A stretch of 64,000 bases of DNA from Chryseobacterium gleum (GCA_945865535.1 CAMBDW010000003.1:1-64000); one strand, 5' to 3'. Positions 1 through 64,000 are shown, numbered from the stretch's first letter. Notes: generated by a model from the letters alone, not told the origin. Program-made: numbers and translations.

Positions 1-57
1 GGTTAGAGCATCTGACTGTTAATCAGAGGGTCCTAGGTTCGAGTCCTAGAGGGGGAG
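1..57 (+). tRNA. tRNA-Asn (GTT), 5' end outside the window
   Basis: The visible part runs from the D-arm to the discriminator base. The anticodon stem-loop is TCTGA-CTGTTAA-TCAGA, giving anticodon GTT (Asn). The T-arm is CTAGG-TTCGAGT-CCTAG, and the 3' acceptor strand is AGGGGGA (50-56) with discriminator G57. CCA is not encoded. About 17 nt of the 5' end lie upstream of the window. A Rho-independent terminator follows directly, and the last acceptor bases plus that terminator are duplicated near 2116. Confidence 0.93.
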
Positions 58-192
58 CAGATTAAAAGCCTTTACAGAAATGTAAGGGCTTTTTTGTTTA
101 TACATTACAATCTAGCTTTGAGGTTCAGTTAAATACTTTCTTTTTAGAACTACAAGAGCTGAAAATAAGCACGCTTAACAAAAAGAAAATGA
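52..192 (+). repeat. Segmental duplication, copy 1 (internally deleted)
   Basis: Two blocks match copy 2 without gaps. Bases 52-99 match 2116-2163 (43 of 48 identical by my count): the last bases of tRNA-Asn plus the terminator. Bases 107-192 match 2313-2398 (76 of 86 identical): the 5' half of a lipoprotein gene. Copy 1 lacks the equivalent of 2164-2312 (149 nt), which is the 3' half of that gene. The register continues to a TAnnTTTG box at 234-241, the equivalent of the rnr promoter box at 2440-2447, although the 41 nt in between are only weakly alike. Confidence 0.85.
64..95 (+). terminator. Rho-independent terminator of tRNA-Asn
   Basis: Stem AAAAGCCTTTACA (64-76), GAAA tetraloop, TGTAAGGGC and a T6 run to 95. 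The stem pairs fully with one wobble. It sits 6 nt after the tRNA and has a near-identical copy at 2128-2159. Confidence 0.88.
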
Positions 193-213
193 AAAGACAA
201 AGTACTGACCATC
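107..213 (-). pseudogene. Decayed N-terminal fragment of the small lipoprotein gene
   Basis: Read on the minus strand, this stretch still encodes the lipoprotein signal core of the intact gene at 2184-2423: LLSVLIFSSC followed by SSKKKVFN. The frame then hits TGA at 125-127. The position equivalent to the intact gene's start codon no longer holds an ATG; the nearby ATG is in another frame. The 3' half of the gene is missing. With start lost, a stop gained and the end deleted, this is a pseudogene. The lipobox region is the best-conserved part. Confidence 0.75.
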
Positions 214-233
214 TAAAGTGAAAAAAATAATAA

Positions 234-241
234 TACTTTTG
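234..241 (+). promoter_or_regulatory. Possible -7 box (TACTTTTG) upstream of the methyltransferase gene
   Basis: It matches TAnnTTTG and sits in exact register with the rnr box at 2440-2447 relative to the duplicated blocks. I see no TTG at a 17-23 nt spacing. If used, the leader before the ATG at 332 would be about 85 nt. Confidence 0.3.
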
Positions 242-331
242 TTAAATGGAAGCGGAGTCTGGACCCACTCTAAAAAAGGGGCACATCAAAAAAAGCCTTG
301 TGATTAGGGCAATATAAAATTAAGCTATCAG

Positions 332-1264
332 ATGAACCATTCAAATGCTATCAATTGCCCGATTTGTAAAAAAGGAAGTTCTTATTATATTTCTACAAAA
401 GCATTAATGCATAAGCCAAATGATGAGCTTTATATTTTTAATATTTGTAATAATTGCGATGCAGTATTTTTAACTAATCCAGTAACCCCTGAAAGATTAG
501 AGCATTACTACACTGAAAATTATTTGCCCTATAAAGGTCCTTCAGCCTGGGGAAGGTATAGTTCATTTGTAGTTAGGAGTCAGAAAAAATTAGATTTAAG
601 CCGTGTTTGTTTTGTAAAAAAGTATCTAAACAAAACCAACTCTACTCTTACTGTTTTAGATGTAGGGTGTGGTAATCCGAGCTTTTTAGATTTTTTGGAA
701 CAAAACTCAAAAGCAAATTGTATTGGAATTGATTTTTCAGATTCGGGATGGAAAGGTAAAAGCTATACTAACATTGAACTTAAAAAAGTTTCGATTGAAG
801 ATTTTAATACAAATATACAATTTGATGTAATTACGCTATGGCATTATTTAGAGCACGATTACAACCCGGAGCAAACTATTGAAAAGCTCTATAACTGTCT
901 GAAAAAAGGAGGAAAACTAATTATTGAAGTGCCCGATTATAAAAGTATTAGTGCAAAAATTCAAAAATCATATCGGCAAGGGTGGCATAGTCCGAGACAC
1001 ATTTCATTATTAACTAAAAAAAGTTTTGCTGTTTTATTTCAAAAAGATAAATGGAAAATTACAAAGCATTTACGATATGGAACCCTTGATGCATTCACCC
1101 TTTGGTGGCTTGGCAAAATGGAAAAAAGGGGGATTGATTGGTCGGGGAATATGTCTGCTAATTTTTGGATGCTTGTGCTTTTAAAAGCGCTTACAGCTCC
1201 TATTTTTGTATTTGAAAAAATATTTCCTATGGGCATACAAATAGTGGTAGTTGAAAAAAAATAA
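332..1264 (+). CDS. Class I SAM-dependent methyltransferase with N-terminal zinc-ribbon-like motif
   Basis: 310 residues. The N-terminus carries two CxxC pairs (CPIC at about 9-12, CNNC at about 39-42), as in zinc-ribbon methyltransferases of the Methyltransf_23 type. The Rossmann motif I is VLDVGCGNPSFLDFL (about 108-122). A later LWHYLEH motif and KKGGKLIIEVPD (post-motif strand) fit the same fold. The substrate is unknown; relatives act on lipids, quinone-like compounds or sugars. It has the same architecture as the methyltransferase at 57359-58246, so the two are paralogues in this genome. It lies 44 bp upstream of the crtA-like gene in the same direction and inside the region bracketed by the tRNA-Asn duplication. 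Tailoring of a carotenoid or other lipid is an inference from that context. Confidence 0.85.
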   Translation: MNHSNAINCPICKKGSSYYISTKALMHKPNDELYIFNICNNCDAVFLTNPVTPERLEHYYTENYLPYKGPSAWGRYSSFVVRSQKKLDLSRVCFVKKYLNKTNSTLTVLDVGCGNPSFLDFLEQNSKANCIGIDFSDSGWKGKSYTNIELKKVSIEDFNTNIQFDVITLWHYLEHDYNPEQTIEKLYNCLKKGGKLIIEVPDYKSISAKIQKSYRQGWHSPRHISLLTKKSFAVLFQKDKWKITKHLRYGTLDAFTLWWLGKMEKRGIDWSGNMSANFWMLVLLKALTAPIFVFEKIFPMGIQIVVVEKK

Positions 1265-1308
1265 TCCAACTTAAAATAATACATCCATTCAAAATATAAT
1301 ACAAACTC

Positions 1309-2016
1309 ATGAATCAAATAACTACTTGTTCTTTTTTTAAATTGGAATCTTTTTCCCATAAATTTTGGGCATTTTCACAGATGCAATTAGGACATGCTCA
1401 TCTGAAAAATATTGCAGGATTAGTGTTTTACAAACTACTGGGATCGGGTGCTGAAAATGGTTTTAGTTCAAAACCAAACTTTGGTGCCTATGCATTATTA
1501 TGTATTTGGGAATCAGAAACAGATGCAACTACTTTTTTTGAAAAAAATTCATTTTTTAACAACTATAAGTCTAGAAGCTCTGAGTCATTCACTGTTTTTG
1601 CACATGCGGCAGAAGCTCATGGAAAATGGGACGGAAAGCAACCTTTTGTTTCAAATGCTACTTTGGATTTAAATAAGCCCGTAATGGTTTTAACTAGGGC
1701 TAGGATTCGGTTTTCAAAATTGATTTCTTTTTGGAGAAAAGTAGGTCAAGTAAGTAAGAGTTTAGAAAATTATGATGGCTTAGCCCTGTCCATTGGTGTT
1801 GGGGAATGGCCTTTAATCCAACAAGCTACTGTTAGTATATGGAAAACACAAGCCGAAATGCTTGATTATGCCTATAAAAATGAAAAGCATAAAGAAGTTG
1901 TTCGTCTTACCAGAAAACTCAATTGGTATAAAGAAGAACTATTTGTAAGATTTATTCCTTATAAATTTTTAGGCAAGTGGAATGGTAAAAATATTGAGCG
2001 CTTTTTAGAAGTTTAA
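1309..2016 (+). CDS. crtA: CrtA-like (spheroidene monooxygenase family) carotenoid oxygenase
   Basis: 235 residues, the usual length of the family. Features I associate with CrtA: an N-terminal FW-AFSQMQLG segment (about 19-28), KLLGSGAENGF then PNFGAYALLCIWES, a central PVMVLTRARIRFSKLISFW segment, IGVGEWPLIQQATVSIWKT, and a C-terminal WYKEELFVRFIPY. Known CrtA proteins are oxygen-dependent ketolases that introduce a C2 keto group into acyclic carotenoids such as spheroidene; in other bacteria the substrate differs. The gene follows the methyltransferase by 44 bp and probably shares its transcript. No other carotenoid gene is in the window, although dxs and dxr supply precursors. The family call is fairly firm, the substrate unknown. 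Confidence 0.72.
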   Translation: MNQITTCSFFKLESFSHKFWAFSQMQLGHAHLKNIAGLVFYKLLGSGAENGFSSKPNFGAYALLCIWESETDATTFFEKNSFFNNYKSRSSESFTVFAHAAEAHGKWDGKQPFVSNATLDLNKPVMVLTRARIRFSKLISFWRKVGQVSKSLENYDGLALSIGVGEWPLIQQATVSIWKTQAEMLDYAYKNEKHKEVVRLTRKLNWYKEELFVRFIPYKFLGKWNGKNIERFLEV

Positions 2017-2115
2017 AACTCTTTTTCAAATCTTTTTATTTATTTAATCTCTGGATTTAAAAAACAGCCGCCGCTTTGCTAACTATTTTTTTATCTTAAA
2101 TCTGATTTTGGAATT

Positions 2116-2398
2116 GGGGAGCAAAATAAAAGCCCTTACAGAAATGTAGCGGCTTTTTTGTTTTCCATTATTAACCAACTAAATTAGTCTTTCTGTTTAA
2201 ACAGCCTGCTTTTCCCTTTTTTTGATGTTCCTCCAACTTTATTTCCGTCCTTGTACAACACCAATCTCCATTTTGTTGATTTCTTTGGTTTGCCCGATTC
2301 ATCATAATCGGCACAATCTAGAGTTGAGGTTCCGTTAAATACTTTCTTTTTTGACCAACAAGAGCTGAAAATAACCACACTTAACAATAAGATAATGA
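2116..2398 (+). repeat. Segmental duplication, copy 2 (with intact lipoprotein gene)
   Basis: It contains GGGGAGCA (identical to the last acceptor bases of tRNA-Asn plus two), the terminator, and the complete small lipoprotein gene on the minus strand. No recognisable tRNA body precedes it (2050-2115). See copy 1 at 52-192 for the alignment. The two copies bracket about 2 kb carrying the methyltransferase and crtA-like genes. Confidence 0.85.
2128..2159. terminator. Bidirectional terminator between crtA-like gene and lipoprotein gene
   Basis: Stem AAAAGCCCTTACA, GAAA loop, TGTAGCGGC then T6, with one mismatch and one wobble. The A-run on the left and T-run on the right allow it to serve both convergent genes. 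It is the second copy of the tRNA-Asn terminator. Confidence 0.72.
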
Positions 2399-2423
2399 TA
2401 TGTTTGGTTTTTAAAAGTTTCAT
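2184..2423 (-). CDS. Small hypothetical lipoprotein
   Basis: 79 residues. A type II signal peptide with lipobox IFSSC puts the lipid-modified Cys at 22. The mature part is about 57 residues, Lys-rich at both ends (SKKKVF; SKKGKSRLFKQKD), with a WRLVLYKDGNKVGG stretch that looks like a beta-hairpin. I do not recognise a family. It is convergent with the crtA-like gene and divergent from rnr (start codons 35 bp apart). A broken copy lies at 107-213. Probably exported and membrane anchored; role unknown. Confidence 0.7.
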   Translation of the reverse strand: MKLLKTKHIIILLLSVVIFSSCWSKKKVFNGTSTLDCADYDESGKPKKSTKWRLVLYKDGNKVGGTSKKGKSRLFKQKD

Positions 2424-2439
2424 CAGGTAAAAATAGCAT

Positions 2440-2447
2440 TATTTTTG
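2440..2447 (+). promoter_or_regulatory. -7 box (TATTTTTG) of rnr
   Basis: Matches TAnnTTTG and ends 11 nt before the rnr ATG. No good TTG lies at the usual spacing. The implied 5' leader is only a few nucleotides. Confidence 0.5.
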
Positions 2448-2458
2448 CCCAACACTAT

Positions 2459-4591
2459 ATGAAAAAAAAGAAACAATCAAAAAATAGTAGAAATCAAGCA
2501 GGCTCAAATTCAAAATTATTTGAGTTGGTCCTCTCTGTTTTTAGAGAAAGTCCTGCTAAAAAACTGAACTACAAACAGCTCTGTAAAATTCTCAAAATTA
2601 AAGAAATGGGAGTTAAAATTCAGATGATTGAGGTGATGCAAGAAATGGAGCAATCAAAAATCTTAGAGCAATTTCAAAAAGGGTCGTACCTCCTGGTTGA
2701 AAAAATAAATAAAATTATTACCAAAATAAAAAATACCAATAATGGTGGGGCTTATGCCGAAATTGATTCAGAAAATGAAGTTTTTATCCCCAAAGAATAC
2801 AGTCAGTTTGTTTTAGCTGGAGATGAGGTAGAGGTTTTGCTTTTCCCAAAAAGAAAAGGCAAGCAAGAGGGAGAAATTGTAAGGGTTATTAAAAGAAAAA
2901 AAGAAGAATTTGTTGGTGTTATTGATAACTTTTCGTCTAACTATTTTTTAATTGCTGATGACAGGCGGGTATTTTTTGATGTTTTTTTGCCTCCTAAATC
3001 TATAAAGAGTGATTTTTTGAATAAAAAAGTACTGGTAAAAGTTGAGGGTTGGGACAGTAAGTATAAAAATCCTATTGGCAAGGTTATTAAAATTATCGGA
3101 GAGGTTGATGACCATAATACCGAAATAAATTCCATTCTTTTGGATTATGGATTTGCCCCTAAATTCCCCAAAAAAGTGGAAGAGGCCGCTAATAAAATAG
3201 AAACTGCTATTTCTAAAAAAGATCTCGAAAAAAGAATAGATATTAGAAAAACAACAACTTTTACTATTGACCCAAAAGATGCGAAAGACTTTGATGATGC
3301 CCTTTCTGTAAAAAAATTACACAGTGGAAATTGGGAAATCGGGGTCCATATTGCGGATGTATCTCATTATGTGGTTGAGGGCGGTATTATTGATAAGGAG
3401 GCTATTGAAAGAGCTACATCCGTTTATTTAGTAGATAGGGTAATTCCTATGCTTCCTGAAGTTCTTTCTAATGATCTTTGCTCTTTAAAACCAAATGTTG
3501 ACCGTTTGGCTTATTCTGTATTGTTTGAAATGGATGAGGAGGCTAATTTATTAGATTATAAAATCGCTAAAACAGTAATTCATTCTGATGTGAGGTTTAA
3601 CTACCAAAGCGCACAAGATATAATTGATACTAAAAAAGGAGAATTAGCAAGTGAGCTTCTTTTACTTGATAAATTATCGAAAATATTAAGGAAAAAGAGA
3701 GAACAAAACGGATCCATTAATTTCGAAAGCTCTGAAGTTAAATTCATTTTAGATAAAGAAAATAACCCTATTGATGTTTTTTTTAAAGAGCCCTTAGCCA
3801 CTAATCATTTAATTGAAGAGTTTATGCTTTTAGCAAATAAGACTGTGGCAAAGCATATTGGATTTTCAAAAAAAGATGCTAAACCTTTTGTTTATAGGGT
3901 TCATGACTTGCCTGATAACGATCGGATTGTGTCACTTAATAGTTTGGTGAAAAAATTTGGATATGCTATTGACAATCAAAACCCGAATAGCCTTTCAAAA
4001 TCATTAAATGCTTTGCTTAAAAATGTAAAGGGAAAAGCTGAGCAACAACTGGTAGAAACGCTAACTGTTCGCTCTATGGCAAAAGCAGTTTATACAACAC
4101 ATAATATTGGCCATTATGGGTTGGCTTTTGATTTCTATTCTCATTTTACTTCTCCTATTAGGAGATATCCCGATTTGATTGTTCACCGCTTACTAGAAAA
4201 ATACCTTAGTGGTGAAAAGTCGGCAGATAAAATAGAGCTGGAAAAAATATGTAAGCATTGCTCCGAAATGGAAAAAATAGCATCTCAAGCAGAAAGAGAT
4301 TCAATTAAGTACATGCAAATAAAATTTCTTAAAGATAAAATTGGAAAAATTTTTGAAGGAGTTATTTCTGGGGTAACCGAGTGGGGTTTATATGTGGAAC
4401 TTATAGCAAATAAATGTGAAGGCTTGGTAAAAGTTAGTAGTATAAAAGACGATCATTATATTTATGATGAAAAAAAATATACCCTAATTGGATACCGAAC
4501 AAAAGTCAGTTACCAACTAGGACAAAAAGTTAAAATTAAAATTCAAAGAGCTGACTTAGATAGAAAGCAAATGGATTTTATTTTGGTTTAA
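2459..4591 (+). CDS. rnr: Ribonuclease R
   Basis: 710 residues, typical for bacterial RNase R. It is a processive 3'-to-5' exoribonuclease that degrades structured RNA, including rRNA and mRNA hairpins. Visible parts in order: a Lys-rich N-terminus, a winged-helix-like segment (about 20-80), cold-shock/OB domains (about 85-230), the RNB catalytic domain with DPKDAKDFDDALSV (about 272-285; Asp residues that bind Mg2+) and HIADVSHYV, the signature HFTSPIRRYPDLIVHR (about 562-577), and a C-terminal S1 domain (about 628-708). The ATG is 11 nt after a TAnnTTTG box. The stop codon abuts the stop codon of the convergent T9SS gene with no gap. Confidence 0.95.
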   Translation: MKKKKQSKNSRNQAGSNSKLFELVLSVFRESPAKKLNYKQLCKILKIKEMGVKIQMIEVMQEMEQSKILEQFQKGSYLLVEKINKIITKIKNTNNGGAYAEIDSENEVFIPKEYSQFVLAGDEVEVLLFPKRKGKQEGEIVRVIKRKKEEFVGVIDNFSSNYFLIADDRRVFFDVFLPPKSIKSDFLNKKVLVKVEGWDSKYKNPIGKVIKIIGEVDDHNTEINSILLDYGFAPKFPKKVEEAANKIETAISKKDLEKRIDIRKTTTFTIDPKDAKDFDDALSVKKLHSGNWEIGVHIADVSHYVVEGGIIDKEAIERATSVYLVDRVIPMLPEVLSNDLCSLKPNVDRLAYSVLFEMDEEANLLDYKIAKTVIHSDVRFNYQSAQDIIDTKKGELASELLLLDKLSKILRKKREQNGSINFESSEVKFILDKENNPIDVFFKEPLATNHLIEEFMLLANKTVAKHIGFSKKDAKPFVYRVHDLPDNDRIVSLNSLVKKFGYAIDNQNPNSLSKSLNALLKNVKGKAEQQLVETLTVRSMAKAVYTTHNIGHYGLAFDFYSHFTSPIRRYPDLIVHRLLEKYLSGEKSADKIELEKICKHCSEMEKIASQAERDSIKYMQIKFLKDKIGKIFEGVISGVTEWGLYVELIANKCEGLVKVSSIKDDHYIYDEKKYTLIGYRTKVSYQLGQKVKIKIQRADLDRKQMDFILV

Positions 4592-6796
4592 TTATTCAAT
4601 TATAAGTTTTCTTGTTTCGCTCCAATCTTTGGTTTCAAAATTAATTTGATACATCCCTTTTGATAAAGTTGAAACATTTAAATATTCTTTATCTGAAATG
4701 TTGCTTTCTAAAACCAATCTACCATTAATATCATATATTTTAACAGTGGATTTTTCTATTAAATTTGAAATATAAACATTCTCGGTTGCTGGATTTGGAT
4801 AAATATTTATTCTATCAGGCCCATTTAAATCAATTCCAAAAGTAGAGGTTGCGCAGGCTGTATAACCCTCTGCTATTGCGTCATCAATTGAGGTTGAGGA
4901 GGCATTATCAACTCTGTTGCTATTATCTAATAACATCCCAACTATATGTATTTGTGATTGATCCCAAGAAGGATCTAAAGTAAATTCAAAACATAGGGTT
5001 TCGTAAGAGCCTGCGTAATAAGAGCTGTTTGCTAAGCTTTGTCCCATAAAAGAAGGGGCAATTCCCCTTGCAACATGGCGATAAACCATTTGTGAGGCTG
5101 GAACGTTTGGCGCTTTATTAGCCCAATCTGATCCATCAACATCAATTAAGGGGCCAGATCCACCCCCACTATAAGAGTTTGATTGATTGTATTGAGATGT
5201 GGTTCCGGTAACCGAATCTTCTACTAATACACAGGCAAATTTATAATTTCCACTTACTGGACTTGTAAAATATGCCGTTAGATTAACTTTTAAAATATTC
5301 CCAATTAACTCAGCTCCGTTTTCTATTGTCGCTTTTGGAGCAACAACAATTCGTTGTAAAAAGTCTTGTTTAAACGCGCCTGGATCAATATCTGTTCCTC
5401 TATCAACCAATCCGCTTGGATATCCAGTAATATATGGTGCTATTCCATTGTCATAATCTGGGTGAGTCATAGGATCGCCATTATGAACCGCAATCCCTTG
5501 CCAATAGCCGGCATAGTCATTATCCATCCAGTTTAATGCTACCGCTCCTCTTGGGCACCAACCACACCAAGTTCCTGTGGCCTCTTCTCCAATAACCAAT
5601 TTTCCTTCTGCCGGAACAACCGCGCTTATCTGTATTGTCATATTATCATCTGCTGGCTCGTCATCTTGGCCCAATCCATTTACATTAGACACTGTTGCCG
5701 TTCCAGGATTCGTTCCTCCAATTAAAAGTACTGAGCTAGAAAAGTCAACTTGATACACTCCTAAAGTTGGCATATTAACACCCGTGATGTTCTCTGTTAT
5801 TGTAGTTCCATTATAATTAAAATCAACATCAAAAGAGCTAATATTTGTTAGTCCTAAATTTCTTACTTCTACCGATGGATATCTATCTTGCCCGGCTACG
5901 CCTGTAATTGGCACAACTGAGGATACTTGTGCATTTAAGTTTTCTAAAACTGCTGGGGTATAAGAATAACATACATCATCTACATAAAATTGATGGCCTG
6001 CAATAGGGTATAGATCTAATGAAGCTATCTTATTTACTGTATTTGAAAAAGATCCTTGTGATACTCCATTAATAAATACTTCCCAGTTATTATTGGTTAA
6101 ATCACAAATTAACTCTAATTCAAACCATTGTCCTTGAGGATATGTCGTGGTTAAAAAAACAGTTGCTCCTCCTCCATTTTCAAACGAAACATTTCCAAAA
6201 GCGTCCATCTGTACATCTAAACTCCAAGTTATTCCAGGAGTGTTCTCTGCTTGAAAATTAAAATAGGCTCCTGTTCCGCTATTTACATAAAACATGGATG
6301 AAAATTCAAATACTCCTAATGTAAAAGGTGTCCCTACACCAAAAGGTAAAACAACATCTTGAGCTCCTTGAGTTGCTCCTGAAAATAAATAAAGTGAGTT
6401 TGTTCCACTATAAGACATACTATTAACAACATTGGCATCATCTGCAAAAGGAGCGGATGTTCCACTCATTAATTCTCCCCAAGTGTTCCAATTAGGGGCA
6501 GTTACGGCTATAGGATTGCCATTTTGATAAGAATCAAAATTATCACACACCATTGTTGGTGGAGGTGTAACAGAACAAATTCCTGAAGCAGGAAGAGGTG
6601 TCCATGAAGTTACTCCTCCTGAAACTTGTGCAAAACAATCATTACTATAAATAACACCATTACAGCCACAAACTGGATCATATTGCATAGTGCAAAATGC
6701 TGTTGGATCTATTAATGAACTGTCTACGCAAGAAGTTTGAGCATTTGATGTTCCTAAAAATAAAACTCCTACTAGTATTTTAAATATTTTTTTCAT
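4592..6796 (-). CDS. T9SS cargo protein: Kazal-like motif, Omp28-type thioredoxin-like domain, type A sorting signal
   Basis: 734 residues with a signal peptide (about 1-19, ending SNA). A short Cys-rich Kazal-like motif follows (about 36-60: CTMQYDPVCGCNGVIYSNDC). Residues about 85-280 look like a beta-sandwich (LamG-like), and about 285-395 like a CARDB-type beta domain. Next comes an Omp28-like domain with a thioredoxin-type CGWC (about 410-413) in ATGTWCGWCPRG. The end (about 665-734) is a T9SS type A signal: INIYPNPATENVYI through KLIIE. It is predicted to cross the outer membrane by the T9SS and be surface attached or released. Its start faces a 553-bp AT-rich gap. The function of Omp28-like proteins is not established; disulfide chemistry is possible. 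Confidence 0.85.
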   Translation of the reverse strand: MKKIFKILVGVLFLGTSNAQTSCVDSSLIDPTAFCTMQYDPVCGCNGVIYSNDCFAQVSGGVTSWTPLPASGICSVTPPPTMVCDNFDSYQNGNPIAVTAPNWNTWGELMSGTSAPFADDANVVNSMSYSGTNSLYLFSGATQGAQDVVLPFGVGTPFTLGVFEFSSMFYVNSGTGAYFNFQAENTPGITWSLDVQMDAFGNVSFENGGGATVFLTTTYPQGQWFELELICDLTNNNWEVFINGVSQGSFSNTVNKIASLDLYPIAGHQFYVDDVCYSYTPAVLENLNAQVSSVVPITGVAGQDRYPSVEVRNLGLTNISSFDVDFNYNGTTITENITGVNMPTLGVYQVDFSSSVLLIGGTNPGTATVSNVNGLGQDDEPADDNMTIQISAVVPAEGKLVIGEEATGTWCGWCPRGAVALNWMDNDYAGYWQGIAVHNGDPMTHPDYDNGIAPYITGYPSGLVDRGTDIDPGAFKQDFLQRIVVAPKATIENGAELIGNILKVNLTAYFTSPVSGNYKFACVLVEDSVTGTTSQYNQSNSYSGGGSGPLIDVDGSDWANKAPNVPASQMVYRHVARGIAPSFMGQSLANSSYYAGSYETLCFEFTLDPSWDQSQIHIVGMLLDNSNRVDNASSTSIDDAIAEGYTACATSTFGIDLNGPDRINIYPNPATENVYISNLIEKSTVKIYDINGRLVLESNISDKEYLNVSTLSKGMYQINFETKDWSETRKLIIE

Positions 6797-7349
6797 AATT
6801 TTAAGTTTTAAATAAAGGTTAAAAATAAATAAAAATTTTTAATTAAATATTTTAATTAACTATAAAGTATATAAAATATAATTATTGTTAATTTTTAAAC
6901 TTTAAAAAAATAATTAATATATATAAGTGTTAACTTGGTTTATAAATAAAAAGAGAATTATTAGTTTATATTAAATATTAAAATTAATTAACATTATTTT
7001 GATTTAATAGTTTATTAGTTATTTTTAATTATCAGTCACTTATAATATATGTTAACCAAAAATAATAATTGTTTATAAGCTAAATTAACAACTTTTGTTT
7101 AATAAATAGTATTATTTTTACAAGCAATAAAAGTTAATAAAGACACTTAAAAATAAAATATAAAAAACAATAAAAATATTTGACTTAAAATTTTGTTGTG
7201 GGCTTAGTTTTTAAAAATAAAAACAATAGGGTAGTTGTTGTTTTTTGTTAACTATTTATAAACAAAAATAAAAAGATATTTATTAATAACTTAATAGAAA
7301 CAACTAGAGTAAAAAATACAACTACTAACACACTGTTAAAATAAAAAAA
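6797..7349. other. Very AT-rich intergenic gap between divergent genes
   Basis: 553 bp with no open frame of note. By my count 65 of 480 bases from 6841 to 7320 are G or C (about 14%), far below the flanking genes. It holds long A and T runs and several TTAAC/GTTAA words. I found no tRNA, no convincing hairpin terminator, no clear TAnnTTTG box near either start codon and no cluster of DnaA boxes. It must contain the promoters of the T9SS cargo gene and rpiB. Confidence 0.6.
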
Positions 7350-7781
7350 ATGAAAATAGGTCTAGCGTGCGATCATGCAGGATTTGAATTCAAAGAACAA
7401 TTAAAAAATTATTTATCTAGTAAAGGTAATGAAATAAATGATTATGGCTGTTATTCTTTAGAGAGTGTTGATTATCCATATTTTGCACATAGATTAGCCG
7501 AAAGTATTGAAAAAGGAGAAAATAAATTGGGAATTCAATTTTGTGGAACCGGTAATGGAATTAATATGAGCGCCAATAAACACCAGGGTATTAGAGCGGC
7601 ACTTTGTTGGAATACTCATATTGCTGAGCAGGCTAGATTACATAATAACGCCAACATACTTACTATGCCATCAAGACATTTAAATTGGGATGAGGTAGAA
7701 AAAATTGTAGACACTTTTTTAAGTACCAATTTTGAAGGAGGAAGGCATGAAGCTAGAGTAAATAAAATTAAAATAATCTAA
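7350..7781 (+). CDS. rpiB: Ribose-5-phosphate isomerase B
   Basis: 143 residues, full length for the RpiB/LacAB family. It interconverts ribose 5-phosphate and ribulose 5-phosphate in the pentose phosphate pathway. The N-terminus has IGLACDHAGFE (substrate-binding Asp-His pair), then VDYPYFA, FCGTGNGINMSANK with the catalytic Cys in the position of the E. coli enzyme's Cys66, and RAALCWNTHIAEQARLHNNANIL, the usual C-terminal signature. It is cytoplasmic. The next gene starts 27 bp downstream in the same direction but has its own TAnnTTTG box, so it may be transcribed separately. Confidence 0.95.
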   Translation: MKIGLACDHAGFEFKEQLKNYLSSKGNEINDYGCYSLESVDYPYFAHRLAESIEKGENKLGIQFCGTGNGINMSANKHQGIRAALCWNTHIAEQARLHNNANILTMPSRHLNWDEVEKIVDTFLSTNFEGGRHEARVNKIKII

Positions 7782-7796
7782 CCTCACAAAAACTTA

Positions 7797-7804
7797 TAGT
7801 TTTG
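7797..7804 (+). promoter_or_regulatory. -7 box (TAGTTTTG) of the M28 peptidase gene
   Basis: The G of the box is 4 nt before the ATG at 7809. By comparison with the tRNA-Arg promoter (57074-57102) this implies a leaderless transcript. No TTG at the expected spacing. Confidence 0.45.
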
Positions 7805-7808
7805 TAAA

Positions 7809-8837
7809 ATGAACAAACTTCTTTTTTTATTTCTTTTTCTCCCATCAGTTTTAATTGCTCAAGAAAATATAAAATATGCCGAAACTATTGTTGTTGAAGA
7901 CCTACAAAGACACCTTTATATTTTAGCTTCCGACTCTTTAGAGGGAAGAGAAACGGGCCAAAAAGGACAAAAAATGGCAGCAGATTATATTATGAACCAT
8001 TTTAAAAATATTGGAATTCCTCCTTATAAAGACAATACCTATTACCAGAAATTTACAGTAAAATCAGATAGGCATTTTTGTAAGTGTTCGGATTGCGATA
8101 GTGATTTTATAAAACAGCTTTTTGGAAAAAATAGATTTGTAAAAGGAGAAAATGTATTGGGCTTTATTCAGGGAAGCGACTTAAAAGAAGAACTCATTAT
8201 TATCACCGCTCATTACGACCATTTAGGAAAACACGATAGCCTGCTTTTTAATGGAGCAGATGATAATGGCTCTGGAACAGCAGCCGTTATGGAAATAGCA
8301 GAAGCATTTATGCTGGCAAAAAAAGAAGGAAAAGGCCCCAGAAGATCAGTGCTTATTATGCCCGTTTCAGGAGAAGAAAAAGGACTTTTAGGAAGCAAGT
8401 ATTATACCGACAATCCTATTTACCCCCTTAAAAAAACTGTTGCCAACCTAAATATTGACATGATTGGAAGGTTAGATGATTTTCATGCTACCCCCGACTA
8501 TGTATATTTAATTGGAGCAGATAAGTTAAGTCAAGAATTGCACGATATTAGTGAGCAGATAAATAAAGAATATATAGGCTTAAATCTGGACTATACTTTT
8601 AACTCGAAGGATGATCCAAACAAGTTTTATTACCGATCAGATCACTATAATTTTGCCAAAAATAATATTCCTGTAATTTTCTACTTTAATGGAGTACATG
8701 ACGATTATCACAAAGTAACAGATACGGTTGAAAAAATAGATTTTCAAAAAATAGAAACGATTACTCGCTTAGTATTTTTAACTGCCTGGGAGCTTGCAAA
8801 TAGAGACCAGCGAATAGATGTAGATAAAATAAAATAA
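7809..8837 (+). CDS. Secreted M28 family zinc aminopeptidase
   Basis: 342 residues with a signal peptide (about 1-17, ending LIAQ). The M28 metal ligands are visible in order: HYDHLG (about 135-140), GADDNGSG (about 149-156), SGEEKGLLGS (about 188-197), NIDMIGR (about 216-222) and RSDHYNF (about 276-282). Such enzymes use two zinc ions to remove N-terminal residues from peptides in the periplasm or outside the cell. A four-Cys stretch (KCSDCDS region, about 92-99) is an insertion near the start of the domain. It is probably involved in peptide scavenging. Confidence 0.92.
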   Translation: MNKLLFLFLFLPSVLIAQENIKYAETIVVEDLQRHLYILASDSLEGRETGQKGQKMAADYIMNHFKNIGIPPYKDNTYYQKFTVKSDRHFCKCSDCDSDFIKQLFGKNRFVKGENVLGFIQGSDLKEELIIITAHYDHLGKHDSLLFNGADDNGSGTAAVMEIAEAFMLAKKEGKGPRRSVLIMPVSGEEKGLLGSKYYTDNPIYPLKKTVANLNIDMIGRLDDFHATPDYVYLIGADKLSQELHDISEQINKEYIGLNLDYTFNSKDDPNKFYYRSDHYNFAKNNIPVIFYFNGVHDDYHKVTDTVEKIDFQKIETITRLVFLTAWELANRDQRIDVDKIK

Positions 8838-8847
8838 TAATTTTTTA

Positions 8848-9579
8848 TTACCTTCTAGAACTAAGTTTCGCTAATAATCTCAATATTTCCAGATATAACC
8901 AGATTAGAGTAACTAGCAATCCAAAAGCCCCATACCATTCCATATATTTTGGAGCCCCATTTGCAGCCCCACTTTCAATAAAATCAAAATCCATTACTAG
9001 GTTTAAGGACGCGATAACCACCACAAATAGCGAAAAACCAATACTCAACATAGAAGAATTTGTTGGGTCCATTACTGGCAAACCCCCACTTCCAAATATA
9101 CCCATAAAGAAGCTAACCAAATACACAATTCCAATGCCGGCTGTAGCGGCAAATACACCTAGTTTAAAATTTTCAGTAGCCCGTATTATTTTTGTTTTAT
9201 AAGCAAATAGTAGGGCAAATAAAATACCCAGAGTAAGCATAATTGCCTGTGGTACAATTCCTGGCTCAAAAGCATCTGCATACATTTTAGAAATTCCTCC
9301 AAGAGCAAGACCTTCTAAAACAGCATATATTGGAACAGTTACTGGGGACCAGGATTTTTTAAATATTGTAACAAGAGCCACTACAAAACCACCGATAAAC
9401 CCGATTAAGATATAATCCATAATAGCATTGCTATAAGTGTAATATGCGGCAAATAGCAAAATTCCCATACTAATCACTGTTTTATTAACCGCCCCATCTA
9501 GAGTCATTACATCAGAAGATGTTGTAGATAAATTTTCGAAAGTCTTACTGCTTAAAGCTGGATTTCCCGATCGCATCAT
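8848..9579 (-). CDS. Bax inhibitor-1/YccA family membrane protein
   Basis: 243 residues with about seven membrane segments after a 30-residue cytoplasmic N-terminus, the layout of the BI-1/TMBIM family. The C-terminal signature is NLVMDFDFIESGAANGAPKYMEWYGAFGLLVTLIWLYLEILRLL, whose Asp pair in helix 5-6 matches the Asp-based pore of characterised homologues. In bacteria these proteins have been linked to proton/calcium leak or to FtsH-mediated quality control; the role here is not shown. It is convergent with the M28 gene (10 bp between stops) and has a good promoter at 9609-9638. Confidence 0.9.
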   Translation of the reverse strand: MMRSGNPALSSKTFENLSTTSSDVMTLDGAVNKTVISMGILLFAAYYTYSNAIMDYILIGFIGGFVVALVTIFKKSWSPVTVPIYAVLEGLALGGISKMYADAFEPGIVPQAIMLTLGILFALLFAYKTKIIRATENFKLGVFAATAGIGIVYLVSFFMGIFGSGGLPVMDPTNSSMLSIGFSLFVVVIASLNLVMDFDFIESGAANGAPKYMEWYGAFGLLVTLIWLYLEILRLLAKLSSRR

Positions 9580-9608
9580 AATAGAAAGGATTTAAAGTTA
9601 TTTAAGCC

Positions 9609-9638
9609 CAAAGATATAAATTTATGGAATTAAAACAA
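9609..9638 (-). promoter_or_regulatory. Promoter of the BI-1 family gene (TTG-N19-TATCTTTG)
   Basis: On the minus strand TTG (9636-9638) is followed after 19 nt by TATCTTTG (9609-9616). Both elements match the Bacteroidota consensus. The start codon is 29 nt further on. Confidence 0.6.
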
Positions 9639-9799
9639 AATCGAACCACTTTTACACCACTAAAGAATCCACTAAAACCTACTTAAAAAAAACGGATTTT
9701 CTTAGCTATGAGTCATTTTATAATTTAATTGAGCTACTAAAATCTCTAATAAAAAACGATTAATAGTTGTAGTAGTTTGTTCTTTAGTAGCCTATTAAT

Positions 9800-10210
9800 T
9801 TAATTATATATAACTTCATACATATTTTGCTCACCATCAGTAATAATTTTCTTCCAATCAGATCTTTTAATTGTTTTTATCTTACCAGTGTTTAGTTCTT
9901 TAACCCGAATATCATAATCATCAAACCATTTCACGTCAATAGTTTCTTTTTCTTCATCGGCAGCAGTATAATTTGATTTATGACGATCAAGGTCAAATAA
10001 AAAACTAACGATTAATATTATACAGATTGACCAAAAAACACCATAAACATATAATCCAATATAGTAAACCATTTGTTCATCACTTAAAAGATCTCCATAT
10101 TCAGACATGTATTGCATAAATACAATGGCAGATGCTAATGTTAGTATTCCAACTAGCCATTGAAAAGTTTTTAAGATGGAATAATTTTTTGATAATGTAC
10201 TGTTTTTCAT
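9800..10210 (-). CDS. Small hypothetical membrane protein
   Basis: 136 residues from the ATG at 10210. The frame is open upstream to 10285, but a TAnnTTTG box at 10245-10252 lies within that extension, so the shorter form is preferred. Two membrane segments are clear: WLVGILTLASAIVFMQYM (about 18-35) and YYIGLYVYGVFWSICIILIVSFLF (about 50-73). The cytoplasmic tail of about 60 residues is acidic and then mixed (WFDDYDIRVKELNTGKIKTIKRSDW). I do not recognise a family. It lies downstream of the ALDH gene on the same strand (stop-to-start distance 174 bp) with a 16-bp palindrome between. Confidence 0.6.
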   Translation of the reverse strand: MKNSTLSKNYSILKTFQWLVGILTLASAIVFMQYMSEYGDLLSDEQMVYYIGLYVYGVFWSICIILIVSFLFDLDRHKSNYTAADEEKETIDVKWFDDYDIRVKELNTGKIKTIKRSDWKKIITDGEQNMYEVIYN

Positions 10211-10244
10211 GGTATTAAAGTATTTTCCATATTTCAGAGTCCAA

Positions 10245-10252
10245 CAAACATA
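10245..10252 (-). promoter_or_regulatory. -7 box (TATGTTTG) of the small membrane protein gene
   Basis: TAnnTTTG on the minus strand, 34 nt before the chosen ATG at 10210. It decides between the two possible starts. Confidence 0.4.
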
Positions 10253-10325
10253 CCTAAAATATTTCGATTTTAAAAAAATAAACAAGGCTTTTCTTATTAA
10301 GCACAGAGAAATAATAAAATAGAAG

Positions 10326-10341
10326 TATTATGCGCATAATA
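10326..10341. promoter_or_regulatory. 16-bp perfect palindrome, possible operator
   Basis: TATTATGCGCATAATA is its own reverse complement. It sits in the gap between the ALDH stop codon and the small membrane protein gene, about 75 bp upstream of that gene's -7 box. Symmetry and position suit a dimeric regulator, but this is a single occurrence and may be chance. Confidence 0.3.
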
Positions 10342-10384
10342 GATAAAAAAAGTCAAGCCAGGAGAGTTACATCACTTTCAAAAA

Positions 10385-11917
10385 CTACAAATCAAACTTT
10401 ATTCCTTGTGCCAAGGGTAATTCTGAAGTGTAATTAATAGTATTGGTTTGTCGTCTCATATAAATTTTCCAAGCATCAGAGCCACTTTCCCTTCCTCCGC
10501 CAGTTTCTTTATCCCCTCCAAAAGCACCACCAATCTCAGCCCCACTAGTTCCAATATTCACATTTGCAATACCACAATCAGATCCCGCTGTAGACAAAAA
10601 CTTTTCAGCCTCTCTTAAATTGTTAGTCATAATTGCAGATGAAAGTCCCTGTTTTACTCCATTTTGGATTTCAATAGCCTCTTCCAAATCAGTATACTTC
10701 ATAAGGTATAAAATAGGGGCAAAGGTTTCTTCTTGGACTATCTCATAATGGTTTTCAGCCTCAATAATTACCGGTTTTACATAACAACCACTTTCGTATC
10801 CACTTCCTTTTAAAACCCCGCCCTCAACCAAAACTTTTCCTCCTTCTGATTTCGCTTTTTCTATAGCACTTAAATACATTTCTACTGCCATTTTATCAAT
10901 AAGCGGGCCCACATGATTGTTTTCATCTAAAGGATTTCCTATGCGTAATTGAGTATAGGCAGATGCTAGTTTATTTTTCACCTTATCATAAATAGATTCA
11001 TGAATTATTAGTCTTCTTGTGGAAGTACATCTTTGCCCGCAAGTACCAACAGCCCCAAATAAAGCCCCAATAATGGTAATTTCTAAATCAGCCTCCGGAG
11101 TAATAATAATAGCGTTATTTCCTCCTAATTCTAACAAAGATTTACCAAATCGTTTAGCCACCTCACTTCCTACAATTCTTCCCATTCTTGTTGATCCTGT
11201 GGCCGAAATTAAAGGAAGCCTGTCATCTGAGGTCATCATTTCGCCAACTGTATAATCACCATTTATAATACACGAAATACCATCAGGCAAATTATTTTCT
11301 TTAGCAACTTCATTCCAAATATTTTGACAAGCAACACCGCATAAAGGGGCTTTTTCGGAAGCTTTCCAAACACATGTATCACCACAAATCCAAGCTAAAG
11401 CTGAGTTCCAATTCCATACTGCAACTGGGAAGTTAAAGGCAGAGATAATTCCCACAACACCAAGAGGATGGTATTGTTCGTACATTCTATGTCCAGGCCT
11501 TTCGGAGTGCATGGTAAGTCCGTGTAATTGACGAGACAAACCAACTGCAAAATCACAAATATCAATCATTTCCTGCACCTCTCCAAGCCCTTCTTGTAGT
11601 GATTTTCCCATTTCGAAAGACACCAACTCTCCTAAAGGCTGTTTGTAGCGCCTTAATTTTTCGCCATATTGGCGAACTATTTCACCTCTTAATGGGGCAG
11701 GCTTTAGTCGCCACTCTTTAAAAGCTGATGAAGCGGCCTGAAGCACTTTTTCATATTCTTCTGAAGTAGTCTGGGTAACAGAGCCAATTACTGACCCATC
11801 AACTGGAGACAAAGAATCAATTCTTTTTCCTGCGCCAAAAGATTCTGAGCCAATTGAGGTTCCGTTGTTGGTTTTGGTAACACCTAATAATTCTAGAGAT
11901 TTTTTAATATCGATCAT
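10385..11917 (-). CDS. Aldehyde dehydrogenase, ALDH7 (alpha-aminoadipic semialdehyde dehydrogenase-like)
   Basis: 510 residues, the length of ALDH7A1/AmaB enzymes. The catalytic Glu is in LELGGNNAI (about 263) and the nucleophilic Cys in GTCGQRCTSTRR (about 293-298). The C-terminal signature NVNIGTSGAEIGGAFGGDKETGGGRESGSDAWKIYMRRQTNTINYT is typical of ALDH7 and separates it from other aldehyde dehydrogenases. ALDH7 enzymes oxidise alpha-aminoadipic semialdehyde (piperideine-6-carboxylate) in lysine breakdown with NAD+, and act on a range of aldehydes. It is the last gene of the minus-strand run after rseP (64 bp gap). The family is clear, the physiological substrate inferred. Confidence 0.88.
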   Translation of the reverse strand: MIDIKKSLELLGVTKTNNGTSIGSESFGAGKRIDSLSPVDGSVIGSVTQTTSEEYEKVLQAASSAFKEWRLKPAPLRGEIVRQYGEKLRRYKQPLGELVSFEMGKSLQEGLGEVQEMIDICDFAVGLSRQLHGLTMHSERPGHRMYEQYHPLGVVGIISAFNFPVAVWNWNSALAWICGDTCVWKASEKAPLCGVACQNIWNEVAKENNLPDGISCIINGDYTVGEMMTSDDRLPLISATGSTRMGRIVGSEVAKRFGKSLLELGGNNAIIITPEADLEITIIGALFGAVGTCGQRCTSTRRLIIHESIYDKVKNKLASAYTQLRIGNPLDENNHVGPLIDKMAVEMYLSAIEKAKSEGGKVLVEGGVLKGSGYESGCYVKPVIIEAENHYEIVQEETFAPILYLMKYTDLEEAIEIQNGVKQGLSSAIMTNNLREAEKFLSTAGSDCGIANVNIGTSGAEIGGAFGGDKETGGGRESGSDAWKIYMRRQTNTINYTSELPLAQGIKFDL

Positions 11918-11981
11918 AACGCATTAATTTAAATAAATGTAGTAAAACTATAAAAAGTAAGCAATAAAAATAACACAAAAA

Positions 11982-13319
11982 CTAAAAGAGGCTTGCAATA
12001 TCATTCCCATTAGCGAATATCAATAAACTCAAAAGCAATAGCATCCCTATTGTTTGAGCATATTCCATTACTTTTTCAGGGGCTGGCTTGCCAGCAATCA
12101 TTTCGTAAAGCAAGAAAACAACATGACCTCCATCTAATGCCGGAATTGGCAAAACATTCATAAAGGCAAGCATTAAAGATAAAAATGCCGTTAAATTCCA
12201 AAAGGCCTCCCAATTCCAAGCTGGAGGAAAGAGAGAGCCTATTGCTCCAAAACCACCCATACCTTTGTAAGCTCCGGTGCTTGGAGATAAAATCAACATA
12301 AACTGATCAATATAACTGCCTAATTTTTTTATTGCCTTATTGTATCCAGCGGGTAAAGAAGCAAAAAACCCATATTCATAAGAAGCAAGAGAGTAATATC
12401 CTAGCTTTTCTAATTGCTCTAAAGACAGGCCTGTAGGCATAAAACCTAATTCACCATCTTTATTTACTTGAGCGCTTAAAGAAACATTTGCCCCATCTCT
12501 CTTTACCAGTAGGGTGATATCTTTTTCTTTATGATTTGCTAATTCTAATTTAATTTCATCATGATATTTAATGGGCTTGTCATTTATTGCAACTAAAATA
12601 TCTTTCTCTTGCAATCCCGATTTTTCGGCATTAGAATTTTCAACTACAGCGCTAATAATAGAAGGAATTCTTGGGTAAAATAACGGCTGCTTTTCATTAT
12701 TAAGAAAACGATCAATTATATCAGCGGGCATATTAATATTTGTAGGAATTCCATTTCTCTCTACAGTTATGGTTTTCGAAACAATTATTTTTTCTGGCAC
12801 ATCTTCAAAACGAACTATTTTTTCTCCGTCTGCAGCCAAGAACTTATCCCCATTTTCAAATCCAAGATCGTTAGCCATTTCACTAACACACCATACTCCG
12901 TCAGTTAAATTTTCATTAGGTAAATATTTGTCTCCATAAGCATAAAGAGTCATGGAATAAATAAAAATTCCAAGCAATAAATTTACGGTAACTCCGCCCA
13001 ACATAATAATTAGTCTTTGCCAAGTTGGCTTGGCTCTAAACTCCCAAGACTGAGCAGGTTTTTTCATCTGCTCTTTATCCATACTCTCATCTATCATACC
13101 AGATATTTTTACATATCCACCAAGAGGTAGCCAGCCAATACCGTATTCAGTATCGCCAATTTTTTTCTTTATAACAGAAAACCAGGGATCAAAAAAGAGG
13201 TAAAATTTTTCAACCCTTGTTTTAAATAATTTTGCCGGAATAAAATGACCGAGCTCATGTAAAATTACCAGTATTGATAAACTCAGTAAGAGTTGTAAGG
13301 CCTTGATAAAAATTTCCAT
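11982..13319 (-). CDS. rseP: RseP-type site-2 membrane metalloprotease (M50)
   Basis: 445 residues. The zinc motif HELGH is at 21-25 in the first membrane helix, and the third ligand motif NVLPIPALDGGH is near the C-terminus (about 393-404). Two PDZ-like segments lie between, the second clearest: ISAVVENSNAEKSGLQEKDILVAINDKPI (about 218-246). RseP cuts anti-sigma factors and leftover signal peptides inside the inner membrane. The GGYVKISGM motif is the conserved membrane-associated loop. The ATG follows the dxr stop codon without a gap, so the genes are co-transcribed; dxr-rseP adjacency is common across bacteria. Confidence 0.94.
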   Translation of the reverse strand: MEIFIKALQLLLSLSILVILHELGHFIPAKLFKTRVEKFYLFFDPWFSVIKKKIGDTEYGIGWLPLGGYVKISGMIDESMDKEQMKKPAQSWEFRAKPTWQRLIIMLGGVTVNLLLGIFIYSMTLYAYGDKYLPNENLTDGVWCVSEMANDLGFENGDKFLAADGEKIVRFEDVPEKIIVSKTITVERNGIPTNINMPADIIDRFLNNEKQPLFYPRIPSIISAVVENSNAEKSGLQEKDILVAINDKPIKYHDEIKLELANHKEKDITLLVKRDGANVSLSAQVNKDGELGFMPTGLSLEQLEKLGYYSLASYEYGFFASLPAGYNKAIKKLGSYIDQFMLILSPSTGAYKGMGGFGAIGSLFPPAWNWEAFWNLTAFLSLMLAFMNVLPIPALDGGHVVFLLYEMIAGKPAPEKVMEYAQTIGMLLLLSLLIFANGNDIASLF

Positions 13320-14477
13320 TTATAATAGTTTGTTAGCTAATATTCTTGTGGCCTCATTTGTAGCCACATAATCTTCCAAATTTGGATTGGCGACAAAAGT
13401 AATTTTTTCCATACAATTTGCAATTAAATCCGACATATTTAAAAAACCAATTCTATCTTGTAAAAATGCAGCAACGGCTATTTCATTTGCAGCATTCAAA
13501 ATACAAGCCATATTACCTCCTTTTTCCATTGCATTATAAGCCAATTGAAGGTTTTTAAAGGTTTCTAAATCGGGCTTTTCAAAAGTTAAATTTGGATAAT
13601 CCATAAATGAAAAACGCTTAAAATTATTTTGCAATCTTTGAGGAAATCCAAGGGCGTATTGTATGGGCAGTTTCATATCAGGAAGGCCTAGTTGTGCTTT
13701 TATAGAACCATCTTTAAATTGCACTGCAGAATGTATAATTGATTGAGGATGAACAACCACTTCAATCTGATTTGTGCGTAAGCCAAATAGCCATTTAGCT
13801 TCTATGACTTCTAGCCCCTTGTTCATTAAACTTGCACTATCAATAGTGATTTTTGCCCCCATTTCCCAATTAGGATGTTTCAATGCTTGTTCTTTTTTAA
13901 CTTTTGAAAGGGCATCCATTTTCATCCCCCTAAAAGGACCCCCGGAAGCAGTTAAATATATTTTTTCAATTGGATTGTAAGTTTCTCCTACTAAGCATTG
14001 AAAAATAGCAGAATGCTCGGAATCTACTGGGTAAATTTGCACCCCATATTCCAGGCAAAGTTTCGTGATTAAATCTCCAGCAACAACTAAAGTTTCCTTA
14101 TTCGCCAAGGCAATATTTTTCCCCGCTTTTATAGCTCTGATTGTTGGCTTTAGTCCGGAGTAACCAACAAGCGCAGTAAGAACAACATCAATATTTTCTC
14201 CTTCCACAACCTCCTCTAAAGATTTTTCTCCACAAAAAACCTTTATTCCCAAACCAAATAAGGCATTATCAACTTCTTTGTATTTTTCTTCATTTGTAAT
14301 AACAACCGTATTTGGTTTGAACTTTTTTGCTTGTTCAATTAAAAGAGAGCTGTTGTTATTGGCTGTTAAAACCTCAACTTCAAATAGTGATGGATGCTCA
14401 GAAATAACTTCTAGCGCCTGAGTTCCTATCGAACCCGTTGAGCCTAAAATTGCAATTTGTTTTTTCTTGGTTGTCAT
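13320..14477 (-). CDS. dxr: 1-deoxy-D-xylulose 5-phosphate reductoisomerase
   Basis: 385 residues. It converts DXP to MEP with NADPH, the second step of the MEP isoprenoid pathway. The N-terminal NADPH loop is GSTGSIGTQAL (about 11-21). ALANKETLV (about 126-134), the metal-binding DSEHSAIFQCL (about 154-164), SGGPFRG and HPNWEMGAKITIDSASLMNKGLEVIEA (about 200-226) are all intact. It overlaps the GH3 stop by one base and abuts rseP. dxs is in the same window (44998-46935) but on a separate transcript. Confidence 0.96.
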   Translation of the reverse strand: MTTKKKQIAILGSTGSIGTQALEVISEHPSLFEVEVLTANNNSSLLIEQAKKFKPNTVVITNEEKYKEVDNALFGLGIKVFCGEKSLEEVVEGENIDVVLTALVGYSGLKPTIRAIKAGKNIALANKETLVVAGDLITKLCLEYGVQIYPVDSEHSAIFQCLVGETYNPIEKIYLTASGGPFRGMKMDALSKVKKEQALKHPNWEMGAKITIDSASLMNKGLEVIEAKWLFGLRTNQIEVVVHPQSIIHSAVQFKDGSIKAQLGLPDMKLPIQYALGFPQRLQNNFKRFSFMDYPNLTFEKPDLETFKNLQLAYNAMEKGGNMACILNAANEIAVAAFLQDRIGFLNMSDLIANCMEKITFVANPNLEDYVATNEATRILANKLL

Positions 14478-15964
14478 TAAAACGCAGTTAGTTTATCGGC
14501 TATTTTTCTGTCATTTGCTAGTCTTGGAACTTTGTTTTGCCCCCCTAGTTTGCCTATGGACTTCATATAATTTCGAAACCCATTTTTACCAATAATGGTA
14601 ACCTCTAAAGGCCTTAGAACTTTTCCTAAGATTAAATCTTTGTAGTAGGGATTGTGTTTTTGTAAAGAGGTGTCGATAAGGCGTTTAAAATCACTAATAT
14701 TTTCTGGGTGTTTTTCAAACTCCATTAACCACTCATGATAAGGTAGTCCAGATTGAGGATTAACTTGCGGAGCAACATGAAACTCATTAACCTGAGCATG
14801 AATTTTTTCCATAGCCTCTTTTAAGGATTTTTCCACTTCTTCAGCAATAACATGCTCTCCAAATGCAGAAGTGAAATGGCTTATTCTGCCGCTAACTATA
14901 ATTCTGTAAGGATCAATTGAGACAAATTTTATAGTGTCACCAATATTATAACCCCAAAGCCCCGCGTTAGTATTTAATATAAGCACATAATTTACTCCAA
15001 TTTTAACTTCACTAAGGCAAATTCTTGTAGGATTTTTGTCAAAAAACTCAGCAGAAGGAATAAATTCATAAAAAATTCCATGATTAACGCAAAGTAACAT
15101 TCCTTCCTCTTTTTGAGAGTCTTGATAAGCGATAAATCCCTCTGATGCTGGATATAGCTCAATACTATCCATTTTTTTTCCAATTAGTTTTTCAAAAGTT
15201 TGTCTGTATGGCTCGTAATTAACCCCCCCATAAATAAACAAATCAAATTTTGGGAATAAATCCTTAATTAGAAGCCCACTTTTATTTTGCAGCTTTTCAA
15301 AATACATTTGTACCCAAGGAGGAATTCCAGAAATAACACTCATTTTTTCACAAATTGTTTCCTCAACAATTGCATCAACCTTCTCTTCCCAATCAGCCAT
15401 ACAATTCGTTTCAAATGAAGGCAATCTGTTTTTTGTTAAATAAGAAGGGATATGATGGGCAACAATTCCTGAAAGCCTACCAGTTGGAATATCTCCAGTT
15501 TTTGAAAGCTCTGGACTTCCTTGTAAGAAAATCATTTTCCCATCTACAATAGCTGTATTTTTTGTTTCAGCAATATAACTTAGTATAGCGTCACGAGCTG
15601 CCGTTATATGATTGGGCATACTCTCCTTACTAATAGGAATGTATTTTGTGCCAGAAGTCGTGCCAGAAGTTTTGCTAAAATAAAGTGGTTTACCCGGCCA
15701 AAGAATATTTTCTTTACCATCAATGATTTGGTCAATATATGGTTTTATCCCCTCATAATCCCTTACCGGAATATGATTTTTAAAATCAGCATAGTTTTGA
15801 ATTGCTGAAAAGTAATGGTCTTTTCCAAAAATAGTGTTTTGAGCTTGATTGAGCAGCTTGAGCATTGTTTTCTGCTGCACTTTCACCGCATTTTTTTTCC
15901 ACTTTTTGTTTTTTGAAACAATAAATTTTGCGAATAGCAGACTTAAAGAAGCTTTAATTCCCAT
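14477..15964 (-). CDS. GH3 auxin-responsive-promoter family protein (acyl-adenylating fold)
   Basis: 495 residues. The ATP-binding motif FSKTSGTTSGTKYIPIS (about 92-108), LYPASEGF (about 268-275) and the central NYVLILNTNAGLWGYNIGDTIKF (about 328-350) match the GH3 family, which belongs to the ANL adenylating fold. Plant GH3 enzymes conjugate amino acids to acyl hormones; the role of the many Bacteroidota members is not settled. It sits 3 bp after an M23 peptidase gene and overlaps dxr by one base, which suggests an envelope or lipid-related role. That last point is inference. Confidence 0.88.
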   Translation of the reverse strand: MGIKASLSLLFAKFIVSKNKKWKKNAVKVQQKTMLKLLNQAQNTIFGKDHYFSAIQNYADFKNHIPVRDYEGIKPYIDQIIDGKENILWPGKPLYFSKTSGTTSGTKYIPISKESMPNHITAARDAILSYIAETKNTAIVDGKMIFLQGSPELSKTGDIPTGRLSGIVAHHIPSYLTKNRLPSFETNCMADWEEKVDAIVEETICEKMSVISGIPPWVQMYFEKLQNKSGLLIKDLFPKFDLFIYGGVNYEPYRQTFEKLIGKKMDSIELYPASEGFIAYQDSQKEEGMLLCVNHGIFYEFIPSAEFFDKNPTRICLSEVKIGVNYVLILNTNAGLWGYNIGDTIKFVSIDPYRIIVSGRISHFTSAFGEHVIAEEVEKSLKEAMEKIHAQVNEFHVAPQVNPQSGLPYHEWLMEFEKHPENISDFKRLIDTSLQKHNPYYKDLILGKVLRPLEVTIIGKNGFRNYMKSIGKLGGQNKVPRLANDRKIADKLTAF

Positions 15965-15967
15965 ATA

Positions 15968-16822
15968 CTAAAATAAGATATACTCTTCAGGATTTATAGC
16001 AATTCCTTGGCGCCAAAGTTCAAAATGCAGGTGTGGCCCAGAGGATAGCTCTCCAGAGTTTCCAATAATTGCAATAGGATCGCCAATATTCACAAAATCT
16101 CCCACCGATTTTAGCAATACTGAATTGTGCTTATATAATGACAAATAGTCATTTTTATGTTGAATGCCAATTACATAACCAGTTTCATATGTCCAATGAC
16201 TAATAATAACAGTTCCTTCTAATACAGCTAATATTCTTGTTTTTTCTTTTGCAACTAAGTCTATTCCAAAATGCTTTGTCTTAGTACTAAAGCCATCAGT
16301 AATGACTCCCTTAATTGGAGCAAAAAACATAAGAATTTCATTTTTTTTGTTGTTATTAGTTTGAATTGATCCCTTATCTTCAGATTCCACAGCAACCCTT
16401 AAAAGGGAATCTTCAATTGATTTTTCAAAAGATATCTCAGTTTCAGGATTTTCCGTAAGGGTAGTTATTTTTGGATTAACTAATTTATCGCCATTAATAA
16501 TATTACGGAGGTTTTCCAAATAGATCTGCTGGGCTTGCAAGGCGTTTAATAATGAGTCCGATTTTATTGTAAGAACCATAAGCTCTTGCTGAACTTCAGA
16601 AGTTGCTTTTCCAGGGACATATTCCGTTAAGGGAGTTGTAGTGATAAGTAAAATTGCACTAAAAAAACAAAAAAACACTACAAATCCTCCAAAAGCAAAA
16701 ATATTTAATCGGCTTAATCTTACAGATAATTTTTCTTCAAAAGAATCATCAGTCATTATCACAAAACGGTATTTGCGTAATGCTTTTTCCCAGAATGTTT
16801 TTAAGTACTTTTTATCTTGCAT
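15968..16822 (-). CDS. Membrane-anchored M23 family peptidoglycan endopeptidase
   Basis: 284 residues from the ATG at 16822; the frame is open to 16873 but that would leave only 43 bp before the divergent sprE gene, and family members start near the chosen Met. A cytoplasmic N-terminus (KYRFVIMTDDSFEEKLSVRLSRLN) is followed by one membrane helix (about 38-58), a short coiled-coil region, and the M23/LytM domain (about 170-284). Zinc ligands are intact: HFGIDL (His, Asp) and HLHFELW. It should cut peptide cross-links in the periplasm. It is the first gene of the run M23-GH3-dxr-rseP-ALDH. Confidence 0.88.
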   Translation of the reverse strand: MQDKKYLKTFWEKALRKYRFVIMTDDSFEEKLSVRLSRLNIFAFGGFVVFFCFFSAILLITTTPLTEYVPGKATSEVQQELMVLTIKSDSLLNALQAQQIYLENLRNIINGDKLVNPKITTLTENPETEISFEKSIEDSLLRVAVESEDKGSIQTNNNKKNEILMFFAPIKGVITDGFSTKTKHFGIDLVAKEKTRILAVLEGTVIISHWTYETGYVIGIQHKNDYLSLYKHNSVLLKSVGDFVNIGDPIAIIGNSGELSSGPHLHFELWRQGIAINPEEYILF

Positions 16823-16916
16823 AATGTTTGCAAATATCATAAAATTATAAGCATATTTGCTAGAATTTTCCAATAAGCAATGAAATAAATTTAATCAAAA
16901 GCAGTTTATAAGCAGA

Positions 16917-19496
16917 ATGAAGTTAAAAAACAGTTATATTAATGGGCTAATTTTAGCACTGATACTTTTGATTAGCCCCTCTTGTTCCACAAAGAAAAAA
17001 TCTTGGGTAAATCGTCAATATCACAACACCACTGCAAAATACAATGGTTATTTTAATGGCAATGAAAGCATAAAGGATGGACTAAAGAAATTGCACGCAA
17101 ACCACATTGATGATTATACTACAACCATTTCAGTATTCCCAACCGGAGATTTAAAAACAGCACAGAAAACAAACTCCTACATGGATAAAGCCATACAAAA
17201 AGGCTCTATTGTTATTCAAAGGCACTCTATGAAAATTAAAGGCACGGAGTATTGCAAATGGATTGACGACAATTACTTAATGGTTGGTAAGGCCTATTTT
17301 TACAAGAGAGATTTTGAGGAGGCCATAAAAACGTTTAGTTTTATTATAAATGAATATAGTAAGAATGAAATTCGCTTTGAGGCAGCACTTTGGCTTGTTA
17401 GAGGATATGTTGAAAAGGGAGACTTTACATCAGCAGAATCAGTGCTTTTGGACCTTTTGAAAGACAAAAAGTTTCCCAATAAATTAGACAAAGAATTGGC
17501 TGTAGTTGCATCAGATTTTTATGTGCAAAAAAAAGATTTTACTTCAGCAACCACAGAGTTACTAAGTGCAACAGAACTAATCAAGCGTAAAAGAAAGAAG
17601 GTGAGGCTAAATTATATTTTAGCTCAAATATATCAATATTCAAATAATTATTCATTAGCCCAGAAACATTATGAGCTGGTTTTGAAGTCAAGCCCAGAAT
17701 ATGAAATGGCGTTCAATGCTAAAATGAGTTTAGCAAGGTCACTGGAAAGTGGAAATCCGGATACTAAAAAAATGAAGGAAAAGCTTTTTAAAATGACTAA
17801 GGATGATAAAAACAAAGAATACCTAGATCAAATTTACCACACGATAGCCGAAATGGAAATTAATAATGGAGACACGCTTTCTGCAATTGAAAACTATACG
17901 CTTTCAGCGGTTAATAGTGTTGAAAATAATTCTCAAAAAGCCCTTTCTTTTTTGGCTCTTGGAAAAATATATTTTGAAAAAGGAGCGTATAAATTAGCAA
18001 GCGCAAATTATGACAGCACCATCTTTTACATGGATAATGATTTTAGACTCTATGAAGAAGCCAACGCAAGACATTTAATTTTAACTGATTTGGTTTCAAA
18101 TATTAATATTGTTGAAATGCAAGATAGTTTACAAATGTTAGCTAAACTTCCAAAATCAGAGCAAAGTGCTGTAATTGGAAACATTATACAAGCAGAGCTT
18201 GAGAAAGAAAGAAGAGCCGCAGAAGACCAAAGTTTGAAACAGCAGATGATGTATGAAAGTGGAAGAAATGGAGGAAGGGAGGAGCAATTTGGCTCTAATA
18301 CTAGTGGGGGCCAATGGTATTTTTACAATCCAGCAACACTGAGTTTTGGGATGTCAGAATTTAGAAAAAAATGGGGCACAAGGAAGCTTGAAGATGATTG
18401 GAGGCGAAAAGACAAAAAAATCTCCACCAATTTTGAAATAGATTCAACATCAACAGATTCCATTTCTGTAGAGGCTAAAAATACTAAAGACCCAAATTAT
18501 TATTTAAAGCAACTGCCAAAAACAAAAGAAGATTTTGAGAATTCCGACTCTCAAATTAAAGAAGCCCTTTATCAATTGGGGGTAATTTATAAAGAAGCAT
18601 TAAACAAGATAGATTTGAGCACGGATAATTTTGGCGCTATTTTTACAAGATTTCCTACTGATGAGCAATATGCCGCATTGGCACTATATAATGTGTATAT
18701 AAATTACTTAGAAACAAATAATCCAAAAGCTACAAACTCCAAAGAAACACTACTAAGTAAATATCCAAATAGTATTTACGCTAAGATGATAGTTGATCCT
18801 AATTATACATCAGAAATATTAAGCAAGAAAGATTTAGCGGAAATAAATTATCAAGAAATTTTCCTGCTTTATAAAGAAAATGTATTTGATCAAGTGCTAG
18901 TAAAAACCGAAAACATTTCGGATGAAAAATATAAAAATAAGCTATTATTATTAAGAGCGCTTTCTTTTATTCAGAAAGAAGAAATGGATATGGCCACAAC
19001 TATTTTAAAGAATATATCTAAGGAAGATGAAAAAGTTTCGCAAGAAGCAAAGTATATTTTAGATGCAATAAATGATCCTGCAAAAATGAAAAAAGCCAAT
19101 GAGTTAGCATTAGTAGGATCTCCTTATTTATACAGATCCAATTATCAACACATGATAATTTTAGTGCTGCCAAAAGAAGGTGTTGACGTAACCTATTTAA
19201 AAACATTAATTTCAGACTTTCACACAAATAGCCTTGGAAATGAGGTTTTTGAAATTAGCGCACTTTTATTGGGTCTTGACCAGCATTTATTAATGATTAA
19301 ATCTTTTGAGAATATTAAAAAATCAATGAGCTATTATGAGTTATTTATTCAAGAAGGTTCAGTTATGGAGGTGTTAAATAAATCAGAATATAAGATAATG
19401 TCGATCTCATTTGAAAACTTTCAAGAATTTTATAAAAACAAAGATGCTCAAGGATATTACAACTTCTTCACAAAGAATTATTTAACAAACGATTAA
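16917..19496 (+). CDS. sprE: SprE/PorW, T9SS-associated TPR lipoprotein
   Basis: 859 residues, near the roughly 870 expected for Flavobacterium SprE. Lipoprotein signal with Cys at 23 (SPSCSTKKK). The family signature after the lipobox is WVNRQYHNTTAKYNGYFNGNES. TPR-type helical repeats fill about 95-390 and 640-720. A charged linker with GGREEQFGSNTSGGQWYFYNP (about 448-468) is typical of SprE. SprE/PorW is required for T9SS secretion and gliding in Flavobacterium and Porphyromonas, linking the core ring complex to outer-membrane parts. It is divergent from the M23 operon and 42 bp upstream of the bactofilin gene. Confidence 0.9.
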   Translation: MKLKNSYINGLILALILLISPSCSTKKKSWVNRQYHNTTAKYNGYFNGNESIKDGLKKLHANHIDDYTTTISVFPTGDLKTAQKTNSYMDKAIQKGSIVIQRHSMKIKGTEYCKWIDDNYLMVGKAYFYKRDFEEAIKTFSFIINEYSKNEIRFEAALWLVRGYVEKGDFTSAESVLLDLLKDKKFPNKLDKELAVVASDFYVQKKDFTSATTELLSATELIKRKRKKVRLNYILAQIYQYSNNYSLAQKHYELVLKSSPEYEMAFNAKMSLARSLESGNPDTKKMKEKLFKMTKDDKNKEYLDQIYHTIAEMEINNGDTLSAIENYTLSAVNSVENNSQKALSFLALGKIYFEKGAYKLASANYDSTIFYMDNDFRLYEEANARHLILTDLVSNINIVEMQDSLQMLAKLPKSEQSAVIGNIIQAELEKERRAAEDQSLKQQMMYESGRNGGREEQFGSNTSGGQWYFYNPATLSFGMSEFRKKWGTRKLEDDWRRKDKKISTNFEIDSTSTDSISVEAKNTKDPNYYLKQLPKTKEDFENSDSQIKEALYQLGVIYKEALNKIDLSTDNFGAIFTRFPTDEQYAALALYNVYINYLETNNPKATNSKETLLSKYPNSIYAKMIVDPNYTSEILSKKDLAEINYQEIFLLYKENVFDQVLVKTENISDEKYKNKLLLLRALSFIQKEEMDMATTILKNISKEDEKVSQEAKYILDAINDPAKMKKANELALVGSPYLYRSNYQHMIILVLPKEGVDVTYLKTLISDFHTNSLGNEVFEISALLLGLDQHLLMIKSFENIKKSMSYYELFIQEGSVMEVLNKSEYKIMSISFENFQEFYKNKDAQGYYNFFTKNYLTND

Positions 19497-19538
19497 GGAG
19501 TCAGAATTATTTTATAAATTCGCACAAAATATTACGAC

Positions 19539-19952
19539 ATGTTTTCAAATTTAAACGAATCAATTAAAAAAACAGAAATGATAGAAACAATTAATACGAT
19601 AGGGGCCGGAACAATTGTTACGGGAGACATTCAATCAAAAGGAGATATCAGACTTGACGGAATTTTAAAGGGATCAGTAAATACTTCAGGTAAAGTTGTT
19701 TTAGGAAAAGAAGGAATTATTGAAGGGGATGTTATTTGTAATAGCGCCGATATTTCAGGAACTATAAAAGCTAAAATTACAGTTTCGCAACTGCTCTCAT
19801 TAAAAGCTACGGCTAAATTAAATGGAGAGATTATCACAAACAAACTATCTATTGAGCCAGGCGCTGCATTTACAGGATCTTGTAGTATGGGAGCTGTAAT
19901 TAAAGATATTAAAGATGCAGGAAAAACAGAGCAAAAAGAAAAAACAGCTTAA
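19539..19952 (+). CDS. Bactofilin family cytoskeletal protein
   Basis: 137 residues. The bactofilin core runs from about 22 to 118 with repeating short beta-strands (TIVTGDIQSKGDIRLDG, GKVVLGKEGIIEGDV, ADISGTIKAKI), as expected for a right-handed beta-helix that polymerises without nucleotide. The ends are flexible and Lys/Glu-rich. Bactofilins scaffold cell-wall and morphogenesis proteins. A start at the second Met (position 14) is also possible. It overlaps the start of atpZ by 38 bp, so it is translationally linked to the ATP synthase cluster. Confidence 0.9.
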   Translation: MFSNLNESIKKTEMIETINTIGAGTIVTGDIQSKGDIRLDGILKGSVNTSGKVVLGKEGIIEGDVICNSADISGTIKAKITVSQLLSLKATAKLNGEIITNKLSIEPGAAFTGSCSMGAVIKDIKDAGKTEQKEKTA

Positions 19953-20148
19953 CTCCTACATAAAATATTCTTCATTAACCACACAAATGGCAGCAATTAT
20001 AGCTGCTGGAGCTTTTTTTGGAGATTATTTAGACAAATCCAATAATTACGATTCAAAAATTTATACCATTATTTTTTCATTAGTCTCAGTGTTTTTAGCC
20101 CTGTACTATGTTTTTAAAAAAATAACAAATCAGAATGAAAAAGAGTAA
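19915..20148 (+). CDS. atpZ: AtpZ/AtpI family protein
   Basis: 77 residues: a Lys-rich N-terminus and two membrane helices (about 24-42 and 48-67), with GAFFGDYLDKS between them, the family signature. AtpZ/AtpI proteins help assemble the c-ring or bring in Mg2+/Ca2+ for the F1Fo ATP synthase. It overlaps bactofilin by 38 bp and the next gene by 14 bp. The position before atpB is the standard one in Bacteroidota. Confidence 0.82.
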   Translation: MQEKQSKKKKQLNSYIKYSSLTTQMAAIIAAGAFFGDYLDKSNNYDSKIYTIIFSLVSVFLALYYVFKKITNQNEKE

Positions 20149-20491
20149 AGTTATTTTTTTTCTTGCCTTACTTGGTATAAATTTATGCGCAAAATATTTT
20201 TTTGAACTCCAACTAACTTTTCGGCAAGTTTTAACAATTCACATTTTTTTATTTTTGCTATTCTTTTTAACAGACTTAATTCAAACTAAATTCTCAAATC
20301 ACCAGAACTCCAATCCCTTAGTGCTTTTAAGCATTAATTTTTTAAGAATATTGGCATGTATTTTCTTTTTATTACCAACCGTTGTAAAACATGAAAAAAT
20401 GGATAATAGTTACATTTACAACTTCTTTGCTATATATTTTGTTATCCTTTTTTCCGACATTTTTTTAAAGCATAAAAACGAAAAAAAATAA
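20135..20491 (+). CDS. DUF6168-like small membrane protein of the ATP synthase cluster
   Basis: 118 residues with four predicted membrane helices (about 5-22, 30-48, 65-85 and 94-112) and a basic C-terminus (KHKNEKK). It resembles the DUF6168/AtpI-like proteins found between atpZ and atpB in Bacteroidota. A role in Fo assembly is inferred from position. It overlaps atpZ by 14 bp. The atpB promoter lies in the 81-bp gap that follows. Confidence 0.65.
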   Translation: MKKSKVIFFLALLGINLCAKYFFELQLTFRQVLTIHIFLFLLFFLTDLIQTKFSNHQNSNPLVLLSINFLRILACIFFLLPTVVKHEKMDNSYIYNFFAIYFVILFSDIFLKHKNEKK

Positions 20492-20517
20492 ACAGATAAT
20501 TTTTTCAGAATATTCTT

Positions 20518-20545
20518 TTGAGGATGTAATATTTAATTATTTTTG
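20518..20545 (+). promoter_or_regulatory. Promoter of the atpB-atpG genes (TTG-N17-TATTTTTG)
   Basis: TTG at 20518-20520 and TATTTTTG at 20538-20545, spacing 17, a full match to the Bacteroidota consensus. It is 27 nt upstream of the atpB start, so the structural genes can be transcribed independently of bactofilin-atpZ. Confidence 0.65.
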
Positions 20546-20572
20546 CGCCAGATTTTTTAGGGCATTAAAAGC

Positions 20573-21598
20573 ATGAAAAAAACGATTTATAAATTAATTT
20601 GCACATCTTTATTGATGAGTGTATTCATTGTAAATTGTTTTGCCGAAAGTCAAGCTACAGAAGAAAAAGGATTTAACCCCACACCCCATATTCTACACCA
20701 CATAGCCGACTCTTATGAATGGCATTTATGGGGGGATGTTTCAATACCTCTTCCAGTGATTTTATATACTGAAGGAAATTTTGATGTTTTTATGTCCTCA
20801 GATTTTCATCATGGGAAATCAAAAGTTATTAAAGGCGACAGAACATATAAGATTGATCATCATCATATAATAGAGGAAAATAATAAAAAGATTGTTAATC
20901 TTTCTATCACAAAAAATGTTGCCTCTATGCTTTTTTCTGGCCTATTACTGCTTTTAATTGTACTTAAAGCCTCAAGAGCTTATAAAAAAACAAAAACTGC
21001 ACCAAAGGGTCTTCAGGCTTTTCTAGAACCACTGATTTTATTTGTTAGGGAAGATATCATAAAGTCGAATATTGGACCTAAACATGAAAAATACACAATG
21101 TTTTTGCTTACGGTTTTTTTCTTTATTTTAATCAATAATTTATTAGGACTAACTCCAGGAGCAGCTAATGTGACAGGTAATACTTCAGTAACTTTTGTTT
21201 TATCGATTTTTACATTTATTATTATTACGGCATCTGCAAATAAGGGATATTGGAGGCATCTTGTAAAGCCACCAGGAACGCCCGTGGCATTATTACCGAT
21301 TATGATTCCAATTGAAATCTTTGGAGTTTTTACAAAACCCTTCGCTCTTATGATTCGGCTTTTTGCAAATATTACAGCTGGGCATATTATAATATTTAGC
21401 TTAATATCGTTAATTTTTGTTGCCTCAAATAATGGGGCTAATGCAGTTGCTGGATGGTCTGTAGCCCCAATTTCGGTTTTATTTGTATTGTTTATTTTTT
21501 TAATAGAAATACTAGTTGCGTTTTTACAAGCATATATTTTTACACTACTGTCGGCTGTATTTATAGGTCTGGCGGTAAAAGAAGAAGAGCATCATTAA
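20573..21598 (+). CDS. atpB: F1Fo ATP synthase subunit a
   Basis: 341 residues, longer than the roughly 270 of E. coli owing to an N-terminal extension typical of Bacteroidota: a signal-like helix (about 5-24) and a His-rich periplasmic region (about 35-115). Membrane helices fill about 120-335. PFALMIRLFANITAGHI (about 257-273) holds the essential Arg of the proton half-channels. The segment LIEILVAFLQAYIFTLLSAVFIGLAV is the conserved C-terminal helix pair. It forms the stator part of Fo that faces the c-ring in the inner membrane. Confidence 0.95.
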   Translation: MKKTIYKLICTSLLMSVFIVNCFAESQATEEKGFNPTPHILHHIADSYEWHLWGDVSIPLPVILYTEGNFDVFMSSDFHHGKSKVIKGDRTYKIDHHHIIEENNKKIVNLSITKNVASMLFSGLLLLLIVLKASRAYKKTKTAPKGLQAFLEPLILFVREDIIKSNIGPKHEKYTMFLLTVFFFILINNLLGLTPGAANVTGNTSVTFVLSIFTFIIITASANKGYWRHLVKPPGTPVALLPIMIPIEIFGVFTKPFALMIRLFANITAGHIIIFSLISLIFVASNNGANAVAGWSVAPISVLFVLFIFLIEILVAFLQAYIFTLLSAVFIGLAVKEEEHH

Positions 21599-21618
21599 TT
21601 ATTAATAAATTTGTTTAA

Positions 21619-21843
<225 letters not shown>

Positions 21844-21864
21844 AACAACACAAAAGAGTTTAAC

Positions 21865-21899
21865 TAAATTACCAGTCACGGTTGGTGACTGGTAATTTA
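21865..21899 (+). promoter_or_regulatory. Intercistronic RNA hairpin between atpE and atpF
   Basis: A perfect 15-bp inverted repeat, TAAATTACCAGTCAC (21865-21879) and its complement (21885-21899), with a 5-nt loop GGTTG. No T-run follows, so it is unlikely to be a strong terminator. It ends 15 nt before the atpF ATG. Likely roles: protecting the atpE message from 3' decay, or partial attenuation, so that subunit c is made in excess. Confidence 0.7.
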
Positions 21900-21914
21900 A
21901 TAAAATTTAAAATT

Positions 21915-22403
21915 ATGATATCATTTGACCCAGGATTAATTATTTGGACAACAATAATTTTCACGTTATTGTTAATTGTATTAAAAAAGTTTGCTTGGAA
22001 GCCAATATTAAGTGCCGTTGACGAAAGAAATAAAAGCATTGGAGAAGCCTTAAAAGCAGCTGACAAAGCCAAAGAAGAAATGGCTCTATTGAATGCTGAT
22101 AATGAAAGAATTTTAGCGGAAGCAAGACTTCAAAGAGACGCTTTACTTAAAGAAGCTAGAGACATAAAAGATGGAATTATAAATGAAGCTAAAGAAAAAG
22201 CAAATAATGAGGCGGATAAAATTATAACTTCAGCAAAAGAACAAATTGTAAATGAAAAGATGAAGGCAATTACTGAATTAAAAAACTCAGTTGCTATTTT
22301 ATCAATTGATATTGCAGAAAAAGTTATAAAAAGAGAATTAAAAGAAAAAACTAATCAAGAAGAATTTATTGCAGGAGTTTTAAAAAATTCAGGACTCAAT
22401 TAA
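21915..22403 (+). CDS. atpF: F1Fo ATP synthase subunit b
   Basis: 162 residues from the ATG at 21915; an upstream Met at 21882 lies inside the hairpin and is rejected. One N-terminal membrane helix (about 8-24: LIIWTTIIFTLLLIVLKKF) is followed by FAWKPI and a long Ala/Lys/Glu-rich helix (about 30-160), the peripheral stalk. It links subunit a to F1 through the delta subunit. The stop is 3 bp before atpH. Confidence 0.94.
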   Translation: MISFDPGLIIWTTIIFTLLLIVLKKFAWKPILSAVDERNKSIGEALKAADKAKEEMALLNADNERILAEARLQRDALLKEARDIKDGIINEAKEKANNEADKIITSAKEQIVNEKMKAITELKNSVAILSIDIAEKVIKRELKEKTNQEEFIAGVLKNSGLN

Positions 22404-22406
22404 TAA

Positions 22407-22964
22407 ATGAAACAATCAAGAGCCACTATAAGATATGCAAAAGCTTTATTGCAGCTCTCTGTTGAGCAAAAGAGTTTAGAGCAATCTTATAATGATATGA
22501 CACTAGTTGATAGGATTTGTTCAGAAAGTAAAGAGTTATCACTTTTGCTTAAGAGCCCAATTGTAAAAACGGACCATAAGTTGAAAATTTTCGAACAGAT
22601 TTTCAGTAGTAAAATTAGTAAAGTAAGCATGATGTTTGTAAATATTATTCTTACAAAGAAAAGAGAATCATTACTAGCTGGTATAGCAAAAAGCTTCATT
22701 AATTTATATAAAACACAAAACAAAATCGAAACAGCAATCATAACTACAGCTGTTCCAATTTCTAAAGATTTAAAAGAAAGTGTAATTACGTATATTAAAG
22801 CCCAAACCAATAGCAAGGTTGAATTGACAGAAGTTGTTGATGAAAAGATAATTGGAGGGGCTATTATAAGAATGGGAGACAAACAATTGGACGCAAGTAT
22901 TTCTACAGAAATATCTGAATTAAGACAAATATTTAACAAAAACCTGTATTTGCAGGATTTCTAA
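22407..22964 (+). CDS. atpH: F1Fo ATP synthase subunit delta
   Basis: 185 residues. The N-terminal helical domain ([16 protein letters not shown], about 6-21) binds the top of F1 alpha. The C-terminal part has the family motif [22 protein letters not shown] (about 148-169). It connects F1 to the b-subunit stalk. Position between atpF and atpA, with 11 bp to atpA, is the usual order. Confidence 0.94.
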
Positions 22965-22975
22965 AAAATAAAACA

Positions 22976-24556
22976 ATGGCAGAAGTAAAACCAGCTGAAG
23001 TATCAGCAATTTTAAGACAACAATTATCAGGATTTAAATCCGAGTTAGAGCTACAAGAAGTGGGCACCGTTTTACAAGTTGGAGATGGTATTGCCCGTAT
23101 TTATGGACTTACAAATGTACAATCAGGAGAACTGGTCGAATTTCAAAATAAAATACAAGCAATTGTACTTAATCTTGAAGAGGATAATGTTGGGGTTGTA
23201 TTGTTAGGCTCTTCAAAAGGAATTAAAGAGGGAGATACAGTTAAAAGAACTAAAAAAATTGCGTCTTTAAGGGTTGGAGAAGGAATGTTGGGTCGAGCCG
23301 TTGATGGAATGGGAAATCCTATTGATGGGAAAGGTCCTATTACTGGCGACACTTATGAAATGCCTATTGAAAGAAAGGCTCCTGGTGTAATTTTTAGACA
23401 GCCTGTTAACGAGCCATTACAAACCGGACTTAAGGCTGTTGACGCTATGATTCCTGTTGGAAGAGGCCAAAGAGAGCTTATTATTGGAGATAGACAAACT
23501 GGAAAAACAGCAGTGGCCATTGACACTATTATCAATCAAAAGGAATTTTATGAAAAAGGGGAGCCGGTATTTTGTATTTATGTAGCTATTGGACAAAAAG
23601 CATCTACTGTCGCAGGATTAATGAACACTTTAGAAAAAGCAGGCGCTTTAGCCTATACAGTAATTGTTTCTGCAAGCGCTGCCGATCCTGCTCCTATTCA
23701 GTTTTACGCTCCATTAGTGGGAGCAGCAATTGGAGAGTATTTTAGAGACACAGGCCGTCCAGCCTTAATTGTTTTTGATGATTTATCAAAACAGGCGGTA
23801 GCCTATAGGGAGGTTTCCTTATTATTAAGAAGGCCTCCAGGTCGTGAGGCATATCCTGGAGATGTATTTTATTTACACTCAAGATTATTAGAGAGAGCCG
23901 CAAAAATTATAAATGATGATAAAATTGCTGCTCAAATGAATGATTTACCAGAATCCTTAAAAGGGATTGTAAAAGGAGGAGGATCACTAACTGCATTACC
24001 AATTATTGAAACTCAAGCGGGTGATGTTTCGGCATATATTCCAACTAATGTTATTTCAATTACTGATGGACAGATTTTCTTAGAGTCTAACTTATTTTTA
24101 TCTGGAGTTCGTCCTGCAATAAATGTAGGAATTTCAGTATCAAGAGTAGGTGGTTCAGCACAAATTAAATCTATGAAAAAGATTGCAGGAACATTAAAAC
24201 TAGATCAAGCTCAATATAGAGAACTTGAGGCATTTGCTAAGTTTGGTTCTGATTTAGATGCCGCAACTAATGCTGTAATTGAAAAAGGAAAACGTAATGT
24301 TGAAATCTTAAAGCAAGGACAATATTCTCCCTTAAGAGTAGAAGAGCAGGCAGCAATTATTTTCTGTGGTACTAATGGATTATTAATGAAGGTTCCGGTA
24401 AAAAAGATTAAAGAATTTGAAAAAGAATATATTTCATTTTTACATTCAAAACATCAAAATGTATTGGATGATTTAGCCTCAGGCAAATTAACGGATGAGA
24501 TTACTTCAACTCTTAAGACTGTAGCGGCTGACTTGTCCTCAAAATACGCCAACTAA
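22976..24556 (+). CDS. atpA: F1Fo ATP synthase subunit alpha
   Basis: 526 residues. The N-terminal beta-barrel is followed by the nucleotide domain with P-loop [11 protein letters not shown] (about 170-180), the DELSD-like [17 protein letters not shown] (about 263-279) with the catalytic-interface Arg in [12 protein letters not shown], and the C-terminal helical domain. The alpha subunit binds non-catalytic nucleotides and builds the hexamer with beta. The beta and epsilon genes (atpD, atpC) are not in this window; in many Bacteroidota they form a separate pair. Confidence 0.97.
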
Positions 24557-24559
24557 AAA

Positions 24560-25423
24560 ATGGCCAACTTAAAAGAAATAAGGTCTAGAATTAAATCTGT
24601 TGGCTCAACTATGCAGATTACGTCTGCTATGAAAATGGTTTCAGCGGCAAAGCTTAAAAGAGCTCAAGATGCGATTGTTAAAATGCGACCTTATGCAAAT
24701 AAGTTAACCGAATTGTTGGAGAATTTAAGTGCTAGTTTGGATAGCTCTGATGGAGGAGTTTATGCTCAAAATAGGCAAATAAAAAAAGTTCTTCTGGTAA
24801 CCATTACTTCTAACAGAGGACTTTGTGGTGGATTTAATGCGTACATTATCAAAAAAGCAAAATCTTTGATTAATGAGGAGTATTCAAATGTCAATATCAA
24901 CATTCTTTCAATTGGTAAAAAATCTTCAGAACATTTCGATAAAAATGGCTTTAATGTTGTTAGTAAGCATGATGCTTTGTTTGGAGATTTAACATTTGAT
25001 AATGTTGCAAAAGTTGCAGAGGTAATAATGGAGCAATTTGTAGCCGGAAATTATGATAAAGTAATACTGGTTTATAATCAGTTTAAAAATGCAGCTACTC
25101 AGATTATTATGGCCGAAAACTTTTTACCCGTTCAAGCAACTAAAAATGAAGAAGCCGCATCAGGAGATTATATTTTTGAACCAACAAAACAAGAAATTGT
25201 GGAGCAATTAATCCCAAAATCATTAAAAACACAATTGTTTAAAGCTATTTTAGATTCACATGCTGCGGAGCATGGCGCAAGAATGACGGCTATGCATAAA
25301 GCAACAGATAACGCAGGAGAGCTTAAAAAAGAATTAACCCTTACTTATAATAAAGCAAGGCAAGCTGCAATTACAGCAGAAATACTTGAAATTGTTGGAG
25401 GGGCAGAAGCGCTAAAAGGATAA
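24560..25423 (+). CDS. atpG: F1Fo ATP synthase subunit gamma
   Basis: 287 residues. The N-terminal helix (IRSRIKSVGSTMQITSAMKMVSAAKLKRAQ, about 8-37) and C-terminal helix (MTAMHKATDNAGELKKELTLTYNKARQAAITAEILEIVGGAEAL) form the rotor coiled coil and carry the family signatures. The middle domain includes SNRGLCGGFNAYI. It starts 3 bp after atpA and is followed by a clear terminator, so it ends the cluster. Confidence 0.96.
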   Translation: MANLKEIRSRIKSVGSTMQITSAMKMVSAAKLKRAQDAIVKMRPYANKLTELLENLSASLDSSDGGVYAQNRQIKKVLLVTITSNRGLCGGFNAYIIKKAKSLINEEYSNVNINILSIGKKSSEHFDKNGFNVVSKHDALFGDLTFDNVAKVAEVIMEQFVAGNYDKVILVYNQFKNAATQIIMAENFLPVQATKNEEAASGDYIFEPTKQEIVEQLIPKSLKTQLFKAILDSHAAEHGARMTAMHKATDNAGELKKELTLTYNKARQAAITAEILEIVGGAEALKG

Positions 25424-25446
25424 CTAGATATTTAATAATATTGTTT

Positions 25447-25475
25447 AAAACCCTCTTCTTAGGAAGGGGGTTTTT
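25447..25475 (+). terminator. Rho-independent terminator of the ATP synthase genes
   Basis: AAAACCCTCTTC, loop TTAG, GAAGGGGGTTTTT: a 12-bp stem with one wobble, ending in a T-run. It lies 23 nt after the atpG stop. Confidence 0.85.
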
Positions 25476-25499
25476 CATTTTTAATAAATTGAAATCATT

Positions 25500-25507
25500 T
25501 ATATTTG
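25500..25507 (+). promoter_or_regulatory. -7 box (TATATTTG) of the crotonase gene
   Basis: Matches TAnnTTTG, ends 15 nt before the ATG at 25523 and rules out the in-frame upstream start at 25505, which overlaps it. No spaced TTG seen. Confidence 0.45.
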
Positions 25508-25522
25508 TGCAAAACAACAATT

Positions 25523-26296
25523 ATGGATTACGAAAATATTATAAGCGAACATAGAGATGGTATTTGTTACTTAACTATAAATAGACCGAAACAATTAAAT
25601 GCCCTAAATGGAGCAACAATTGCCGAGCTTAATAAGGCAATTATAAATGCAGATAATGATAAATTAGTAAGATGCATTATTTTAACTGGGGCAGAGACAA
25701 AAGCTTTTGTGGCAGGTGCTGATATTAAGGAGTTTGCATCTTTTAATTCTGCTTCCGGAGAGGATTTAGCAAGAAAAGGCCAAGAGTTATTGTTCGACCT
25801 ATTAGAAAATATTGGGACTCCTTCTATTGCCGCAATTAATGGATTTGCTCTAGGTGGCGGCTTAGAATTAGCAATGGCTTCTCATATTCGTATTTCCTGT
25901 GATACCGCAAAAATGGGGCTACCAGAGGTGTCTTTGGGGGTAATTCCTGGTTATGGAGGGACACAAAGATTGGCAAATTTAGTGGGCAAAGGAAAGGCTA
26001 TGGAAATGATCGTCACCGCAGGTATGCTATCTGCTCATGAAGCTAAAGATTGGGGCTTGGTTAATCATGTTTGCACACAAGAAGAGTTACTTCCTCTAGC
26101 AGAAAAAATAGCTTCAAAAATCAAAACAAATTCACCTATGGCAATTGCAAAAGCAATAAAATCGATAAATGCAGGTTTTATAGCTGGTGTTGATGGCTTT
26201 GAATTAGAGAAAAAAGAATTTGGAAAGTGTTTTGGGACTTCTGAATTTATTGAAGGTACAACTGCATTTATGGAAAAAAGAAAACCTAACTTTTAA
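25523..26296 (+). CDS. Enoyl-CoA hydratase/isomerase (crotonase) family protein
   Basis: 257 residues, the length of short-chain enoyl-CoA hydratases. The CoA-binding oxyanion-hole segments are AFVAGADIKEF (about 63-73) and INGFALGGGLELAMA (about 103-117), and both catalytic Glu residues are in place (GGGLELA; LPEVSLGVIPGYGGTQRL, about 130-147). It should hydrate 2-enoyl-CoA to 3-hydroxyacyl-CoA in fatty-acid or butyrate-type metabolism. The flippase gene starts 2 bp after its stop. Exact substrate not determinable. Confidence 0.9.
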   Translation: MDYENIISEHRDGICYLTINRPKQLNALNGATIAELNKAIINADNDKLVRCIILTGAETKAFVAGADIKEFASFNSASGEDLARKGQELLFDLLENIGTPSIAAINGFALGGGLELAMASHIRISCDTAKMGLPEVSLGVIPGYGGTQRLANLVGKGKAMEMIVTAGMLSAHEAKDWGLVNHVCTQEELLPLAEKIASKIKTNSPMAIAKAIKSINAGFIAGVDGFELEKKEFGKCFGTSEFIEGTTAFMEKRKPNF

Positions 26297-26298
26297 TA

Positions 26299-27699
26299 TT
26301 GAATCCTCTTAAAAAATTAGCGAGTCAAACTGCTATTTATGGTTTGAGTAGTGTAATTGGAAGGCTGTTAAACTACCTTCTAGTTCTCTTATATACTCGT
26401 TATTTTTTACCAGAGGAATATGCAGTAGTAATAGAAATGTACGCCTATGTTGCGTTTTTAGTTATTGTATTAACATATGGTTTAGAAACTGCTTTTTTTC
26501 GTTTTTCAAAAAAGGAAAATGACGGAAAAGTTGTTTACAGCACAGCGCTTATTTCATTAATTATTTCCTCTGTTATTTTTGTGTTATTGATGTTTGTGGG
26601 ATCATCATCAATTGCCAATTATTTGGGCTATGGTATTGAACCCAGATTTATACAGTGGTTTGCAATTATTGTTGGGCTCGACGCCATATCCTCTATTTCT
26701 TTTGCAAAGCTTAGAGAAGAAGAAAAAGCAGTCCGATTTGTCACAATAAAACTCTTTAGTATTTTTATATATATTGGGCTCAATCTTTATTTTATCATGC
26801 ATAAAGGATTTGGAATAGAGTATATTTTTATATCAAATCTAATATCTTCCATCTTTACAATTTTGTGTTTAGTGCCAGAAATGGCCAAGGTAAAATTCAC
26901 TTTTGACAAAATTCTTTGGAAAAAGATGATGATTTACGCGCTTCCCTTGCTTATTGCAGGATTAGCAGGAACGACAAACGAAACAGTGGATAGAATTTTA
27001 TTAAAACACTTATTACCAAATCCAGAAACAGCACCGTATGAATTAGGGCTTTATGGAGCTTTTTACAAGCTATCAATCATTATGGTATTGTTTATTCAAA
27101 CTTTCCGATTCGCAGCAGAACCCTTTTTCTTTGCCCAGCACAAGCAGAAAGAGGATAGAAAAATTTATGCAGACGTGATGAAGTATTTTACTATTGTTAC
27201 GATAGTAATTTTTTTAGCAGTAACAATATTTTATGATTTTGTAATTGATTTTCTAGGAACTGCATATCATGATGAAAGAGGTTTTCTTACAGTATCAATA
27301 CTACTATTAGCTAATTTATTTTTAGCAATTTTCTTCAATTTATCAATTTGGTACAAACTAACGGAGAAGACTATTTTTGGAGCGTATTTGGCAATATTTG
27401 GAGCCATTATCACATTAGCACTTAACTTTATTTTAATCCCAAAAATTGGGTTTATTGGCTCAGCCTGGGCAACGCTTATTTGTTATTTAAGCATGACAGC
27501 GGTCTCTTATTTTATTGGGCAAAAGCATTTTCCTATACCCTATCAAGTTGGAAGAATTTCAGCATACTTATTTAGTATGTTAGGGATATATTTTCTTGTT
27601 TACAATCATTACTTTAATTTGGGGATTAATTCCTTATTGTTATTAGGATTTATCATATTTGTCTATCTTTTGGAAAAACCAAAAAGCATAAAACTATGA
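26299..27699 (+). CDS. Wzx-type polysaccharide/lipid flippase (MATE-like/MOP superfamily)
   Basis: 466 residues with about 14 membrane helices, starting at a TTG codon. The N-terminal [38 protein letters not shown] is the usual start of the polysaccharide-synthesis/flippase family, and the C-terminal half has the matching polysaccharide_synt_C layout. Such proteins flip undecaprenyl-linked glycans or similar lipids across the inner membrane. The next gene, dut, overlaps by ATGA. The order flippase-dut-TPR-DUF4292-EnvC-like is one I have seen repeatedly in Flavobacteriia. Confidence 0.88.
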
Positions 27700-28130
27700 A
27701 TGTAAAAGTTATCAATAAATCGAAACACGATTTACCCCACTATTCAACTCCCACGTCTGCTGGAATGGATTTAAGAGCAAATATTGACGAGTCAATTCGT
27801 CTAAAACCATTAGAAAGAACCATTGTTAAAACAGGAATTTTTATGGAATTGCCAATAGGATATGAGGCTCAAGTGCGCCCAAGAAGTGGTTTGGCCTTCA
27901 AAAAAGGAATTACGGTACTTAATTCCCCAGGAACTATTGATGCGGATTATAGAGGTGAGGTTGGAGTAATTTTGGTAAACTTATCATCAGAAGAATTTGT
28001 AATTGAGGATGGGGAAAGAATAGCCCAAATGGTTATTGCCAAACATGAACAAGCAAAGTGGGTAGAGGTTGAAATTTTAGATGCTTCACAAAGAGGTGCT
28101 GGTGGATTTGGAAGTACAGGGGTAAAATAA
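27696..28130 (+). CDS. dut: dUTP diphosphatase
   Basis: 144 residues, trimeric-type dUTPase. All five motifs are visible: AGMDLRAN (I, about 22-29), [12 protein letters not shown] (II-III, about 62-73), [17 protein letters not shown] (III, about 79-95), GERIAQMVI (IV, about 105-113) and the glycine-rich GAGGFGSTG (V, about 134-142). It hydrolyses dUTP to dUMP, keeping uracil out of DNA. It overlaps the flippase by 4 bp and the TPR gene by 1 bp. Confidence 0.97.
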
Positions 28131-29875
28131 TGAGAAAATTTGGCTTAATATTAGCGGTTCTTCTTTTTAATGTGTCGTCTTACGCCCAATGGAAATCTTA
28201 TTATCCTGAGGGAGCCCCACAAAAAAAGGAGCAAGAAAAAGTAGATAATGAAAAAAACAAAGAGCTATTCGACACTCACTTATTTAATGCGCTTAAAGCT
28301 AAATCATTGGAAAATTATGCAGAAGCCCTAGAACATTTTGAGAAATGCATTAAGCTAGACCAAAACAACCCTCTTCCTTTTTATGAGTCTGCAATTATCA
28401 ATACAGCAAATGGTTCTTACGCGCTTGCAATTGAGCAAATAAAAGTAGCTCTAAAGTTAGATCCCAAAAATAGATGGTACTGCTTATTGTATGCCGAAAT
28501 ATTATTCAGTAAACAGGATTTTCTTAATGCCGCCATACAGTATAAAAAATTAATTGCTCTTGAGCCGGGCAATGAGGAGCTGTATTTTAAGTTATCAGAC
28601 GCTTATATTTATGCAAATGATTTTAAAAAAGCTATTGGGGTTTATGATGATTTACAGGCCTATAAGGGAATTGATAAAATGTTATCCATGCAAAAGCACA
28701 AACTATATCGAGAGCTCAATGATATAAAGGGGGCGATTAGCGAGCTGATGGCAATACTAAAAGAATTTCCTGATGATGTTGAAGTTATGGAAATTCTTTC
28801 GGAGTTATACCTTTTGAATGACGAAAAAGACAAAGCATTCGAATTATTTAAAAGGTTAGTAATTATTGCCCCTAATAATGGAAGAATTCACCTCACTCTT
28901 GCTGATTATTACAGAGAAAATGGAGATAATCAAAAATCATATGATGAGTTAAAACTAGCATTTAAAAGCACAGAGTTAAACATAGATACAAAAGTCAGAA
29001 TTTTGATTTCCTATTACCAACTAATAGCACTTAATGAAGAGATGAAGAGTCAAGCATATGAATTGGCAGAGATATTAATTGAGACTCATCATGAGGATTT
29101 AAAAGCCAGAGCTGTTTTTGCAGATATTTTATATACCGACAATAAATTTCAAGAGGCAAAAGTGCAATATTTGATGGTACTTGAAAAAGATAAAACCAAA
29201 AGTCAAGTTTGGAGTCAGGTACTGTTTATTCAAGCAGAACAAAATGATTTTGAAGGAATGCTAAAAACCAGTAAAGAGGCTCTTGAATATTTGCCTACGG
29301 ATCCATTATTTTATTATTTTAATGGAGTTTCTAATAAGTGGTTTAAAAATTATGATGCCGCAATTAGTTCTTTAGAAATAGGGGCTGAATTTGTTGTTGA
29401 AAATCAAAATTTGTTATTGGAATTTTATTCCTCTTTAGCGGATGTTTATCATACAACAAATCAACATAAATTATCAGATGAATATTACGAGAAAGTATTA
29501 GCGATTGACCCCGATAATGTATTGGTCTTAAATAATTACGCATATTATTTATCAATTAGAAAAATAAATTTAGAAAAGGCAAAAGAGATGTCTTTTAGAT
29601 GTAATGAATTAGAAGTAGATAATGGCACCTACCAAGATACATATGCATGGGTTTTATATGAATTAAAAGAATATACACTAGCAAAAAAGTGGCTTTTAAA
29701 AGCGCTCTTAAATGGGAGTGATAAAAGTGCCGTAGTAGTTGAGCACTATGGAGATATTTTATATAAGCTAGGCGAAGTAGATGAAGCCTTAAATCAATGG
29801 AAAAAAGCCAAAGAATTAGGAGATGCCAGCGAATTTCTTGATCAAAAAATTAAAGAAGGGAAACTTTATGAATAA
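28130..29875 (+). CDS. Exported TPR-repeat protein
   Basis: 581 residues with a signal peptide (about 1-19, ending SYAQ). Tandem TPR repeats cover most of the chain from about 55 to 575; for example DQNNPLPFYESAIINTANGSYALAIEQIKVALKLDPKN and VLAIDPDNVLVLNNYAYYLSIRKINLEKAKEMS. No catalytic domain is visible, so it is probably a periplasmic scaffold. It is translationally coupled to dut (1-bp overlap) and to the DUF4292 lipoprotein gene, whose ATG lies inside its last codons. Its partners are probably the DUF4292 and EnvC-like proteins; that is inferred from position. Confidence 0.85.
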   Translation: MRKFGLILAVLLFNVSSYAQWKSYYPEGAPQKKEQEKVDNEKNKELFDTHLFNALKAKSLENYAEALEHFEKCIKLDQNNPLPFYESAIINTANGSYALAIEQIKVALKLDPKNRWYCLLYAEILFSKQDFLNAAIQYKKLIALEPGNEELYFKLSDAYIYANDFKKAIGVYDDLQAYKGIDKMLSMQKHKLYRELNDIKGAISELMAILKEFPDDVEVMEILSELYLLNDEKDKAFELFKRLVIIAPNNGRIHLTLADYYRENGDNQKSYDELKLAFKSTELNIDTKVRILISYYQLIALNEEMKSQAYELAEILIETHHEDLKARAVFADILYTDNKFQEAKVQYLMVLEKDKTKSQVWSQVLFIQAEQNDFEGMLKTSKEALEYLPTDPLFYYFNGVSNKWFKNYDAAISSLEIGAEFVVENQNLLLEFYSSLADVYHTTNQHKLSDEYYEKVLAIDPDNVLVLNNYAYYLSIRKINLEKAKEMSFRCNELEVDNGTYQDTYAWVLYELKEYTLAKKWLLKALLNGSDKSAVVVEHYGDILYKLGEVDEALNQWKKAKELGDASEFLDQKIKEGKLYE

Positions 29876-30596
29876 GTTTTTTTCTCTAGTAATATTGACA
29901 GTTATTTTAACTTCTTGTGGGGTAAAAAAAATAACAACTACTGATTTTTCTGTTCCACCAAAAAATGCTATAGAACTTATAAAAAGAGTTAATTCCAAAA
30001 ACAGTTATCCTAAATGGCTGAGTTTAACAGGAAAAGCACAGATCGTGCAAAAAGATCAGGATATTACACTGAGTATACATATAAAAAACAGAAAAGATAG
30101 TATTATTTGGCTCTCAGCTAGCGGTCCTTTTGGTATTGAAATAATTAGAGCACAACTCACTCCAGACTCCATTTATTTTGTAAACAGAATTACCAAAACA
30201 TACTTAATAAAACCGGCATCACAGCTAAAAGAGTTTATAAAGTCAGAGTTATCATTTTATGATTTGCAAGACATAATTACTGCTAATCCTAAGATTTTAA
30301 AAAAGGATTATAAATTGGAACTAAGAGCTACCGATTTTTATTTGGCTGAGGATAGCTCTAGTTATTCTGTTACTAGTAATTACAGAATTCAAAATGCTAA
30401 ATTTGTCGATCATAAAATGAATTTAGAATTTTCACTGGAAGATTATCAAGAAACAGATAATTTTCCAAGAAAGTTTGCTCTAAAAGTGGAAGCGGAGGAA
30501 TCTTTTGAAGCAACTATAAATTATTCAAAAGTTGAATTTAATAAACCACAAAAAATCGTATTTGAAATACCAGATTCCTATGATGAAATTAAATAG
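29868..30596 (+). CDS. DUF4292 lipoprotein
   Basis: 242 residues from the ATG at 29868, just before the TPR stop; a longer frame from 29823 has no signal sequence at its start. Lipobox ILTSC gives the lipidated Cys at about 17. The core reads as a beta-rich lipid-binding fold: WLSLTGKAQIV, DITLSIHIKNRKDSIIWLSASGPFGIEIIRAQLTPDSIYFVNRITKTYLI. That order (a strand after a WxxLxGK start, then SGPxGxE, then strands) recalls LolB/LolA-like proteins. The family is known in Bacteroidota but its role has to be inferred: an outer-membrane lipoprotein, possibly in lipoprotein or lipid transfer. Confidence 0.82.
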   Translation: MNKFFSLVILTVILTSCGVKKITTTDFSVPPKNAIELIKRVNSKNSYPKWLSLTGKAQIVQKDQDITLSIHIKNRKDSIIWLSASGPFGIEIIRAQLTPDSIYFVNRITKTYLIKPASQLKEFIKSELSFYDLQDIITANPKILKKDYKLELRATDFYLAEDSSSYSVTSNYRIQNAKFVDHKMNLEFSLEDYQETDNFPRKFALKVEAEESFEATINYSKVEFNKPQKIVFEIPDSYDEIK

Positions 30597-31839
30597 CTAT
30601 TTATTATTTCTAGCAGCCATTTGTATGTCTACTGTACTTACAGCACAAACAAAAGAAGATTTAAAAAAACAAAAATCAGAGCTTGAAAAAGAGATTAGTT
30701 ATACCACTGAACTGCTTAATAAAACCAAGTCAAGCAAAACAAAATCGCTCACTCAATTAAAGCTATTAGAAAGCCAAATCAAAACTAAGCAAAAGTTGTT
30801 AAATGCTTTAAATACAGAGATAAAAGGAATAAATAAAGACATCAAGAAAACAGAGGTTTTGATTATAGAAACAGAGCAAGAAATTATAGCAGAAGAACAA
30901 AATTTAAAAAATCTAAAGCAGGAATATGCTAAAATGATTTATGCGGCTTTTAAGCAAAAAGGCAAGAGAAATGATCTGATGTTTATTGTTTCCGCTTCTG
31001 ATTTTAATCAAGCATATAAAAGGATGCTATACTTAAAACAATATTCGGTATTTAGAAAAAATCAGGCAATTAAGATAGCGGAAAGTCAGAAGGAGTTAGT
31101 AAAGAAAAAAGAGAAATTAGCACAACAAAAAGACAGGCTTATTGAAGAATCTGCTACAAAAACAATCTTAGTAGGATCTGAAAAAAAGGAGCTTGAAAGC
31201 GTAAATAGTACTAAAAATGAAAAACAGACTTTAGTAAATGACCTAAGCAAGTCAGAGAAATTATTCAAAAAGCAGATTCAAGATAAGCAAAATAAAGCAA
31301 AAGCACTTGACGATAAAATACGAAAAATAATACAAGAAGAAATTGCAAAAGTTAGAGGGGAGACAAAGAAAAATACTGGAAATGACAGTTATAATCTAAC
31401 TCCTGAAGCACTAGCTCTTTCTTCAGGATTTACAAACAATCAAGGCAAATTACCATGGCCACTAGAAAAAGGCGTAATTATTACTAGATATGGAAAACAA
31501 AAACATCCTGTTTTTGCAGCAGTTGAAACATTTAATAATGGGATTGATATTGCAACAGATAAAAATACAGCTGTTAGGGTAGTTTTTGATGGAACTGTGT
31601 CTCGAATTTTCTTCATAAAAGGAGAAGGCAAGGCAATTTTAATAAATCATGGAGAGTATTTTAGTGTTTATTCAGGCTTAAAAGAAGTTACAGTAAAAGT
31701 AGGAGATAAATTGCTTTCAAAAGAGAAAATAGGTATTGTGCTAACTCATGAAGAAGAAAATAAAACAGAACTTCATTTTGAAATTTGGAAGGGCTATGAT
31801 AAGCAAGATCCATCAAAGTGGCTGTATAATGCCTATTAA
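30583..31839 (+). CDS. EnvC-like protein: coiled coil with degenerate M23 domain
   Basis: 418 residues from the second of two adjacent ATGs (30580/30583), with a signal peptide (about 1-21). A long coiled coil (about 24-255) is followed by a LytM/M23 domain (about 300-417). In that domain the first zinc ligand His is Asn (NNGIDI in place of HxGxD) and the HLHFE motif is ELHFEIW, so zinc binding should be lost. This is the pattern of EnvC-type activators, which switch on amidases at the septum instead of cutting the wall themselves. It overlaps the end of DUF4292 by 14 bp. Confidence 0.88.
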   Translation: MKLNSYLLFLAAICMSTVLTAQTKEDLKKQKSELEKEISYTTELLNKTKSSKTKSLTQLKLLESQIKTKQKLLNALNTEIKGINKDIKKTEVLIIETEQEIIAEEQNLKNLKQEYAKMIYAAFKQKGKRNDLMFIVSASDFNQAYKRMLYLKQYSVFRKNQAIKIAESQKELVKKKEKLAQQKDRLIEESATKTILVGSEKKELESVNSTKNEKQTLVNDLSKSEKLFKKQIQDKQNKAKALDDKIRKIIQEEIAKVRGETKKNTGNDSYNLTPEALALSSGFTNNQGKLPWPLEKGVIITRYGKQKHPVFAAVETFNNGIDIATDKNTAVRVVFDGTVSRIFFIKGEGKAILINHGEYFSVYSGLKEVTVKVGDKLLSKEKIGIVLTHEEENKTELHFEIWKGYDKQDPSKWLYNAY

Positions 31840-31850
31840 ATCAAAAAGCA

Positions 31851-31858
31851 TAAATTTG
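31851..31858 (+). promoter_or_regulatory. -7 box (TAAATTTG) of tatA
   Basis: TAnnTTTG located 12 nt after the EnvC-like stop and 24 nt before the tatA ATG. No spaced TTG seen. Confidence 0.45.
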
Positions 31859-31882
31859 CACCATAATTAAATTTAAGAAATT

Positions 31883-32059
31883 ATGAATTCAGCATTATTA
31901 TTAGGAATGATTGGCCCGAGGGAAGTTGTATTAATTGTTTTGGTTATTTTATTAATGTTTGGAGGTAAAAAAATACCAGAGTTAATGAGAGGATTAGGTA
32001 AAGGAATGAGCGAGTTTAAAAAAGGGAAAGAAGAAGGTAATGAAAAAAAAGAAGATTAA
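31883..32059 (+). CDS. tatA: Twin-arginine translocase TatA/E family subunit
   Basis: 58 residues, short enough to be missed by length filters. I translated it directly: an N-terminal membrane helix (about 14-27, [18 protein letters not shown]) followed by the hinge [20 protein letters not shown], the amphipathic helix of TatA, and a Lys/Glu-rich tail ([13 protein letters not shown]). The FG motif and the following K-K-x-P-E-L are diagnostic. TatA forms the export pore for folded proteins together with TatC, which is not in this window. It has its own -7 box, and gatA starts 12 nt after its stop. Confidence 0.92.
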
Positions 32060-32071
32060 TTTTTAGTAGTT

Positions 32072-33490
32072 TTGACTCCTTTTCGTTCCTTTTTAGAAGT
32101 GCAAAATGCACTAAAAAACAGTACTGTTACATGTACTGATATTACAACAAATTATTTAGAAAGAATTTTGGAAAACAAGCATCTTAATGCTTTTGTTGAG
32201 GTGTTTACTGATGAAGTTTTAGTCCAGGCTAAAATTGTTGATCAAAAGATTAAAAATGGTACTGCAGGAAAGCTTGCGGGTATGGTGGTTGGCATCAAGG
32301 ATAATATTTGTTATAGAAATCATAAAGTTTCTGCAGCTTCAAAAATTTTAGAGGGTTTCGAATCCTTATTTACTGCAACTTCAGTTCAGAGATTATTGGA
32401 TGAAGACGCAATCATTATTGGCCGTTTAAATTGTGATGAATTTGCAATGGGTTCGGCAAATGAAAATACTATTTATAGTACTGTAAAAAATCCTCTAGAT
32501 ACTTCAAAAGTTGCAGGAGGGTCATCCGGGGGATCTGCAGCAGCTGTTGCAGCAGGGCTTTGTTTATCCGCACTTGGAAGTGATACAGGAGGTTCAATTC
32601 GTCAACCAGCGGCTTTTTGTGGTATTGTAGGAATGAAACCTACTTACTCTAGAGTTTCAAGATACGGGTTAATTGCTTACGCATCCTCTTTCGATCAGAT
32701 AGGCCCTCTTTCAAATAATGTTGAAGATACGGCCTTAATCTTGGAAGTTATTTCCGGAAAAGATGATTTTGATAGTACTGTTTCTACCAAAGAAGTGGAG
32801 CAATACAGTAAATCAACTTTTGATGATAAGCCCAAAAAAATAGCTTACATACAAGATTGTTTGGATAGCGAAGGATTAGATTCTGAAGTAAAGCAATTTC
32901 TTGAAGAAAAAATAATTGAATTAAAGAATAAGGGCCATATAGTTGAATCCATTTCTTTTCCCTACTTAGATTTATTAGTTCCGGCCTATTATGTGCTTAC
33001 TACGGCTGAGGCATCATCAAATTTAGCTCGTTTTGATGGAGTTCATTATGGCTATAGAAGTGAAGTAATTACCGATTTAGAAAGTACTTATATTAATAGT
33101 AGAACTGAAGGGTTTGGCGAAGAGGTGAAAAGAAGAATTATGCTCGGAACTTTTGTACTTAGCTCTGGATATCATGATGCTTATTTTACAAAAGCACAAA
33201 GAATAAGAAGATTAATTCAGCAAAAAACCAACGAGATGTTTGTAAATTATGATTTTGTAATTTCTCCAACAACTCCAGGTACTGCTTTCGAAATCGGACA
33301 GAAATATAAAGATCCAACTGTAATGTATTTAGAGGATATTTTTACGGTACAAGCAAATTTAGCTGGAAATCCAGCCATTTCTTTGCCCCTTGGAAAACAT
33401 AGCAATGGCCTTCCAATAGGTTTGCATATAATGGCAGACCATTTTAAAGAAGGAAATCTTCTTGCATTTTCTAAATATTTATTTAAGTAG
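32072..33490 (+). CDS. gatA: Glutamyl-tRNA(Gln)/aspartyl-tRNA(Asn) amidotransferase subunit A
   Basis: 472 residues. The amidase Ser-cisSer-Lys triad is intact: VVGIKDNI (Lys about 75), AGGSSGGSAAAVAAG (about 147-161) and SDTGGSIRQPA (about 169-179). GatA releases ammonia from glutamine for GatB to amidate Glu-tRNA(Gln) or Asp-tRNA(Asn). gatB and gatC are not nearby. The best start is a TTG codon at 32072, which gives the N-terminus expected for the family (FRSFLEVQNALKNS); a TAnnTTTG-like string overlaps that codon and is treated as chance. Because asnS is present in the window, the Gln role is the likelier one. Confidence 0.93.
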   Translation: MTPFRSFLEVQNALKNSTVTCTDITTNYLERILENKHLNAFVEVFTDEVLVQAKIVDQKIKNGTAGKLAGMVVGIKDNICYRNHKVSAASKILEGFESLFTATSVQRLLDEDAIIIGRLNCDEFAMGSANENTIYSTVKNPLDTSKVAGGSSGGSAAAVAAGLCLSALGSDTGGSIRQPAAFCGIVGMKPTYSRVSRYGLIAYASSFDQIGPLSNNVEDTALILEVISGKDDFDSTVSTKEVEQYSKSTFDDKPKKIAYIQDCLDSEGLDSEVKQFLEEKIIELKNKGHIVESISFPYLDLLVPAYYVLTTAEASSNLARFDGVHYGYRSEVITDLESTYINSRTEGFGEEVKRRIMLGTFVLSSGYHDAYFTKAQRIRRLIQQKTNEMFVNYDFVISPTTPGTAFEIGQKYKDPTVMYLEDIFTVQANLAGNPAISLPLGKHSNGLPIGLHIMADHFKEGNLLAFSKYLFK

Positions 33491-33498
33491 AAAATCAA

Positions 33499-33506
33499 TA
33501 TATTTG
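33499..33506 (+). promoter_or_regulatory. -7 box (TATATTTG) of the DUF3108 gene
   Basis: TAnnTTTG that ends 8 nt before the ATG at 33515. It excludes the in-frame TTG at 33506 as a start. Confidence 0.45.
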
Positions 33507-33514
33507 TGCTATAT

Positions 33515-34264
33515 ATGAGAGGATTATTTTTAGCACTTTTTTTATTTCCCTTAACGACATATTCTCAAAGCGATTTGCCGTATAAAGTGGGTGAGTATTC
33601 CGCTTTTGATATTTCTTTTGGAGGAATAAAAGTGGGTAGCGCAGAGATGAAGATTGAGAAACAAATAAAAATTAATGGAGTTTCTACTTTTCATATTGTT
33701 GGAAAAGGCAAAACCGCTTCTTTTTTTGATTGGTTTTTTAAAGTTAGAGATGTTTATGAAACCTATTTAGATACTTCAAAAATTCGTCCTGTAAAATTTG
33801 TTAGAGACATACATGAAGGAGGGTATGAAAAAAAACAGCAATATATTTTTAAGCATTCTGTTGGGAAGGTTTTTTGGAAAGACACCTCACATGTAATTTT
33901 TCCAACAACTCAGGATATGCTGTCTGCTTTATTTTATGCAAGAACCTTTAATAAAAACGACTTACTCCAGAAAAAATCATTTTTTATCCCAATATTTATG
34001 GATGAGGAAAATTATTCATTAGAGATTTTGTATCTAAAGGATGAAAAAGTTAAAACAAATTTTGGAGAAGTAAATTGTATGGTGTTTAAGCCTAAAATGC
34101 AAGAAGGAAGAGTTTTTGAAGATGGAGAAGAGATGAAAATCTGGATATCAGATGATAGAAATCACTTGCTGGTAAAAGTTGAAACACAAATATGGGCAGG
34201 AAGCATAAAAGCAATTCTGGTAAAACACCAAGGAGTTAAATATCCTTTGTCAATAAGTAAGTAG
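33515..34264 (+). CDS. DUF3108 domain exported protein
   Basis: 249 residues from the ATG at 33515. Signal peptide about 1-18 (ending TYSQ). The body matches DUF3108: LPYKVGEYSAFDISFGGIKVGSAEM, GKGKTASFFDWFFKVRDVYETYLD, FPTTQDMLSALFYAR and KIWISDDRNHLLVKVETQIWAGSIKAILV. It reads as a closed beta-barrel or lipocalin-like fold of the periplasm. The function of the family is not established. It starts 24 bp after gatA and has its own box, so it may be transcribed apart. Confidence 0.85.
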   Translation: MRGLFLALFLFPLTTYSQSDLPYKVGEYSAFDISFGGIKVGSAEMKIEKQIKINGVSTFHIVGKGKTASFFDWFFKVRDVYETYLDTSKIRPVKFVRDIHEGGYEKKQQYIFKHSVGKVFWKDTSHVIFPTTQDMLSALFYARTFNKNDLLQKKSFFIPIFMDEENYSLEILYLKDEKVKTNFGEVNCMVFKPKMQEGRVFEDGEEMKIWISDDRNHLLVKVETQIWAGSIKAILVKHQGVKYPLSISK

Positions 34265-34307
34265 CTTTTTCCTGAGCCAAAAAATCTTAAAATATTAAAT
34301 TAGCACA

Positions 34308-35534
34308 ATGAAAAAATGGATAGGATTAGTTTTAGTATTAGTGGGAGGATTATTTCTTTTATCAGATTGGAAAAGCAAAAAGAAAGAGCCAGCTAAAGTT
34401 ATTGAACCAAGGTATGAGTATGGGATTTTAGTAGATTCGTTCAATGTAATTAAAGCAGCTGTAAAACAAGGACAAACTCTTGGCGAAATTCTTTATGCCA
34501 ATCACATTGATCATCCGCAAATTGTAGAGATTGTAAAAAAATCTAAAGGCATATTTGATTTTACTCAAATAAATTCTGGTCAAGAATATACAGTTATTTG
34601 CGCTAAAGATACTACTGAAAAAGCAGTCTATTTTATTTATCAAGAAAATCCTATTAATTATATTGTTATTGATATGACTGATAGCGTTGATGTATATAGA
34701 AAGCAAAAAGAAGTTGTAACAAAAACGAACATTATTAGTGGCAAAATAAAAGAAGGAGAAGGTTTGTGGCATTCTATTTCAAAACAACTTGGGGAGAAGA
34801 TGGCTCCTGCATTAGTTGATGTTTTAGCAAATAAAATTTACGCATGGTCTATAGACTTTTTTCAAACACAAATTGACGATTCTTTTATTGTTTATTTTGA
34901 AGAACAATATGTTGAAGATGAATTTATTGGCATTGGAAAAGTTTTTTCTACATCATTCACACATAAAGGAAAAACGATAAATGCAATTAGGTTTGAAGAA
35001 AATAAAGACTATATCGATTACTTTGATGACAAAGGGAACAATTTAAAAAGTGCTTTCCTTAAATCCCCTATTGATTTCGCTAGAATAAGTTCAAGATTTG
35101 GCGGCAGAAAACATCCGATTTCTGGAAAGTGGAAAAATCATGCTGGAACAGATTATGCAGCAGCTAGCGGAACTCCAATTAAAGTAACTGCTAATGGAAC
35201 TGTTGTTCATGCTAGCACTAAAGGAGGTTATGGAAATTGTGTTGTTGTTAAGCACAGTGAAAAATTTTCAACTTTGTACGCTCACCTATCTAAATTTAAA
35301 TCTGGAGCGGGTAAAGGTTCTCGGGTACAGCAAGGCGATATTATTGGATATGTTGGAAGCACTGGATATTCAACCGGGCCTCATTTACATTATGAGTTCT
35401 GGATATACGGAAAACAAGTGGATCATTTAAAGCAAGATCTTCCTAATTCAGAACCAGTGAAAAAAGAAAATACTGTAGCTTTTGAGAAAGTAAGAGATGA
35501 ATACTTAAAAATAATGCAAGATTTTGTAAAATAA
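34308..35534 (+). CDS. M23 family peptidoglycan DD-metalloendopeptidase (MepM-like)
   Basis: 408 residues. One N-terminal membrane helix (about 4-19) is followed by a LysM/OapA-like region (VKQGQTLGEILYANHIDHPQIVEIVKKS, about 50-77) and a catalytic LytM domain (about 265-375). Zinc ligands are intact: HAGTDYAAASGTPI (His, Asp) and HLHYEFW. It should cut D-Ala-mDAP cross-links to let the wall grow. The stop is 4 bp before the giant T9SS gene, so the four genes 34308-41566 are probably one transcript. Confidence 0.93.
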   Translation: MKKWIGLVLVLVGGLFLLSDWKSKKKEPAKVIEPRYEYGILVDSFNVIKAAVKQGQTLGEILYANHIDHPQIVEIVKKSKGIFDFTQINSGQEYTVICAKDTTEKAVYFIYQENPINYIVIDMTDSVDVYRKQKEVVTKTNIISGKIKEGEGLWHSISKQLGEKMAPALVDVLANKIYAWSIDFFQTQIDDSFIVYFEEQYVEDEFIGIGKVFSTSFTHKGKTINAIRFEENKDYIDYFDDKGNNLKSAFLKSPIDFARISSRFGGRKHPISGKWKNHAGTDYAAASGTPIKVTANGTVVHASTKGGYGNCVVVKHSEKFSTLYAHLSKFKSGAGKGSRVQQGDIIGYVGSTGYSTGPHLHYEFWIYGKQVDHLKQDLPNSEPVKKENTVAFEKVRDEYLKIMQDFVK

Positions 35535-35538
35535 CATC

Positions 35539-38500
35539 ATGAAAAATAATAGAGAAATAACTCTTGGTTTAATGATCCTATTAATGAGTATTTCTTTAGT
35601 TTCTTTTTCTCAAAATCCCTTTATTGAAAATAAAGGACAGTTTCCAAAACAAGTTAAAGCAAAAGTAAACCTACATTCAGGATCTTTATTTATTGAAGAA
35701 AATAAACTTACTTATGCTTTTTTTGATGGGAAACAATTGGCAGAAATCCATGATTTAACTAGAAAAGAAAATACGGTTGACGCGCACTCCTATACTGTTG
35801 AGTTTCTAAATGCAAATAAAAATGTATCGTCAGAGCTGCTTAACGAAAGCAAGTATTTTGAAAACTATTATTTGGGAGAAAAAAAATATTGGGCTAGCAA
35901 TGTAAAATCATATCAAAACACTAAAATAACAAATATATACTGGGGCATTAATTTAAATTTTTACACTAAAGACGATAAATTAAAATATGATTTTATAGTA
36001 GCAAAAAATACTAATCCTAATCAGATTAAATTACGCTATTCAGGTTTTGCTAACATCAGATTAGAATATGGCAATATCTATATCACCACCTCAGTAAATA
36101 CTACAACTGAATACAGTCCCTATGCCTATCAAGTAATAAATGGAAATGAGGTTGAAGTTTTGTGTAAATACAAATTAAAAGGCGATGTATTAAGTTTTGA
36201 TTTTCCAGAAGGATACAATCAAAATTATGAATTAATTATTGATCCTATTTTAGAATTTTCTACTTATTCAGGCAGCACAACAGACAATTTTGGATACACA
36301 GCAACTTATGATAATTTTGGTTTTTTGTATGCTGGTAGTACTTCTTTTGGCGCCGGTTATCCAACCACAATTGGAGCTTATCAAATTAATTATGCTAATA
36401 GTGCAGGAGGGACTGATATAGCAATTACAAAATATGATACCACTGGAACACAAAGAATTTATTCCACATATTTAGGGGGGAGTTTAGATGAACTGCCACA
36501 TTCCATGATTGTAAATTCAGCCAATGAATTATTTATTTACGGAACAACCGCCTCTGCTGATTTCCCAACCACTTCATCAGCTTTTCAAACAAATTTTAAT
36601 GGAGGAACAGGTTTTTCTCCATCAGGGATTGGGGTTTCTTTCCCAAATGGATCAGATATATTTGTAAGTAGATTAAGTGCCAATGGAGGCAATTTATTAG
36701 CATCTACATTTATTGGAGGCACAGGAAATGATGGTTTAAATACAGCTCCTCAACTTAAATATAATTATGCAGATGAGGTAAGGGGGGAGATAGATATTGA
36801 TAAAAACAACAATATTTATATTGCAACTTGCACAAAATCTACTGACTTCCCAACAACTTCATCTTTCCAAAATTTGAGTAATGGAGGGCAAGAAGGCTGT
36901 GTTATAAAAATGGACAATCAACTTACTTCAATTATTTGGAGTACTTATCTTGGTGGTTCAAATGATGACGCAATTTATTCATTAGCACTTGATGATAATG
37001 ATGATATATATGTAACTGGAGGCACAAATTCTGCTGATTTTCCAACCACAATTTCTGCTTATTTAACCTCTTACCAGGACTCTATAAAGGCAGACGCCTT
37101 TATCACTAAAATTGCTTCAAATGGGAATCAAATTTTAACATCTTCTTATTACGGAACTGCTGAGTATGATCAATCTTATTTTGTAGAAATTGGGCGTTCA
37201 AATGCTGTTTATTTATTCGGCCAAACTAAAACTTCAGGAACAAATTTAGTGCAAAATGCTACTTATTTTCAAAGTGGTGCCAGTCAGTTTATAGCTGTTT
37301 TCTCTGAGGATTTAAGCAATGTATTGCGATCAACAGTAGTTGGTACAGGTAAGGGGACTCCTGATATTTCTCCAACAGCTTTTTTAGTAGATGTCTGTGA
37401 TAAAATTTATATTTCAGGATGGGGATCTAATCTTGGCGGACCACTTTCAACCTTAAACTTACCTATAAGTCCTAATGCTTATCAGCAAACTACTGATGGA
37501 AATGATTTTTATTTAATGGTTTTAGATGACGCTTTAAGCGCCATGATTTATGCAACTTATTTTGGAGGAAGCCAAAGTAATGAGCATGTAGATGGAGGGA
37601 CAAGTAGATTTGACAAAAAAGGAATTATTTACCAGTCAGTTTGTGCGGGCTGCGGGGGTAATTCTGACTTCCCAATTGAGCCAAATCCAGGAGCAGTTTC
37701 TGCTACAAATAATAGCTCAAATTGTAATAATGGAGTGTTTAAATTTAATTTTGGTTTTCCAATGGTTGTGGCTGATTTCAATGCGCCTTGGGTGGGTTGT
37801 GATACAACCATTTCTTTTCAGAATTTAACTATTTCAAGTTCAATAGTAACCTATATCTGGGATTTTGGAGATGGAACTTCTTCAAATGATGCAAATCCAA
37901 CACATAATTTCAGTCAAAATGGGCTGTATAGTATTACACTTATCGCCACTGATAATAATGCGTGCAATGTAGTTGATACCATTATAAAACAAATTTATAT
38001 CTTATCCAATTCCTCTGATACAATTCAGAGTATTATTAAATGTCCTGATGAGCAAATTCAGATTGGGTTATTACCTGTAAATGATCCGACAATTACATAT
38101 TTTTGGTTCCCCTCCACCAATTTAAGCAGTTCGAATGTTTCCAATCCTTTTTGTGATATAAATTCAAATCAACAATATCAACTACTTGTTTCAAATGGCA
38201 GTTGTACGGATACACTTTTTCAAAATGTTTTAGTAACTGATTTGGTGCTGGATGCTGGCCCCGACACCTCTTATTGCAATATTCCGATTTTGTTGAGCGC
38301 TACATTTTCCAGTAATGTTACTTCTGTTCACTGGTCCTTCAATGCTAATTTTACAGATACATTAAGCAGTTCAAGCGATTTAACAATCGCAAGTGTTGCT
38401 GTATTTTATGTAAAGGTATCTGACGGCAATTGCGTCCAAATTGATAGTGTTGAGATTTTAGCAGAGAGCATTAATATTGAGGTATTTGCAAATGATGTTT

Positions 38501-39213
38501 GTAGAGGCGATTCAACTTTTGTTGGAGTGACAAATTTAAGTCCTATTTCACCAATTATTTCTTACAGTTGGAATGTAAATAATCTTGATATGGCTGCATT
38601 TATTGATTTCCCAGCTTCATCAACTTGGTATATGGTTGAGGTAATTAATAGTGAGGGCTGCATAATTAAAGATTCTGTATTTGTAAATGTCTATGATTAT
38701 CCGAGTATTGATTCTGCTTGGGCATCAGATTTTATTGTTTTTAAAGGAGAAGAAATCACACTAAATGTTGCTACCACGGATAATATTAATTGGTTGGATT
38801 TTTCCAACTCAAATCACGTACAAAATTTAGTTCCTGACACAACAAAATGCTATCATTTTGAAGTTTTCAATTCTTTTAATTGTGTAATAAAAGATTCTAT
38901 TTGTATTGAGGTAAAGGATGTTTTTTGTGATGATCAAAACCTCAAGATTCCAACTGCATTTTCTCCAAATGATGATGGCATTAACGACACTTATTTTATT
39001 CAAGATACAGTCGGAATCGTCACAAATTTCAAATTAGAAATATTTAATAGACTAGGACAAAAAGTATTTGCTTCAGCTGATATTTCCAAAGAGTGGGATG
39101 GAACCTTTAGAGAGGAAAAGATCAGTCCTCAAGTTTTTGATTTTTATCTTGAGTTAGAATGTATAGGGCAAAAAAAACTATTTCATAAAGGAAATATTAC
39201 ACTAATAAGATGA
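35539..39213 (+). CDS. Giant T9SS surface protein: SBBP-type propeller repeats, PKD domain, type B sorting signal
   Basis: 1224 residues, signal peptide about 1-25. A DUF7948-type N-terminal domain starts at FIENKGQFPKQVK. About five SBBP-type repeats follow, each with STYLGG-like and NNxIYxxGTTxSADFPTT segments (starts near 239, 308, 387, 467 and 671), giving a beta-propeller. A PKD domain lies at about 750-815 (YIWDFGDGTSSNDANPTHNF). The end (about 1130-1224) is the gliding-motility/CHU_C type B T9SS signal: IPTAFSPNDDGINDTYFI, FNRLGQKVF. It should be exported by the T9SS and held on the cell surface with help from the PorP/SprF-like protein encoded next. Adhesin is an inference; no ligand-binding site is recognised. 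Confidence 0.9.
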   Translation: MKNNREITLGLMILLMSISLVSFSQNPFIENKGQFPKQVKAKVNLHSGSLFIEENKLTYAFFDGKQLAEIHDLTRKENTVDAHSYTVEFLNANKNVSSELLNESKYFENYYLGEKKYWASNVKSYQNTKITNIYWGINLNFYTKDDKLKYDFIVAKNTNPNQIKLRYSGFANIRLEYGNIYITTSVNTTTEYSPYAYQVINGNEVEVLCKYKLKGDVLSFDFPEGYNQNYELIIDPILEFSTYSGSTTDNFGYTATYDNFGFLYAGSTSFGAGYPTTIGAYQINYANSAGGTDIAITKYDTTGTQRIYSTYLGGSLDELPHSMIVNSANELFIYGTTASADFPTTSSAFQTNFNGGTGFSPSGIGVSFPNGSDIFVSRLSANGGNLLASTFIGGTGNDGLNTAPQLKYNYADEVRGEIDIDKNNNIYIATCTKSTDFPTTSSFQNLSNGGQEGCVIKMDNQLTSIIWSTYLGGSNDDAIYSLALDDNDDIYVTGGTNSADFPTTISAYLTSYQDSIKADAFITKIASNGNQILTSSYYGTAEYDQSYFVEIGRSNAVYLFGQTKTSGTNLVQNATYFQSGASQFIAVFSEDLSNVLRSTVVGTGKGTPDISPTAFLVDVCDKIYISGWGSNLGGPLSTLNLPISPNAYQQTTDGNDFYLMVLDDALSAMIYATYFGGSQSNEHVDGGTSRFDKKGIIYQSVCAGCGGNSDFPIEPNPGAVSATNNSSNCNNGVFKFNFGFPMVVADFNAPWVGCDTTISFQNLTISSSIVTYIWDFGDGTSSNDANPTHNFSQNGLYSITLIATDNNACNVVDTIIKQIYILSNSSDTIQSIIKCPDEQIQIGLLPVNDPTITYFWFPSTNLSSSNVSNPFCDINSNQQYQLLVSNGSCTDTLFQNVLVTDLVLDAGPDTSYCNIPILLSATFSSNVTSVHWSFNANFTDTLSSSSDLTIASVAVFYVKVSDGNCVQIDSVEILAESINIEVFANDVCRGDSTFVGVTNLSPISPIISYSWNVNNLDMAAFIDFPASSTWYMVEVINSEGCIIKDSVFVNVYDYPSIDSAWASDFIVFKGEEITLNVATTDNINWLDFSNSNHVQNLVPDTTKCYHFEVFNSFNCVIKDSICIEVKDVFCDDQNLKIPTAFSPNDDGINDTYFIQDTVGIVTNFKLEIFNRLGQKVFASADISKEWDGTFREEKISPQVFDFYLELECIGQKKLFHKGNITLIR

Positions 39214-40151
39214 TAAGGATTTGCATCATAGCACTATTTTTGTTCTCAGAATTTATACAGGCACAAGACGTTCATTATTCACAATTTGACAAAACAAAAT
39301 CATTAATAAATCCCTCTTTAATTGCTAATCAAAATGAGGATTACGAGCTCCAGCTGCAAAGAAGGTCGCAATGGTCTAGCGTAACAGTACCATTTAATAC
39401 ATTTTCTCTTTCTTTTAATGCCAAGGAGGTTTATAAGACATTTTCGGTAGGCGCAACTATTTTAAATGATGTAGCGGGCGATTCTCATTTCTCGACAGAT
39501 GGACTGGGAATATCTCTAGTTAATTCATTTAGTACACAAGAGAATTCTTTAGCTATTGGATTACAAACTGCGCTTTATCAAAGAAGAGTTGATTATGAAG
39601 ATCTAGTTTTTATAGCAAATGAAAACTTCCAAAACACAAAATTTTCCTTTTTTGATATTGGATTAGGAATTTCAAATTACAAAATAGTAGACCGTAATTC
39701 TGCTTTTTTAGTAGGGATATCATCTTTCCACCTAAACAAGCCCAAACAATCATTAGTCTCAAATGATCAAGTAGTTTTAAGTCCAAAATATGTTTTACAC
39801 TCGACTTACTTTACTAAAGTAAGCCCCAAAATTGATATTTCTCCAACTTTTTATGCCTCCTCCCAAAATCAGGATAAGGAATTTATAATTGGTAGCGGGA
39901 TAAGCTATAAATTAAATGATGACGTTAATTTGAAGTCAGGGATTTATACTAGAATAGGAGATGCTTTTTTTGTAACTTTAGGCATGCAAAAAGCAAATCT
40001 AGAAGCAATAATTTCCTATGATATAAATACCTCCTCTTTAGCTAATGCATCAAATTCCATGGGGGGTTTTGAATTTTCGATAAGTTATGGTTGGAGTATT
40101 GTTAAAGAAACAAAAGAAGTGAAACAGAAAATCTGTCCAAAATATTTGTAA
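39210..40151 (+). CDS. PorP/SprF family T9SS outer-membrane protein
   Basis: 313 residues, signal peptide about 1-18 (ending FIQAQ). The mature start DVHYSQFDKTKSLINPSLIANQNEDYELQLQRRSQW is the PorP/SprF signature; the rest has the strand pattern of a 14-stranded outer-membrane barrel. SprF-type proteins are needed for export or surface attachment of the CHU_C-tailed partner encoded next door. It overlaps the giant gene by 4 bp and the OmpA-like gene by 1 bp. Confidence 0.93.
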   Translation: MIRICIIALFLFSEFIQAQDVHYSQFDKTKSLINPSLIANQNEDYELQLQRRSQWSSVTVPFNTFSLSFNAKEVYKTFSVGATILNDVAGDSHFSTDGLGISLVNSFSTQENSLAIGLQTALYQRRVDYEDLVFIANENFQNTKFSFFDIGLGISNYKIVDRNSAFLVGISSFHLNKPKQSLVSNDQVVLSPKYVLHSTYFTKVSPKIDISPTFYASSQNQDKEFIIGSGISYKLNDDVNLKSGIYTRIGDAFFVTLGMQKANLEAIISYDINTSSLANASNSMGGFEFSISYGWSIVKETKEVKQKICPKYL

Positions 40152-41566
40152 TGAAAAATACAATCATCCTACTCCTGCTTCCTTTCTTTGTTTTATCTCA
40201 AGAGGTTTTGATAAAGCAATTACCAGATAATATAAATACAAATTCTGCAGAGTTAAATTTTGTTCAGATAAATGATTCCACTGCCTATTTTACAGTTGTT
40301 ACGGAAAAAGAGGGGAAGCTAGAATCTAATATTTACACTACTACTTTTACAAATGAAGAATGGGGGAAAAAGAAATATGCAGAGTATAACTCAGATCTTT
40401 TTAATACGGCTAACATATTTTTCTTAGAAGGGGGAAGAACTTTTTTAACCGCATGTAATAATGAAATGCTAGATTGTAAAATAGTTTATCTAGAGCGGCA
40501 TACAAAACAAGGTTTTTCTGATATTCCAGTTCTTTCCTCTGATAAATCCTTGAGCACGCAAGCATTTGTTAGTCAACACAATTCTCAGAGAGTGCTCTAT
40601 TTTGTTTCTGATAGAAAAGGCGGTTTTGGAGGGCTAGATATTTGGCTTTCCATTATAGATATCAATGGTAATTTTGGGATTCCTATAAATGCAGGGGATA
40701 AGATAAATTCTCCTGCTGATGAAATAACTCCGTTTTATAATAAGTTTGACGGATTGATGTACTTTGCATCCAATAAAAAAGAAGGTATTGGGGGCTTTGA
40801 TATTTATAGCGCAGAAGGAAGTTTAAATCTTTGGAAAGAACCTAAAAATGTACAAGAGTTAAATACCAATCAAGATGATCTGTACCCAACTTTCTATGAT
40901 GAAAATAATGGTTATTTAACATCAAATAGAAATGGAGCAAAATTTGAAAGTACAGAATATTGCTGTAATGATATTTTTTCTTTTCAATATCAAAAAACTT
41001 CTTTAGATACGATTACAACATCATTGGAAATTCATGATTACTTCCCCTTAAATCTTTATTTTCATAATGACGAGCCAGATTCTCGAACAATGAATATTAC
41101 AACCAATAAAAACTATAAAGAAGCATATATTTTCTATTTTATGATGAAAGCGGATTACGAAAAACAAAATACAGCCCTCAACAACTTTTTTGAGGATATT
41201 TTACAACAAAATTTTAACACCTTAAATAAGGTCCTAGATATGTTGTTGTTTGATTTGTCAAATGGAAATAATATGGAACTTCAAATAAGAGGATATGCAA
41301 GTCCATTGCACAATGCTCAATACAATCAAAACCTGTCACAAAGAAGAATTTCAAGTGTTATTAATTATCTAACACAATTTAAAAATGGGGCTTTTCAAGA
41401 ATATATTTCATCTCGAAAATTAACAATAACTGAGTTGCCATTTGGAGAAAGTAATGCATCTGAAAAAGTTAGTGATAATGCGAATGACAAAAAAAACTCG
41501 GTGTATAGTATTGAGGCTATGTTAGAGCGAAAGATTGAAATTGTGGATGTAATTTTAAAAGAATAA
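40151..41566 (+). CDS. PD40-repeat and OmpA-like outer-membrane protein
   Basis: 471 residues, signal peptide about 1-16. Two to three PD40/WD40-like repeats are visible (VLYFVSDRKGGFGGLDIWLS, GLMYFASNKKEGIGGFDIYSAEG, GYLTSNRNG). A C-terminal OmpA-like region (about 335-465) includes ELQIRGYASPLHNAQYNQNLSQRRISSVINYL, which binds peptidoglycan in homologues. Together with the PorP/SprF partner it resembles the PorE-type anchor that ties T9SS parts to the wall. The last 12 bp overlap the convergent PAP2-like gene. Confidence 0.85.
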   Translation: MKNTIILLLLPFFVLSQEVLIKQLPDNINTNSAELNFVQINDSTAYFTVVTEKEGKLESNIYTTTFTNEEWGKKKYAEYNSDLFNTANIFFLEGGRTFLTACNNEMLDCKIVYLERHTKQGFSDIPVLSSDKSLSTQAFVSQHNSQRVLYFVSDRKGGFGGLDIWLSIIDINGNFGIPINAGDKINSPADEITPFYNKFDGLMYFASNKKEGIGGFDIYSAEGSLNLWKEPKNVQELNTNQDDLYPTFYDENNGYLTSNRNGAKFESTEYCCNDIFSFQYQKTSLDTITTSLEIHDYFPLNLYFHNDEPDSRTMNITTNKNYKEAYIFYFMMKADYEKQNTALNNFFEDILQQNFNTLNKVLDMLLFDLSNGNNMELQIRGYASPLHNAQYNQNLSQRRISSVINYLTQFKNGAFQEYISSRKLTITELPFGESNASEKVSDNANDKKNSVYSIEAMLERKIEIVDVILKE

Positions 41567-42157
41567 GATGCCGGCTGCTTCTATAAAAAACCCAACTAAG
41601 AAGCCGGTGTAAATCTGTGCATGATTATGTGCCTTTTCATTAATTCTAGCAACACCTAAAACGCCCGCAAGTAATACAAAAAGTATAATTATTTGCAGTA
41701 AGCCTCCAAATAAAATATTTAAGCTAAATAAGACTCCTACAGCTCCACCAATTCCCAACATATGAAGACTTATTTTCCAGTATTTTGAAATAACCGCTGC
41801 AATAATAATTATAATAATTGCACCGGTAAGTTCAGATTTTAATACAGGTGAGAAAACAAGAATATCTCTAAGTTTGTAATATCCATAACACATCCAAATT
41901 GCAGTAATAAAAAGCGGTACAGATCGTTCTTTGTAATTACTCATTTCTAGAGAAGTAACTTGTTTTTTCTTAATCAAAAATAAGATACTCATTAATGGAA
42001 GGATAATGGTGCTGAAAGCCAAAATCAGATAAATAAAATTTAAATAATTTGTGATTGCAAATCCAATATTTGGCACAAATTTTAAACTTAAATAAAGCGC
42101 TATCATGGGCATAAAAATTGGGTGCAGGATTACAGATATGGTTTTAGATAATCGCAT
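41555..42157 (-). CDS. PAP2-like integral membrane protein
   Basis: 200 residues with about five or six membrane helices. The C-terminal half recalls the PAP2 phosphatase motifs: SKYWKISLHMLGIGG in the place of the SGH motif and ARINEKAHNHAQIYTGFLVGF in the place of SRxxxxxHxxxD. The last Asp is not present, so the active site is altered, as in other Bacteroidota members. It may act on isoprenoid or lipid phosphates or have lost activity. It overlaps rpoN by one base and is the last gene of asnS-rpoN-PAP2. Confidence 0.6.
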   Translation of the reverse strand: MRLSKTISVILHPIFMPMIALYLSLKFVPNIGFAITNYLNFIYLILAFSTIILPLMSILFLIKKKQVTSLEMSNYKERSVPLFITAIWMCYGYYKLRDILVFSPVLKSELTGAIIIIIIAAVISKYWKISLHMLGIGGAVGVLFSLNILFGGLLQIIILFVLLAGVLGVARINEKAHNHAQIYTGFLVGFFIEAAGILFF

Positions 42158-43476
42158 TATAATTCTCGTCTTAATCTTGCCGTTTCTATGCCTAATTGCT
42201 CTCTATACTTGGTAACTGTTCTTCTAGCGATATGGTATTCATCTTTTCCTAATAATTCAGAAAGCCTTTCGTCTGTAAAGGGCTGTAATTTATTTTCAGT
42301 TAGGATAATTTCTTTTAATTGGCTCTTAATTTCATTTGTGGAAATAAGTTCTCCATTATCTTTTCGAAATGCATCAGAAAATAATTCCTTAACTTTAAAA
42401 GTCCCAAAATGAGCTTCAATAAACTTAGAATTACTTACTCTTGAAATGGTGGAAATATCCATATTAACGATATCTGCAATATCAGCAAGTTTCATTGGCT
42501 TTAAATCACTGTCGTCCCCACTGATTAAAAAATCTTGTTGGAATTGCATAATTGCCTCCATTACCCGCTTTAAGGTAACTTCACGTTTTTCCATGGATTC
42601 TTTAAACCATTTTGCCCTTTCTACTTTTTGGATTAAGAATTCTTTTGTTTCTCTATCCTTGGTTTCTAATAATAAATCGGAATAGTATTTACTTACTTTA
42701 ATTGTTTTTGTATTGCCGTTATTAAGCTGTAATTGAAGTTGATTATTGGTTATTATAATTGTAAAATCAGGATAAATATATTCCGCAGGTGCAGTATTTT
42801 TTGAAAACCCAGTTGCCGGAAATGGATTTAATTTTTCAATTAAATGATAAATAGCTTTTAGCTCTTTTTCAGAAAGGGAAAGATCTTTTAAAATCCGCTC
42901 AAAATTCTTATTGCTAAATGGGGTATAATACTCTGAAATTATTTGAAAAGCAACTTTTTGAGATGGGTGTAATTTTCGTAATTGAATTAAAAGACAGTCT
43001 TGTAAATTTTCTGCTCCAACTCCAATAGGCTCTAAATCTTTTAGAATTTTTAAGGCTAATTGCAGGTCGTTTTCAGAAAAATCCATATTATTATTTGTTA
43101 AAAGATCACTACTAATAGAATACAAATCTCTGCTTAAAAAACCGTTATCATCAAGGCTATTAATAAGATATTTAACCAAAAACAAAATACCTTCTTCTAA
43201 ACTTAAATCAATAATTTGTTTTCTAAGATGATCCTCCAAACTTTCAGTTTTATCTTCAATTTGGAAGTCTTCAAAATTTGGCTTAGGTGTAGAGCTGTAG
43301 TAGGGATTTTGATTTTCTTCTTCTTGCTCATCTTCATCAAGAGCAGGGTTTTCCTCAAGCTCTTGTTCTATTCTTTTTTCTAAGGTTACAATTGGTATTT
43401 GCAAAAGTCCTAAAAACTGTATTTGTTGAGGGCTTAGGCTTTGATATTGTTTCTGCTCTAACCTTTGCTTGTTCAT
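42157..43476 (-). CDS. rpoN: RNA polymerase sigma-54 factor
   Basis: 439 residues. Region I is Gln/Leu-rich (QKQYQSLSPQQIQFLGLLQIPIVTLEKRIEQELEENPAL), followed by an acidic region II (DEDEQEEENQ). The helix-turn-helix has MKLADIADIVNMDISTISRVSNSKFIE. The RpoN box ARRTVTKYREQLGI is near the C-terminus (about 417-430) and reads the -24 GG element. Sigma-54 needs an AAA+ activator, none of which is in this window. The gene abuts asnS with a one-base overlap. Confidence 0.96.
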   Translation of the reverse strand: MNKQRLEQKQYQSLSPQQIQFLGLLQIPIVTLEKRIEQELEENPALDEDEQEEENQNPYYSSTPKPNFEDFQIEDKTESLEDHLRKQIIDLSLEEGILFLVKYLINSLDDNGFLSRDLYSISSDLLTNNNMDFSENDLQLALKILKDLEPIGVGAENLQDCLLIQLRKLHPSQKVAFQIISEYYTPFSNKNFERILKDLSLSEKELKAIYHLIEKLNPFPATGFSKNTAPAEYIYPDFTIIITNNQLQLQLNNGNTKTIKVSKYYSDLLLETKDRETKEFLIQKVERAKWFKESMEKREVTLKRVMEAIMQFQQDFLISGDDSDLKPMKLADIADIVNMDISTISRVSNSKFIEAHFGTFKVKELFSDAFRKDNGELISTNEIKSQLKEIILTENKLQPFTDERLSELLGKDEYHIARRTVTKYREQLGIETARLRREL

Positions 43477-44909
43477 TAAAATGCAGCATTTTGAGGTGTT
43501 CTTGGAAAGGGGATTACATCACGGATATTTTTCATGCCTGTTACAAACATTATTAGTCTTTCAAATCCTAGGCCAAATCCAGCATGCTTACAAGTTCCAA
43601 ATTTCCTTGTTTCTAAATACCACCACAACTCCTCTTTACAGATATCCATCTCTTTCATTCGAGCCTCTAATTTGTCCAGTCTTTCCTCTCTTTGCGAGCC
43701 TCCTATAATTTCACCAATAGTGGGAAAAAGAATATCCATTGCTCTTACAGTTTCGTTATCATCATTCATTCGCATGTAGAAGGCTTTGATACCTTTAGGG
43801 TAATCTGTAATGATTACGGGTTTTTTGAATTTTTTCTCTACTAAATATCTTTCGTGTTCTGATTGTAAATCAGCACCAAAACCAGTGATTAAATATTTGA
43901 ATTTTTTCTTTTTATTAGGTGTTGAATTTTGTAAAATATCAATTGCCTCTCGATATGTTAAGCGCATAAAATCATTTTCCAAAACAAACTGAAGTCTTTC
44001 AAGAAGCCCCATTTCTGAGCGGTCTTCTTGCTTGAGTACGCTTTCCTCCTCAGCCATTCTTTTGTCTAGGAATTTCAAATCCTCAATGTTGTTATCAATA
44101 CAATATTGAATGGAATATTTTAGAAACTCTTCAGCTAAATCCATATTTGTTTCTAAATTACCAAAAGCCACTTCAGGTTCAATCATCCAAAATTCTGATA
44201 AATGTCTTGAAGTATTTGAATTTTCAGCTCTAAAAGTTGGGCCAAAAGTGTAAACCTTGCCAAGAGCTAATGCTCCTAATTCCGCCTCTAATTGTCCTGA
44301 AACAGTAAGGTGGGTTTTACTTCCAAAGAAGTCACTTGAAAAATCAATATGTCCATCATTAGTTTTTGGCAAATTTGCTAAATCAAGATTAGTTACTTGA
44401 AACATTTCTCCAGCCCCCTCAGCATCAGCACTTGTAATAATTGGAGTGTGTAAATTAAAGAATCCTTTATCGTTAAAGAATTTATGAATTGCAAAAGTAA
44501 GGGCGTGTCGCAATCTAAAAACTGCTGAAAAAGTACTTGTTCTAAATCGCAGATGTGCTTTTTCTCTTAAGAATTCTAAGGAATGTTTTTTGGGCTGTAA
44601 TGGGTATTCATCTGGATCAGCAAGTCCTAAAATTTCTATTGTAGTAGCTAAAATCTCTGCAGCTTGTTCGCTCCCTTTTGAGGAAACTAATTGCCCCTCT
44701 ACACGAATACAAGCTCCGGTTGTGATTTGTTTTAATAATTCTTCAGAAAAAGCCGCTCCCTCAGCAACTACTTGAATATTATTGATAGTGGATCCATCAT
44801 TTAGTGCAATAAAAGAGACATTTTTACTTCCTCTTTTAGTTCTTACCCATCCGTTTATGGTTATATGTCGTTGCTCCAATTCTGTACTAAGCAGGTCTTT
44901 AATTGTCAT
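43476..44909 (-). CDS. asnS: Asparaginyl-tRNA synthetase
   Basis: 477 residues. An N-terminal OB-fold anticodon domain ([25 protein letters not shown]) is followed by the class II catalytic domain with motif 2 ([25 protein letters not shown]) and motif 3 ([27 protein letters not shown]). The SEFWMIEPE context points to AsnRS rather than AspRS. It charges tRNA-Asn; a tRNA-Asn gene opens this window. It is the first gene of asnS-rpoN-PAP2 with a -7 box 27 nt upstream. Confidence 0.96.
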
Positions 44910-44936
44910 TATTAATTAATTGGTTACCGATTAGGG

Positions 44937-44944
44937 CAAAGATA
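44937..44944 (-). promoter_or_regulatory. -7 box (TATCTTTG) of asnS
   Basis: TAnnTTTG on the minus strand, 27 nt before the asnS ATG. The nearest upstream TTG is 26 nt away, outside the usual range. Confidence 0.45.
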
Positions 44945-44997
44945 TATAAAGTTGCTAATTGGCGTAATTACAAAGTAAAAGTAATTGTGATTCGGAC

Positions 44998-46935
44998 TTA
45001 GCCAACTTGAGATACTAGCTTGTTTGCCAATACTTCATGTACGGTTGCTATAATTGCATTCACATCATATTTACAATCATGATGCAGTTCTTCCTGACTA
45101 CCATGATGGATAAATTCATCAGGAATACCCAGTCTTTTTACAGCTGTTTGATAATTATTATTTGCCATAAATTCTAGTATTGCAGAACCGAATCCCCCTT
45201 GTAAGCATCCATCTTCTATAGTAATAATAGTATTAAATTTTTTGAATATTGTGTGGAGTAATTTTTCATCAAGAGGCTTAACAAATCGCATATCGTAATG
45301 GGCAATATTTAAGCCTTCTTTTTCAAAAGTTTCTTGTGCACTTAATACAAAATTACCAGGATGCCCAAATGATAAAATAGCAATTTCTTCTCCATCTTTT
45401 ATTTTTCTACCCACTCCAATTTCAAGTTCTTCAAAAGGAGTTTTCCAATCTAACATAACTCCATTTCCTCTAGGGTATCTTATTGAAAAAGGACCCTGGT
45501 TTGGAAGTTGTGCAGTATACATTAAGTTGCGTAACTCTTGCTCGTTCATTGGAGAAGAAACAATCATATTTGGGATGCACCTAAAAAACGCAATATCAAA
45601 AGCCCCATGATGGGTGGCCCCATCAGCCCCCACAAGCCCTCCTCTATCAAGACAAAACACAACATTTAAGTTTTGAAGAGCGACATCATGTATTACTTGG
45701 TCATAGGCTCTCTGCATAAAAGAAGAATAGATATTGCAAAATGGCAATTTGCCTTGTGTTGCCATTCCAGCAGAGAAGGTTACGGCATGCTGCTCGGCAA
45801 TACCAACATCATAGGTTCTATTAGGCATTTCGGCCATCATTTTATTTAAGGAGCTTCCGGTTAACATTGCTGGAGTTACACCCACTATATTTTCATTTTC
45901 TTTAGCAAGTTCAATAATTGTTTCTCCAAACACATCTTGGTATTTTGGGGGTGTTTTTTTGGTTTTATTCTTTATAATTTCTCCAGTTTCTTTATCAAAA
46001 ATACCAGGAGCGTGCCAAGTAGTAGAATCTCCCTTTTCAGCTGGTATAAACCCCTTCCCCTTTACAGTTAGGCAGTGCAATATTTTAGGTCCGGGAATAT
46101 TTTTCAAATCGTTTAGTATCTCCGCTACATGTTTTGCATCATGCCCATCAATTGGGCCAAAATATCTAAAATTTAATGATTCAAAATAATTACTTTCTCC
46201 AAGTAAAGTTGTCTTCACGGCTCCCTCAACTTTTTTGGCTATTTTCTGGGCGTTAGGGCCAAACTGACTAATTTTACCTAGCACTTTCCAAATTTTATTT
46301 CTTGCTCTATTATACGTTTTTGAAGTAGAAATATCGGCTAAATATTCTTTTAATGCTCCAACAGCTGGATCAATTGACATGCAATTATCATTTAAGATAA
46401 CAAGTAAATTAGTATTTTCTACTCCCGCATGATTTAACCCTTCAAAAGCTATTCCTGCTGTCATTGACCCATCTCCTATTACAGCAATATGTTGTTTTGT
46501 GTTATCTCCATTACTTTTTGACGCAATTGCCATTCCTAGCGCTGCAGAAATAGAAGTGGAGGCATGTCCTACTCCAAAAGTATCGTAAACACTCTCACTT
46601 CTTTTTGGGAAACCGCTTAATCCTCCTTTAATTCTATTGCTTGAGAACTGTTCTTTTCTGCCAGTTAAGATCTTGTGCCCATAAGCCTGATGTCCAACAT
46701 CCCAAACTAATTGATCGTTAGGGGTGTTAAAAACATAATGCAAAGCAACGGTTAGCTCAACAACACCAAGACTTGCTCCAAAATGCCCCCCCTTTTCGGA
46801 TACAATATCAATTATATATTGTCTTAGCTCTGAGCAAACCTGTTCTAATTGACTTAGATTCAATTTTCTTAAGTCCGCAGGGCTGTTAATTTGGCTTAAT
46901 AATTCGCCTTGAGGGTATTTTTCACTAATATTCAT
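44998..46935 (-). CDS. dxs: 1-deoxy-D-xylulose-5-phosphate synthase
   Basis: 645 residues from the ATG at 46935. A GTG three codons upstream shares its first base with the promoter box and is rejected. The thiamine-diphosphate motif GDGSMTAGIAFEGLNHAG (about 155-172), the HHGAFD and LDRGGLVGADGATHHG segments and the transketolase C-terminal domain are intact. It joins pyruvate and glyceraldehyde 3-phosphate, the first MEP step. Its promoter is one of the best in the window. It is divergent from the MltD-like gene. Confidence 0.96.
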   Translation of the reverse strand: MNISEKYPQGELLSQINSPADLRKLNLSQLEQVCSELRQYIIDIVSEKGGHFGASLGVVELTVALHYVFNTPNDQLVWDVGHQAYGHKILTGRKEQFSSNRIKGGLSGFPKRSESVYDTFGVGHASTSISAALGMAIASKSNGDNTKQHIAVIGDGSMTAGIAFEGLNHAGVENTNLLVILNDNCMSIDPAVGALKEYLADISTSKTYNRARNKIWKVLGKISQFGPNAQKIAKKVEGAVKTTLLGESNYFESLNFRYFGPIDGHDAKHVAEILNDLKNIPGPKILHCLTVKGKGFIPAEKGDSTTWHAPGIFDKETGEIIKNKTKKTPPKYQDVFGETIIELAKENENIVGVTPAMLTGSSLNKMMAEMPNRTYDVGIAEQHAVTFSAGMATQGKLPFCNIYSSFMQRAYDQVIHDVALQNLNVVFCLDRGGLVGADGATHHGAFDIAFFRCIPNMIVSSPMNEQELRNLMYTAQLPNQGPFSIRYPRGNGVMLDWKTPFEELEIGVGRKIKDGEEIAILSFGHPGNFVLSAQETFEKEGLNIAHYDMRFVKPLDEKLLHTIFKKFNTIITIEDGCLQGGFGSAILEFMANNNYQTAVKRLGIPDEFIHHGSQEELHHDCKYDVNAIIATVHEVLANKLVSQVG

Positions 46936-46943
46936 AAAGCGCA

Positions 46944-46971
46944 CAAAGATACAAAATCGTTACTAGTGCAA
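46944..46971 (-). promoter_or_regulatory. Promoter of dxs (TTG-N17-TATCTTTG)
   Basis: On the minus strand TTG (46969-46971) precedes TATCTTTG (46944-46951) by 17 nt, a full consensus match. The ATG is 8 nt after the box, so the leader is minimal. Confidence 0.7.
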
Positions 46972-47058
46972 AATTAATACTATTCGTTAACAAACTAGCG
47001 TTAATAATTGAATACTTTTATGCGTGTGGTTAATGAAATTTTTTATCAATTTTAGTTT

Positions 47059-48378
47059 GTGAAAAAAGTTTTGATTTTGATTTTTAGTTTTAATGTTTTT
47101 TTAGCATATGCTGGGGATACGTTACGATATGATTCTGTTGATACCTTACTGATTGTTAATGAAGAAATTCAGGTTGAAAAAATCAATTCTCCTGTAAATA
47201 TTTATAAAGAACGATTAAGAATCCTAGATGCTAATTCACCAATGGATTTGGCTTACGATGAAAAAGTTCAAGTGTTTATCGATAGTTATTTGGGCAGAAA
47301 TAAGTCGTTAATTTCTAGAATGCAAGGGCTGAAAGAATTGTATTTCCCCTTGTTTGAACAACAATTAGACAAGTATAACTTGCCTTTAGAGCTTAAATAT
47401 TTGGCAATTGTAGAATCTGCATTAAATCCTAGAGCCAAATCACGTTCTGGAGCTACTGGTTTGTGGCAATTTATGTATTTAACAGGCAAAGAATTCGATT
47501 TAGAAGTTACCTCTTATATGGATGAAAGACAAGACCCCTTAAAATCTACTCAAGCTGCTTGCAAATATTTTTTAGAGCTACATGCTATGTTTGGGGATTG
47601 GAATTTGGTATTAGCCGCTTATAATGGAGGCCCAGGATATTTACAAAGAAAAATCAATTCTGTAGGCTCTAATGATTTTTGGGAGCTATACCCTCACCTA
47701 AGAGAAGAAACAAGAAATTATGTCCCTTCTTTTATAGCCTTAAATTATGCCATGAACTATGCTAAGGAGCATGATATATCAACAAAACCTATTGATATAA
47801 ATTTTACTAAAACAGATACAATTACAATAAAAAAACAAGTAGATATAAGCACGCTTTCCCAAATGCTATCTCTTAATAAGGAAACTATAAGCTATCTTAA
47901 TCCATGTTTTAAAGTAGATATTTTTCCGATAAATGCTATTTTAGTTTTGCCAACTTTTGCTATAAACGATTTTTTGAATAATGAGCAGGTTAATTATGCT
48001 TTTATTGATTCAGTAGATGCTAAAAAACTCTTAATTGATGAAGAACAAGTTGTCTATATTGTTAAAAAAGGAGATTATTTAGGAAGAATTGCTAAAGAAT
48101 ACGGAGTTAAATTATTTGAGCTGAGAGAATGGAATAAGCTTGAAAATACAGATTTATCTGTTGGAGATAAATTAATTATTTATGTTAAAAAGAACCCAGA
48201 AATTTCTAAACAAGAGGAAAAAACTGTAATAAATGAGTATATCGTTCAGCCGGGCGATACTCTATGGGGGATCGCTCAAAAGCATGAAGGAATAAGTGTT
48301 TGGGAAATAAAATCACTTAATAATTTGGAAAGCGATACGCTTAAACCAGGAACTAAAATTATTTTACCTACAACTTAA
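47059..48378 (+). CDS. MltD-like lytic transglycosylase with two LysM domains
   Basis: 439 residues, GTG start, signal peptide about 1-18 (ending AYAG). The SLT domain (about 108-225) has the catalytic Glu in VESALNPRAKSRSGATGLWQFM and the downstream AAYNGGPGYLQRKI. Two LysM domains follow (about 333-378 and 393-438), which bind N-acetylglucosamine chains. It should cut glycan strands to anhydro-muropeptides during wall growth. The next gene overlaps by one base (TAATG). Confidence 0.92.
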   Translation: MKKVLILIFSFNVFLAYAGDTLRYDSVDTLLIVNEEIQVEKINSPVNIYKERLRILDANSPMDLAYDEKVQVFIDSYLGRNKSLISRMQGLKELYFPLFEQQLDKYNLPLELKYLAIVESALNPRAKSRSGATGLWQFMYLTGKEFDLEVTSYMDERQDPLKSTQAACKYFLELHAMFGDWNLVLAAYNGGPGYLQRKINSVGSNDFWELYPHLREETRNYVPSFIALNYAMNYAKEHDISTKPIDINFTKTDTITIKKQVDISTLSQMLSLNKETISYLNPCFKVDIFPINAILVLPTFAINDFLNNEQVNYAFIDSVDAKKLLIDEEQVVYIVKKGDYLGRIAKEYGVKLFELREWNKLENTDLSVGDKLIIYVKKNPEISKQEEKTVINEYIVQPGDTLWGIAQKHEGISVWEIKSLNNLESDTLKPGTKIILPTT

Positions 48379-49271
48379 TGAGATTTTTTTTTCTCGCTTT
48401 TTTAGTTTTTATTGGCTGTACTGAAGAAAGCAAAACATTACCCCATTCTACAGGAGAAAATTCAGAAGTTATTTTTGTAGTAGATGATGCATTATGGGAA
48501 AATTCAGTTGATAGCTTGGCGAAGAATACATTTGGGGCAACAATTGAAGGTATCAGTCAAGCAGAATCGTTGTTTAGAATTGTTCAAATAAGCCATAGTG
48601 AATTCAAATCCATACTAAAAACACATACAAATATTGTAATAGTCTCAGAAGGAGTTAAAAAATCCAGTCAAAAAGATAAATGGGCAACCGGTCAATTTGT
48701 TGCTCAATTAATTTGGGAGAATAATCCTCAAAAATTACTAAAAGAACTTATAGAGCTAAGAACAATTTTTGTTGTAAAAGAAGTAAAATCAATAAAAAAT
48801 TCTTTTGAGAAATCATCTCAAAAAAATATTGAAAAAACACTTTTAAGTAATTTTGGAATTGAGTGTATTGTCCCAAAAGAATATCAGATAATTAAAAACG
48901 ATAGCACTTTGTTTTGGGCGAATTACGACCCTCCTAAATCAGATGAAATAAAAAATATTTTTACATTTTCATTTGTCCCAAAAACCGCAAATTTACAAGC
49001 TGAAGTGCTCTATAAAACAGATAGTATTTTTGCAAAATATCTTGTAGGAGCAAAAGAAGGAAGCTATGCACGAATAGAACCAGCATACCCCCCTTATTAT
49101 GTTGAAAATACTTATAGAGGACTTTGGAAACTAGAGCATGGGTTTATGGGGGGGCCGCTGCTTATTAAAACCTACTTTGTAAAAAATAAAATAGTTGTAA
49201 ATGTAGGAATTGTATTTGCGCCTCAGAGCCGTAAAAGAAAGTTCATAAAAGAGTTTGAAGCTATTTTATAA
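48378..49271 (+). CDS. DUF4837 lipoprotein
   Basis: 297 residues. Lipoprotein signal with Cys at 14 (VFIGC). The core matches DUF4837, a Bacteroidota family of unknown function: EVIFVVDDALWENSVDSLAKNTFGATIEGISQAESLF, IVPKEYQIIKNDSTLFWANYDPP and PYYVENTYRGLWKLEHGFMGGPLLIKTYF. It is translationally coupled to the MltD-like gene, which suggests a wall or outer-membrane role. The last 11 bp overlap the convergent T9SS gene. Confidence 0.85.
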   Translation: MRFFFLAFLVFIGCTEESKTLPHSTGENSEVIFVVDDALWENSVDSLAKNTFGATIEGISQAESLFRIVQISHSEFKSILKTHTNIVIVSEGVKKSSQKDKWATGQFVAQLIWENNPQKLLKELIELRTIFVVKEVKSIKNSFEKSSQKNIEKTLLSNFGIECIVPKEYQIIKNDSTLFWANYDPPKSDEIKNIFTFSFVPKTANLQAEVLYKTDSIFAKYLVGAKEGSYARIEPAYPPYYVENTYRGLWKLEHGFMGGPLLIKTYFVKNKIVVNVGIVFAPQSRKRKFIKEFEAIL

Positions 49272-51780
49272 CTAACTTCTCTCTTTTTATAATGCCATTA
49301 CTCTCTAGCTCTACAATGTAACATCCTTTTGCCAGACTAGAAACGCTAATTGTTTTTGATGTTGTCTCAATAACCTTCTGGCCTGTGAGGGTAAAAATAC
49401 TAACATTAATACTGCTGGTATTGGAGCTGATAGTTATTTTATCATTTGCTGGATTAGGATAAATAATATAGTCTAGCTTTTGTACTTCATTAGTACTTAC
49501 ACTAGATAAAGTATTCAATGGGCTTTCCCAAATTCCTCTCCCATATGTTGCCGCACTAATAGTTCCCTCATCATAATGAATTTCTAATTCTTTTACAATA
49601 ACATTAGGCAAACCGTCATTAAAAGGAATCCATTCCGTCATTGTATTATTTTTGTAATAAACCCCAACATCAGTTCCTATATACAAATCATCATTAGCCC
49701 CACCTTGATAAACAATGCAATTTACTGGCAATTCAGGAAGATTGCTGCCAGAGATATTTGTCCAACTACTACCCGCATTATTGGTTTCGTAAACTTTATG
49801 AATGTTGTTGTAATCAGAGAAAGTAACCCAAGCTCTATCGGGATTATTTGTAGCAACCGCAATATCAGTCATGTTATAATTTGCAAGACCTGGCTTTATG
49901 TAAGTCCAACTTAGCCCAGCATCTTTAGTTACTTTAATTTTACTGTAAGAAGCGGCATAAATATAATTTTCATCAGAAGGGGCTAAGGCTATTGACTGAA
50001 TCTCTGCTCCGCCAGTTACACCATATGAAATAGAATCCCAAATCATACCACCAGTTGTAGAGCGATATACTTCATTATATCCAACTACAATTAAATTGTT
50101 ATTTACTGCATGCATTTCATAAGGAGTATTCCAAGGTCCTTCATAACTTACAGGTTTTATATTATCCCAATTATAGCCTCCGTTATAGGACTTGCTCAAA
50201 CCTCCATATTGTGATTCAGAGTATATAATTTCTTCATCATAGTGATCTATGGCACATTCCATTCCATCTGATCCCCGAATAGCATCCCATGTTGCGTTTG
50301 TTAGCATTTCCGTACCATTATCTTGGGCCCCAGCAACTAATCTATTTGGATTAGATTTCGATAAACCTAAATTATAGAATTGAGCAATTTCTAAGCCATC
50401 AGAAATATCTATCCATTTATTGAGACTCTGCATATATTTATAAAATCCCCCATCATTTCCAGCATAAGCAACATGAGTATGAGGGTTGAATTCAAAAGCG
50501 TGTTGATCTACATGCATGTATGAATAGTTAGATCCACTACCGCTGCTAGCATCAATATCCCAATTAATACCACCATCATCTGATCGCCAAATATTAATTC
50601 CCCCTACATACACTATGTTCTCATTATCTGTTGCTACCCCTAGACTTAAATCGTACCATGACTGACCGCCAGTACCCGCCCCGTCAGTTTCCCAACATAA
50701 AATGTTAGGCGTACTAGACTGTATCACCCAAGTATCTCCAGCATCAGAAGACTTATATAGACCATGAAAACTATAATCAGAAGCAGAATAAACCGCATAA
50801 ATTACTTCAGGATTAGCGGGCGTTACAGCAATTAAAGGACGGTATCTACTGCCGATCATTCCATTGTTAATGTTGCTCCAGTTTGCTCCCCCATCGCTAG
50901 ATCTATAAATACTCGAACTACCATTAGATTGTTTGGCTGCATAAATAACATTAGAATTATCAGGCTTAAACTCAAGATCTCTCCATCTACCAGCAGGTGC
51001 TACTATTTGCCAAGAATTACCTGCATCAGCAGAAATCATAATATTGGAATTAGTAGCAGCAATTAAACTATCTGTATAGTTTGGATTAATGAGTACTTTA
51101 TTTACTGTTTTTGCTTGATCAACCGTATAGCTTAATCCTGTAGTATTCCAAGTGCTACCGCCATCAATAGATTTTAAAATCCCAATACTATAGGTGTCAG
51201 AAGCGTAAGCATCTCCAGTTACAATGTACATTATCTGACTGTTGTTAGGATCGATAGCAATATGAGAAACTCCTATTACTGGCAAATCATCTGTATTTGT
51301 TGTCCAATTACTACCTCCATCAGTTGATTTCCAAAGTCCGCCAGCAGGAGATCCTACCCAGATAATATCTGGGTCAATAGGATCGAATGCAATACAGTTT
51401 ACCCTCCCATTTCCTCTTCTTTTGCCGCTTGAGATGCTAATAGGGGTATTAATGGGTCCCAAAGACACCCAATTAGCAGCTGAAGATTGTTTGGCAGTGC
51501 TGTATTTTTCTTTCTCTTTTAGCCATTCAATATACAGTGCATTTGGATTAAAAGAGCCGTTATTTGAAACTCTTTCAGTAACAAAATCCATTGCTCGAGC
51601 ATAAGGCTTGTAGCCATTTCCTTTAGTGTAAGGGTGTATTGCTCGGTAATTTTCAAAAGCTTCAAATTTATCAGCTGTTGTAGGATTACTGTTTGTTTTA
51701 AGTAAATTTTCTTCCCAAATTTGTGCTGAAAGCGATAAGGAAGCAAATGTGGTTGCTAGTATTATATGGAGTTTTTTCAT
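49261..51780 (-). CDS. T9SS type A cargo protein with Asp-box (sortilin-like) repeats
   Basis: 839 residues from the ATG at 51780. An upstream in-frame start at 51810 is rejected because a TAnnTTTG box (51786-51793) falls between. Signal peptide about 1-19 (SLSAQ). The body carries about ten Asp-box repeats of the form SxDGGxxW (STDGGSNW, SIDGGSTW, SADAGNSW, SSDGGANW, SSDAGDTW, SDDGGINW and others), as in sialidases, glycosidases and sortilin-like propellers. Catalytic sialidase residues are not recognised. The C-terminus (about 768-839) is a type A T9SS signal (IIYPNPANDKITIS through KLVIK). Function beyond surface export unknown. Confidence 0.88.
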   Translation of the reverse strand: MKKLHIILATTFASLSLSAQIWEENLLKTNSNPTTADKFEAFENYRAIHPYTKGNGYKPYARAMDFVTERVSNNGSFNPNALYIEWLKEKEKYSTAKQSSAANWVSLGPINTPISISSGKRRGNGRVNCIAFDPIDPDIIWVGSPAGGLWKSTDGGSNWTTNTDDLPVIGVSHIAIDPNNSQIMYIVTGDAYASDTYSIGILKSIDGGSTWNTTGLSYTVDQAKTVNKVLINPNYTDSLIAATNSNIMISADAGNSWQIVAPAGRWRDLEFKPDNSNVIYAAKQSNGSSSIYRSSDGGANWSNINNGMIGSRYRPLIAVTPANPEVIYAVYSASDYSFHGLYKSSDAGDTWVIQSSTPNILCWETDGAGTGGQSWYDLSLGVATDNENIVYVGGINIWRSDDGGINWDIDASSGSGSNYSYMHVDQHAFEFNPHTHVAYAGNDGGFYKYMQSLNKWIDISDGLEIAQFYNLGLSKSNPNRLVAGAQDNGTEMLTNATWDAIRGSDGMECAIDHYDEEIIYSESQYGGLSKSYNGGYNWDNIKPVSYEGPWNTPYEMHAVNNNLIVVGYNEVYRSTTGGMIWDSISYGVTGGAEIQSIALAPSDENYIYAASYSKIKVTKDAGLSWTYIKPGLANYNMTDIAVATNNPDRAWVTFSDYNNIHKVYETNNAGSSWTNISGSNLPELPVNCIVYQGGANDDLYIGTDVGVYYKNNTMTEWIPFNDGLPNVIVKELEIHYDEGTISAATYGRGIWESPLNTLSSVSTNEVQKLDYIIYPNPANDKITISSNTSSINVSIFTLTGQKVIETTSKTISVSSLAKGCYIVELESNGIIKREKLVIK

Positions 51781-51785
51781 AGGTG

Positions 51786-51793
51786 CAAATATA
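51786..51793 (-). promoter_or_regulatory. -7 box (TATATTTG) of the Asp-box T9SS gene
   Basis: TAnnTTTG on the minus strand, only 5 nt before the ATG at 51780; leaderless-type arrangement. Confidence 0.5.
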
Positions 51794-51836
51794 GTAATTA
51801 GTTTTCGCATGATTTTACCTTTTAGATATGCAATGT

Positions 51837-54125
51837 TTAAAAAGTAGTATGTAGAGCAATAACAAAATTTCGCCCACTTGCACTTAAGCCAGAAGCAAAG
51901 GTTTTATAGTGGGCATCAAGAATGTTTTTGACTGCAAAAGTAAAGCTAATAGTGTTATCAATTTTATTGGTATAGGCTAAATTCAAGGTATACCAACTTG
52001 GATTGCCATCACTTGTAGCCTCAACTAAATTATCCACTCCGGCCTGATCATAATTTTCAGCTAATTTCCATCCATTGTAATGGGTGTAAAAATCAAATTT
52101 ATGCTGTTTTAATTGATAGCTAAAAGAAATTTTAGCATTAAATGGGGGAATATGTGCTAGGGGCTTATTGTCATTGGTCTCCCCTTTTAAATAATTGCAA
52201 TTAGCAGCTATTAAAAAATTATTACTAGGGGCAAAATCAGCTGATAAACTTGCCCCATTTATAGTGGCGCTCTCAATATTCTTATTCATTTGAATTCGCA
52301 TCATTTGCCCATCATAAAGCATGCTATCAGCCCCATTAAGAGTTCCATATTCTCTATTTATAGCATTTGAAATCTGGGTATTGAATAGTTGCATTTGTAT
52401 TTTTAAAGGACTAAGCAAATAATTAACAGAAAGTTCAAAATTATTAGCGTATTCAGGCTCAAGATTTGCATTTGGCACTACTACAGTTATATCATCTTTC
52501 GAAAAGATTTTACCAATATCATCAATATTTGGGTTTCTGAATCCTCCATAATAAGCAGCATTAATGGTTGTATTTCTTATAGGATTAAATGAAATCAATG
52601 CCGATTTAATAAAAGAAGTGTTGTTGTTTTCTATATCTTCAAAACTAAAAGTAGGGTTATTATATTTTGCTCGCAACTCACTGCTATTCCATCTTCCACC
52701 AAGCAACAAATCTAATTTTTTATTTAGAGGAAAATTAACTTGACTGTAAGCAAAAAAGTCTTCAATAGCACTTCCATCTTCTGGGTATCTTGTAGTGTTG
52801 TAAAAAGTGGAGTTGTTATTGCTCAGATTTGCAGTTGAAAATACTTGTTGATTTCTTGTTCCTATTCCGTAAGCTAATTTTATCTTCTGAATTTGTTTAT
52901 TGAAATCCATATTAAAATCATAGATTTTTACAGTTTCATTCCTATTGTTTAAGAGCTCTTCTCCAATTTTTTGGGTGTGTCGTGATTCATTTATGTTTTG
53001 AAAGGCTAGTGTAGTTTTTATATTATCGAAAGCAATGGTTTTATGTTCAGCAGTATAATTGATGCTTTGCAAAAATCTGATTTGAGGTCCGTAATACCAA
53101 TGTTTGTATTCAGGGATGCCTTCTTTTAAGTCGTTCATTTGATCAAAACGATAAATGTTTGATGATTTAGAGTATTGCGTATTTATTAGGAAACTATTTT
53201 TTTTATTGATTCTGTAGTTGCTCTTATGTAAAAAATCAGCCTGTGTATAGTTGGTATAAAGTTGTTCATTTTGATTTGTAGCCTCTTTTCCCCAATTTTC
53301 ATAGCCATGATTCCTGTTGTTACCCATTTTTAAATAAGCTGCTGACTTCAAAGAAAAAGCTGTTATGTTAGAGATTTTATTTGAGTAATAATTAGCTTGA
53401 AAGCTGGTGATGACAGCATTGCTACTGCTTTCAAATTGTTGATTAAAACGAATGCTATTTTTAGGCGTAGGCTTTTGAGTATTAAAAATCAAGGCACCAC
53501 CCATAGCACCATTTCCATACCCAACTGATGCCGGACCAGAAAGTAGACTAATCGACTGAATAAAAAAAGGATTTATTGTTGCTGAATTTTGTAAATGTCC
53601 GCTTCTATAAATAGCATTATTTAGCGGAATATCATCTACAATTAAAAGTAGCCGATTAGCTTCCATTCCCCTGTAGTTTGGACTGCCTCCCCCAACTTGA
53701 CTTTCTTGAACCACTACTGATGATTCGCTTGATAGTAAATCCGCTATTGATGTTTCAAGTTCATTAATTCCCATAGGAGTTATTGTGAATATTGGGTATT
53801 TTTCAGATATAGGTATTTTAATTACTTCACTTAGAATTACTTCAGGGAGAATGTTTGTTTTTTGGGACATATAAATAATCTTACCGATATTTTTTTTGAT
53901 AATTTTTTTAGTATTGTAAGAGATATGAGAGATTTCAACAATATCATCATCATTAAATGGGCTAATATCTATAACTCCTTTTTCGTCACTTACTGCTCCT
54001 GAGTTTTTAAAACTTAAATTAGCGTTTTCAATAGGAGTGTTTAGTAAACTATCTTTAATTATTACTATTTGCCCTAATAAGTCATTAGTATAAATTCCAA
54101 TTAGTAGTAAAAGCACTTTTCTCAT
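51837..54125 (-). CDS. TonB-dependent outer-membrane receptor
   Basis: 762 residues, signal peptide about 1-19. An N-terminal CarbopepD-like beta domain (about 20-95) precedes the plug (about 105-230; VVQESQVGGGSPNYRGMEANRLLLIVDDIPLNNAIYRSGHLQN) and the 22-strand barrel, ending in the aromatic ALHTTF. The plug sequence with SPNYRGMEANRLLLIVDDIPLNNA resembles haem or haemoglobin receptors, but no His pair confirms this. The substrate is unassigned. It overlaps recO by 4 bp. Confidence 0.88.
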   Translation of the reverse strand: MRKVLLLLIGIYTNDLLGQIVIIKDSLLNTPIENANLSFKNSGAVSDEKGVIDISPFNDDDIVEISHISYNTKKIIKKNIGKIIYMSQKTNILPEVILSEVIKIPISEKYPIFTITPMGINELETSIADLLSSESSVVVQESQVGGGSPNYRGMEANRLLLIVDDIPLNNAIYRSGHLQNSATINPFFIQSISLLSGPASVGYGNGAMGGALIFNTQKPTPKNSIRFNQQFESSSNAVITSFQANYYSNKISNITAFSLKSAAYLKMGNNRNHGYENWGKEATNQNEQLYTNYTQADFLHKSNYRINKKNSFLINTQYSKSSNIYRFDQMNDLKEGIPEYKHWYYGPQIRFLQSINYTAEHKTIAFDNIKTTLAFQNINESRHTQKIGEELLNNRNETVKIYDFNMDFNKQIQKIKLAYGIGTRNQQVFSTANLSNNNSTFYNTTRYPEDGSAIEDFFAYSQVNFPLNKKLDLLLGGRWNSSELRAKYNNPTFSFEDIENNNTSFIKSALISFNPIRNTTINAAYYGGFRNPNIDDIGKIFSKDDITVVVPNANLEPEYANNFELSVNYLLSPLKIQMQLFNTQISNAINREYGTLNGADSMLYDGQMMRIQMNKNIESATINGASLSADFAPSNNFLIAANCNYLKGETNDNKPLAHIPPFNAKISFSYQLKQHKFDFYTHYNGWKLAENYDQAGVDNLVEATSDGNPSWYTLNLAYTNKIDNTISFTFAVKNILDAHYKTFASGLSASGRNFVIALHTTF

Positions 54126-54829
54126 TGCCTTAATGTTTCAATTATTAAATGTGATGTAATACTATCAAGATTGTAGTGATGTAACTTGTAGTAGTATAGT
54201 AGATCTTTTAAGAGCTCTGATTTTTGCTCTTGAGGTATTATCACTGCATTGTTGTTTAGCAGATTTTTTAAATAACTTGTTTTTTCTTGATCAAGGCACA
54301 TTTTAGGGGAATTTATTTTGTTACAAAACTCACCACTCTCAAGGTTAAAAAAAAGATTATTTATTTCAGCTGAAGATGGATAAAATCCAAGAAATTGGGA
54401 TAAATTAAGTAAATATTTTAGAGCAAAATTAGGATCAGTTTTTTCACAATTGTAAAGCTTACTAGTGGTGTCCCAAATAAAATTAAAAAGCAGGTTATTT
54501 TGCTCATTTTCTTGCAAGACTTTTGAGCTTACTTCTGCAACAAAAAAGCTAATGAAGCTTTTGTGTATTTTATTTGTTTTGATTTCAAAATTAGCCCCAA
54601 CAGTTATATCTCCTAAGTATTGTAATGATTGTTTAGTATTAAAACTAGCATTAATATTTAAAAGCTTAAGAGGCTCGAAATAGCTTAGTTTCTTTTTTGA
54701 ATTTTTTGAACGAACCCCTTTTACAATAAATGTTTGAAGCCCTTTTTCTTCCGTAAGAATTTTACTAATTATTGAACTTTCGCCTTGCTTGATATATGTT
54801 AGCGAAATTGCCCGACTTTTATATTTCAT
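54122..54829 (-). CDS. recO: DNA repair protein RecO
   Basis: 235 residues. The N-terminal OB-fold (YKSRAISLTYIKQGESSIISKILTEEKGLQTFIVKGVRSKNSKKKLSYFEPLKLLNI) is the RecO family start, followed by a helical C-terminal domain. RecO helps RecA load on SSB-coated single-stranded DNA in the RecFOR pathway. It abuts porZ (0 bp) and overlaps the TonB receptor gene by 4 bp, so the three are co-transcribed. Confidence 0.88.
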   Translation of the reverse strand: MKYKSRAISLTYIKQGESSIISKILTEEKGLQTFIVKGVRSKNSKKKLSYFEPLKLLNINASFNTKQSLQYLGDITVGANFEIKTNKIHKSFISFFVAEVSSKVLQENEQNNLLFNFIWDTTSKLYNCEKTDPNFALKYLLNLSQFLGFYPSSAEINNLFFNLESGEFCNKINSPKMCLDQEKTSYLKNLLNNNAVIIPQEQKSELLKDLLYYYKLHHYNLDSITSHLIIETLRQ

Positions 54830-57019
54830 TTAGTGAATAAATAGGATTTTACTCACCACCTTTTCTTCTCCATATAGATCAGTACTCAAAACCAGGTAGA
54901 CTCCAGTGGAAGCTCTTTCTCCATTTTTATTTTTGCCACTCCAAATAGCCTCTCCTCCATTTGCAGTTGTTTCAAAAACCAGATTACCCGCTACATCAGT
55001 TATTTTAATATTTGCATCAGTGATTAGGCCACTAATAGCAATTGGCCCGTTGTAATTTTCATTTACCGGATTTGGAAACACATGAGTTTCGCCTTTCGAG
55101 CTAGCTCCTTTAGTGGCGTCTGCTCTGTAGGATATTAGTCCTTTATCAGTTCCAATAAAAACCTCTCCATTTTCATGATTTATTGCGATATCTACAATGT
55201 TATCAGAAAATAACGGGCTATTGTATTTTGTAAAATGAAGAATTTCTTCCTGCCCATCTTCTGAAAGTAAAAAGACACCTGATTTCTCTGTGCCAATCCA
55301 TTTTCTGTTTGCACCATCAATTGTGATACATTTTACTTTTTCTTCACTCAAAAGATATTGCCCGTAATTCGCCTCAGTTATTAATATTTGTTGGGCATCA
55401 AAATTATATTCTGAAAAGACGGCTCCAGGATCGTAGAAAACAGCAATTCCTTTATCAGTACCAACCCAAATCTCTCCATCTAAATCTTCCGCTAAACTGT
55501 AGGTTTGTAATGATGGAAGATTCCCGCTGCCTATACTTGTATTTAATAGTTTGTATTGGTCGTCATTCGGATTTTCTAGAGTATTATTGTCACTAAAAAC
55601 AAAGAGCCCGTTTCCCCGGCCTAATATCCCCCATTTTTGATCATAACTATCAATTAGTAAATCATCAAAAAATAAATCTACTTGACTTTGATTCATTGTA
55701 AATGAATACCAGTTATCATTTGTTGTTTTGACTACAATAGGATGATTAACTTCAGAGCTCAAAGCCCACAGATTGCCTTTTGAGTCAAATTTTATATCTG
55801 ATATTCGAATTCTATTGTTTGAATAATAAATTGTGTCAAGAGTCCCATTAGTATTGGTATAGCCGTGCTTAGTTATTAATTCTCCATCTTTCATTTCAGT
55901 AATGCCATGATACCATGAAGCGTAATATTCGGTTCCGTTTTGTATAGCCACTTCAAGAATGTCGCGCGAATTACCAAGCTTTAGTGCGTCATAATTTATC
56001 CAATCATCATACTCATCTTTTATTGAAACCCCATTATTAATCAAGGCATTTAAACCAAAATTTGCATGTCCTCCATGGCAGTGGTAGAGCTTATTTTCTT
56101 CATATTCTAAACTATAAATGGCATTTCTAACAGGCCCCTCAGGTATGTAATGTTCTTGATATTCATAGTTGGTAAATTTTAATAGTCCATTAGCAGAATC
56201 TGCTGCCCAAATATTGTTTTCATTATCCACCAAGGCATATTTAATGTTTTCAAATTTTGAATGCGTTAGATAGTTCTCATTATTAACTTGAATTGAATCA
56301 GAGAAGGCTTGAATTAGCGTATTATTATTAATTGAGATACTTATAATATGATTGGAGGTATCAATAAATAATTCATTCTTTGAAGCTATAATATTATCGT
56401 AAAAATTATAAGCAGAATGGTATAATGTCCAATTATTGAAATCAGTTAAGTTTGAGTTATTAATGTTAGCAAAATAGAGCCCATTATTTGTCGCAACAAT
56501 AATGGTATCTCCTAAAAAAGCGCAGCCATTTATTGCATATGTACTATTTTGATTACTAATATTATAAGTGTCTTTTACTTCATTATTTGCAAGATCAATA
56601 ACTACTAATCCTAAAGAGCTGGATAAGTACGCCATATTACCTCTAATTGTAATATTATTTATAATTTTTAAGCCTGCAACCTCTTTTCGTTTGATGTCAG
56701 AAATATTTATAATTTGATTGCCCTTTAAAAGATCGATATTGCAATTCTCATATATAATAATGGCAACAGCTAATTCGTAAGAATAAGCCACCTGCTTAAC
56801 CCCACCATCAGATAAGCCTGTTACTTTTGACAGGCGGTTAATCGTTTTATCCTCTTTTTTTATAAAAAATAGCCCCCCATTTGCTACACAGTAAATGATA
56901 TCGTCCGCTTCAGCTATATAAGATGCAGAATTGTACGATAAATAATCTTTCCAATTCCCAATTGGGACATCTTGCGCCTGTGAATAGAATGGCAAAAGAA
57001 GAAATAATAATTTTTTCAT
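54830..57019 (-). CDS. porZ: PorZ, T9SS attachment-complex beta-propeller protein
   Basis: 729 residues, signal peptide about 1-15 (SQAQ). The mature start DVPIGNWKDYLSYNSASYIAEADDIIYCVANGGLFFIKKEDKTINRLSKVTGLSD is the PorZ signature. Two seven-bladed propeller domains fill about 20-640, with repeats such as VGTDKGIAVFYDPG and IGTEKSGVFLLSEDG. The T9SS-type C-terminal domain is at about 650-729 (HVFPNPVNENYNGPIAI). PorZ delivers anionic lipopolysaccharide to the sortase complex with PorU and PorV in Porphyromonas. It leads the porZ-recO-TonB receptor operon. Confidence 0.9.
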   Translation of the reverse strand: MKKLLFLLLPFYSQAQDVPIGNWKDYLSYNSASYIAEADDIIYCVANGGLFFIKKEDKTINRLSKVTGLSDGGVKQVAYSYELAVAIIIYENCNIDLLKGNQIINISDIKRKEVAGLKIINNITIRGNMAYLSSSLGLVVIDLANNEVKDTYNISNQNSTYAINGCAFLGDTIIVATNNGLYFANINNSNLTDFNNWTLYHSAYNFYDNIIASKNELFIDTSNHIISISINNNTLIQAFSDSIQVNNENYLTHSKFENIKYALVDNENNIWAADSANGLLKFTNYEYQEHYIPEGPVRNAIYSLEYEENKLYHCHGGHANFGLNALINNGVSIKDEYDDWINYDALKLGNSRDILEVAIQNGTEYYASWYHGITEMKDGELITKHGYTNTNGTLDTIYYSNNRIRISDIKFDSKGNLWALSSEVNHPIVVKTTNDNWYSFTMNQSQVDLFFDDLLIDSYDQKWGILGRGNGLFVFSDNNTLENPNDDQYKLLNTSIGSGNLPSLQTYSLAEDLDGEIWVGTDKGIAVFYDPGAVFSEYNFDAQQILITEANYGQYLLSEEKVKCITIDGANRKWIGTEKSGVFLLSEDGQEEILHFTKYNSPLFSDNIVDIAINHENGEVFIGTDKGLISYRADATKGASSKGETHVFPNPVNENYNGPIAISGLITDANIKITDVAGNLVFETTANGGEAIWSGKNKNGERASTGVYLVLSTDLYGEEKVVSKILFIH

Positions 57020-57073
57020 ATCATTAGCAATAATAATACTTTACTATCAGATAACTTATTAAAGTATAAAAAA

Positions 57074-57102
57074 TTGTAGGGTTAAAAGATATCTTATTTT
57101 TG
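57074..57102 (+). promoter_or_regulatory. Promoter of tRNA-Arg (TTG-N18-TATTTTTG)
   Basis: TTG (57074-57076) and TATTTTTG (57095-57102), spacing 18. The tRNA 5' end is 6 nt after the box, so transcription starts within 1-6 nt of it. This calibrates the promoters in this genome. Confidence 0.8.
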
Positions 57103-57108
57103 CAAAAT

Positions 57109-57182
57109 GGCCTAGTAGTTCAATTGGATAGAATATCAGATTTCGGCTCTGACGGTTGGGGGTTCGAATCCCTCCTAGGTCA
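57109..57182 (+). tRNA. tRNA-Arg (TCG)
   Basis: 74 nt. The acceptor stem GGCCTAG pairs with CTAGGTC (57175-57181) with one G-U pair, discriminator A57182. The anticodon stem-loop TCAGA-TTTCGGC-TCTGA gives anticodon TCG (reads CGA and related Arg codons). T-arm GGGGG-TTCGAAT-CCCTC. CCA is not encoded. Downstream to 57358 I see no other gene. Confidence 0.94.
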
Positions 57183-57358
57183 CTATTTTTGTAAATAAAT
57201 ATTTTTCAAAACTAGAGGTTTTTATAGTGGAATAACTCAAAATAATTTAAATTATTGGAAATCAATAAATTATAAAATAAAGTAAGTTCCATTATCTTTT
57301 TAAAAACAACGCAATACCTTGCGCCTCTTACAAAATCCCTTAAAACTATTTTAAATGC

Positions 57359-58246
57359 TTAGTTTTTCTTTTGAAACACATAAATTAGGCTTGAATGACC
57401 TCTTTTTGAAAAAACGCCAAAAAGATTAGAAATAAATCCCACTGCAAATCCTTTAATGAAATTCTTTTTACCACAAACAAATTCTTCGCTTAATAAAGAA
57501 ACATAATAAGAATCAAATATCATAGGTTTTGTTTTTACTAATGTAAATTCATGATTTTTGAATAAGCGCTCCATTGTAGCATTAGAAAAGTGCCATAAAT
57601 GAATCGGAACATCCCATCCAGCCCAATATTCTTTGTAGTAATTTGCGTCCCAGGATTTATGATTTGGTACCGCAATAATTAATTTCCCATTTGATTTTAG
57701 AATCCTGTTAAATTGTGAAATTGTTTCGTTTAAATTTGGTACGTGCTCTAGTGCATGCCAAAGGCTAATAGAGTCAAATTCAGAATTGGAGTATTGCGAT
57801 AAATCAGTATTTTCACTTACCGATAAATTGTAATTTTCTATAGCTTGTTTTCTTGCGATTTCTGAAGGTTCTATTCCTTTTGTGCTAAAGCCAGAATTTT
57901 TGCAGACATTTAAAAACTCTCCAGTACCACAGCCAATATCTAAATGGGCCCCAGTTTGCTTCACGCTTTTTAAAAGACTAACCTTAGTTCCTATTGCATA
58001 AGTTCTCACATTTTGATACATCCAATTGAACACTCCTTTTGAATTGTTTGTATGAGAGATATACATGTCCGACTTGTAGTAATTTCCTAATTTCTCATCT
58101 ATAGGTCTAGGATTTGTAAAAGTGAAATCACATGTTTCACATGAAACAATGTTAAAATTTTCTTTTGAGGTAGTGTGATCTTTGCAGGTTATTTTTGCCG
58201 AAAAATCCACTCCATTACATATAGGACAGTTCTCTAGTGATGTCAC
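57359..58246 (-). CDS. Class I SAM-dependent methyltransferase with zinc-ribbon N-terminus
   Basis: 295 residues, starting at a GTG that overlaps the mnmG stop (GTGA). N-terminal CPIC (about 7-10) and CETC (about 36-39) followed by DFTFTNPRP; SAM motif I HLDIGCGTGEFLNVC (about 97-111), then IEPSEIARKQA, LWHALEHVPNLNETI and KSNGKLIIAVPNHKS. It is a paralogue of 332-1264 with the same architecture. Related proteins methylate lipid-like or sugar substrates. Co-transcription with mnmG is probable, but a tRNA-modification role is not implied by the domains. Confidence 0.87.
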   Translation of the reverse strand: MTSLENCPICNGVDFSAKITCKDHTTSKENFNIVSCETCDFTFTNPRPIDEKLGNYYKSDMYISHTNNSKGVFNWMYQNVRTYAIGTKVSLLKSVKQTGAHLDIGCGTGEFLNVCKNSGFSTKGIEPSEIARKQAIENYNLSVSENTDLSQYSNSEFDSISLWHALEHVPNLNETISQFNRILKSNGKLIIAVPNHKSWDANYYKEYWAGWDVPIHLWHFSNATMERLFKNHEFTLVKTKPMIFDSYYVSLLSEEFVCGKKNFIKGFAVGFISNLFGVFSKRGHSSLIYVFQKKN

Positions 58247-60114
58247 CTTCCTAAGTAAATTAGCAAAACATTTATATCTGATGGAGAAACTCCGCTAATT
58301 CGTGATGCTTGGCCAATTGTTTTTGGCTGGATTAACTTTAATTTTTGCCTTCCTTCAGTTGATATTGAGTGCAATTTATCAAATTCAACATCAGTAGAAA
58401 TTTTAATATCTTCTAAGCGGATTAATTTTTCTGCTGATTCTTTTTCTTTGCTTAAATAGCCCCCATATTTAATCTCTATTTCTGCTTGTTCAATTGCATC
58501 AGGTGAAAATTCTGCCATTTCTAAATAATCTGAAAGCTCTTTAATTGCGAGCAAATCATTAATTGTAATATGAGGCCTTAATACGATAGATTTAAATTTT
58601 ACTTTTTGTGTGAGTATTGCAGAATTGTGCTTTTCCAATATGGGGTTTATCGTTTTAAGATCTACGCTTTGAGTTTCTAAAAATTTAATTAATTTTTTAG
58701 TTTGAGTTTCTTTAATAAGTAATTTTTCTAATCTTTCTTTAGAAGCTAAGCCTAGAGAATATCCTTTTTTTGTAAGCCTAATATCTGCATTGTCTTGTCT
58801 TAATAGTAAGCGGAATTCTGCTCTAGAAGTAAACATTCTGTAAGGTTCCTCTGTCCCTTTTGTAATTAAATCGTCAATTAAAACACCAATGTATGCATCT
58901 GATCTGGTCAAAATAAATTCTTCTTTACTAATTGTGTTTTGGTGGGCATTTATTCCCGCCATTAATCCTTGTGCGGCCGCCTCTTCATATCCTGTAGTGC
59001 CATTTATTTGTCCTGTAAAGAATAGATTTTTTATTAATTTTGTCTCTAAAGTATGTTTCAATTGTGTTGGTGGGAAATAATCATATTCAATAGCATATCC
59101 TGCTCTAAACATTTTAACTTTTTCAAGACCTTTAATTTGTCTAAGTGCTTTAAGTTGTACTTCTTCTGGCAATGAGGTCGAAAATCCATTAAGGTATATT
59201 TCAATGGTATCTTTGCCTTCAGGCTCTATAAAAAGTTGATGTCTGTCTTTGCTTGAAAATCTTTCAATTTTATCTTCAATTGAAGGGCAATACCTTGGTC
59301 CTGTGCCGCTTATTCTGCCAGAAAACATAGGAGAATCTTCAAAGCCCTCTTTTAGTATAGCATGAACTTCTGGAGATGTGTAGGTTATAAAACAAGAGTG
59401 TTGTTTTACTATGTGACTTTTGGTCATAAAAGAGAAGCTTACAGGTTTTTCATCTCCAAATTGTTCCTCAGTTTTAGAATAATCAATAGTTCTACCGTCT
59501 AATCTTGGAGGGGTGCCAGTTTTCATTCTCCCATGCGTAAATCCAAGCTCTATAAGCTGTTTGGTTATTCCTTCAGCTGAAGGTTCTGCAGCCCTTCCTC
59601 CTTTGTAATTCTTTTGCCCAAGATGAATAATTCCATTAAGAAAGGTTCCATTACACAGGATAATACTTTTACCATATATCTCTATTCCCATTTTAGTAAC
59701 AAGACCTTTAACAGTTTTCTTTTCAATAATTAATTTTTCAACTGTATCTTGCCAAAAATCTATATTTTTATTGTTCTCTAAAGCCAAACGCCACTCTTTC
59801 TCAAATAACTTTCTATCGCATTGGGCCCTAGGACTCCACATGGCAGGCCCCTTACTTTTGTTAAGCATTCTGAACTGAATAGAAGAGGCATCCGTGATAA
59901 TGCCAGACATCCCTCCAAGGGCATCAATTTCTCTAATAATTTGACCCTTTGCAACTCCTCCCATTGCTGGATTGCAAGACATTCTTGCAATAGTTTCAAG
60001 ATTTTGAGTAATGAGCAAAACTTTTGATCCTAAAGTTGCGGCAGCATGAGCCGCCTCACAGCCAGCATGTCCGCCACCCACAACAATTACATCATATTTA
60101 TCTTCTAAAATCAT
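58243..60114 (-). CDS. mnmG: tRNA uridine-5-carboxymethylaminomethyl synthesis enzyme MnmG (GidA)
   Basis: 623 residues. The FAD-binding loop VVGGGHAGCEAAHAAATLGS (about 11-30), the NPAMGGVAKGQIIREIDALGG segment, the second signature SGTGPRYCPSIEDKIERF (about 269-286) and the C-terminal helical domain are intact. With MnmE it makes the cmnm5 group on U34 of tRNAs for split codon boxes. It overlaps ybeY by 4 bp and the methyltransferase gene by 4 bp. Confidence 0.97.
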   Translation of the reverse strand: MILEDKYDVIVVGGGHAGCEAAHAAATLGSKVLLITQNLETIARMSCNPAMGGVAKGQIIREIDALGGMSGIITDASSIQFRMLNKSKGPAMWSPRAQCDRKLFEKEWRLALENNKNIDFWQDTVEKLIIEKKTVKGLVTKMGIEIYGKSIILCNGTFLNGIIHLGQKNYKGGRAAEPSAEGITKQLIELGFTHGRMKTGTPPRLDGRTIDYSKTEEQFGDEKPVSFSFMTKSHIVKQHSCFITYTSPEVHAILKEGFEDSPMFSGRISGTGPRYCPSIEDKIERFSSKDRHQLFIEPEGKDTIEIYLNGFSTSLPEEVQLKALRQIKGLEKVKMFRAGYAIEYDYFPPTQLKHTLETKLIKNLFFTGQINGTTGYEEAAAQGLMAGINAHQNTISKEEFILTRSDAYIGVLIDDLITKGTEEPYRMFTSRAEFRLLLRQDNADIRLTKKGYSLGLASKERLEKLLIKETQTKKLIKFLETQSVDLKTINPILEKHNSAILTQKVKFKSIVLRPHITINDLLAIKELSDYLEMAEFSPDAIEQAEIEIKYGGYLSKEKESAEKLIRLEDIKISTDVEFDKLHSISTEGRQKLKLIQPKTIGQASRISGVSPSDINVLLIYLGR

Positions 60115-60515
60115 TTAATGGATAAGTAAAAATCTTCTTTAGACCGTATTAGTTTAGCGTCTTCTCTAGTTTTATCTTTATAGCCGAGCAAATGTAATAA
60201 ACCATGGACCATTACTCGGTCTAATTCGTTTAAAAATGTGACTTCAAAAATTTCTGAATTTTCTTTAACACGGTCTACACTAATTAAAATATCTCCACTG
60301 ATCTGATTTCCTTCACAATAATCAAAAGTGATAACATCTGTAAGGGTTTCATGCTTTAAAAACTGAATATTCTTTTCAAGAAGATAGGCGTCCTTACAAA
60401 AAACAAATACTATTTCTCCAAGCTGTTTATTTTCAGTAGTAATAACTTTTTGTAGCCAATCATTGCTCTTTTTAAGTTGTATAATTTTTGTATCAATAAA
60501 TTGAAAATCAATCAT
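60111..60515 (-). CDS. ybeY: Endoribonuclease YbeY (rRNA maturation)
   Basis: 134 residues. The zinc motif is HGLLHLLGYKD (about 103-113). The first two His ligands match the family, but the third position, usually His in HGxLHLxGYDH, is Asp. I believe this variant is common in Bacteroidota. YbeY trims 16S rRNA and takes part in ribosome quality control. It overlaps DUF4175 by 8 bp and mnmG by 4 bp. Confidence 0.9.
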   Translation of the reverse strand: MIDFQFIDTKIIQLKKSNDWLQKVITTENKQLGEIVFVFCKDAYLLEKNIQFLKHETLTDVITFDYCEGNQISGDILISVDRVKENSEIFEVTFLNELDRVMVHGLLHLLGYKDKTREDAKLIRSKEDFYLSIK

Positions 60516-63500
60516 TTATAATGGTATTAAAATAGCTATTTACTTTCTTTTTATAAAAAGGAGTAAGCTGGACAGGGGTAGTTTTTAGGAGCTCTTCTTG
60601 TGCCTTTTTTTGTTGTTGATATTCCAAAAATTCTGGGCTCATATTCTCCGGTTCAAATTCCCATTCAGTAGACTTTCTTTTATCATCTTTATCCTGTTCT
60701 CTATCTGCATTTTCAGCCTCCAAAAGTCGGGTTAAAATATCTTCTTGTCGATTAATTGTTTCTTGAGTTATTCGATTATTAATGATATCCCTTTCGTTTT
60801 CTTCCATATCTTCAAGGATTTTATCAATTTTACCCTTCTCTCCATTTTCCCCCATTTCATCTCTCAGTTCCATTAATTGTTTACGGATTTGTGCTTGTTC
60901 TTTTGCTAAATTCATCAATTCTTTTGATTGCTTTTCGCCTTGTTTTTTGCCTTTTTCATTTTTTCCATTTTTTCCCTCTTTCATTTTTTCATTGAGTTTT
61001 TTCTGTGCTTTTTTTAGTTCAGACATAGAGGGCTTAGTGCAATTAGGATTTGGCTTACTCAAATTGTTTGGTTTATTACATTGCGATGGAGGCATGTCTA
61101 GCTGCTTTTGCATTTGTTCAAGAATCTCAGATAATAATAATGCAAGGTTATTAGTAGCGGTCATAACCAGTTGCTGCCTTTGTGTTGCCCTATTTATATC
61201 CCTTGCTTCTAAATCATCTGTTGCTTTTTGCATATTAGATTTAATAGATGCAATTTCTTGATTGATAGTTGCTTGTATCTCAATCACCCTTTTACTAAGA
61301 GCAAATAAAGAGTCTTCAATAATTTTACTGTCATCAGAGAGTTTGTTTTGTTGCTGTATAATTTTTACAAATTCTGGGCTATTTCTAGGCGTATTATTTA
61401 CACGACCCATCAAATCTTCTTGATCAAAAGATAGGGTAATTAAGTTTTCCAATATTTTACGCAAAGTTTCCATATCTTCTATAGGCTTATCTCCCCCAGA
61501 TGATTGCTGCATGCTTTGCAATTTTTGTTCTAATTGCTTCATTTCATCTATTGCACTTTGTTGTGATTTTGCAGATTTCTTTTTCATCCCCTTTTCTAAA
61601 GCATCTTTACTCTCTTGCATATTTTGTTTAATATCTTTTTCTAATTCCTGAGTTTTAGGCAGCTCATTTTTATTTTCCAATTCCATATTTTTTTGCCTTA
61701 GATCTTCAAGATCTTTTTTTAACTCATCCATCTTTTTATTAAGCTCTTCTTGCTTTTTTGTAAGCTCATTAGCATCTAAATTTCCCTCTTCAGTTTCCTT
61801 TTTTAAATTTTGTTGTTGCTGATTTAATTCCGCAATTTTATCTAATACCTCTTCTACTTTTTGTTCAAATTCTAATTGTTTAAAGAGCTCTAATTCTCTA
61901 TCTAATTCTTTTTCTAAATCGGTATTTTCTTTATCAAGTTTTTCTAATAATTCTTTTAATTTTTCTTTATCAGCCTCATTCATCATCTGCTCCATTTCTT
62001 GTAGCAATTTTTTCATCTCTTCATCCAAGACTTTGTTCATCAACTCTTCTAATTGTTTTTGTTTTTCAAGAATTGAAGAATTTAATTTCTCCTGATTTTT
62101 TAAATTTTCAGAATTTCTTTTTTGAGTATCCTTAATTTGTTTTTCTAGCTCTTTTTGTTTTTTAAGGATCTCTTTTGCTTTTTGTTTTTCTTCCCATCCT
62201 ATTTCTTTTTTCTCTAGAATTTTTTTATTTAGCTTCTCTATTTCCTTCTGAAGTTCTTCAGCTAATAATATGGATTTATTGAGTCCGCTTTTGGTTTTTT
62301 CATTTTCAAGATCCTTCTTTTCAATCAATTCATCAGTGCTTGGCTCTTTGTAAGTGAATGTGCCACTTTTTGTAAATTTAGATCCATTTACCCCATCATT
62401 ATCCCAAACTTTAAAGTAGTAATTTACTTCTTTTCCATGATCAATATTTAGGTCTTCAAAATTAGTAGCATGAAAGAATTGCTCTAAATTTTTTCTTTGA
62501 ATAGTAATTTCTTCAACTGAAGTAATCACTTTTTCATTAGAAGTGTAGGAGTAAATAAATTCTAGTTTATTAAGAAGATAATCATCTTCAATAATTCCAC
62601 TAAAGCGATACTTGTTATTAATGGTATCGTAAGATTGAGCTAAATTTATTTTTGGGAATTCATCTGGGATAACAGTAATAAAATAAGTGAGTGTATCGCG
62701 TAAATTATTAGCGTTTGAACTGATAATAGAATAGCTGGAAGCTTTAAAAATTTGCTGTTTTATGTTAAGCTGATTTTTAGTTGATTCTTTAATCAGCTTA
62801 TCTCCCATTATAAACGAGCAATTATCAGTATTTTCTAATTGAATATCCCAGCTTATCAAACTTCCTTCACTAACAATAAGATCGCCATTGTTTTCAATGT
62901 CTTCTCTTTTTTTACTTGTGTGTTTTGGGTGTGAGATACTGATTGCCATATTTACAACTTTTGGCTGGGCTAAGGATTTTATAGTGTAGATTTTACTAAG
63001 ATAGCCACCGCCAGAAAATTGGAAATCTACATCAGTATGAATTCGTGAAAATGAATAATCAAATTCATTATTTCCTAAGCTATTCAGCTTAAAAGTGTTT
63101 TGACCCCATTTAATAAACACCTCATTTGGAATTTCATTTCCTTCAACTTTTATTTTCAACAAGAAATCATCAAACTGTTTACAGCTTAAATTTTCATTTA
63201 GTATTACATAATTAAAAGGAGCTTTCGGCTCAAAAAAAGTATTGTGTTTTAGTATTCTTGCCGAACTTTCAGTAAGGATGTAATCTTTACCAGAAATAAT
63301 AAAAAGTAGGATAATACTAATAGGTATTCCCGCCCATTTTAGATGTTTCTTATTTACAGAAAAGTCGATTGCATTTTTAAAAGAAAATGGAGATATTTTT
63401 TCGATTTTTTGATTTATACTTGCTGTAATTAATGCGTTATCTTCATCCGATACTTCAGATAGTTCTAGTACATTAAGTAATTTATCATCAATCTCAGGGA

Positions 63501-63807
63501 AGTGCTTGCCAATAATTTTGGAGGCGTCTTTGTAATTAAGAGTTTTGCCAATTTTAAATAAATGCAGTAGCGGAATTACAAGTAATTTACCAAAAACGAT
63601 AAGGTTTAGTAAGATGTAGGTCCAAAACAAAAAAGTACGCCCCCCCACACCAAATGATGATAAAAATTCCACAACTGCGAAAAATAAAAAGAAAATTAAT
63701 AGAATAGAAATAACATAAATCACCCCCTTAATCAGTTGATTTTGGTAGTACTTTTTGATAAACTCATTTAGTTTCTCAAATAGTTGATTTGTATTGTCCT
63801 TACTCAT
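60508..63807 (-). CDS. DUF4175 membrane protein with long coiled coil
   Basis: 1099 residues. Two N-terminal membrane helices (about 27-48 and 56-80) and a third at about 158-175 anchor it. A beta-rich region (about 190-485) follows, then a long, highly charged Glu/Lys/Gln coiled coil (about 490-860 and 940-1060), with a low-complexity Gln/Met stretch near 760 and a Cys/Pro-containing insert (PSQCNKPNNLSKPNPNC, about 905-921). DUF4175 is a Bacteroidota and Alphaproteobacteria family of unknown function. The ATG is 5 nt after a -7 box. It leads the operon DUF4175-ybeY-mnmG-methyltransferase. Confidence 0.85.
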   Translation of the reverse strand: MSKDNTNQLFEKLNEFIKKYYQNQLIKGVIYVISILLIFFLFFAVVEFLSSFGVGGRTFLFWTYILLNLIVFGKLLVIPLLHLFKIGKTLNYKDASKIIGKHFPEIDDKLLNVLELSEVSDEDNALITASINQKIEKISPFSFKNAIDFSVNKKHLKWAGIPISIILLFIISGKDYILTESSARILKHNTFFEPKAPFNYVILNENLSCKQFDDFLLKIKVEGNEIPNEVFIKWGQNTFKLNSLGNNEFDYSFSRIHTDVDFQFSGGGYLSKIYTIKSLAQPKVVNMAISISHPKHTSKKREDIENNGDLIVSEGSLISWDIQLENTDNCSFIMGDKLIKESTKNQLNIKQQIFKASSYSIISSNANNLRDTLTYFITVIPDEFPKINLAQSYDTINNKYRFSGIIEDDYLLNKLEFIYSYTSNEKVITSVEEITIQRKNLEQFFHATNFEDLNIDHGKEVNYYFKVWDNDGVNGSKFTKSGTFTYKEPSTDELIEKKDLENEKTKSGLNKSILLAEELQKEIEKLNKKILEKKEIGWEEKQKAKEILKKQKELEKQIKDTQKRNSENLKNQEKLNSSILEKQKQLEELMNKVLDEEMKKLLQEMEQMMNEADKEKLKELLEKLDKENTDLEKELDRELELFKQLEFEQKVEEVLDKIAELNQQQQNLKKETEEGNLDANELTKKQEELNKKMDELKKDLEDLRQKNMELENKNELPKTQELEKDIKQNMQESKDALEKGMKKKSAKSQQSAIDEMKQLEQKLQSMQQSSGGDKPIEDMETLRKILENLITLSFDQEDLMGRVNNTPRNSPEFVKIIQQQNKLSDDSKIIEDSLFALSKRVIEIQATINQEIASIKSNMQKATDDLEARDINRATQRQQLVMTATNNLALLLSEILEQMQKQLDMPPSQCNKPNNLSKPNPNCTKPSMSELKKAQKKLNEKMKEGKNGKNEKGKKQGEKQSKELMNLAKEQAQIRKQLMELRDEMGENGEKGKIDKILEDMEENERDIINNRITQETINRQEDILTRLLEAENADREQDKDDKRKSTEWEFEPENMSPEFLEYQQQKKAQEELLKTTPVQLTPFYKKKVNSYFNTIIND

Positions 63808-63812
63808 GATTG

Positions 63813-63820
63813 CAAAAATA
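63813..63820 (-). promoter_or_regulatory. -7 box (TATTTTTG) of the DUF4175 operon
   Basis: TAnnTTTG on the minus strand, 5 nt before the ATG at 63807; leaderless-type arrangement. No TTG at the expected spacing. Confidence 0.5.
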
Positions 63821-63853
63821 CAATTTTAATAAGCTTCAGAAAAGAGTTATTAG

Positions 63854-64000
<147 letters not shown>

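Follow-up and report, generated by a model that had tools for sequence, protein, structure and literature searches.

A Flavobacteriaceae-type methyltransferase-crtA pair and a duplicated host segment at a tRNA-Asn integration hotspot

The window, the whole 64,000-nt stretch of DNA analyzed here, starts at the end of host contig C3 (G000:C3:1), and the tRNA at its beginning is visible only from tRNA position 18 onwards. Incomplete at the contig end, this tRNA was not called by ARAGORN. It is followed by a terminator, the remains of a small lipoprotein gene, a methyltransferase gene and a crtA-type gene, beyond which a second copy of the terminator and an intact lipoprotein gene precede rnr (Table 1). 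We note that the intact lipoprotein gene, divergent from rnr, is kept at the same place across the host's family; its product carries a C-terminal K-x-x-KGKSRLF-like motif and matched no Pfam or NCBIfam family.

Table 1. Features at the left end of the window, in nucleotides from its first base.
Positions	Strand	Feature
1-57	+	3' part of tRNA-Asn(GTT), from tRNA position 18 to 74; most likely the original 3' half, now displaced (attR side)
52-99	+	Copy 1, repeat block 1: tRNA-Asn end (final 6 nt) and rho-independent terminator
107-192	-	Copy 1, repeat block 2: small-lipoprotein pseudogene fragment, codons 10-37, with in-frame stop and deleted 3' half
193-311		Junction DNA (~120 bp) that separates the lipoprotein relic from the foreign block and has no clear source; the insert's left edge lies here or at ~312
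312-2115	+	Block gained by horizontal transfer: the final two genes of a Flavobacteriaceae carotenoid operon with ~100 bp of 3' flank
332-1264	+	SAM-dependent methyltransferase gene (Methyltransf_23), foreign; 73-79% amino-acid identity to the methyltransferase beside crtA in Flavobacteriaceae
1309-2016	+	CrtA-type carotenoid oxygenase gene, foreign; probably a flavobacterial carotenoid 2-hydroxylase (CrtA-OH type)
2116-2163	+	Copy 2, repeat block 1: GGGGAG of the tRNA 3' end and terminator; right junction of the foreign block
2184-2423	-	Intact gene for a 79-aa lipoprotein, kept next to rnr throughout the host's family; contains copy 2 of block 2 (2313-2398)
2459-4591	+	rnr (ribonuclease R), the hotspot's conserved anchor on the right

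Two gap-free repeat blocks, claimed in a first-pass annotation of the window, are present exactly as given there: 52-99 matches 2116-2163 at 43 of 48 nt (90%), and 107-192 matches 2313-2398 at 76 of 86 nt (88%). Both repeats are far beyond chance. Positions 1-260 align with the copy-2 region with a best ungapped score of 61, compared to at most 15 in 300 dinucleotide shuffles, and for block 1 by itself the score is 35.5, the shuffles reaching no more than 12. Block 1 had been described as starting within the tRNA end and holding its terminator, and both copies do contain the final 6 nt of the tRNA together with a stable terminator hairpin (-16.3 and -12.1 kcal/mol in the two copies). The same annotation considered the lipoprotein gene of copy 1 to have lost its start, gained a stop and been deprived of its 3' half. 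The stop (GGA to TGA, in frame) and the absence of ~150 bp of the 3' half are both evident, while the start may have been frame-shifted away rather than lost. The suggestion that copy 1 left a promoter at 234-241 is not supported statistically, since positions 193-243 are not significantly similar to the promoter region of copy 2 (an equally good match to 2399-2450 arises in 114 of 2000 shuffles); TAnnTTTG is present in both. Positions 193-311 may include a degenerate version of the promoter region of rnr, at a similarity short of significance.

Identity between the lipoprotein copies is 88%, whereas copy 2 shares no more than ~79% with its counterpart in any other genus; of the two, copy 1 is consistently the more distant from the relatives. 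We therefore place the duplication firmly within the lineage, in the host's own branch or a close sister, with copy 1 decaying afterwards.

Between the copies, positions ~312-2063 are 84-86% identical over 1.7 kb of DNA (blastn) to the terminal part of a carotenoid operon of Flavobacteriaceae, which is present in Flavobacterium, Polaribacter and others and comprises genes for a crtI/crtD-type desaturase and a cruF-type protein, crtZ, the methyltransferase gene and crtA. The window CrtA is 85-89% identical to the CrtA that follows crtZ (and in many genomes also the methyltransferase) in flavobacterial operons, and it groups in a Flavobacteriaceae clade (100/100), apart from the CrtAs of the host's own family. 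The latter, encoded in 5 of the 51 other genomes of that family searched, are only ~42% identical to it. The methyltransferase was found in no genome of the host's family searched, the best homologue reaching 33%. As judged from these sequence comparisons, the block is of Flavobacteriaceae origin, which supports the earlier view of the pair as an insertion between the two copies. In the best matches, weak similarity to a donor-type 3' flank persists up to 2113-2118, which places the right junction at the GGGG of the displaced tRNA end. The left edge is less sharp, donor similarity beginning at ~312. The block holds two genes only, and its own integrase is absent.

Against NF045923 (CrtA / spheroidene monooxygenase), the window CrtA scores 222 bits, below the NCBIfam equivalog cut-off of 300 bits. 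By sequence clade and operon context it belongs with the flavobacterial CrtA-OH carotenoid 2-hydroxylases, and a flavobacterial enzyme of its family has been described as a carotenoid 2-hydroxylase (PMC11855829). The window enzyme is thus probably a CrtA-OH-type carotenoid 2-hydroxylase. The host encodes further candidates for carotenoid synthesis, namely a phytoene synthase (crtB), two desaturases (crtI, crtD), a cruF-type protein, a lycopene cyclase and a crtZ-type ORF, and the imported oxygenase therefore has a plausible substrate; it probably completes a myxol-type branch in the host. Our guess is that the methyltransferase methylates the hydroxyl made by CrtA.

In the host's family the locus follows a conserved order: pyk-rnc-fabF-purN-rnhA-pfkB, tRNA-Asn, a variable interval, the lipoprotein gene on the opposite strand, and rnr. 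Nothing substantial lies between the tRNA terminator and the lipoprotein gene in eight genomes (G005, G012, G013, G015, G023, G024, G068 and G069). These are relatives of the very kind that had been proposed as support for insertion, with tRNA-Asn beside a single lipoprotein gene and rnr, and without the two genes. The postulated original order (tRNA-Asn, terminator, lipoprotein gene, rnr) is thus seen, but the history is more complicated: a two-component-type propeller gene sits between tRNA and lipoprotein gene in eleven genomes (G004, G006, G009, G010, G021, G028, G029, G034, G061, G065 and G070), many close relatives included, and its loss may have given the host its compact order. Further occupants of the interval include a photolyase and an iron-type ABC transporter, among others, in G025, an acyltransferase-type group in G004, a wecA-like gene in G003 and type I restriction-modification genes in G027; names not backed by a family search were assigned by eye. 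Five assemblies (G016, G066, G072, G073 and G074) end at tRNA-Asn, just beyond pfkB. The interval from pfkB/tRNA-Asn(GTT) to the lipoprotein gene and rnr is an integration hotspot of the host's family.

Nearly all relatives searched have one tRNA-Asn, and an extra fragment is present only in the host and in G027. Among the relatives' rnr-side intervals, no second tRNA 3' end stood clearly above shuffles except that of the host (G000), the G027 fragment having come from the tRNA search. The only same-genus genome (G001, 67% complete) is without rnr and pfkB, and leaves window positions 1-8000 unmatched beyond one 62-bp stretch. In two genera, represented by G029 (L049) and G009 (L053), a terminator and a small membrane-protein ORF, absent from the intervening relatives, lie directly behind tRNA-Asn, which suggests a shared or repeated insertion.

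An intact tRNA-Asn (ARAGORN) is located beside pfkB on host contig C6 (105785-105859). A tyrosine-integrase gene (C6:106020-107000) begins 160 bp after it and encodes 327 aa up to the contig end, with Phage_int_SAM_5 above its cut-off, Arm-DNA-bind_5 just below, and the catalytic C-terminus off the contig. By synteny with the relatives, the C6 end adjoins the window, the conserved locus being split between C6 and C3 in the host. Given this synteny, the orientation of the tRNA fragment in the window matches that of the C6 tRNA-Asn, and its 5' part lies beyond the contig end. The fragment is 58/58 identical to the tRNA-Asn of close relatives; it differs from the intact C6 tRNA by 3 mismatches, all in the 3' half, and it is the C6 3' half that differs from all close relatives. 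These differences fit integration in the anticodon arm, which predicts a new 3' half supplied by the element and a displaced old half. From the intact C6 tRNA-Asn with its different 3' half and the integrase directly after it, we infer an integrative element between C6 and the window, across the contig gap. The “tRNA” at 1-57 is then probably a displaced fragment of a tRNA-Asn split by this element.

No contig bridging C6 and C3 was found in the host genome, and no overlapping contig among the host contigs examined holds the rest of the element. Only synteny and att logic connect C6 with C3, the body of the element being absent from the bin. An integrase sought upstream of the window is thus indeed found, directly after the intact C6 tRNA-Asn, but it belongs to a second, separate insertion upstream of copy 1 and is not demonstrably the carrier of the methyltransferase-crtA pair. 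No relative of this integrase turned up among viral contigs, and phage records, from isolates and metagenomes alike, yielded only distant Bacteroides-type integrases (up to ~32%).

The same signature is seen in G027, an independent instance of integration at tRNA-Asn. Here, the intact tRNA-Asn is followed by hsdM/hsdS on contig C23, while contig C15 carries hsdR, a gene for a schlafen-AlbA protein, an integrase gene and a 50-nt tRNA fragment, and then the ancestral flank with rnr. The island is complete except for this one contig gap (C23/C15), and its terminal repeat (90/92 bp) starts at tRNA position 26 and includes the terminator. In G004 (L063, G004:C1:1-15000), a 45-aa C-terminal relic of a G027-type integrase (10792-10926, minus strand; 93% identical) lies beside the acyltransferase-type cargo. 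A phage contig from a public collection (L275, IMGVR_UViG_3300025133_001168) has an integrase directly beside a truncated tRNA-Asn that matches the acceptor end of the tRNA of the host's family and is read as attP; we regard it as a candidate phage of these bacteria.

Taken together, we favor stacked insertions at tRNA-Asn, an imported carotenoid pair and a younger integrase element, with a duplicated flank (probability roughly 0.8). On this view, tyrosine-integrase elements repeatedly enter the hotspot, each splitting the tRNA gene and rebuilding it with its own copy of the 3' half. In the older insertion, a 1.8-kb piece of a Flavobacteriaceae carotenoid operon, with the methyltransferase and the CrtA-OH-type oxygenase, would have entered at the very 3' end of the tRNA. 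The same event, or a linked tandem duplication, would have doubled the host segment of tRNA end, terminator and lipoprotein gene, and the tRNA-proximal copy would then have decayed. In the younger insertion, the integrase-bearing element would have entered that tRNA again, in the anticodon arm. The left end of this element, with intact tRNA and integrase gene, would be what ends C6, and its right end the fragment at 1-57. The insertion at the hotspot, like the foreign origin of the pair, is firm, and the first-pass interpretation as a whole proves right in substance, given the relatives with compact order, the integrase at tRNA-Asn and the foreign genes. The junction of C6, element and C3 across the assembly gap, the order of events and the targeting of the tRNA by the carotenoid insertion are the steps that we infer.

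Several observations run against the favored reading: the integrase element is missing from the bin, the methyltransferase-crtA insert brings no integrase, its left edge (193-311) has no clear source, plain site-specific integration would not duplicate ~340 bp of host flank, and copy 2 retains only 6 nt of the tRNA, compared to an att repeat in G027 that reaches back to tRNA position 26. Two routes to the duplication fit: (a) a circle carrying flank from an aberrant excision re-entered at the tRNA end, or (b) one copying event re-entered upstream at the GGGG microhomology. Route (b) touches on a rival for the methyltransferase-crtA segment, to which we give somewhat less than even odds, namely a template-switching or illegitimate event in which the tRNA end is coincidental, no integrase takes part and the duplication is a by-product of backward re-entry at GGGG. 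One such step accounts for the doubled flank from terminator to lipoprotein start, a GGG(G) at the right junction is common to donor-like flank and tRNA end, and the insert lacks integrase and att core; yet no more than 6 nt separate the right junction from a tRNA 3' end, and this tRNA gene is demonstrably targeted by integrases in the host genome and in the family. It is unlikely, in our estimate, that the pair is an integrase-less mini-island served by an integrase in trans, with 52-99 and 2116-2163 as att sites and host flank caught in an earlier aberrant excision. Its 48-bp boundary repeat holds only those 6 nt of tRNA and the terminator, the latter being part of the G027 repeat too. If true, the host-gene piece of the mini-island would be the signature of an earlier residence at the same site.

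The remaining alternatives concern the arrangement as a whole. C6 and C3 could carry two unrelated tRNA-Asn genes, with synteny broken by rearrangement rather than by an inserted element, as the missing bridge between them would allow; we consider this very unlikely with a single tRNA-Asn at the site in nearly all relatives, the only other extra copy being the fragment that flanks the G027 island, with an integrase directly after the C6 tRNA, and with tRNA halves swapped as integration predicts. That the first ~2.1 kb of the contig are a chimera of host and contaminant DNA is highly improbable. The feature does lie at a contig end of a metagenome-type assembly, but a chimera requires two independent joins, with the host-derived copy 1 to the left and host DNA to the right of the foreign block; moreover, the closest donor sequence found was no more than 86% identical and contamination is estimated at 0.28%. 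Scarcely credible is an ancient arrangement, with both copies and both genes ancestral and lost in relatives. The family-type crtA genes speak for it, but their distance from the window crtA in its Flavobacteriaceae clade, the lack of the methyltransferase in the family and the repeat copies, closer to each other than to any relative, already contradict it.

On the favored reading, one tRNA-Asn is where genes are exchanged throughout a family of Bacteroidota with small genomes, the cargo ranging from type I restriction-modification (defence) to transport/photolyase, polysaccharide-type and pigment genes. A pigment-modifying gene pair has moved from one bacterial family to another, and one of its junctions is located to within a few bases; the hotspot also shows why assemblies of these organisms break there.

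The locus is an ordinary but unusually well-resolved case of tRNA-targeted gene exchange of the Islander type, and establishes no new kind of system. Similarly to Islander tDNA islands (PMC4383910), among which stacked islands at one tRNA are known, the proposed C6-window element has an intact tRNA at one end, what is probably a displaced 3' fragment at the other, a tyrosine integrase inside and an anticodon-arm core, cargo lying between the ends in such islands. It differs from them in being recovered as two ends only, on separate contigs, and not as contiguous sequence from tRNA to fragment; the methyltransferase-crtA segment differs in having no integrase and in a boundary repeat that takes in just the final 6 nt of the tRNA, along with the terminator and duplicated host genes. 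According to Islander (PMC4383910), no integrases other than those of the tyrosine type are known to target tRNA genes. On another host contig (G000:C27, L092:6123-7679, minus strand), a gene for a large serine recombinase (Resolvase, Recombinase and Zn ribbon), with a MerR-like gene beside it, overlaps with its 3' end the 3' end of tRNA-Leu(taa) (6057-6142) by ~20 nt.

Compared to the flavobacterial myxol-type cluster with CrtA-OH (PMC11855829), the window CrtA is of the same CrtA family and the host has candidates for the other enzymes, whereas the methyltransferase is not part of the cluster characterized there. Unlike the flavobacterial operon type, only its last two genes were transferred, and they stand alone at a tRNA. 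In broad outline, the host also resembles carriers of tycheposons, the flexible genomic islands of streamlined aquatic bacteria (PMC10872708), in its small aquatic-type genome, tRNA-anchored site and tyrosine recombinase, and the hotspot resembles them in its metabolic and defence cargo and high turnover. The site in the host is tRNA-Asn, in contrast to the tRNAs described for tycheposons.
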